NCBI GenBank assembly: GCA_008081395.1
Contig: VMCJ01000151.1
Coordinates: 1-33,074, forward strand
Length of the DNA: 33,074 nucleotides
Source: Rhodospirillales bacterium
GTDB taxonomy: Bacteria > Pseudomonadota > Alphaproteobacteria > Bin95
Direction: 5' to 3'
Position 1 is the stretch's first letter; every line of letters starts with the position of its first letter. Shown one piece after another: positions 1 to 33,074 of the stretch. The notes under the pieces are model-generated. The model searched no databases, was not told the origin of the DNA, and saw only the letters and a list, made by a program, of their open reading frames with translations. A program made the translations under genes and the position numbers.

Positions 1-389
1 CCGTAAACTCCCAAAGACGATATGGCGAAGAGGTAAAGGATACCAACATTGATATCAGCCAGAGCCCAGCCTTCATCAACTGGAATCACCGCCCAAGCAA
101 CAAACGCCAAAATAAATGTAAGCATTGGCGCAGCAATAAACAAAATTGGGTTTGCCCCTGCGGGGATAATTGTCTCTTTTGATAACAGCTTTAATCCATC
201 AGCTATGGGCTGCAACATCCCAAAGGGGCCAACGACATTCGGGCCCTTGCGCAGCTGCATCGCTGCAATAACCTTGCGCTCAGCAAGAGTTAAATATGCG
301 ACCGCACCCATCAAGGGCAGCACTATCGCAAGTATATGCAATAAAATTATCAACGTTGGCCAAGCATATGCGTCCCAGAAACTAGGCAT
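1..389 (-). CDS. nuoH: NADH-quinone oxidoreductase subunit H (N-terminal part, cut by window edge)
   Basis: Membrane subunit of complex I at the quinone-binding interface between peripheral and membrane arms. Reading the minus strand from the ATG at 389 gives about 129 residues beginning [20 protein letters not shown]: a first transmembrane helix, then the conserved [19 protein letters not shown] loop near residues 36-54, then further hydrophobic segments. The AERK..A..Q.R.GPN loop is diagnostic of NuoH/ND1. The start codon overlaps the last 8 bases of nuoG, consistent with translational coupling. The rest of the gene lies beyond position 1. There is no sign of damage. Confidence 0.96.
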
Positions 390-2400
390 GCGCTTTTTCC
401 TGATTTGAACTATTCATAAATTCCTGCACACATCGGGCCATAGTCGGGCTAGCGCGAGAAATTGGGCAAGTCATGTAGAAATTTGCGACCGCAGAGTGCA
501 TGGGCTCATCTCCCACCGGACCCTTCTCACCAAAATCACCCCACGCACCTGGCATCTGTTCGTCAATGGCTCCAAGCACTGGGACTTTTTCAATCATCTG
601 AGCACGAAGACTGGTCAAATCATCAAACGGCAGCTTGGAACCTAAAACTTCCGATAAAGCTCTTAATATAGTCCAGTCTTCACGAGCATCACCGGGCGGA
701 AATACAGCGCGAGAAGCTCTCTGAGCGCGGCCTTCCGTGTTAATGTAAGTACCATCTTTCTCTGTAAATGCAGCGCCAGGTAACACTACGTCAGCAGCTC
801 CTGCGCCATCGTCACCAACTGCACCCTGATAAATAACAAATGCGTCTTTCAAGCTCTCAAAGTTGATTTCATCAGCTCCAAGAAGAAAAACAGTTTCAAT
901 ACCCCCTGCTTTAACACCCGCTAATATACCAGCAACATCCTGACCTTCAGGCCCAGGCAAGAACGAAAGATCAAGCCCAGCGACACGTGATGCCGCAGTG
1001 TGCAGGACACCGAAACCTACCCATTCATCCGTAACTGTCGCCAAAGACCGAGCATAAGCAAGCACTGATGCGCCATCTGCTCTTGCTAGAGCGCCAGCGC
1101 CCACGATCACCATTGGTCTGGACGCCCCTTGAAGAAATTCAGCAGCATTTTCAAGAGAGACCAATTCCGTTGGGTAGGTTTGATCCCCTATTTCCCCAAC
1201 CACACCAACTTTGAAGTCACCTTCAAGCCAGCGCTTACGGATACGAGCTCCAAAGACTGCCGCTTCGCGTCTCGGGTCCGACCCAATTAAGAGTAACCGG
1301 TCCGCCTTCTCCACACCGGAGAGACCTTCATTCAGGATATATCCTCCACGCGGAGTACCTGGTGCAATTTTCATACCGTCCTGTCGGCAATCGATATTTT
1401 GAACGCCTAAATTTTCAAAAAGCACCTTGGCCGCGAACATTGCCTCAGCATCAACTTGATCACCAGCAATAACAGCAATCTTCTCTGGGGCAGTTGCCTT
1501 TAATTTCTCAGCAACCACGTTCAAGGCCGCCGTCCAACTTGTCGCCTTCAGACGACCATCGGCTCCCCGTACATAAGGGGCGTCTAGGCGTTGACGTTTA
1601 AGGCCATCAATCGCGAATCTGGTCTTGTCAGAAATCCATTCTTCATTGACATCTTCATTAAGCCTAGGAAGTACCCGCAACACCTCTGGTCCGCGCGCAT
1701 CAACGCGAATATTAGAGCCAACAGCATCCATAACATCTACAGATTCAGTCTTAGAAAGTTCCCAGGGTCTGGCTACGAATTCGTAAGGCCTTGAAGTCAA
1801 TGCTCCCACAGGACATAGGTCAATAATATTTCCAGAGAGCTCAGAATTGATACCCGCTTCAAGCGTGCTGATTTCTGTCGCACCTCCTCGCCCCAGTGCA
1901 CCAATGGTTGGCACACCTGCCACCTCATCCACAAAACGCACACAGCGCGTGCAGTGGATACAACGAGTCATAATTGTCTTAACTAGTGGCCCCATATACT
2001 TGTCAGGGACTGCACGTTTCATTTCCTCATAACGGCTTGCCCCACCGCCATAAGACATCGCCTGATCCTGGAGGTCACACTCACCGCCCTGGTCACATAT
2101 TGGACAATCAAGCGGATGGTTAATCAGTAGCATTTCCATCACGCCCTTTCGAGCATGTTCCACCATTGGGCTACTGGTAAAAACTTCCATATTTTCACCG
2201 GCTGGCATAGCACAAGATGCCGCAGGTTTTGGTGGACCCGGTTTTATTTCCACCAAACACATCCGGCAGTTACCGGCAATGGATAAACGATCATGATAGC
2301 AGAAGCGCGGAACTTCTTTTCCCGTCGCCTCAATGGCCTGCAGCACGGTTGCTCCGGCTGGCACTTCTACTTCAACGCCGTCAACTGTTAGTTTTGGCAT
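382..2400 (-). CDS. nuoG: NADH-quinone oxidoreductase subunit G (iron-sulfur subunit)
   Basis: Large peripheral-arm subunit that carries electrons from NuoE/F towards NuoI/B. It has 672 residues, the short mitochondrial/alphaproteobacterial form rather than the roughly 900-residue enterobacterial one. Cluster ligands are visible in order: 2Fe-2S at C34, C45, C48 and C63; the His-ligated 4Fe-4S cluster at H95, C99, C102 and C108; and the second 4Fe-4S cluster beginning C147, C150, C153, with the fourth Cys in [11 protein letters not shown] degenerate molybdopterin-oxidoreductase-like domain fills the rest. The gene begins 15 bases after nuoF and its end overlaps nuoH by 8 bases. Confidence 0.97.
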
Positions 2401-2415
2401 CTTCGCTGATCCTCC

Positions 2416-3699
2416 TTAAGCCGCCCGAGCAGCAGCTAAGCGTTCTTCGATACGACGCTCGAGTTCTGGGCGAAAGTGCCTGATCATTCCCTGGATTGGC
2501 CAAGAGCCACCGTCACCATGAGCACAGATGGTATGACCCTCAATTTCCTTAGTCACCTGCTGGAGCATATCTATCTCCTCAATGCGAGCATCACCGGTAA
2601 CCATTCTCTGCATTACGCGATAAACCCAGCCAAAACCCTCACGGCATGGTGTGCATTGGCCACAACTCTCATGCATGTAGAAGTAGGAAAGTCGGGCAAA
2701 AGCCTTAACGATGTCTGTTGATTTATCCATCACAATAACTGCAGCGGTCCCAAGCCCACTCTGATGCTCACGAAGACCATCAAAGTCCATTATGGCTGTA
2801 TCGCAAATGTGTTTAGGCAGCACGGGAGTAGATGAGCCACCGGGTATAACAGCGAGCAAGTTATCCCAACCACCGCGAACTCCGCCTGCATGTCGCTCTA
2901 TCAATTCTTTGAGCGAAATACCCATCGTCTCTTCAACGTTGCATGGAGTGTTAACATGGCCAGATATACAGAAAAGCTTGGTCCCAGCGTTGTTTTCGCG
3001 CCCAAAACTTGAGAACCATGCAGCCCCTCGGCGCAAAACTGTTGGAGCAGCCGCAATCGTTTCGACATTGTTTACAGTTGTTGGGCGACCATAAAGCCCA
3101 GCCATTGCTGGAAATGGAGGCTTCAAGCGTGGCTGGCCTTTTTTGCCTTCAAGACTCTCAATTAGAGCAGTTTCCTCACCGCAAATGTAAGCGCCAGCAC
3201 CCCGGTGCAAATATAGATCATAATCATAACCTGAACCGCAGGCGTTTTTACCAAGAAGGCCCGCATCGTAAGCCTCTTGAATAGCCGCATCTAATATATT
3301 TGCCTCGTTATGAAATTCACCGCGGATGTAAATATAACCAGCTGTCGCTCCAAGACCGACACCTGCAAGTAAGCATCCCTCAACTAACTTATGAGGATCA
3401 TTACGAATGATGTCCCTATCTTTACAAGTCCCAGGTTCGCCTTCATCCGCATTCACAACCAGATAACGTGGCTTGCCGTCGTCCTCCTTAGGCATGAATG
3501 ACCATTTTAGGCCAGTTGGGAAGCCAGCTCCCCCACGGCCTCTCATGCCTGAGGATTTCATTTCCTCTACGATCCACTCTCGACCTTTTGCAATTAATTC
3601 CTTGGTCCCGTCCCAATCGCCACGCTTTTTTGCAGCAGCAAGATCCCAAGGCTCCTCGCCGTAAAGATTGGTGAAAATTCGATCTTTAATGTCTAACAT
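2416..3699 (-). CDS. nuoF: NADH-quinone oxidoreductase subunit F (NADH/FMN-binding)
   Basis: Entry point of complex I: it binds NADH and FMN and passes electrons to the N3 4Fe-4S cluster. It has 427 residues. The glycine-rich [10 protein letters not shown] at residues 54-63 is the FMN/NADH loop. The N3 ligands are C346, C349 and C352 in [12 protein letters not shown] and C392 in HTICAHGDG. Length and motifs match the 51-kDa family. It sits 26 bases downstream of nuoE and 15 bases upstream of nuoG, within a single compact operon. Confidence 0.98.
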
Positions 3700-3725
3700 T
3701 GGGCTGGCTTCTAGCTTCTTTTCAA

Positions 3726-4310
3726 TTAGGCTTTTGCAGGTTCTGAACCGCGACGATCACTCAATGGACCAGGCTTCGGAGGATCTCCTGCCTTGAAAGA
3801 GTCAAGCAAACGCTTTGTCTTTTCAAAATCCAAATCTTCGTAATAGTCATCATTAATTTGTACAACAGGTGCATTCACGCAGGCACCTGCGCATTCAACT
3901 TCATGCAAGGAAAATGCACCGTCGCTGGTTGTTTCTCCCATCCCGATGCCAAGGGTTTCCTTACAGGCTTTCACAACATCATCAGAACCGCGAAGCCAGC
4001 AGGGAGTAGTAGTGCAAACATGAACCTTAGTTCGACCCTTTGGGGCAAGAAAATACATCGTATAAAAAGTTGCAACTTCCCAAACTCGGATAGACGGCAT
4101 TTGAAGCATGTCAGCAATGTACTCGATAGCCGCTCTTGGAACCCAACCACCATTTTGGCGCTGCGCAAGGTCCAGCAGAGGCATAACAGCGCTCTGCTGC
4201 TTGCGTTCAGGATACTTTGCTATCGTCGTTTGAGCCTTAACGAGATTTTCATCAGAGAAGACGAAAGAGTCAGGCTGAAGATGGTCAGGGGCAATTTCGA
4301 TACCACTCAT
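3726..4310 (-). CDS. nuoE: NADH-quinone oxidoreductase subunit E (24-kDa, 2Fe-2S)
   Basis: Peripheral-arm subunit carrying the N1a 2Fe-2S cluster beside NuoF. It has 194 residues: a helical N-terminal domain followed by a thioredoxin-like domain with cluster ligands C99 and C104 ([11 protein letters not shown]) and C140 and C144 ([10 protein letters not shown]). The C-terminus has a polar, proline-rich tail, common in alphaproteobacterial homologues. Its ATG overlaps the nuoD stop by four bases (ATGA), pointing to coupled translation. Confidence 0.97.
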
Positions 4311-5485
4311 CGGTCGACCTCTCCAAAAACTATGTCCATAGATCCGAGTATGGCCACGCTATCAGCAAGCATATGCCCTTTCGAGCAAAATTCCATTGCT
4401 TGTAGATGAGCAAAACCAGGGGCGCGAATCTTACAGCGATAAGGCTTGTTTGTTCCGTCAGAAACGAGATAAACACCAAACTCACCTTTTGGGGCCTCGA
4501 CCGCGGTGTAGGTCTCTCCAGCAGGCACATGGAAGCCTTCTGTGTAAAGCTTAAAGTGGTGAATAAGAGCTTCCATGGACTGCTTCATATCACCTCTTCG
4601 TGGAGGAGCAATCTTTGCGTCTTCTGCGAGCACCGGTCCTTGAGGCATATCAGAAATGCACTGACGGATAATCTTCAGACTTTGAGCCATTTCTTCAACA
4701 CGACAGACGTATCGATCATAACAATCACCGTTTTTTCCAATTGGAACATCAAAATCAAATTGGTCATAAACATCATAGGGCTGCGAACGCCTCAAGTCCC
4801 AAGCTACGCCAGACCCCCTAAGCATTGGACCGGTAAAGCCCCAATCGATGGCGTCCTTAGCTGAAACGACCCCAACATCCACCGTCCGCTGCTTAAAAAT
4901 ACGGTTTCCGTCTAGGAGGTGACGCATATCGTCCACAAATCTTGGGAATTCATCACACCAGGCTGAGATTTCATCCAACATCCCGTCAGGTAAATCCTGA
5001 TGAACACCCCCAGGACGGAAGTAAGCTGCATGCAGCCGTGCCCCGGAAACACCCTCGTAAAATTCCATCAACTTCTCGCGCTGTTCAAATCCCCAAAGCA
5101 TTGGAGTCATAGCGCCAACATCCATCGCGAAAGCAGTTATGTTCAAGAGGTGGTTCAGAACCCTACTAATCTCAGCAAAAAGCACTCTTACATACTGGCC
5201 CCGCAATGGGGGAGCTATCCCGAGAAGTTTCTCAACGGCCAAACAATAGGCGTGCTCCTGAGACATAGGAGATACGTAATCAAGCCTATCGAAATAAGGC
5301 ATTGCCTGAAGATAAGTCTTATACTCTATTAGCTTTTCTGTACCGCGATGAAGTAGGCCAATGTGACTATCAATGCGGTCAACTATTTCTCCATCGAGCT
5401 CCATAACCATACGCAACACACCGTGTGCTGCTGGGTGCTGTGGTCCAAAATTAATAGTATAATTTTTTATGTGAGCTTCAGCCAT
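4307..5485 (-). CDS. nuoD: NADH-quinone oxidoreductase subunit D (49-kDa)
   Basis: The 49-kDa subunit helps form the quinone pocket with NuoB and descends from the NiFe-hydrogenase large subunit. It has 392 residues and begins [20 protein letters not shown]. The [15 protein letters not shown] motif with its quinone-site His lies near residues 11-25, followed by [12 protein letters not shown]. The C-terminus ends in the typical [12 protein letters not shown]. nuoC and nuoD are separate genes here, unlike the nuoCD fusion of enterobacteria. It begins 4 bases after nuoC and overlaps nuoE by four bases. Confidence 0.98.
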
Positions 5486-5489
5486 ATTC

Positions 5490-6101
5490 TTAGTCCGCCT
5501 TCTCGGCCGCCGTCTCGTCGACTTTTTCGTCCCCCGGGAGTTGACGCTCAGCGCCTTCCCATGGGCTCAAAAAGTCAAAAGATCTAAATTCTTGGGGCAA
5601 GCGCACGGGTTCATAAACAACTCGCTTGTCCTCATCGTCATATCGAACTTCAACATGCCCCGTCATGGGAAAATCTTTTCGAAGAGGATGTCCCTCGAAC
5701 CCGTAATCAGTCAAAATCCTGCGCAGGTCGGGATGGTCAGCAAAAAACACGCCATAAAGGTCCCAGACTTCTCGCTCAAACCAGTTGGCAGATGAAAACA
5801 CCTCCGCCACTGATGGTACGGGTGTGTCTTCGTCTGTCGTTATTTTTACGCGAACACGATGATTTTGGCGCAGACTTAGAAGATTATAGACAACCTCAAA
5901 CCGCTCTTCTCGGCTTGGATAATCCACCCCACAAACGTCCACCAACATTTTGCAATCCACGGTGCTATCATCCCGCAGAAAGGTTAACGCTCTAACGATC
6001 GCGTCCTTTCGAACCGTCAAAATTAATTCATTCAGACGGACTTCACGGCTTACAAGGATATCACCAAGATGCTCGGCAATGTGCTCTGAGAGGTTCTGCA
6101 T
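5490..6101 (-). CDS. nuoC: NADH-quinone oxidoreductase subunit C (30-kDa)
   Basis: Structural peripheral-arm subunit of complex I. It has 203 residues and contains the 30-kDa signature: [20 protein letters not shown] followed by [17 protein letters not shown], then [22 protein letters not shown]. The short C-terminal tail is acidic and Ala-rich. It begins 22 bases after the nuoB stop and lies 4 bases before nuoD. Confidence 0.97.
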
Positions 6102-6123
6102 AAGATTATCCGCCTAAAACCCG

Positions 6124-6663
6124 TTAGCGCAACAAAGTGCCAGTGCGTTTGATCTTTTTTTGAAGCTGCAACACCCCATAAAGCAACGCCTCAGCGGTCG
6201 GTGGGCAACCAGGAACATATACATCGACTGGCACAATGCGATCGCAGCCTCGAACGACTGAATAACTGTAGTGGTAGTAGCCGCCTCCATTTGCACACGA
6301 ACCCATGGAAATGACCCAGCGAGGCTCTGCCATTTGATCATATACTTTCCGCAAAGCCGGGGCCATTTTGTTGGTTAAAGTGCCCGCTACAATCATCACA
6401 TCAGATTGACGAGGGCTTGGCCTGAAGACCACCCCGAAACGATCAAGATCATAGCGCGAGCAAGCAGAATGCATCATTTCGACTGCACAGCAGGCAAGTC
6501 CGAATGTCATTGGCCACAGCGATCCAGAACGGGCCCAATTAACCAAGCTATCAAGTTGCGCAACCACAAAGCCTTTGTCTTCAAGCTCTCCGGTTACACC
6601 TTTTAAAATGGCATCTTGCTCTGCCCCTGGGCCGACTGGGCCAACATTATCAATTACTCCCAT
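6124..6663 (-). CDS. nuoB: NADH-quinone oxidoreductase subunit B (N2 cluster)
   Basis: PSST subunit holding the terminal N2 4Fe-4S cluster that reduces quinone. With the start at 6663 the protein has 179 residues ([13 protein letters not shown]...). N2 ligands are the tandem C58-C59 ([10 protein letters not shown]), C123 (MGSCANGGG) and C153 ([11 protein letters not shown]). A longer in-frame reading begins at 6735, but its extra residues lie wholly inside nuoA and are not NuoB-like. The start at 6663 has purine-rich sequence just upstream and gives a normal length. It overlaps the end of nuoA by 10 bases. Confidence 0.96.
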
Positions 6664-7028
6664 TCCAACGCGCCCTTTTTCCATTCGTAGATAAACCCAA
6701 CCGTTAAAATACCCAAGAAGGCCATCATCGACCAAAATCCAAAAGCACCGATGTCTCCGAGTGCAACGGCCCAGGGGAACAAGAATGCAACCTCAAGATC
6801 GAAGATGATGAAAAGAATTGCCACTAAGTAAAAACGCACATCGAATTTGCCTCGACTGTCCGTAAAAGCCTCAAACCCACACTCGTACGCAGACACCTTT
6901 TCTGGATCAGGTTTCTGTCTGGCAATGATAAATGAAGCCGACACAGCAGCTACGGCTACGCCAGCGGCTACGCCGAAAAAAATCAGTATAGGCAAATATT
7001 CTCGAAGCAGATCGTCTAGACCGGCCAT
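6654..7028 (-). CDS. nuoA: NADH-quinone oxidoreductase subunit A
   Basis: Small membrane subunit of complex I with three transmembrane helices. It has 124 residues and begins [19 protein letters not shown]. The conserved [22 protein letters not shown] loop, with the ECGF cysteine, lies between helices 1 and 2, and helix 3 ends in [12 protein letters not shown] chose the ATG at 7028 because GGGAGAG stands a few bases upstream and the length is normal. An in-frame reading from 7205 adds about 59 basic residues with no NuoA resemblance. It is the first gene of the nuo operon, divergent from the glycine riboswitch leader. Confidence 0.95.
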
Positions 7029-7167
7029 GACGTCTCTCCCGTTCTTAAACCACGGACAATTACAAGGACCTCGCGGCCGCACTTTAGTCATCGTACGCAA
7101 TGTTCGCAATCGCACATTGTGTACTGCGACCTTTGAAGCCTTTCCACTTGTTTTTTTAGTGCGTCCG

Positions 7168-7195
7168 TTGACTCCTTCAAGCTTGTTCATATGGT
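7168..7195 (+). promoter_or_regulatory. Putative sigma70-type promoter for the gcv leader
   Basis: TTGACT at 7168-7173 and TATGGT at 7190-7195 are separated by 16 bases, giving 5/6 and 4/6 matches to the -35 and -10 consensus. Transcription would begin near 7202, about a dozen bases before the first riboswitch stem. The placement is convincing, but the call rests on two hexamers only. Sequence TTGACA also occurs on the opposite strand at 7205-7200, in the right direction for nuo, but I found no good -10 partner for it. Confidence 0.4.
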
Positions 7196-7212
7196 CAATT
7201 GTCAAAAGCCAA

Positions 7213-7437
7213 AGATCCTATTCGGGAGAGAGCTTTCAAACATTGCTAGCTGCTAGTTTGTTAGCCGCCGAAGGAGCAACCGCCCCGGAAACTCTCAGGC
7301 AACGAGGACCGATAGGATAGGCAACTCTGGAAAGTGAGCGAAACGGTTCAAGCCGAATCGTTCCACCGAAGATGCAAACCCAGTAATAGCGATCACGCTA
7401 TGTTGGGGGAATCTTTCAGGTTCCGATGACAGAGGGG
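7213..7437 (+). promoter_or_regulatory. Tandem glycine riboswitch
   Basis: Two consecutive glycine aptamers in the leader of gcvT. Aptamer 1 has a P1 helix of 7215-7221 (ATCCTAT) with 7312-7318 (ATAGGAT), the CGGGAGAG start, the conserved GCCGAAGGAGCAA core at about 7266-7279 and ACTCTCAGGCAA near 7291. Aptamer 2 has P1 CTCTG 7325-7329 with CAGAG 7430-7434, core ACCGAAGATGCAA at about 7364-7376, and AATCTTTCAGG at 7410-7420 followed by CCGATGACAGAGG. These are hallmark sequences of the glycine riboswitch, which usually controls glycine cleavage genes, as here. The region lies within 7029-7492, the only gene-free stretch over 300 bases. Confidence 0.93.
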
Positions 7438-7439
7438 GT

Positions 7440-7485
7440 CAGTGCATCAGACGAAGGTCCGATGAACTGCAACTCTGCGTCGGAG
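7440..7485 (+). promoter_or_regulatory. Probable expression platform: spacer hairpin and SD-masking hairpin
   Basis: After aptamer 2 a strong hairpin spans 7440-7469 (CAGU/ACUG, CAUC/GAUG and GAC/GUC stems with a GAAG loop and two single mismatches). Next, CTCTG at 7473-7477 can pair with CGGAG at 7481-7485, which contains the GGAG ribosome site for gcvT. The same AACTCTG heptamer occurs at 7323-7329 as the 5' side of aptamer-2 P1, so CAGAG at 7430-7434 could pair with either copy. That is a plausible mutually exclusive switch acting on translation. It is read by eye and not folded computationally. Confidence 0.5.
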
Positions 7486-7492
7486 ATATACG

Positions 7493-8593
7493 TTGACAGA
7501 TAACGCGCCTCTCAAAACTCCTCTACATGGATTGCACATTGAACTTGGCGCAAAGATGGTGAATTTCGCGGGCTATGACATGCCCGTTCAGTACCCATTA
7601 GGTGTGCTTGAAGAACATAAGCATTGCAGAAATTCTGCCGGTCTCTTTGACGTTTCCCACATGGGGCAAGTGAGATTAGTGGGGAAAAACATCGCAACGG
7701 CCTTAGAGAAGATTGTGCCTGCCGACGTCAAAGAGCTCTCTAAAGGCCAAATGCGCTACACCATGTTCACAAATCAATCCGGCGGTGTTCTTGACGACCT
7801 CATGATCCTTAATCGGGGCGAGGACTTTTTTCTCGTTGTAAACGCCGCTTGCAAACATGAAGACCTGGACCACATGAGAGCTAATTTAGCGGGAGTGGAG
7901 GTTCACTACTTAGATAATCGGGCTCTTTTGGCCCTACAGGGACCAAAAGCTGCTTCTGTGCTGGAGCGCTTTGCTCCCATGACGTCAGCAATGCCTTTCA
8001 TGTCTGGGTCTGAAATTGATATTGAAGGGTTCCCCTGTTTTGTAACGCGGTCTGGATACACCGGTGAAGATGGTTTTGAAATCAGTATGGAAAACCATGC
8101 CGCCGAAGCGATCGCTCGCGCCCTTCTCGATCAAGAAGAAGTAGCACCCATCGGACTTGGCGCAAGAGACTCGCTCAGGCTGGAAGCGGGACTATGCCTT
8201 TATGGACAAGATCTTAATCACAAAACATCACCGGTTGAGGCAGGACTATCATGGACCATAGGCAAGAGACGGCGAGAAGAAGGTGGCTTCCTTGGCTTTG
8301 ACCGGGTCAAGAAAGAACTAACAGAAAAGCCCTCACGTCGTCGGGTTGGTATTAGACCTGAGGGTCGAGTCATAGCCCGAGAAGGCGTTGAGATCAGGGT
8401 AGCTGGCCAGAACGTAGGATCAGTTACGAGCGGAGGATTTGGACCAAGTCTAGATCACCCAATTGCCATGGGATACATCGATTACAACGTCAGCACCCCA
8501 GGGACCAAAATCGAACTAATGGTCCGCGGTCAATCTCGCCCTGGTGAAATTGTAAAATTGCCATTCCATCCACACCGCTATTTTAAAGGCTGA
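7493..8593 (+). CDS. gcvT: Glycine cleavage system T protein (aminomethyltransferase)
   Basis: Transfers the methylene group from the aminomethyl-lipoyl arm of GcvH to tetrahydrofolate, releasing ammonia. It has 366 residues. The N-terminal KTPLHGLHIELGAKMVNFAGYDMPVQY block, FDVSHMGQ, the GYTGEDGFEI motif and ARDSLRLEAGLCLYGQDL are characteristic of GcvT. The start is a TTG at 7493 with GGAG at 7482-7485. No ATG or GTG gives a full N-terminus. It is the first gene of gcvT-H-PA-PB under the tandem glycine riboswitch, and gcvH follows after 12 bases. Confidence 0.97.
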   Translation: MTDNAPLKTPLHGLHIELGAKMVNFAGYDMPVQYPLGVLEEHKHCRNSAGLFDVSHMGQVRLVGKNIATALEKIVPADVKELSKGQMRYTMFTNQSGGVLDDLMILNRGEDFFLVVNAACKHEDLDHMRANLAGVEVHYLDNRALLALQGPKAASVLERFAPMTSAMPFMSGSEIDIEGFPCFVTRSGYTGEDGFEISMENHAAEAIARALLDQEEVAPIGLGARDSLRLEAGLCLYGQDLNHKTSPVEAGLSWTIGKRRREEGGFLGFDRVKKELTEKPSRRRVGIRPEGRVIAREGVEIRVAGQNVGSVTSGGFGPSLDHPIAMGYIDYNVSTPGTKIELMVRGQSRPGEIVKLPFHPHRYFKG

Positions 8594-8605
8594 GGAAACC
8601 AAAAA

Positions 8606-8977
8606 ATGTCAGACATTTATTTCTCCGAAGAGCACGAATGGGTTCGCGTAGATGGCGATACTGCGACATGCGGTATTAGCGAATACGCACAAGTTCAACT
8701 TGGTGACGTAGTTTTCGTAGATTTACCAACTACTGGAACTGACGTGAATAAAGATGACGACTGCGCAGTGGTCGAATCAGTGAAAGCGGCAAGCGATGTC
8801 TATGCCCCTGTTTCAGGGGAAGTAGTTGAGGTCAACGAAGCTCTCGAAACTGACCCCGGCCTGGTAAATTCTGATGCCCAAGGTGATGGCTGGTTCTTCA
8901 AGATAAAAATTTCTGATGTTTCGGAACTAGAAGGCCTTATGGACGAGAGTGCCTACGCCGAATTTTGCAAAGGCTGA
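8606..8977 (+). CDS. gcvH: Glycine cleavage system H protein
   Basis: Lipoyl carrier protein that shuttles the aminomethyl group between the P, T and L proteins. It has 123 residues, a normal length. The lipoylation site is K60 in [19 protein letters not shown], preceded by the typical [22 protein letters not shown] opening. It lies between gcvT and gcvPA, with a 20-base gap to gcvPA that contains an AAGGAG ribosome site. Confidence 0.98.
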
Positions 8978-8997
8978 GGCCTTAAGGAGCATATCCC

Positions 8998-10347
8998 ATG
9001 CGTTATTTGCCGCTGACAGACACCAACCGACGCGAGATGCTCTCTAAAATAGGAGCATCAAGCATCAATGATCTTTTTTCGGATGTCCCAGCAGAGGCTT
9101 TGCTGAATGAACCAGTAGATCTTCCTCTCGGACAGTCAGAAATGGAAGTTGAGAGAGAAATGGTATCGCTTGCAGGCCGAAACATATCGGCCGGCGCCGT
9201 ACCCAGCTTCCTAGGGACAGGTGCATATCGCCATCACGTGCCTGCTACTGTTGATTATGTAATTCAAAGAGGGGAATTTCTCACGGCCTATACGCCCTAT
9301 CAGCCTGAAATCGCCCAAGGCACTCTGCAAGCATTATTTGAGTTTCAAACACAAGTCGCTCTGATTACCGACATGGATGTAGCAAACGCATCCTTATACG
9401 ATGGCGCGACTGCTGCTGCAGAAGCCGCCTTGATGGCAAACCGGGTCACGCGCCGAGAAAAAATCATCGCGTCAGGGAATTTGCACCCGCACTACTCCGG
9501 AACAATAGCTACCCTTTCTAAGCAAACAGGATTTCAATTTAATGAAATGTCACCCACAGCCGAAGGCAGTGATATTCAAAAGTTGAAGGATGAGATTGAC
9601 GGTGAGACTAGCGCCGTAATCGTCCAGTACCCAGACGTCTTCGGCCACATTGTTGATTTCAGCAGTCTGGCCGAAGCAACCCATGCAGCTGGCGCACTTC
9701 TCATTGTGGTCACTACAGAAATTGTTTCCCTTGGTGCTATCAAGCCGCCAGGGGCAATGGGAGCGGATATTGCTGTTGCTGAGGGCCAATCTATTGGAAA
9801 TGCCTTAAACTTCGGTGGGCCCCATATCGGTCTCTTCGCTTGCAAAGAAAAACTCATCCGACAAATGCCGGGACGACTATGTGGTGAGACAGTTGATGCT
9901 GAGGGCAGACGTGGATTTGTTCTTACTCTTTCTACTCGTGAACAACATATTCGCCGAGCGAAAGCAACTAGCAACATATGCACAAATTCTGGCCTTTGCG
10001 CTCTTGCCTTCACTGTTCATATGACACTCCTCGGAGAGACTGGTTTCAAAGAACTAGCGGCTTTGAACCATGCACGAGCTTGTCAATTGGCAGATCGACT
10101 TTCAGGAATTCCAGGGGTGAACCTTATAACACCTGCATTTTTCAATGAATTCGCTTTGAAGTTGCCAAAAAACGCCTCAGAGGTTGTTCAAACAATGGCC
10201 GATGCAGGGGTATTAGGCGGAGTGCCGGCTTCCCGACTTTGGTCCTCATCAGATCTGGACGATGTTCTCATTGTTGCCGCTACAGAAACTAATACGAATT
10301 CTGATATCGATGCTCTTGTTTCCGCGCTGGAAGGAGCGCTTGTTTAA
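8998..10347 (+). CDS. gcvPA: Glycine dehydrogenase (decarboxylating) subunit 1
   Basis: N-terminal half of the split P protein. With GcvPB it decarboxylates glycine and loads the aminomethyl group on GcvH. It has 449 residues and begins [19 protein letters not shown]. The family motifs [40 protein letters not shown] and [16 protein letters not shown] are visible. It lacks the PLP lysine, which lies in the partner subunit. Its stop overlaps the gcvPB start by one base (TAATG), suggesting coupled, stoichiometric synthesis. Confidence 0.97.
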
Positions 10348-11921
10348 TGCTTAAAGACGGTCGCCCAACTCGCCCATTACCTGCTAACGACGCTGCAATT
10401 GCGCTCGAAACATTCACTGGGGCACGGGCTCTAGAGCAGGATGAACCTCTTATTTTTGAGATGAACTCACCTGGCGCGGTGGGTGTTGATCTCCCCTCTA
10501 AGCCTGACGCTGTGAGCCGCCTTGCAAACCTAGCACGTGGCGAAGATATTGGCTTGCCATCACTTGCCGAGCCTACAGTAGTTCGACATTACACTCGCAT
10601 AAGCCGTCTAAACTATGGCATCGACACGGGGCTATTTCCTCTGGGTTCATGCACAATGAAGCATAACCCTCGCTTAAATGAGCGGATGGCGAGGCTTCCG
10701 GGCTTTGCTGATCTTCACCCAATGCAGCCAGTATCAACAATTCAAGGCGCTTTAGAATTAATGCAGCGACTCAAAAATTGGCTTTCCGTTCTTACCGGAA
10801 TGCCAGGAGTAGCACTACCGCCAGGAGCAGGTGCTCATGGTGAACTTTGCGGCATGATGGCGATCAAAGCCGCACTTGACGCGCGTGGTGAAGGTGAGAC
10901 CCGAAAGCGGGTGCTGGCCCCCGCCTCAGCACATGGAACTAATCCAGCAACAGCTGCCATGCTTGGTTTTAAAGTTGAGGAGATACCGGAAAACGATAAA
11001 GGGCGCGTTGACCTTGATGCTTTCAAGTCAATGCTTGGTGAAGATGTTGCTGCAATAATGTTAACGAACCCCAATACCTGTGGCGTATTCGAGAACGATA
11101 TTAAAGCTATTGCTGATGCCATTCACAGCATTGGTGGTTTCTTTTACTGCGACGGCGCCAACTTCAACGCAATTGTTGGTCGGGTAAGACCAGGCGACCT
11201 TGGCGTGGATGCAATGCACATTAACCTCCACAAAACTTTTTCAACTCCTCATGGAGGTGGTGGACCGGGCGCCGGTCCTGTCGTTTTCTCTGATGCTCTT
11301 GCTCCATTCGCACCAATACCTTGGATTACTGGCGATGATGAAGCCGGGTTCAACCTAATTGAGGCACGCAATAAAGGTGCAGAAAATTCATTCGGAAGAA
11401 TGAAAGGTTTCCATGGACAGATGGGCATGTTTACTCGAGCTCTCACTTACATGCTTAGCCATGGCGCTGACGGATTGATGCAAGCCTCCGGTGATGCTGT
11501 GTTGGCTGCTAATTATGTGAAGGCTCGACTTCAAGACGTTATGTCTGCTCCATTTGGCGATGGACCATGCATGCATGAGGCCCTTTTTGATGAGAGTTTT
11601 TTGAAGGATACCGGAATCACAACTCTTGATTTTTCCAAGGCTATGATCGACGAAGGCTATCATCCAATGACTATGTATTTTCCCTTAGTAGTCAAAGGAG
11701 CAATGTTGATAGAGCCCACAGAGAGTGAATCTAAGGAAAGTTTAGATCGTTTCATAGATTGTCTTCGTTTCCTCGCTGAAGAAGCAAAAGAGAAAAACTT
11801 GGATCGGTTCCAACAAGCTCCCCGTTTTGCTCCCCGCAGAAGACTCGATGAAACTCAGGCTGCACGGAAACCAATTCTCCGCTGGCGACCAAAGGTGCAA
11901 GAACTTCAGGCAGCAGAGTGA
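10347..11921 (+). CDS. gcvPB: Glycine dehydrogenase (decarboxylating) subunit 2
   Basis: C-terminal, PLP-carrying half of the split glycine decarboxylase. It has 524 residues. The PLP lysine is K296 in INLHKTFSTPHGGGGPGAGP. Other family landmarks are FPLGSCTMKHNPRLNE, the LTNPNTCGVFE segment, FYCDGANFNAIVG and YFPLVVKGAMLIEPTE. It is the last recognisable glycine-cleavage gene in the operon and overlaps the next gene by one base. No lpd (L protein) gene is present here; the L protein is commonly shared with 2-oxoacid dehydrogenases. Confidence 0.97.
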   Translation: MLKDGRPTRPLPANDAAIALETFTGARALEQDEPLIFEMNSPGAVGVDLPSKPDAVSRLANLARGEDIGLPSLAEPTVVRHYTRISRLNYGIDTGLFPLGSCTMKHNPRLNERMARLPGFADLHPMQPVSTIQGALELMQRLKNWLSVLTGMPGVALPPGAGAHGELCGMMAIKAALDARGEGETRKRVLAPASAHGTNPATAAMLGFKVEEIPENDKGRVDLDAFKSMLGEDVAAIMLTNPNTCGVFENDIKAIADAIHSIGGFFYCDGANFNAIVGRVRPGDLGVDAMHINLHKTFSTPHGGGGPGAGPVVFSDALAPFAPIPWITGDDEAGFNLIEARNKGAENSFGRMKGFHGQMGMFTRALTYMLSHGADGLMQASGDAVLAANYVKARLQDVMSAPFGDGPCMHEALFDESFLKDTGITTLDFSKAMIDEGYHPMTMYFPLVVKGAMLIEPTESESKESLDRFIDCLRFLAEEAKEKNLDRFQQAPRFAPRRRLDETQAARKPILRWRPKVQELQAAE

Positions 11922-12580
11922 TGTCAAACGGCCTTCTTTTAATCTGGACGGATATTACCCCAGAGGCTGAGATTGATTTCAACAACTGGTACGAGCAGCA
12001 GCACTTGGAAGAGCGCGTAGGAGTTCGAGGCTTTTTAAACGGTCGTCGATATCAAGCTTTGGATGGAAGGCCTAAATATTTAGCTTGGTACGAGACAGAT
12101 AGCCCTGAAGTGCTTGGCTCTGCGGAATATGGGGAGCGGCAGGCTAACCCCACGGAATGGACCCGCAGGATTATGCCCTGTTTTCGCAATGTAACACGCG
12201 TAACGGCAAGGCAAATTTCAAAGGCAGGAACTGGCATAGGAGGCTGGTGTACTACGCATCGTTTCAAACCAAATTCTGTAGCGAATGAAGCGCTTACTTC
12301 ATGGCTCGAAAATGCGCCTCATTCTCTAGTCGACGAAGGCAAGGCAGTTTCCGCCCAGACATGGCATCCTACAAGCTTCGACTCCGCAAAAGGGACAACA
12401 GAGGCCCAGCTAAGAAAAACGGAGGAAAACCCTCCTGTTTGGGGCCTTTTAGTTGAAACAGGCTCATATGAGGCCGCCCAAAAGTCGACATTTGGGATTG
12501 CGGAACTTATTGGCTCTCTTGGGGGCGGTGAAATTGAGACTGGGCACTACCGCCTCGGGCTTTTAAGACTTCCTAGATAG
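11921..12580 (+). CDS. Unrecognised two-domain protein, possibly dimeric alpha-beta barrel fold
   Basis: 219 residues from the ATG at 11921; a GTG one codon earlier is also possible. I do not recognise a named family. The first half reads LLLIWTDITPEAEIDFNNWY with EQQHLEERVGVRGF shortly after: a beta strand, an acidic helix with W/Y and H, then a strand, typical of small ferredoxin-like alpha-beta barrel domains such as EthD-like proteins. The second half (about residue 107 onward, GGWCTTHRF to HYRLGLLRLPR) could be a diverged repeat of the same fold. It is fused to the gcv operon by a TGATG overlap and so is probably co-transcribed with it. Its 3' end overlaps the convergent TusA-like gene by 8 bases. 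Confidence 0.75.
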   Translation: MSNGLLLIWTDITPEAEIDFNNWYEQQHLEERVGVRGFLNGRRYQALDGRPKYLAWYETDSPEVLGSAEYGERQANPTEWTRRIMPCFRNVTRVTARQISKAGTGIGGWCTTHRFKPNSVANEALTSWLENAPHSLVDEGKAVSAQTWHPTSFDSAKGTTEAQLRKTEENPPVWGLLVETGSYEAAQKSTFGIAELIGSLGGGEIETGHYRLGLLRLPR

Positions 12581-12809
12581 AACCCTTGCGTATCAAAAAT
12601 TCGTAAGCCCCTTCCGAAAAAGAAGTCTCTAAGAGCTCAGCACCAATAGTATGACAAAAGGCAGGAACATCATTTTTAGAAGCTGGGTCGTCTGCCAAAA
12701 GTCTTAAAACCTGGCCATTTACCAACGGCCTGAGTGCTCGCTTAGCACGAAGTACTGGCATAGGGCATTTCAGGCCTGTAGCATCTAGTTCAGCGTCAAA
12801 AGCTATCAT
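12573..12809 (-). CDS. TusA/SirA-family sulfur carrier protein
   Basis: Small 78-residue protein of the TusA/YeeD/SirA family, whose members carry sulfur as a cysteine persulfide for tRNA thiolation, cofactor synthesis or sulfur metabolism. The signature is intact: LDATGLKCPMPVLRAKRAL with the sulfur-accepting C15 in a CPMP motif. The later part (VLRLLADDPASKNDVPAFC) matches the family's strand-helix pattern. Its ATG overlaps the stop of the upstream NYN gene by four bases (ATGA), so the two form one transcription unit. The exact sulfur acceptor cannot be told from sequence. Confidence 0.92.
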   Translation of the reverse strand: MIAFDAELDATGLKCPMPVLRAKRALRPLVNGQVLRLLADDPASKNDVPAFCHTIGAELLETSFSEGAYEFLIRKGSI

Positions 12810-14092
12810 TCCACCACGTCGTCCTCATCTTCTGGGCCTAGTATCCAGTTTTCTAAAATTGCTTTGTCGCTCTCCGAAGGTGGGTGACCAGCATTAATTA
12901 GGGCCTGCTCAATCGATTTCAGAAACCGTTCTGCAAGATCATATTCATCACCCTCCAAAGGATTTTCATCCGAATTCGAAAGGCTTGAAATCACAAAACT
13001 AGCGTCTCGTCGAGAGACACCAGCTCCCTTCGGTAATGGCGCCGCAGCGGCAAGCAGCAGTTCATCAGCTGAGGCCTGAGATAGGACTTCAAACAGGCGT
13101 CGATAGCGAGTGCCAGAAAGCCGAGGGGCTCCAATTAGCATATAAACATCATCCACAAAGCGTGGTTCAGGGGTCCCATCCCCTCGAAACTCCTGCTCAT
13201 TAGGATTATTTTTGGCTGGGTTAGGCGAAGGCGGTAGCTGAGAAATATAAGTTGATTTTGGATCTGCATCCCCACGCAAACGAACTAAGGCGGGTAATGA
13301 ACCATCCATTTCGACGATAAGATCCGGTTGTTTCTCAATTATTTTATCTAAAAGAGCCTTCAAACTGCCCATACCAAACCAATAGCTCCCTTGAAAACGC
13401 TGCATCTTCGTAAAAACTTTGAAAATTTCCTGAGATGGTATCTCAGTATTCCGGCGCGTCTCCTCCATTAGACGACGCGCAGCCTCGTCGATATCATTTG
13501 CGTAGCTTACAGCTTGAGGGCGATGATTACCCTCCTGTGTGGGTTGGCGACGACGGTAATCGTCCGCATCTAAACCGAGTGCCTCTACTGCAAAAGTCTC
13601 CAAATCTATTGATGTATCGCAGGCCTCTCTAAAAGCAGCCGCGGTGACAGCAGATGTTAATACTGCAGTAAGTCGGTCGTTCTCGCGCAAGCGAAGAAGA
13701 ACTGGGGTAAAATCTGCATCTGATGACAGAATAATAAATTCATCGAAGCGAGTTGAATGCTGAATGCCATCTAAAATGTCCATGGCCATTACAATATCAG
13801 CACTGTTCTTCCCGCGAGCAGTCAAGGCGGGACAGTCAATGACATTAAACGCAGCACGAGTAAAAAAGGCGCGCTGCTGGTGAAATGCAGCTGGATTTAG
13901 ATAACAATTTCTTACTAGCACTCGGCGAGGATGTTTCCTTTCACCTGCATCATGGCGTCCAGCCTCGAGCCAATCCAGCCACATTGCTGGGCGTTGGGCA
14001 AATGTATTGGCTGCACGAGCATCAATCTGCTTTAGGGACAAGTAAACATTATCAAAATCAATGAATAGAGCGGCACGAAGAGGTTCAGTCAT
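12806..14092 (-). CDS. NYN-domain protein (predicted RNase, LabA/DUF88-like)
   Basis: 428 residues from the ATG at 14092; an in-frame reading from 14125 adds 11 residues ahead of a weaker start. The N-terminal NYN domain, a PIN-like metal-dependent nuclease fold, shows the expected acidic residues: D12/D14 in FIDFDN, D99 in KNSADIVMAMDIL, and D125/D127 in ILSSDADFTPVL. A second globular region at about 195-275 (IFKVFTKMQRFQGSYWFGMG and following) resembles the small winged-helix modules often attached to NYN domains, but this is not certain. The C-terminus is strongly acidic. It is coupled to the TusA-like gene and divergent from the Lhr helicase across 47 bases. Confidence 0.85.
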   Translation of the reverse strand: MTEPLRAALFIDFDNVYLSLKQIDARAANTFAQRPAMWLDWLEAGRHDAGERKHPRRVLVRNCYLNPAAFHQQRAFFTRAAFNVIDCPALTARGKNSADIVMAMDILDGIQHSTRFDEFIILSSDADFTPVLLRLRENDRLTAVLTSAVTAAAFREACDTSIDLETFAVEALGLDADDYRRRQPTQEGNHRPQAVSYANDIDEAARRLMEETRRNTEIPSQEIFKVFTKMQRFQGSYWFGMGSLKALLDKIIEKQPDLIVEMDGSLPALVRLRGDADPKSTYISQLPPSPNPAKNNPNEQEFRGDGTPEPRFVDDVYMLIGAPRLSGTRYRRLFEVLSQASADELLLAAAAPLPKGAGVSRRDASFVISSLSNSDENPLEGDEYDLAERFLKSIEQALINAGHPPSESDKAILENWILGPEDEDDVVE

Positions 14093-14139
14093 TTCAATTT
14101 CCAAAAGAAGCAGTCGATCTGCCATACAGGACTTCTATA

Positions 14140-16611
14140 TTGTACCACATGAGTCACTCGTCATCCCTGCCTATAAAATTTGATGCTTGGTTTAAAAAGC
14201 GTCATTGGAAACCACACGCTCACCAACTAGCTCTGGTTGCAGCGGCTGCATCTGGAAATTCTACTCTTTTGATTGCCCCAACAGGTGGTGGCAAAACGTT
14301 GGCAGGCTTCCTGCCGAGCCTAATTGAATTGGCAAACCAAGATGCAGTTCCCTTTTCAGGCCTTCACACTCTTTATATCTCGCCATTAAAGGCATTATCG
14401 GTAGACGTTGCTCGAAATTTAGAAATACCTGCAGCAGAAATGGGACTAGGGATTTCTATAGAGACTCGAACAGGCGATACTCCACAAACCAAACGCCAGC
14501 GCCAAAGACGAAATACTCCGCATATTCTGCTTACTACTCCTGAGTCACTTGCATTACTGCTTTCCTATGCTGACGCAGATAAAATATTTCAAACATTAAA
14601 GACCGTAATAATTGATGAACTTCACGCACTCACCGATAACAAACGGGGGGAAATGCTTGCCCTTAGCCTAGCGCGGCTGAACACCCTCTCGCCTAACCAT
14701 CGCCGCGTTGGTCTGTCAGCTACTATTAAATATCCAAAGGACCTTGCTCGTTGGCTCTCAAAAACTGCCGGCGAAGAAGAAGATGTTTTGATAATTCAAG
14801 GCGCAGCTGGAGCAGTCCCCTCGGTCCACATTGCAGAGTCTAAAGCAAGAACACCTTGGTCCGGGCACATGGCTCTGCATATAATGCCAGAGGTTTACTC
14901 TCTAATTAAAAACGCACGTTCTGCGATCGTTTTTGTGAATACGCGCGCTCAAGCTGAGCTCTGCTTTCAAGCAATATGGCAGCTTAATGATGAGAATCTA
15001 GCAATCGGCCTTCACCACGGTAGCCTTAACGTAGAGCAACGCCGAAAAGTCGAAGCCGCAATGGCTATGGGCAAGCTGCGCGCGGTAATAGCTACATCCT
15101 CACTAGATTTGGGGATAGATTGGGGTGACGTCGACCTAGTCGTGCAAGTAGGAGCACCAAAGGGTGTAGCTCGTCTCTTGCAAAGAATAGGAAGATCCAA
15201 CCATCAGCTTGATGAAGCTAGTCGAGCCGTGCTTTGCCCAGCGAATAGGTTTGAATTACTAGAATGCAAAGCGGCCATTCAGGCAGCAGAGGATGGTGAG
15301 CTTGATGGTAACGTCCCGATTCCGGGAGGGCTTGATGTACTAGCACAGCATCTTGTCGGCATAGCGTGCTCATCCCCCGTCGATGCAGAAGCGGTGTATC
15401 GCGAAGTCAAAAAAGCAATGCCTTACGCGGAACTCTCACGAGAGGACTTTGATTCTGTACTCCACTTTGCTGCAACCGGTGGTTATGCATTGAGTGCATA
15501 TGAGCGTTACCATCGATTATCCCAAGGCACCGATGGACTTTGGCGGGTCACCGAACAACGAATTGCACGGCAGTGGCGAATGAACGTAGGTGTAATCGTC
15601 GAGGCACCATTGCTAAAGGTAAGAGTCAACGGGCGTCAGGTTGGCGAGGTTGAAGAATACTTTGCCAATGGGCTCGAACCAGGAGACACATTTGTTTTCT
15701 CAGGACGACTTCTGGAATTTATTTGTATTCGAGAAACTACACTGATGGCGAAGTTAGGAGGTAAGGGGGAACCAAAGGTTCCGGCATTTGCTGGGGGAAG
15801 ACTTCCGCTAACAACAGATCTTGCCAAAAGAGTGCGCAAAATTCTCTCAGATCCATGTCAATGGAAAGACTTTCCTAAAGACGTAACAGATTGGCTAAAA
15901 ATGCAACGTTGGCGGTCCCAGCTACCTGGACAAGATGGGCTGCTTGTCGAGACTTTCCCCAGAGGAGGCCGTTACTACTTAGTTGCTTACTGTTTCGAAG
16001 GAAGAAATGCCCACCAAACACTCGGGATGTTGTTGACGCGGCGAATGGCGCGATTAGGTCTTGGACCTCTCGGTTTCTGCGCAACTGACTACGTTATTGC
16101 AGTATGGAGTTTGCGTGAGCCCACCAAGCTAGACCATCTTTTTGACGAAGACATCCTGGGTGATGAACTGGAAGAATGGATGGCGGAATCAAGCCTTCTT
16201 AAGCGCACATTTCGCCAAGTGGCTGTGATTGCCGGCCTTATTGAAAAGCGTCACCCCGGGCAAGAGAAAAACGGCAGACAGATAACCGTAAACTCCGATC
16301 TCATATACGATGTGCTTCGCCGTTATGAGCCAAATCACATTCTTCTGCGCGCCACACGTCGCGACGCTGCAAGGGGGCTTACCGATATTCGGCGGCTTAG
16401 CGATATGTTGGTTAGAGCAAAGGATAGAATTATCCATCGTCGTTTGGATCGAGTATCTCCTTTGGCCGTCCCAGTTTTACTCGAGGTTGGTAAGGAGAGT
16501 GTTTATGGTGACGTAGAAGACACGCTCCTCGCGGACGCGGAAGCAAAAATGGCTGAAGCCCTAATTGCTGAAGCAATGTATCATGACAATCAAGGCATTA
16601 TGGATTTATGA
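14140..16611 (+). CDS. Lhr-like (ligase-associated type) DEXH-box helicase
   Basis: Superfamily-2 helicase of 823 residues, the short Lhr form called ligase-associated DEXH helicase. Walker A is IAPTGGGKT with K52, motif II is DELH at 159-162, motif III SATIKYP near 193, and motif VI QRIGRSNH at 348-355. The remaining C-terminal part fits the Lhr-core winged-helix/beta region. AGGA at 14128-14131 is well spaced for the TTG at 14140; an ATG at 14149 is the alternative. Family members act on DNA or RNA:DNA duplexes and are linked to repair. The usual companion phosphoesterase and ATP-dependent ligase genes are not adjacent. Confidence 0.94.
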   Translation: MYHMSHSSSLPIKFDAWFKKRHWKPHAHQLALVAAAASGNSTLLIAPTGGGKTLAGFLPSLIELANQDAVPFSGLHTLYISPLKALSVDVARNLEIPAAEMGLGISIETRTGDTPQTKRQRQRRNTPHILLTTPESLALLLSYADADKIFQTLKTVIIDELHALTDNKRGEMLALSLARLNTLSPNHRRVGLSATIKYPKDLARWLSKTAGEEEDVLIIQGAAGAVPSVHIAESKARTPWSGHMALHIMPEVYSLIKNARSAIVFVNTRAQAELCFQAIWQLNDENLAIGLHHGSLNVEQRRKVEAAMAMGKLRAVIATSSLDLGIDWGDVDLVVQVGAPKGVARLLQRIGRSNHQLDEASRAVLCPANRFELLECKAAIQAAEDGELDGNVPIPGGLDVLAQHLVGIACSSPVDAEAVYREVKKAMPYAELSREDFDSVLHFAATGGYALSAYERYHRLSQGTDGLWRVTEQRIARQWRMNVGVIVEAPLLKVRVNGRQVGEVEEYFANGLEPGDTFVFSGRLLEFICIRETTLMAKLGGKGEPKVPAFAGGRLPLTTDLAKRVRKILSDPCQWKDFPKDVTDWLKMQRWRSQLPGQDGLLVETFPRGGRYYLVAYCFEGRNAHQTLGMLLTRRMARLGLGPLGFCATDYVIAVWSLREPTKLDHLFDEDILGDELEEWMAESSLLKRTFRQVAVIAGLIEKRHPGQEKNGRQITVNSDLIYDVLRRYEPNHILLRATRRDAARGLTDIRRLSDMLVRAKDRIIHRRLDRVSPLAVPVLLEVGKESVYGDVEDTLLADAEAKMAEALIAEAMYHDNQGIMDL

Positions 16612-16683
16612 TCGATAATTCTTTTTAGATGTTCTTTTGATAATTCATCTACACTTTCGCCAGGTTTTTAAAGGAGTTGAAGA

Positions 16684-17097
16684 TTGACTGAAATAAAAGA
16701 CACTAATCATTGGGATTTTGTTTTGTCCAAAGCAAAAGACGCCCAATGGACACCAGGACTTCGGGAAATATTCGACTACAGGGATGTTGGAGTAAAAGAA
16801 GGAACAAAAGGCGACTTCATTGCTCATGTAATTAAATGCAATGGCAAGAAAATGAGCGATGAAGTGCAGGAATGGCACATTCATGAATGTGACTTTCAAC
16901 TGGTCTATGTTATTAAAGGATGGGCCGAATTTGAATTTGAAAATGAAGGTGTGCGTCGACTAGAAGCTGGAGACGTCATCCTGCAAAAGCCGATGATTAA
17001 GCATCGTGAAGTTGCTATTTCTGATGACTACGAAGTGCTTGAGATTGTTTCACCTGCAAACTTTGCGACAAAACTTGTAGAAGGACCAAACGAATAA
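16684..17097 (+). CDS. Cupin-domain protein
   Basis: 137-residue single-domain cupin. The first cupin motif is visible as WHIHECDFQLVYVIKGWAEF (two metal-ligand His, and a Q where Glu is usual), and the second as GDVILQKPMIKHREV with a third possible ligand His. The start is a TTG at 16684 with AAGGAG at 16671-16676. The substrate is unknown: single cupins include isomerases, dioxygenases and small-molecule binding proteins. It stands alone, 72 bases after the helicase and convergent with the folate cyclo-ligase-like gene. The 136 bases that follow (17098-17233) hold no obvious gene or strong terminator. Confidence 0.88.
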   Translation: MTEIKDTNHWDFVLSKAKDAQWTPGLREIFDYRDVGVKEGTKGDFIAHVIKCNGKKMSDEVQEWHIHECDFQLVYVIKGWAEFEFENEGVRRLEAGDVILQKPMIKHREVAISDDYEVLEIVSPANFATKLVEGPNE

Positions 17098-17233
17098 AAA
17101 GAGCTATTACCGGTATCTGGATATGGCCTTCTCAATTGAACCCAATATCATTGGGGCATCTAAAAATTTAAATTTTGCCGGCATGGATTTGTAAAAGTGG
17201 TAACAATCACTAACTGCTCCAAGAGGCATACTT

Positions 17234-17968
17234 TCAATTATTTTTTTGCTTTGCGAGCTCATAGATTTCTTGCAACGGTGGCATAGAAGCTATGATATCG
17301 CGATCGATAAGCGACCATTCAATTTGAGAAGGTGCATCCTTCAGATCTACCCCTGTGAGCCAAACTGAACTTGGCGTTGCAATGGAGTGCAGGCGCTGAT
17401 CTGTGGTCTCAACAGGGAACCCTTCAACAATTTGTGCCTCATGGACAATTGTAGCGACAGGAACAGGGGAATGACCAAGTTCCCTAAGTAAGGCAAATTC
17501 TAAATCACTGTACCCAGCACCCTTTCCAGCTCTGCGCCCGTCTTTTGTTACCGCGACAGAACCTGCCACGATGCCGTCAAAATGTGGGAGATCAGATAGC
17601 CCAACAGCTTTGGAATATTCAGCGAAGTTCTCTCGAGCACTAGCATGCACAATTTGCTCCGCCACAATTTTTTCTGGATCAAGCAACATGAAGGCTCCTG
17701 CAAGCCTTGGTGTTGGCACGTATACCTTGATTCCCCGTCTAAGGGCTTCAACTCTGACATAAGCTAGGGCTGAGTCTGGACCTATCTTTAACGAACTAGC
17801 AGATGACCAAGGCTCAAGTCTAAAAAGCTTTCTTGCCGCTGCTTCAGCACCCTTAAAATTGGGAATTCTATTCCAGACCGGAAAGGGCTCTAATGCGAAG
17901 AATTCAGTCTCTAAGCGCTGCCAGACATAGTTTCTGGCAGAATTCTTATCTTTAAAAATCCCGTTCAA
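17234..17968 (-). CDS. 5-formyltetrahydrofolate cyclo-ligase family protein
   Basis: 244 residues. The C-terminal signature GKGAGYSDLEFALL at residues 148-161 (K149, G150, G152, Y153, D155) is the ATP/folate-binding motif of 5-formyl-THF cyclo-ligase, which converts 5-formyl-THF to 5,10-methenyl-THF. VYVPTPRL near 82-89 corresponds to the usual valine/proline strand. It is longer than typical bacterial cyclo-ligases (about 190 residues), with a distinct N-terminus, so it may be a paralogue (MTHFSD-like) with another substrate. It is the last gene of a PrpF-PrpD operon, and its ATG overlaps the MmgE/PrpD stop by four bases. Confidence 0.85.
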   Translation of the reverse strand: MNGIFKDKNSARNYVWQRLETEFFALEPFPVWNRIPNFKGAEAAARKLFRLEPWSSASSLKIGPDSALAYVRVEALRRGIKVYVPTPRLAGAFMLLDPEKIVAEQIVHASARENFAEYSKAVGLSDLPHFDGIVAGSVAVTKDGRRAGKGAGYSDLEFALLRELGHSPVPVATIVHEAQIVEGFPVETTDQRLHSIATPSSVWLTGVDLKDAPSQIEWSLIDRDIIASMPPLQEIYELAKQKNN

Positions 17969-19323
17969 ATAATTGCTTCCAGGAGCGCATTGGCGGAGCC
18001 ACCACCCAAATCGACGATAGCCTCAAGCTTAGATGCCTGACTTTTTGTATCCAGATCCTTAAAAAGAGAATTAGCTTTTTCGCGAAGCGCAGCTTCCCGG
18101 TTTGGATTTGCTATTGATCCAGCAGGATCTTTTATGAAGCTCCTCACGTTCCCTACTTCAGCCCAGCCGGCGTAGTGAGTTGGGTACAAGCCATCAAGCT
18201 CAGCATCAGGCACAAGTTCTATACGTCCAGCGAGATCTATTACAGCTGGATCAGCAAGACGTTCCTCTCGGAATTGAGCTGGTAGAGCCTCTCCGTCAAG
18301 GAGCGCGACTGCCAAACAATACCGTAAGCTCATTTGTGAATTTAAGACGGTACCTGGGATATAGTCATAACCACACTGGACATCGACAACCTTAGCAACG
18401 CCGGCCCGCACTAACATGTCTGCTTGGGGAGCGCCACCAAGCTCTGCTCGAATTTGCTTTGCCGCATCTACATAAGCATGAACACTACCGCAACACGCAT
18501 AGGGTTTAAAATTAACCTCTTCAGATCGCCATCGAGACCCAAGCTCGTCCAATATTGGATCTACTGACCAATGGTCAGAAAATGCCCGCAAGAAACCACC
18601 ATCTTCCACCTCCAATACTGTTGAAGGACCCGTGAAGCCACGGATAGCAAGCTCAGCGGCAAGAACGCCAGATTGCGCTGCCTTTCCAGGATGCAGTCGT
18701 TTTGACATCGCTCCATCCGCATTAAAAGCGAATAGACCGGCTCCCTGAGTGCCCGCAAGACCCAATGCCCAAAGTGTCTGCTCTTCATTTAGACCCATGA
18801 GTTTTGCGCATGCTATGGCTGACCCAAATGGGCCTACAACTCCGGTTAAATGCCAACCCCTTAGCCGGGCCATATTTGGGTCAAGAGCTAGACTAATTCG
18901 GATCATTATTTCATAGCCTAGTGCTGTTGCAGTCTCCAAATCCTCTAGGGAGGAGCCACGTGCTTCAGCAACTGCTAGCGCCGCTGGGAGAACCACCGCA
19001 CCAGGGTGTAATTTTGCTGCAAAATCATCTAACTCAAATGCATGGGCGGCAACACCATTCACAAGCGCAGCATCCGCAGGTCGAACTTCAGCCTTCACAT
19101 CTCCCCAAAAACGCGCAAGGCCCTCAACCGAAGCTGGCTTGTGTTCCTCCACATAACTGCGCACCATCCGCGTCCATGGCTCTGGCATTCCATACCTACC
19201 CGCAACCAAGGTATCCAGAATTGCAAGGCGTATGGACTTTCGTGTTGTTATCGGCAGATCACTATTTTTGAAATCCGCAATAAACTTGGCAATGTTGGCA
19301 GTTGGGGAATGCAATTTGTTCAT
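17965..19323 (-). CDS. MmgE/PrpD family protein (predicted hydratase/dehydratase), copy 1
   Basis: 452 residues of the MmgE/PrpD family, whose characterised members include 2-methylcitrate dehydratase (PrpD), cis-aconitate decarboxylase and iminodisuccinate epimerase. Family landmarks: RLAILDTLVAGRYGMPEPW near the N-terminus, ALVNGVAAHAFELDDFA with the active-site region HAFELDD, HLTGVVGPFGSAIACAKLMG, and KRLHPGKAAQSGVLAAELA. The substrate cannot be assigned. GGAG stands just upstream of the ATG, 3 bases after the PrpF-like gene ends. It differs greatly from the second MmgE/PrpD gene at 21521, so this is not a recent duplication. Confidence 0.9.
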   Translation of the reverse strand: MNKLHSPTANIAKFIADFKNSDLPITTRKSIRLAILDTLVAGRYGMPEPWTRMVRSYVEEHKPASVEGLARFWGDVKAEVRPADAALVNGVAAHAFELDDFAAKLHPGAVVLPAALAVAEARGSSLEDLETATALGYEIMIRISLALDPNMARLRGWHLTGVVGPFGSAIACAKLMGLNEEQTLWALGLAGTQGAGLFAFNADGAMSKRLHPGKAAQSGVLAAELAIRGFTGPSTVLEVEDGGFLRAFSDHWSVDPILDELGSRWRSEEVNFKPYACCGSVHAYVDAAKQIRAELGGAPQADMLVRAGVAKVVDVQCGYDYIPGTVLNSQMSLRYCLAVALLDGEALPAQFREERLADPAVIDLAGRIELVPDAELDGLYPTHYAGWAEVGNVRSFIKDPAGSIANPNREAALREKANSLFKDLDTKSQASKLEAIVDLGGGSANALLEAII

Positions 19324-19326
19324 TGG

Positions 19327-20505
19327 TTACTCCGCGGCAAAGATCATTTGATCAAGGCTAGGGGTCAACTTAGCAGGGACATAGACATAACCAGAGAACA
19401 AACGCCTCTGGGTTCTAACAACGCTTGCGCTGTCAGCAAAAAGGTTACCATCAACCACGCTCATTTTTGCTTCAACTACGGTCAAACCTGAGGGTTGACC
19501 AATTCTAACTTGTGTGCGCCCTGGCCTGCACAAACCGTGTGGAATCGATCCATTGAGTTGGGTGGCCACCGCTAGGCAAAGTGCTCCGGTAAGAGGAATG
19601 GCTCTGTGGGGCTGACCAACGGAAATCATTCTGGCAATTATATCCGCTTGGTCGCCACTCATCTTTTCGCCAGTCAAAAGATTTTGGTCTTGCGTCTCAG
19701 AGACAACACAAACTTTGGGTATGCTTGGGATTTTTGCAGCTTGGCTCAGGTCAGATGCGATACCCATAGCTACGCTTGCTGTTCGTCGCACTGCCTCCAT
19801 ACGCTCAAGGAAACCAGCGTCCGCTTCTAATATCTCTGGCATCTCTGTACCAACTACGCCCAGGTCTTCTGAACGAACAAAAACGCAAGGATTGGCGGCA
19901 TCGACCATACTGGCTTCGATTTTGCCAACGCTCTCAACCTGCAGAATATCGCTAGGGTTTCCTGTGGGTAACAATTTACCAGTTTTAGCCCCCCCAGGAG
20001 CTAAAAAGTCCAAGGAAACAGGTGAGCCACTTCCTGCAACACCTGGTAGGATAAAATCCCCATCTACAGCTGCGTTCTCTTCATCAATTTGGAAACGAGC
20101 TGTGATAATTTTTCCTGTATTAGTATTGTGAATTTTGACTTCAGCCTGATCACCTTTACCTTTCACCAAGCCCTCATCTAAAGCGAAAGGACCCATGGCA
20201 CTCGACATATTTCCGCAGTTGCCAGATACATCGACAGAGGCATCCTTTGGTGCAAGTTGGAAAAATGTATAGTCAATATCGGCTTCTGGCCTGCTGGGTG
20301 GTCCGACTACGCAAACCTTAGATAAAGATGAGATGCCACCGCCCATCCCATTCAGTTGCCGCCCATTTGGATCGTTAGCCCCTATGGCTGCAACAAATAA
20401 CTCCGGCCACACTCCACGATCATCTGGCAAGTCTTTTTCATGAAATACGATTGCCTTGCTAGTGCCCCCTCTCATGAAAACTGCTGGTATCCTTCTCTGC
20501 CGCAT
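19327..20505 (-). CDS. PrpF family isomerase (methylaconitate/oxalomesaconate-type)
   Basis: 392 residues of the PrpF family, diaminopimelate-epimerase-fold enzymes that move double bonds in unsaturated tri- and dicarboxylates (2-methylaconitate, 4-oxalomesaconate, 3-methylitaconate). Visible motifs: RIPAVFMRGGTSKAIVF at the N-terminus, NGMGGGISSLSKVCVV with K63, and VSGNCGNMSSAMGPFA with C97. The 34-residue K-C spacing equals that of the catalytic Lys73/Cys107 pair I recall for Shewanella PrpF. A C-terminal HGLCRPGRTQVRIGQPSG block completes the family pattern. It is the first gene of the minus operon, with AGAGG upstream and an 83-base divergent region shared with the lyase gene. Confidence 0.92.
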   Translation of the reverse strand: MRQRRIPAVFMRGGTSKAIVFHEKDLPDDRGVWPELFVAAIGANDPNGRQLNGMGGGISSLSKVCVVGPPSRPEADIDYTFFQLAPKDASVDVSGNCGNMSSAMGPFALDEGLVKGKGDQAEVKIHNTNTGKIITARFQIDEENAAVDGDFILPGVAGSGSPVSLDFLAPGGAKTGKLLPTGNPSDILQVESVGKIEASMVDAANPCVFVRSEDLGVVGTEMPEILEADAGFLERMEAVRRTASVAMGIASDLSQAAKIPSIPKVCVVSETQDQNLLTGEKMSGDQADIIARMISVGQPHRAIPLTGALCLAVATQLNGSIPHGLCRPGRTQVRIGQPSGLTVVEAKMSVVDGNLFADSASVVRTQRRLFSGYVYVPAKLTPSLDQMIFAAE

Positions 20506-20588
20506 CTAGCATACCTCTGTTGTGTAGATATGATTGATGGCAGTTTATAGTTCGTCCGTCATCTATTAAAGCGCTGGAGTTTTCAACC

Positions 20589-21521
20589 ATGACATGGCTT
20601 GTCGCAGAAAACTGGGAATCAAAACCGATGGGAGAGCGCTTCCAAGCGCTTCTTGATCGTCCTGGAATTGTTAAAGCTCCAGGGGCCCACAACGCCATGG
20701 CTGGCTTGCTAGCAAAGGCCGCTGGTTTTGATTGTCTTTATGTCTCCGGAGCTGCAGTTACGGCAGCAATGGCATTGCCTGATTTAGGCGTCATTCAGCT
20801 GAACGAGCTTTGCGATACGGTGCGCCAAATACATAGAGCTACGCAACTTCCTCTCATAGTAGATGGAGACACCGGTTACGGAGAAGTCCTCAACGTTATG
20901 CGAACTATCCGAGAGCTCGAAGATGCAGGAGCGGCTGCAATACAAATGGAAGACCAAATCCTCCCCAAAAAATGTGGCCACCTCAACGATAAGTTACTAG
21001 CAAGCCCGGAAGAAATGGCTCGCAAGGTAGCAGCGGCTCGAAAGGCGCGCCGTCATCTACGAATCATTGCTCGAACAGATGCTGTGCAATCCGAAGGTTT
21101 AGAGGCCGGTTTAGCCCGAGCACGATTATATGCCGAAGCTGGAGCAGACTTAGTATTTGCTGATGGAATAAAAACGCCTGAGGAATTCCGTCGTTTTTCT
21201 TCAGAATGTGGCGTCCCCTTTATGGCTAACATGACTGAATTTGGTCGGACGCCCTACTATACAGCCCAACAATTCCAGGAGTTTGGATGCAAGGTGGTAA
21301 TTTGGCCTGTTTCCAGCCTTCGCGTTGCAGCAAAAGCTATGGAATCTATGTATTCAGAATTGGCTGAAAAAGGAACGCTCATTGACAAGCTTGAAGAGAT
21401 GCAAACTCGCGCCCAACTTTATGACACCATCGGATATCACTCGTTTGAGGAATTAGACGATAGTGTAGCAGCAACCGTAGTACCTGATGATATTCGTACT
21501 GCCGGGCCTCGCAACACCTGA
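20589..21521 (+). CDS. Isocitrate lyase/PEP mutase superfamily lyase (PrpB-like)
   Basis: 310 residues, TIM-barrel, methylisocitrate-lyase-like. Motifs: YVSGAAVTAAMALPDLG near 51-67, the Mg-binding VDGDTGYG with D92 and D94, E121 in QMEDQ, and the KKCGH loop at 127-131 with the C129 acid/base expected for C-C-bond lyases in this superfamily. Candidate activities are methylisocitrate lyase, 2,3-dimethylmalate lyase or a related 2-hydroxy-acid lyase yielding pyruvate or a similar keto acid. It is divergent from the PrpF-like gene and overlaps the next MmgE/PrpD gene by one base. Confidence 0.9.
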   Translation: MTWLVAENWESKPMGERFQALLDRPGIVKAPGAHNAMAGLLAKAAGFDCLYVSGAAVTAAMALPDLGVIQLNELCDTVRQIHRATQLPLIVDGDTGYGEVLNVMRTIRELEDAGAAAIQMEDQILPKKCGHLNDKLLASPEEMARKVAAARKARRHLRIIARTDAVQSEGLEAGLARARLYAEAGADLVFADGIKTPEEFRRFSSECGVPFMANMTEFGRTPYYTAQQFQEFGCKVVIWPVSSLRVAAKAMESMYSELAEKGTLIDKLEEMQTRAQLYDTIGYHSFEELDDSVAATVVPDDIRTAGPRNT

Positions 21522-23044
21522 TGCCAAGATACAACATTCGTAGCCTGTCATCTGCCGAAACGCCGCCTTGGCGTGAGCAGCTTGCTGGCAGGATAGCCAC
21601 TTTCAGCACAGCAGCTCTTCCACCAGAATCGGTGACCCTGGAAATGATCCAGTGTCGCCTTTTAGATAGTTTTGCTGTTGCACTCGCTGCAATAAATAGA
21701 GGGCCAGTGGCATCAGCCCGAGCGATGGCGCTAGCTCATCTGCGCAGTGGAGGAGCGCCTTTATTTGGTTTGCCAAACTCCATCACTGTCGATTGCGAAT
21801 GGGCGGGATTTGCAAATAGCGTGGCTGTTCGCGAATTAGATTTCAACGATACATTTCTCGCCGCCGACTTTGCACACCCAAGTGACTGCATAGCTCCACT
21901 TCTGGCTGTCGCTCAACAAACGGAGCAAACAGGTACTAGTCTCGCTCAGGCTATTGCTGTTTCGTATGAAATCCACATCGCACTCGTTAAGGCTATAGAT
22001 TTACATTCTTACAAAAAAGACCACGTAGCTCATCTAGCTCCCGCAATTGCTGCGGGCCTGGGAGCCTTATTAAAACTACCTGCCGAGATTATTTTTCAGG
22101 CAGTCAATCAAGCTGTTCACCTCTCTTTTTCAACTCGGCAGTCACGCAAAGGGCAAATCTCTTCTTGGAAGGCTTTTGCCCCTGCACAAGCTGGTAAAAC
22201 GGCCATTGAAGCAGTTGATAGGGCAATGCGAGGAGAAGGTGCCCCGAGCCCAATTTATGAGGGAGAGGATTCTGTCATTCCATGGATGTTGGCGGGTAAA
22301 GAAGCAAAATACGCAATCACATTGCCAGGACCAGGCGAAGCCGCAAAAAATATTTTAGAGAGTTTTCCTAAGGCTCACTCAGCAGAATATCAGGCGCAAG
22401 CTATCATAGACCTGGCCTTTGAGGTTCGGAGCAAAGTTGATATTTGTAGGATTTCGAAGGCTGTCCTCTACACTTCTGACCACACCCATTTTGTCATAGG
22501 CACTGGTGCAAATGACCCGCAAAAAATGGACCCAAAAGCAAGCCGGGAAACCCTTGATCATTCAATTATGTATATCCTTGCAGTGGCACTTGAGGATGGC
22601 TCATGGCATCACATAGATAGCTATACCGCCGAGCGCGCCAGCAGACCTAGCACCATTGATCTTTGGCAGAAAATAGAAACCGCAGCAGATCCCGAATGGG
22701 ACCGTCGCTATCACGCCGAGGACCCTGCAATGCGGGCATACGGCGGGCGGCTTGAACTAAAGATGACTGATGGTGCAACGCTTGTTTTTGAAAAAAGTAT
22801 TGCAGATGCCCATCCAAACGGAACAAAACCTTGGAAACTTGAGGACTATTCGCGCAAATTCACAAGCCTTGCAGGGCACCTGCTAACTGAACCAGAAATT
22901 GACCGTTTCTTAACTTCTATACACAACCTGTCAGCACTGGACGGACGGGGTGTCACCGCCCTAAATCCAGAAGTAACCAAGCAAGCTATCATGCCCGATT
23001 CGCCAACTGGTCTTGGGCTTTTCGATTTTAACAAAGGAAACTGA
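21521..23044 (+). CDS. MmgE/PrpD family protein, copy 2 (2-methylcitrate dehydratase-like)
   Basis: 507 residues, the longer PrpD-like form. Family landmarks: CRLLDSFAVALAAINRGP, ANSVAVRELDFNDTFLAADF corresponding to the active-site region, HPSDCIAPLLAVAQQ, and SRKGQISSWKAFAPAQAGKTA. The later YHAEDPAMRAYGGRLELKM resembles the C-terminal domain of PrpD-type dehydratases. Activity is probably reversible hydration or dehydration of a branched tricarboxylate or related acid. It is translationally coupled to the upstream lyase (TGATG) and lies 5 bases before the NpdG-like gene, so it belongs to the five-gene plus-strand operon. Confidence 0.9.
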   Translation: MPRYNIRSLSSAETPPWREQLAGRIATFSTAALPPESVTLEMIQCRLLDSFAVALAAINRGPVASARAMALAHLRSGGAPLFGLPNSITVDCEWAGFANSVAVRELDFNDTFLAADFAHPSDCIAPLLAVAQQTEQTGTSLAQAIAVSYEIHIALVKAIDLHSYKKDHVAHLAPAIAAGLGALLKLPAEIIFQAVNQAVHLSFSTRQSRKGQISSWKAFAPAQAGKTAIEAVDRAMRGEGAPSPIYEGEDSVIPWMLAGKEAKYAITLPGPGEAAKNILESFPKAHSAEYQAQAIIDLAFEVRSKVDICRISKAVLYTSDHTHFVIGTGANDPQKMDPKASRETLDHSIMYILAVALEDGSWHHIDSYTAERASRPSTIDLWQKIETAADPEWDRRYHAEDPAMRAYGGRLELKMTDGATLVFEKSIADAHPNGTKPWKLEDYSRKFTSLAGHLLTEPEIDRFLTSIHNLSALDGRGVTALNPEVTKQAIMPDSPTGLGLFDFNKGN

Positions 23045-23049
23045 CTCTC

Positions 23050-23724
23050 ATGACTAGTTCTTTAACGATCGCAATTCTTGGCGGCACAGGCGATCTCGGA
23101 ACCGGACTTGCTCGCCGTTGGGCAAAGGCGGGACATAAAGTTGTAATAGGCTCGCGCACAGCTGAGAAAGCTGAAATAGCAGCCGCTGATCTTTCAAGTT
23201 TTGGCGTTGAAGGTTTGGAAAACACAGCAGCTGCTGCAAAAGCCGATATAGTTGCCATAACAGTCCCTTATTCTAATCAGCTTGCAACACTTGAAACTGT
23301 AAAAAGCCAGCTATCTGGCAAGATATTGATTGATGCAACCGTCCCCTTAATGCCGCCAAAGGTTGGTACGGTACAACTACCTGAAGGCGGCTCGGCAGCG
23401 GTAAATGCTCAGAAAGCACTTGGGGAGGATGTCACTGTTGTTTCAGCTTTTCAGAATGTGGCTGCAGAGAAACTAAAATCAGATATTGACCTTGAGTGTG
23501 ATGTCTTAGTTGCCGGAGACAAAGTTGCAGCACGCCAAACGGTTATTGACCTTGTAGAAGACGCTGGGATGCGTGGATGGCACGCGGGTCCGCTTGCTAA
23601 TTCGGCCGCAGCAGAGGCCCTAACTTCACTTATCATTCAAATAAATCGTCGATATGGAATTGCGGGCGCCGGGATTAGAATAACAGGAACGCCTACAAAG
23701 GATGGAAGGCATCAACCAAAATGA
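23050..23724 (+). CDS. NADPH-dependent F420 reductase-like protein (NpdG family)
   Basis: 224 residues. The N-terminal Rossmann motif is ILGGTGDLGTGLARRW at about 9-24, followed by VVIGSRTAEKA, whose GSR after the second strand fits NADP binding. DIVAITVPY, KILIDATVPLMPP and VVSAFQNVAAEKL match the F420:NADP oxidoreductase/NpdG family. Members move hydride between NADPH and coenzyme F420. In this operon it may reduce an intermediate directly or regenerate F420H2. No F420 biosynthesis gene is in the window. A 4-base ATGA overlap links it to the next gene. Confidence 0.88.
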   Translation: MTSSLTIAILGGTGDLGTGLARRWAKAGHKVVIGSRTAEKAEIAAADLSSFGVEGLENTAAAAKADIVAITVPYSNQLATLETVKSQLSGKILIDATVPLMPPKVGTVQLPEGGSAAVNAQKALGEDVTVVSAFQNVAAEKLKSDIDLECDVLVAGDKVAARQTVIDLVEDAGMRGWHAGPLANSAAAEALTSLIIQINRRYGIAGAGIRITGTPTKDGRHQPK

Positions 23725-24158
23725 AGAAGCGAGTGGGTGATCCATGGATACCCGCAAGCGAGTATGGGCGAGCATTACGGGGCTTTGGCGTTAATCTGCT
23801 GGTAAAAGAAATTGTCGTCTCTGTTGAATTCGCTAAATCAGTCCTCCAAGCTGAGGTATTATACGCGGATCCCGATTTTGCAGTGCTACGGCGCCAAGAT
23901 ATGGAGTGGATGCTTCATGCCGACCATACCTATGAGAAGCATCCAATGATAAATTGTCTTAGCTCCGACGGCTCCCGTGGCTCAGGCATTGAACTCCGAA
24001 TACATGGCCTAGACCCTGATGAAGCGGAGAGATGTGCCCGTAGCCGCGGAGATCGGATCCTTGCTAGCGCAATAGACAAAAAACACGGACTGCGCGAAGT
24101 ATATATTCTCGACCCAGATGGATATCTCTGGGTACCCGACGTGCCAACGCGAGATTGA
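23721..24158 (+). CDS. VOC (glyoxalase/bleomycin-resistance) family-like protein
   Basis: 145 residues with a vicinal-oxygen-chelate-like pattern: GFGVNLLVKEIVVSVEFAKS as the first beta-alpha unit, YADPDFAVLRRQDMEWMLHA, GIELRIHGLDPDEAERCARS with a candidate metal-binding Glu and the typical D.dea.rar helix, and a REVYILDPDGYLWVPD end. VOC proteins include epimerases, lyases and dioxygenases, and the reaction here is unknown. It overlaps the NpdG-like gene by four bases, and the synthetase starts 22 bases downstream, so all are likely co-expressed. Confidence 0.8.
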   Translation: MKKRVGDPWIPASEYGRALRGFGVNLLVKEIVVSVEFAKSVLQAEVLYADPDFAVLRRQDMEWMLHADHTYEKHPMINCLSSDGSRGSGIELRIHGLDPDEAERCARSRGDRILASAIDKKHGLREVYILDPDGYLWVPDVPTRD

Positions 24159-24180
24159 ATTATCTTCAGGAGAGTTCTGC

Positions 24181-26127
24181 ATGAATGGCGATGAATTCGT
24201 ATGGAACCCTTCGAAAGATCTAATAGACAACGCCAATCTGACTGCATTCATTCGAAAGTGTGATGTAGCTGATTACAAAAGTCTTGTTTCCTGGTCGGAT
24301 GAAAACCCCGAAGAATTTCATCAAAAGCTATTCGATTTTATAGATCTTCGTTTCTTCAAGTGCCCGGATCAAATTGTTGATGAAGCTATGGGGCCAGCAT
24401 TTGCTCAATGGTGTAAGGGCGGAACCACTAACGTAGCGCTCAACTGTCTTGATAAATGGAAAAATACGCCAACCGACAGCAAGGTAGCGATCGATTGGGA
24501 AGGAGAAGACGGGACCACAAAGCAGTTAACGTACGCTGAGGTGCGAACACAGACAAATCACCTTGCTGGGGGTCTTCGCAAGCTTGGCCTGGGATCTGGT
24601 GACGTGATCGCAATGTATCTTCCAAATATACCGGAAGCTGCAATAACACTTTTAGCCGTCGCTAAGATTGGCGGTATTGTACTCCCTATGTTTTCCGGAT
24701 TTGGTGGTGACGCTCTACTTGCCCGCCTGAATGACAGTAAAGCCAAAGCTATCATTACAGTTGACGGCTCTCCACGAAGAGGGCGTGCTGTTCCAGCTAA
24801 GGCAATTGTTGATGAGATAGCAGACCAAGCGCCCAATCTTCAGCATGTTATAGTTGCAAAGCATTGGGAAGCACCTCACGACTGGACGGAAGCACGTGAC
24901 CACTGGTGGGGTGACTTGACAAGAGATATGCCTGACGAGGTGGCAACCGCGGAAGTGGATGCCGACAGTCCTTTTCTTCTCATTTACACTTCAGGGACTA
25001 CGGGAAAGCCTAAAGGTGTTGTGCATAGTCATTGTGGCTTTCCCGCCAAGCTTGCCCTCGATCTATCCATTTGTATGGATTTCAAGCCGGATGACAGACT
25101 TATGTGGATGTCAGATATGGGTTGGCTTGTTGGCCCAATTCTTGTCTACGGAGGCTTCCAGCTAGGCGGAACAGTAGTTTTAATCGAGGGGGCTCCCAAC
25201 TACCCAGAAGCAGATCGATACTGGAGACTAATTGCCGACCACAAAGTCTCTTGGCTTGGCATTGCTCCAACCATCGTGCGAACCTTGATGGTAAACGGAC
25301 CCGAACAACTGAACCGTCATGATCTCTCCAGTCTCCGTATTTTTGCCTCTACTGGCGAAGCTTGGGATGAACCTTCATGGCTCTGGCTCTTCAATGCAGT
25401 AGGGAAAGGAAAGCTACCTATTCTCAATTATTCCGGAGGAACTGAAGTAGGAGGCATCGTTGCTACCACAGTTATTCATCCTCTCAAGCCATGCGCTTTT
25501 TCAGGCCCAGTGCCAGGAGTCGGAGCCGACGTAGTGGATGAGTTTGGTAAATCAGTCACTCCTGGCGAAGTCGGTGAACTAGTCATGCGGCGCCCCTCCA
25601 TTGGACTGACGCGAGGCCTTTGGAATGACAATGAAAGATACCTACAAACCTACTGGAATATTATTCCAGGAATGTGGGTGCACGGCGATTTTGCCAGTAG
25701 GGCATCAGACGGCACATGGATGGTACATGGTCGCTCCGACGATACACTAAAGATTGCTGGAAAACGCACTGGACCCGCAGAAATCGAAGCACTTTTGATG
25801 GGGACACAAAAGCTAGTCGAAACTGCAGCTGTGGGTGCACCTCATCCAGTCAAGGGAACGACTATTATTTGCGTATGCCAGGTCCGAACGAATGTTGTCG
25901 CTAACGATGCACTGAAAGAAGAATTAGCGGAAGTTGTGGCTAGCGGGCTTGGACGCCCCTTTCGACCGAGTGAAGTTATTTTTGTTTCAGACCTTCCCAA
26001 AACACGAAATATGAAAATCATGCGGCGAGTTGTAAGAGCAGCATACCTTGGCCTCGAGACCGGTGATTTAAGCTCGTTAATTAATCCAGAATCTGTGGAG
26101 GAGTTAAGCTGCCTCCGACGCTCTTAG
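24181..26127 (+). CDS. Acyl-CoA synthetase (AMP-forming, acetyl/acetoacetyl-CoA synthetase-like)
   Basis: 648 residues from the ATG at 24181, supported by AGGAG at 24168-24172; an in-frame reading from 24118 runs into the preceding gene. It activates a carboxylic acid to its CoA thioester through an acyl-adenylate. The N-terminal ACS-type segment is followed by the P-loop YTSGTTGKPKG at 269-279, STGEAWDEPSW, GRSDDTLKIAGKRTGPAEIE and the catalytic lysine K612 in TRNMKIMRR. The acetyl-CoA synthetase pocket motif WWQTE is replaced by NYSGGTE, closer to acetoacetyl-CoA synthetase, so a larger acid than acetate is likely. It is the last gene of the plus operon, and 99 bases without a gene follow. 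Confidence 0.92.
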   Translation: MNGDEFVWNPSKDLIDNANLTAFIRKCDVADYKSLVSWSDENPEEFHQKLFDFIDLRFFKCPDQIVDEAMGPAFAQWCKGGTTNVALNCLDKWKNTPTDSKVAIDWEGEDGTTKQLTYAEVRTQTNHLAGGLRKLGLGSGDVIAMYLPNIPEAAITLLAVAKIGGIVLPMFSGFGGDALLARLNDSKAKAIITVDGSPRRGRAVPAKAIVDEIADQAPNLQHVIVAKHWEAPHDWTEARDHWWGDLTRDMPDEVATAEVDADSPFLLIYTSGTTGKPKGVVHSHCGFPAKLALDLSICMDFKPDDRLMWMSDMGWLVGPILVYGGFQLGGTVVLIEGAPNYPEADRYWRLIADHKVSWLGIAPTIVRTLMVNGPEQLNRHDLSSLRIFASTGEAWDEPSWLWLFNAVGKGKLPILNYSGGTEVGGIVATTVIHPLKPCAFSGPVPGVGADVVDEFGKSVTPGEVGELVMRRPSIGLTRGLWNDNERYLQTYWNIIPGMWVHGDFASRASDGTWMVHGRSDDTLKIAGKRTGPAEIEALLMGTQKLVETAAVGAPHPVKGTTIICVCQVRTNVVANDALKEELAEVVASGLGRPFRPSEVIFVSDLPKTRNMKIMRRVVRAAYLGLETGDLSSLINPESVEELSCLRRS

Positions 26128-26226
26128 TTCTGAATTTAATTCATTCAGACACACCGTTATGCGCTAGCAAAAACACTCAAAAAGTATTTTCATACTGCCG
26201 AACCATCACCACCTCGAGGAGTTAAA

Positions 26227-26838
26227 ATGGCGCGCATTCCTATTTTAGATGAAAATGATCCTGACCTTGATCCAAACGCTCGTACTGCACTTCAGGCGGC
26301 GGGTGCTGCTCGTGGCCGAATGATCAATATACATCGGGCTATGGCTAATCGGCCGGAGGCTCTTGTTGCATTCTCAAATTTTCTAACAACCGTCTATCGG
26401 CAAGACTCAACGCTTAAGCCTCACCACGGTGAGCTCGCATACCTCACAGCCACCACAGTTAATAATTGCTTTTACTGAATTCCGACACACACAGCGCTCG
26501 GTCGGGTGCTAGGACTGACGGAACAACAAATGACACACCTACTGGATGATCCACTGCCAGCAGGCATTTACAGTCCAGAAGAGGCTGCGATTGTGCGATA
26601 TGCGCGTAAAGCAACTACAATGGCTCCAATCGATAACGAAACCTACGGCGATCTAAGTAGGCATTTCAGTGACCAGCAAATCATAGATCTCTGCCTAACT
26701 GTTGGGCTCAGCAATATGGTGAACCGTTTCCACGCCACCTTCCTGACAGATGTAGATGCCGATACTCTGGCGGAGGTTGATGACGGTAATGCGAATGGGG
26801 TCTGCCCTATTCCCATCCCTCCTTTACCAAAAGGATAA
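26227..26838 (+). CDS. Predicted selenoprotein: CMD/AhpD-like peroxidase-related protein with in-frame TGA (Sec84)
   Basis: Reading through the TGA at 26476-26478 as selenocysteine gives one 203-residue protein of the carboxymuconolactone decarboxylase/AhpD superfamily. The halves on each side are in the same frame and each matches its half of the domain. The redox site reads NNCFYUIPTHT: C81, U84 and H88, with E69 twelve residues before C81. This spacing equals the E118/C130/C133/H137 set of mycobacterial AhpD. A hairpin with a GGUC loop follows the TGA (separate entry). The start is the ATG at 26227 with GAGGAG upstream. A thiol-peroxidase or disulfide-exchange role is inferred. The alternative is a nonsense mutation or sequencing error that happens to fall at this one codon. 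Confidence 0.85.
26493..26510 (+). promoter_or_regulatory. Candidate bacterial SECIS hairpin
   Basis: AGCGCTC (26493-26499) pairs with GGGTGCT (26504-26510): seven contiguous pairs, two of them G-U, closing a four-base GGUC loop. The first loop G lies 22 nt after the last base of the TGA, within the distance usually required for SelB-dependent decoding in bacteria. The loop contains the GGU core also present in the apical loop of the E. coli fdhF SECIS (AGGUCU). The element lies inside the coding sequence, as is usual in bacteria. Confidence 0.75.
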
Positions 26839-26843
26839 GTTTA

Positions 26844-27992
26844 ATGCCCTCCGGACCGCTTAATGGCCTCAAAGTTGTAGAAATGGCTGGAATAGGACCC
26901 GCACCTATGTGCGCAATGCTGCTGGCTGATCTGGGTGCTGAAGTGATTAGAATCGATCGCTTAGAACCTAGCGGCCTAGGAGCCCCCCAAGAGCGAAAAT
27001 ATGATCTTTTGCTGCGCAGCAGACCGTCTATCGCAATAGACCTTAAGCAAAAAAACGCTGTAGATCTTGCGCTTCGTTTAATTGATACCGCAGATGCTGT
27101 GATCGAGGGATTTAGACCAGGAGTAATGGAACGCCTTGGTCTTGGCCCTGAAGTATGTCTAGCCCGAAACCCAAAGCTGGTTTTTGGCCGAATGACAGGA
27201 TGGGGCCAGGAAGGACCAATTTCGCATGCAGCTGGACATGATCTGAATTACATAGCTCTAGCTGGAGTGTTGCACGCTATCGGCCGCAAGGGTGGACCTC
27301 CAACACCTCCACTTAACTTGGTTGGGGATTTTGGTGGAGGCACGATGTATCTCGCCTTCGGTGTTATGTGCGCATTGTTCGAAGCTGGAAAAACAGGGAA
27401 AGGTCAAGTCGTTGATGCCGCAATGGTGGACGGAGCAGCTTCCCTGATGACAAGTTATTTTGGCCATTTTGCTTCAGGGTTTATGACTAGCCGGCGTGGC
27501 GAAAATATGAATGACTCAGGGGCCTATTTTTATGATGTTTATGAGTGCTCTGACGGGAAATGGGTATCACTTGCCCCAATAGAAGCTAAATTTCACGCTG
27601 AACTTTTAGAACGGTTAGGAATTAATCCTACGAGCCTTCCAGAACAGTGGGACAGATCTTCATGGGACGAAGTTAAGGCTCGTTTAGGCGTCATATTTAA
27701 GACCAAAACACGGGCTCAATGGCAAGAAGAATTAGAGGGCACGGATGTCTGCTTTGCGCCAGTGTTAGGACCAGACGAGGCACCAAACCATCCCCATCTC
27801 GCCAGTCGCAAAACCTTCATTGAGGTAGACGGTATAGTGCAGCCCGCGCCTGCTCCCCGTTTCAGCAACCATTCATCCCCTATGCCTACCGCGGCAGAGG
27901 CACCTTCTCCTGAAAATTCAGTAGCAGCTCTAAAACACTGGCTCCCTGAAGGAGAACCTGAAGCTCTACGGAAATCCGGCTTATTCGGCTGA
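26844..27992 (+). CDS. Alpha-methylacyl-CoA racemase (CaiB/BaiF class III CoA-transferase superfamily)
   Basis: 382 residues. The fold family is clear from LNGLKVVEMAGIGPAPMCAM and LADLGAEVIRIDR. The racemase-type catalytic set is present: H132 in AGHDLNYIAL, D162 in NLVGDFGGGT and E247 in APIEAKFHAEL. Spacings of 30 and 85 match the H126/D156/E241 set of mycobacterial MCR, so a racemase is favoured over a CoA-transferase, where the key Asp sits elsewhere. It would interconvert (2R)- and (2S)-methylacyl-CoA so that beta-oxidation can proceed. It starts 5 bases after the predicted selenoprotein, and its 3' end overlaps the convergent GMC gene by 12 bases. Confidence 0.92.
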   Translation: MPSGPLNGLKVVEMAGIGPAPMCAMLLADLGAEVIRIDRLEPSGLGAPQERKYDLLLRSRPSIAIDLKQKNAVDLALRLIDTADAVIEGFRPGVMERLGLGPEVCLARNPKLVFGRMTGWGQEGPISHAAGHDLNYIALAGVLHAIGRKGGPPTPPLNLVGDFGGGTMYLAFGVMCALFEAGKTGKGQVVDAAMVDGAASLMTSYFGHFASGFMTSRRGENMNDSGAYFYDVYECSDGKWVSLAPIEAKFHAELLERLGINPTSLPEQWDRSSWDEVKARLGVIFKTKTRAQWQEELEGTDVCFAPVLGPDEAPNHPHLASRKTFIEVDGIVQPAPAPRFSNHSSPMPTAAEAPSPENSVAALKHWLPEGEPEALRKSGLFG

Positions 27993-29600
27993 TAGCTTGC
28001 CCTTTATTAAGTCAGCCCCCTTTTCAGCAATCGCAATGGTTGAGGCAAATGTATTTGCCGAAGGCAGCATTGGCATCACGGAAGCATCGATGATGCGCAA
28101 AGCTTGAAGTCCATGGACGCGTAGCTGGTCATCAACGACAGCACCACTATCTGTTGCTGGCCCCATTTTCGCCGTACCCACAAGATGGTATCCCGTGTTG
28201 CCCTTACGTTTAGCGAAATCAAGAAGCTCATCATCTGATTGCACATTCGCTCCAGGCAAAGTTTCAAAGTCAAAATACTTAGACATTTCTCGGCGATTGA
28301 GGATTTTTCGAGCTAGACGTAAACCGGCTATCGTTATCCTCTGATCTTCCTCTGCTGTTAAATAATTAGGTTGAATGATAGGAGGTGCTTGAGGATCAGA
28401 CGAACGAGCACGCACAAAACCCGTGCTTTCCGGCCTTGGCTGAGCGGCTCCACACGTCAAACCTGGATACTCATCTAGAACGTAAACTTTGCCATCCTGA
28501 TAACTACCCGGAGTAAATAATATACGGAGATCCGCATCTTCCATTTGGGGATGTGACTTGCCGTGAACGAATGCGATAGTCGGAGAGAGAGCAAGAACGC
28601 TTGGCCTTCCAACTGCCCACTTTACAACCTCCAACGGAAGGCGTGGCCATCTAGCGTATTCATTAATAGTTTTGACATTCTTTGCTCTCGCCGTCATGCG
28701 GGCGGTGTAGTGGTCTCGGAGGTTCTCTCCAACACCAGCGAGAGAATGATGAACTGAAACACCAATATCCGACAATTGACCTGGTGCACCAACTCCCGAA
28801 ATTTGAAGAAGCTTTGGCGTATTGGCAGCGCCAGCAGACAAGATCACCTCACGCCCTGCCTGAGCAATCTGTTCTTGGCCAGCGCGGTTAACCCATTTTA
28901 CACCAGACGCTCGCTTACCCTGAAATTCAATTGCAATGACGTTGGCATGAGTCTCTAGGCGAACATTTGGACGGTTTAGTGCTGGCTTAAGAAAGGCCTT
29001 CGCTGAACTCACTCTCTGACGATTGTGAATATAGCGCTGGAAATAACCTGATCCGAATTGAAATCCAGAATTGTAGTCCTTCGACCTCGGGACACCGCAT
29101 GCAGCAGCGGCATCGAAGAACGCTTCGGTAAGAGGATTAATCCAATCATGGTCAGTGACTGGTAACTCTCCTGCTTCGCCACGTTTTTCTGCTTGGTCTG
29201 ATGTAATGCGGGTCTCGGATCGATTGAAGTATGGAAGCAGGTCATCAAAACCCCAACCACGGTTGCCCATTTGGGCCCACTGATCAAAGTCGGCGCGCTG
29301 GCCGCGGTTGTATACCATTCCATTAACAGATGAAGAGCCGCCTACCACCTTACCTTGCGGCATCATTACCTTACGTCCGTCTAGACCTGGACCCTCTTCC
29401 GTTTCAAACCGCCAAATAAAACGATCGCCATAGAGCGTCTTAACGAAGCCTGCGGGGATATGGATTAGTGGATGTTTATCATTCCTTCCCGCCTCTAAAA
29501 CACATACCGTCGCCTTCCCATCTTGGCTTAAGCGGTTGGCTAGGACACAACCAGCTGCTCCAGCGCCTACAATAATATAGTCATAAGTGCTTTCTGCCAT
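27981..29600 (-). CDS. GMC family FAD-dependent oxidoreductase (choline dehydrogenase-like)
   Basis: 539 residues. FAD-binding DYIIVGAGAAGCVLANRL with GAGAAG at 12-17 and E36 after the second strand; GMC signature 1 in PQGKVVGGSSSVNGMVYNRG; signature 2 in LSAGAANTPKLLQISGVG; catalytic pair H472 (TGYHLVGTAKMG) and N516 (LPSANTFAST), 44 residues apart as usual. It oxidises a primary or secondary alcohol; the substrate is not assignable, and choline is only one of many possibilities. No signal peptide is seen. It is transcribed towards the racemase and is divergent from the tandem-CMD gene across 132 bases. Confidence 0.94.
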   Translation of the reverse strand: MAESTYDYIIVGAGAAGCVLANRLSQDGKATVCVLEAGRNDKHPLIHIPAGFVKTLYGDRFIWRFETEEGPGLDGRKVMMPQGKVVGGSSSVNGMVYNRGQRADFDQWAQMGNRGWGFDDLLPYFNRSETRITSDQAEKRGEAGELPVTDHDWINPLTEAFFDAAAACGVPRSKDYNSGFQFGSGYFQRYIHNRQRVSSAKAFLKPALNRPNVRLETHANVIAIEFQGKRASGVKWVNRAGQEQIAQAGREVILSAGAANTPKLLQISGVGAPGQLSDIGVSVHHSLAGVGENLRDHYTARMTARAKNVKTINEYARWPRLPLEVVKWAVGRPSVLALSPTIAFVHGKSHPQMEDADLRILFTPGSYQDGKVYVLDEYPGLTCGAAQPRPESTGFVRARSSDPQAPPIIQPNYLTAEEDQRITIAGLRLARKILNRREMSKYFDFETLPGANVQSDDELLDFAKRKGNTGYHLVGTAKMGPATDSGAVVDDQLRVHGLQALRIIDASVMPMLPSANTFASTIAIAEKGADLIKGKLSAE

Positions 29601-29732
29601 GAAAGGCTCCTGCTGGCGATTTCAATCAAAGGTTCGGATCAGAGGACCACTTGTCAACATCAGCAGATAGCTCACGATGAGACCTTGAGATTATTATTTT
29701 GTCAAAAAACAGAACTAACAAGGAAACCTTAC

Positions 29733-30500
29733 ATGAGTTCTCTGGACCCACACCGCCAGGCAATCAAGGATGATTTCATTAAAAACCGTGGTTACTGGAT
29801 GGACATCTGGGAGGAAATGCTTCGATTAAACCCTGACTTTTTTAAGGCATATACTGACTTTTCGTCAGCTCCTTGGAAGCACGGAACATTAGAGCCAAAA
29901 GTAAAAGAGTTTATGTACATTGCTGCAGATGCATCGACGACTCACCTCTATAATCGAGGTACTCGTGTCCATATACAGAATGCTCTTCGGCATGGCGCAT
30001 CAGAAGAAGAAGTTTTTGAAGTTCTAGCAATGACCAGCGTACTTGGCATTCATAGCTGTAGCCTCGGCATTCCAGTACTAATTGAAGAGTTACAAGCCGC
30101 TGGGAAGCTAAACAAACCCAAAATTGATGAACGGCGTCAAAAGATCAAAGATGAATATATTAAGGTTCGTGGGTATTGGTCCGAAAGACAGGAGGACATG
30201 CTGGCAATGGCTCCTGAGTTCTTTGAGGCATACTTAAACTTCTCTGGCGCACCTTGGCGAACCAACGTGCTCGAGCCAAAGGTCCGCGAATTCGTCTATA
30301 TAGCGATCGATGCATCTACAACTCATCTCTATGAACCAGGGCTGCGTCTACATATCAGAAATGCGATCGGTTATGGGGCAAGCCAAGAAGAATTAATGGA
30401 AATACTGCAGCTGATAGCCGCCCTAGGGATACACACCATGACTGAAAGTTTACCGATCCTTACCCAAGAAGCGGCAAAAGCCAAAAATAAGAAAGGTTAA
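29733..30500 (+). CDS. Tandem CMD-domain protein
   Basis: 255 residues from the ATG at 29733, with AAGGAAA upstream; an in-frame reading from 29685 adds 16 unrelated residues. It contains an internal duplication: residues about 11-120 and 138-248 are both CMD-like units and align clearly (IKDDFIKNRGYWMDIWEEML with IKDEYIKVRGYWSERQEDML; EPKVKEFMYIAADASTTHLY with EPKVREFVYIAIDASTTHLY). Each carries TTHLY..G.R.HI and no CxxC, so it is not a thiol-redox AhpD type; gamma-carboxymuconolactone-decarboxylase-like chemistry or a structural role is possible. Its end lies 7 bases from the end of the convergent SDR gene. Confidence 0.88.
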   Translation: MSSLDPHRQAIKDDFIKNRGYWMDIWEEMLRLNPDFFKAYTDFSSAPWKHGTLEPKVKEFMYIAADASTTHLYNRGTRVHIQNALRHGASEEEVFEVLAMTSVLGIHSCSLGIPVLIEELQAAGKLNKPKIDERRQKIKDEYIKVRGYWSERQEDMLAMAPEFFEAYLNFSGAPWRTNVLEPKVREFVYIAIDASTTHLYEPGLRLHIRNAIGYGASQEELMEILQLIAALGIHTMTESLPILTQEAAKAKNKKG

Positions 30501-30507
30501 AAATTGG

Positions 30508-31335
30508 CTAGAGCCCCACTCTAAGGCCAGTGCCCGGCGTGATACCTATGCGCCCCCCATCAACAGGAAGCACCGTGCCAGTTATGTATGATGCGGCATC
30601 AGAAGCAAGGAAATACGCTACCTCAGCAATCTCCTCTGGAAATGCTGGGCGCCCCAAGGGCGTAACCGCTACCAGGGGCGCATAACCTGGCTGCACCAAA
30701 TCACCCTTACCAATCGCCATACCTCTGGCAATGCAGTTTACTCTGATTTTATAGGGAGCAAACTCATCCGCCATTACGTGGGTCATCGGAACAAGTCCAC
30801 CTTTAGCCATAGAGTAAGCGGGTATATTAGGGTTCCCAAGAATGCCATCGATAGACCCCATATGCACAATTGCCGCCCCATGTGCAGCCTTCAACGCCGG
30901 TAAAAAGGCTTTCGTCGCGGCAAGTGGTCCAAGTAATTCAGACTGAATAACCTGAGCCAGCGCATCCATTTCAGTATCTTCTATGGACTGCCGCTCCGGA
31001 TTAAAATGGCAATTGATGAGGGCATGAACTGGTCCAATTTTTTCTCGCGCAACTGAAAGCAGCGCATTGGGATCGATATGATCAACGATCACTGTTTCAA
31101 TCTCGCCATTCGCTAACTTTATTTCTTCCTCGAGTTCTTGAAGAGCATCTCGGTCTGGATCAATCACCACCACTCTTGCGCCTCGAGAGGCAAATAGACG
31201 AGCGGACGCTGAACCAACATGAATGTTCTGGCTACCAGCCGGTGCTGGTGCAAAGACACCCTTCGCATGGGAGGTAGCTTCAACAACTACGACAGTCTTC
31301 CCGAGAAAACTTCTGTCAACTTCTGGTTTGGACAT
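30508..31335 (-). CDS. SDR family oxidoreductase with unusual cofactor loop
   Basis: 275 residues. The classical SDR catalytic residues are present: S161 in HMGSIDG, Y174 and K178 in YSMAKGG, followed by RVNCIARGM, FLASDAASYITGT and VLPVDGG. The usual TGxxxGIG loop after the first strand is replaced by a longer stretch at about 18-41 (VEATSHAKG... then GSQNIHVGSASA), and the NNAG motif is LINCHFN. D59 after the second strand suggests NAD(H) preference if a cofactor is bound. It is probably a dehydrogenase acting on an intermediate of the neighbouring pathway. It is divergent from the CMD gene at 31413 across 77 bases. Confidence 0.88.
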   Translation of the reverse strand: MSKPEVDRSFLGKTVVVVEATSHAKGVFAPAPAGSQNIHVGSASARLFASRGARVVVIDPDRDALQELEEEIKLANGEIETVIVDHIDPNALLSVAREKIGPVHALINCHFNPERQSIEDTEMDALAQVIQSELLGPLAATKAFLPALKAAHGAAIVHMGSIDGILGNPNIPAYSMAKGGLVPMTHVMADEFAPYKIRVNCIARGMAIGKGDLVQPGYAPLVAVTPLGRPAFPEEIAEVAYFLASDAASYITGTVLPVDGGRIGITPGTGLRVGL

Positions 31336-31412
31336 TGTATTCTCCTACCCTGGATGCTGTTAGCAATACTATCTGAATATTCTTTCCCCCATCATTAATC
31401 CGAGGAAGCGAT

Positions 31413-31958
31413 ATGGCCAGAGTACAAGTTCTTAAATCTCCTTCTGAGCTTTCAGGTGAAGCTCGTCGCATCGCAGAGAAAATTGTCGACACCCGTAAAT
31501 CTCTTGATGGACCATTTTCAGTATGGATGCATGCCCCAGAATGGGCTGAGCGTGTGGCCCATCTTGGAACCTTAGTTCGTTGGGAGGGAACACTAGAGCT
31601 AAGAACCCGCACACTCGCCGCGTTAGTAGTCGGTCTTCATTTCCAAGCTCAATACGTCTGGGGGATACAGGGTGTTATTGGTGCCGAACGAGGAGTGCCG
31701 CGGTCAACTATCGATGCAATCCGGGAAGGTCGTTCAGACGGGATCCCACCGGACGACCTACAAATAATAGAATTCACGCGTGAGCTTCTTAGCAAAAATC
31801 GTGTGTCTTCAGCTCTTGCTGATGCAGTTATGGAAAGGCTTGGCGCAGATCAATATGTGCAATTAACCACCTGCATTGGATACTATGCCATGCTCGCGAT
31901 GACTGTGAACGGCGTTGAACTGGAGCCTAATCCCACTCATGAAGCACTTGACGTCTAA
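31413..31958 (+). CDS. CMD-family protein, single domain, degenerate active site
   Basis: 181 residues from the ATG at 31413, with GAGGAA upstream. The fold pattern is that of carboxymuconolactone decarboxylase-like proteins: GPFSVWMHAPEWAERVAHLG, ELRTRTLAALVVGLHFQAQY, and EFTRELLSKNRVSSALADAV with TTCIGYYAMLAMTVN near the end. The usual EW..H or C..C...H active-site segment reads QYVWGIQGVIG, lacking both the cysteines and the histidine. It is therefore not a thiol peroxidase, and its function is unknown. It may be co-transcribed with the monooxygenase starting 108 bases downstream; that interval shows no gene. Confidence 0.85.
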   Translation: MARVQVLKSPSELSGEARRIAEKIVDTRKSLDGPFSVWMHAPEWAERVAHLGTLVRWEGTLELRTRTLAALVVGLHFQAQYVWGIQGVIGAERGVPRSTIDAIREGRSDGIPPDDLQIIEFTRELLSKNRVSSALADAVMERLGADQYVQLTTCIGYYAMLAMTVNGVELEPNPTHEALDV

Positions 31959-32065
31959 TAAAGCAGATGACCTGCACGAAGTGCGTGGTTTAGAGTGAAC
32001 TGTCAGATTAATTTTAAGGTACTCACATTGCTTGCTGAAGCGCGGTGATATTAGGGAGACAAAAG

Positions 32066-33074
32066 ATGTCCCATCAAACGTCCGTTGCACCTCATTTTGA
32101 CGTTATAATTGTAGGAGCTGGGTTTTCAGGCATCTATCTGGTGCATCGATGTGTTGCTTCAGGAATGTCAGTGCGCTGCTACGAACGAGGTGATGGTGTT
32201 GGTGGCACGTGGTATTGGAACCGTTATCCTGGTGCACGCTGTGACGTTGAGAGCATGGAATACTCATATGGTTTCGACGAGGCCTTACAGCAGGAGTGGG
32301 AGTGGCCGGAAAAGTACTCCGCTCAACCAGATATCCTGCGGTATGCAAATCATGTTGCCGATCGGTTCGATGTAAAGCGCCATATTGAATTTGAGACAGA
32401 GGTAAAATCTGCGCACTTTGACCCTATAAGCCGTCTTTGGAGCGCAAAAACTAACAGGGGGCAAACAATTACATCCAAGTTTGTTGTAATGGCTACTGGA
32501 TGCATTTCAACAGCCCAGGTACCAGAAATTGAGGGGCTCTCTCAATTTAAGGGCGAAACATATCACACGGGTTCATGGCCTCATGAAAAAGTTGACTTTA
32601 ATGGCAAACGCGTAGCGGTAGTTGGAACTGGCTCCTCCGGCATTCAAGCAATACCTGAAATTGCCAAAGTAGCCAGTCATCTCACTGTTTTTCAACGCAC
32701 CGCAAACTTCTCAATTCCAACACGGAACGCGCCGATGACTGCTGACTATTCGCGGTCGTGGAAAGAGGATTACGCCGATAAGCGAGAATTGATGCGTTAT
32801 TCCCACCAAGGGAATACCAGACCTAGGGGCGAAAAATCTGCCTTAGAAGTAAACGCCGAAGAACGACAAGCAATACTGGAGGCCCAATGGAAAAATGGGG
32901 GATCAGGCTTCTTAGCCGCATTTAATGATATTTTGGTAAGCCAATCTGCAAACGATATGATGTCAGAGTTTGTCAGAAGTAAAATATACGAGACCGTTGA
33001 AGATAAAAAAACGGCCGAAATCCTAGCGCCGGCATCCCATCCTATCGGTACAAAACGTATTTGTGTCGATAGTG
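32066..33074 (+). CDS. Baeyer-Villiger-type flavin monooxygenase (cut by window end)
   Basis: 336 residues are visible before the right edge. FAD-binding VIIVGAGFSGIYLVHRC has G17, G19 and G22, then YERGDGVGGTWYWNRYPGARCD as in cyclohexanone/phenylacetone monooxygenases. The fingerprint FKGETYHTGSW at 161-171 matches FxGxxxHxxxW, and the NADPH-binding Rossmann motif is GTGSSG at 187-192. The enzyme would insert oxygen next to a ketone to form an ester or lactone, using NADPH and O2. The start ATG at 32066 has GGGAG a few bases upstream. No frameshift is seen up to the edge. Confidence 0.93.
   Translation, partial: MSHQTSVAPHFDVIIVGAGFSGIYLVHRCVASGMSVRCYERGDGVGGTWYWNRYPGARCDVESMEYSYGFDEALQQEWEWPEKYSAQPDILRYANHVADRFDVKRHIEFETEVKSAHFDPISRLWSAKTNRGQTITSKFVVMATGCISTAQVPEIEGLSQFKGETYHTGSWPHEKVDFNGKRVAVVGTGSSGIQAIPEIAKVASHLTVFQRTANFSIPTRNAPMTADYSRSWKEDYADKRELMRYSHQGNTRPRGEKSALEVNAEERQAILEAQWKNGGSGFLAAFNDILVSQSANDMMSEFVRSKIYETVEDKKTAEILAPASHPIGTKRICVDS

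Follow-up and report, generated by a model that had tools for sequence, protein, structure and literature searches.

A probable selenocysteine codon in the CxxU active site of a CMD/AhpD-like gene from an alphaproteobacterium

One reading frame across a TGA

Two open stretches in the same frame are parted only by a TGA (26476-26478) in the window, by which we mean the whole stretch of 33,074 nucleotides that was analysed. Does this codon end one gene ahead of another, mark a gene that has decayed, or encode selenocysteine (Sec) within a single gene? The original prediction favoured the last of these. The window corresponds to contig 17 in a draft genome of 2.57 Mb (176 contigs, 96% complete), and the locus forms one frame from ATG 26227 to TAA 26836-26838, with codon 84 as its sole in-frame TGA. 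The start codon is preceded by a good ribosome-binding site, and the read-through product has a predicted mass of 22 kDa. The gene and the codons discussed below are as follows.

26216..26221, + strand: Shine-Dalgarno-like GAGGAG ahead of ATG 26227, by direct reading
26227..26838, + strand: predicted CMD/AhpD-like selenoprotein gene, complete, 203 codons, TGA as Sec84, TAA stop
26431..26433, + strand: Glu69 codon, AhpD-type relay
26467..26469, + strand: Cys81 codon (TGC), which opens the CxxU motif
26476..26478, + strand: putative Sec84 codon TGA
26488..26490, + strand: His88 codon, AhpD-type relay
26803..26805, + strand: Cys193 codon, C-terminal GxCxI Cys, invariant in 4/4 Sec homologues

Translation across the TGA restores a CMD/AhpD domain, as had been claimed: the Pfam CMD domain (PF02627) spans residues 43-124 without a break (37.4 bits, above the gathering score of 23 bits; E 2.6e-9). 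The TGA falls exactly on the second Cys of a CxxC motif (Cys81-Phe-Tyr-Sec84), and E69, C81, Y83, U84 and H88 have the predicted spacings of an AhpD-type relay (12, 3 and 4), with Sec replacing the second Cys. An ordinary list of open reading frames cuts this gene into products of 83 aa and 110 aa, the second restarting at GTG 26506, which is the split that gene callers had been expected to make. Two separate proteins would yield exactly such a list. However, the CMD domain runs over the TGA, the second ORF would be without the entire catalytic motif, and codons 85-92, which belong to neither ORF, are nearly invariant in both DNA and protein. We consider two separate proteins very improbable.

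The TGA occurs at the identical codon in G010 (same genus, 92% protein identity), in G009 (another genus of the same family, 70%) and in G040 (an alphaproteobacterium of another order, 33%). The G010 and G009 sequences are also present, with identical DNA, in alphaproteobacterial MAG records. The genomes are draft assemblies, which might suggest an error in place of TGC or TGT, but since independent assemblies at 92, 70 and 33% identity share the TGA, it is not a sequencing error. A general reading of TGA as Trp is likewise excluded, because TGA is the commonest ordinary stop in the window (closing 13 of its 26 genes) while TGG is used 128 times in the same genes. Sequencing or assembly error and general recoding, taken together, seem to us next to impossible.

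As TGA serves as an ordinary stop in the window and a Cys codon can mutate to TGA, the locus might also be a pseudogene, that is, a CxxC CMD gene inactivated by a nonsense mutation. Against this, the same TGA persists down to 33% identity and into another order with both halves conserved, the genome encodes Sec machinery (see below), and silent changes prevail downstream of the TGA. Between the window and G010, codon differences are 24 silent and 3 replacing before the TGA and 34 silent and 14 replacing after it; judged from these codons, purifying selection acts on both halves. The downstream half, described originally as undecayed, stays open for 119 sense codons, an openness expected with P about 0.0025 in random sequence of the same composition. 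On this comparative evidence, the conserved TGA orthologues largely refute the pseudogene reading, to which we give very little credence.

Across 385 genomes sampled from the class, nothing passed E 1e-17 except the window's gene, its G040 homologue and one CxxC relative (L057, 29% identity). The Cys looked for at residue 84 of homologues is carried by CMD proteins with CxxC from the same family and class; these are paralogues (23-29% identity), in which Cys aligns with Sec84. No Cys84 form of the orthologue itself was found among the genomes compared, and a search of viral contigs and plasmids returned no relative. One further candidate Sec codon, the TGA of L032 in G011, was rejected as the ordinary stop ending a CxxC CMD gene.

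Selenocysteine machinery and a SECIS-like hairpin

The proposed search for sel genes recovered SelA, SelB, SelD and tRNA-Sec(UCA), the full set that a selenoprotein requires of its genome. SelB (438 bits, cut-off 242) adjoins SelA (522 bits, cut-off 268) on contig 27, SelD (284 bits, cut-off 125) lies on contig 46, and tRNA-Sec (71.5 bits, gathering score 47; anticodon TCA by ARAGORN) lies on contig 168. These genes belong to the window's genome as far as the binning of this draft, with its 176 contigs, is right. SelA is present in 12 of the 14 genomes of the window's family, the TGA-bearing G009 and G010 among them.

SelD is the C-terminal part of a frame of about 720-738 aa (G000:C46:4374-5258; L061:3198-5366), the N-terminal half of which appears to resemble a pyridine-nucleotide oxidoreductase. 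This is probably an Ndh-SelD fusion, a kind of protein already known from the GOS survey, in its account of such fusions (PMC2398784). Elsewhere in the genome, the formate-dehydrogenase-like genes have no TGA, a search for SelW found none and a search for a WAxxUGC protein found no close homologue. When in-frame TGAs were scored by codon usage, the bias was too weak, and even the CMD selenoprotein gene scored near zero.

Immediately after the TGA, the sequence can fold into a hairpin.

26480..26523, + strand: predicted hairpin of the bacterial SECIS kind; 26493-26499 pairs with 26504-26510 in the upper stem, and GGUC (26500-26503) forms the apical loop

It has a 7-bp upper stem and a 4-nt GGUC loop, lies 21 nt past the UGA and has a predicted energy of -16.4 kcal/mol. 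These values lie within every limit of the bSECIS model as set out in a 2026 catalogue, namely a loop of 3-9 nt, an upper stem of 4-16 bp, a G within the first two loop positions, a distance of 16-37 nt from the UGA and a minimum free energy of at most -7.5 kcal/mol (PMC13188914). We also made 2000 synonymous reshuffles of a 15-codon stretch that left the protein sequence and the local codon usage unchanged. A fold at least as stable, with a loop of this kind, appeared in 0.05% of them for the window, 0 for G010 and 0.1% for G009, these three well-folding hairpins coming from related genomes. The G040 gene has a GGUC loop at the same distance, with a fold that is not unusually stable, and supports the loop but not the stability of the fold; the LGR codons beneath the loop are conserved as protein too. 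Silent sites in codons 85-100 are conserved beyond the rest of the gene, at 13/13 against 108/166 elsewhere compared with G010 (P 0.010) and at 10/14 against 39/122 compared with G009 (P 0.006).

Comparison thus shows, at the level of sequence, a single gene with a conserved TGA and a SECIS-like hairpin in a genome with the sel machinery, and from this we infer Sec insertion at residue 84. It is very probable that 26227-26838 is one intact AhpD/CMD-fold selenoprotein gene, in which SelB and tRNA-Sec(UCA) would decode the TGA as a redox-active Sec84.

Active site, fold and known relatives

Selenoproteins of this kind have been described before, and the caution in the original prediction that the family may not be new was justified. 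A 2005 study of the Sargasso Sea reported 4 sequences of CxxU selenoproteins with a CMD domain (PMC1088965), GOS added 70 in 2008 under the name AhpD-like 2 (PMC2398784), and one row of the 2026 catalogue lists a 'CMD-like protein', MBW1767730.1 (PMC13188914). As these families are described, they share with the window's protein the PF02627 domain, a CxxU motif with Sec in second position and a stem-loop directly after the UGA. The descriptions of the CMD-domain and AhpD-like 2 proteins in those papers, on which alone our comparison draws, include no complete gene in a comparable setting. The window's gene is apparently an uncatalogued example of a CxxU CMD/AhpD-like kind of selenoprotein known since 2005.

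Among NCBIfam models, the best match is that of AhpD-like 1 (COG2128/TIGR01926 peroxidase-related, CxxU; E 2.5e-16), with domain and motif in common, but at 60 bits the window's protein falls below the cut-off of 81.8 and is no member by the curated rule. NF041238 (AhpD_rel_CFYUT) shares the CFYU motif, yet the score of 24.2 bits against a cut-off of 175 indicates a different subfamily, as do the 32.3 bits against a cut-off of 310 for NF053654 (GroundWater_YciW (seleno)protein). Ordinary ORF calling cuts through the active site, and the protein stays short of the cut-off in every current NCBIfam model. Cys193, in a GxCxI tail, is present in all four Sec homologues and missing from the CxxC paralogues; it is possibly a third redox centre. 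With scores under all NCBIfam cut-offs and this conserved C-terminal Cys, the subgroup appears to be new, the 2005 and 2008 sequences being compared by description only. It is well supported and has its own SECIS-like element, which is enough to seed a new annotation model.

PA0269 of Pseudomonas aeruginosa (2ijc, 2o4d) has the same fold and a Glu/Cys/Tyr/Cys/His relay with identical spacing, Y83 of the window's protein being matched as well. It differs in having Cys in the place of Sec and in its shorter chain (145 aa). Its relay comprises Glu36, Cys48, Tyr50, Cys51 and His55, and that of M. tuberculosis AhpD comprises Glu118, Cys130, His132, Cys133 and His137 (PMC3141380).

By analogy with this family, the redox chemistry of the putative enzyme might proceed as follows. 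SelB and Sec-tRNA(UCA) would recognise the hairpin after the UGA, and selenocysteine would be inserted at residue 84. The AhpD/CMD-fold product would then have a Cys81-Phe-Tyr-Sec84 redox centre with a Glu69/Tyr83/His88 relay. Sec84 would most likely be the attacking selenol, reducing a hydroperoxide or other oxidised substrate. A Cys81-Sec84 selenenylsulfide would form next, to be reduced by a thiol donor. As a tractable protein, it would let one ask what advantage selenol over thiol brings to an active site of the AhpD type.

An AlphaFold2 model of the protein is all-helical (pLDDT 86.7, pTM 0.84). In a Foldseek search with this model, the best matches were CMD/AhpD-like structures, led by the debrominase Bmp8 and SMU.961 and followed closely by peroxidase-related and PA0269 structures. 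The predicted structure fits a thiol/selenol redox enzyme, and a peroxidase, a disulfide reductase and a dehalogenase would all be compatible with it. Perhaps, then, the protein is a selenoprotein but no peroxidase, and Sec84 takes part in substrate chemistry such as a Bmp8-like reductive dehalogenation or a reaction on the operon's acyl-CoA. This would rival the proposed chemistry only and leave the Sec reading intact. It would suit both the CMD-fold debrominase as top match and the acyl-CoA catabolic surroundings in the window and G010, but Foldseek scores for AhpD-like structures are nearly equal to that of Bmp8, the AhpD-type relay is complete, and the operon is not kept in G009 or G040. 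We regard such substrate chemistry as rather unlikely.

Genomic setting

The gene lies between two genes of acyl-CoA metabolism.

24118..26127, + strand: AMP-forming acyl-CoA synthetase, preceding gene
26844..27992, + strand: next gene after a gap of 5 nt, a homologue of alpha-methylacyl-CoA racemase (8rmw, 1x74)

The original prediction placed an undescribed gene, ending just ahead of its neighbour, in an operon with an alpha-methylacyl-CoA racemase. The close spacing was found as described, and the downstream gene is a true racemase homologue (E 4e-113). The novelty of the gene stood less well, the kind being catalogued already and the setting confined to the window and one sister species, G010; it is found neither in G009 (70%) nor in G040 (33%), and the racemase setting is therefore local. 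The G010 locus runs from acyl-CoA synthetase through nitronate monooxygenase, epoxide hydrolase and acyl-CoA dehydrogenase to the Sec gene and then the racemase. At 26128-26226 of the window, about 3.5 kb with the three middle genes of G010 is missing, while the remainder is collinear at 83-89% DNA identity. An acyl-CoA catabolic setting for such a gene appears to be new, although it is not kept beyond the genus. A fuller proposal would make these proteins an undescribed, possibly always-Sec alphaproteobacterial CMD subgroup with a three-centre Cys81/Sec84/Cys193 relay, one lineage of which was recruited to a branched-chain acyl-CoA catabolic operon; in this complete form, we think it unlikely.

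In G009, the Sec gene has a different neighbour: the racemase is not beside it, and a second selenoprotein gene lies 124 bp away in divergent orientation. Its product is a ResA-like protein with a WAxxUGC motif, the TGA being codon 139 (L053:3777-4876, minus strand; G009:C304:12186-13283), and scores 296 against NF041054 (cut-off 300). Its orthologues in G011, G012, G013 and G040 keep the TGA. Just past the selenoprotein pair comes a nitronate monooxygenase that shares 77% identity with the G010 enzyme. Neighbouring selenoprotein genes, Prx-like 1 and AhpD-like 2, have also been noted on one GOS read in the survey's account of these families (PMC2398784). That the CMD selenoprotein works with partners in thiol redox chemistry is no less probable than a tie to its racemase setting.

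Near the selenoprotein gene, two other ORFs of the window also resemble CMD proteins. The one at 31413-31958 has no Pfam match and is CMD-like by eye, and the one at 29685-30500 has two CMD stretches by Pfam, with no CxxC.
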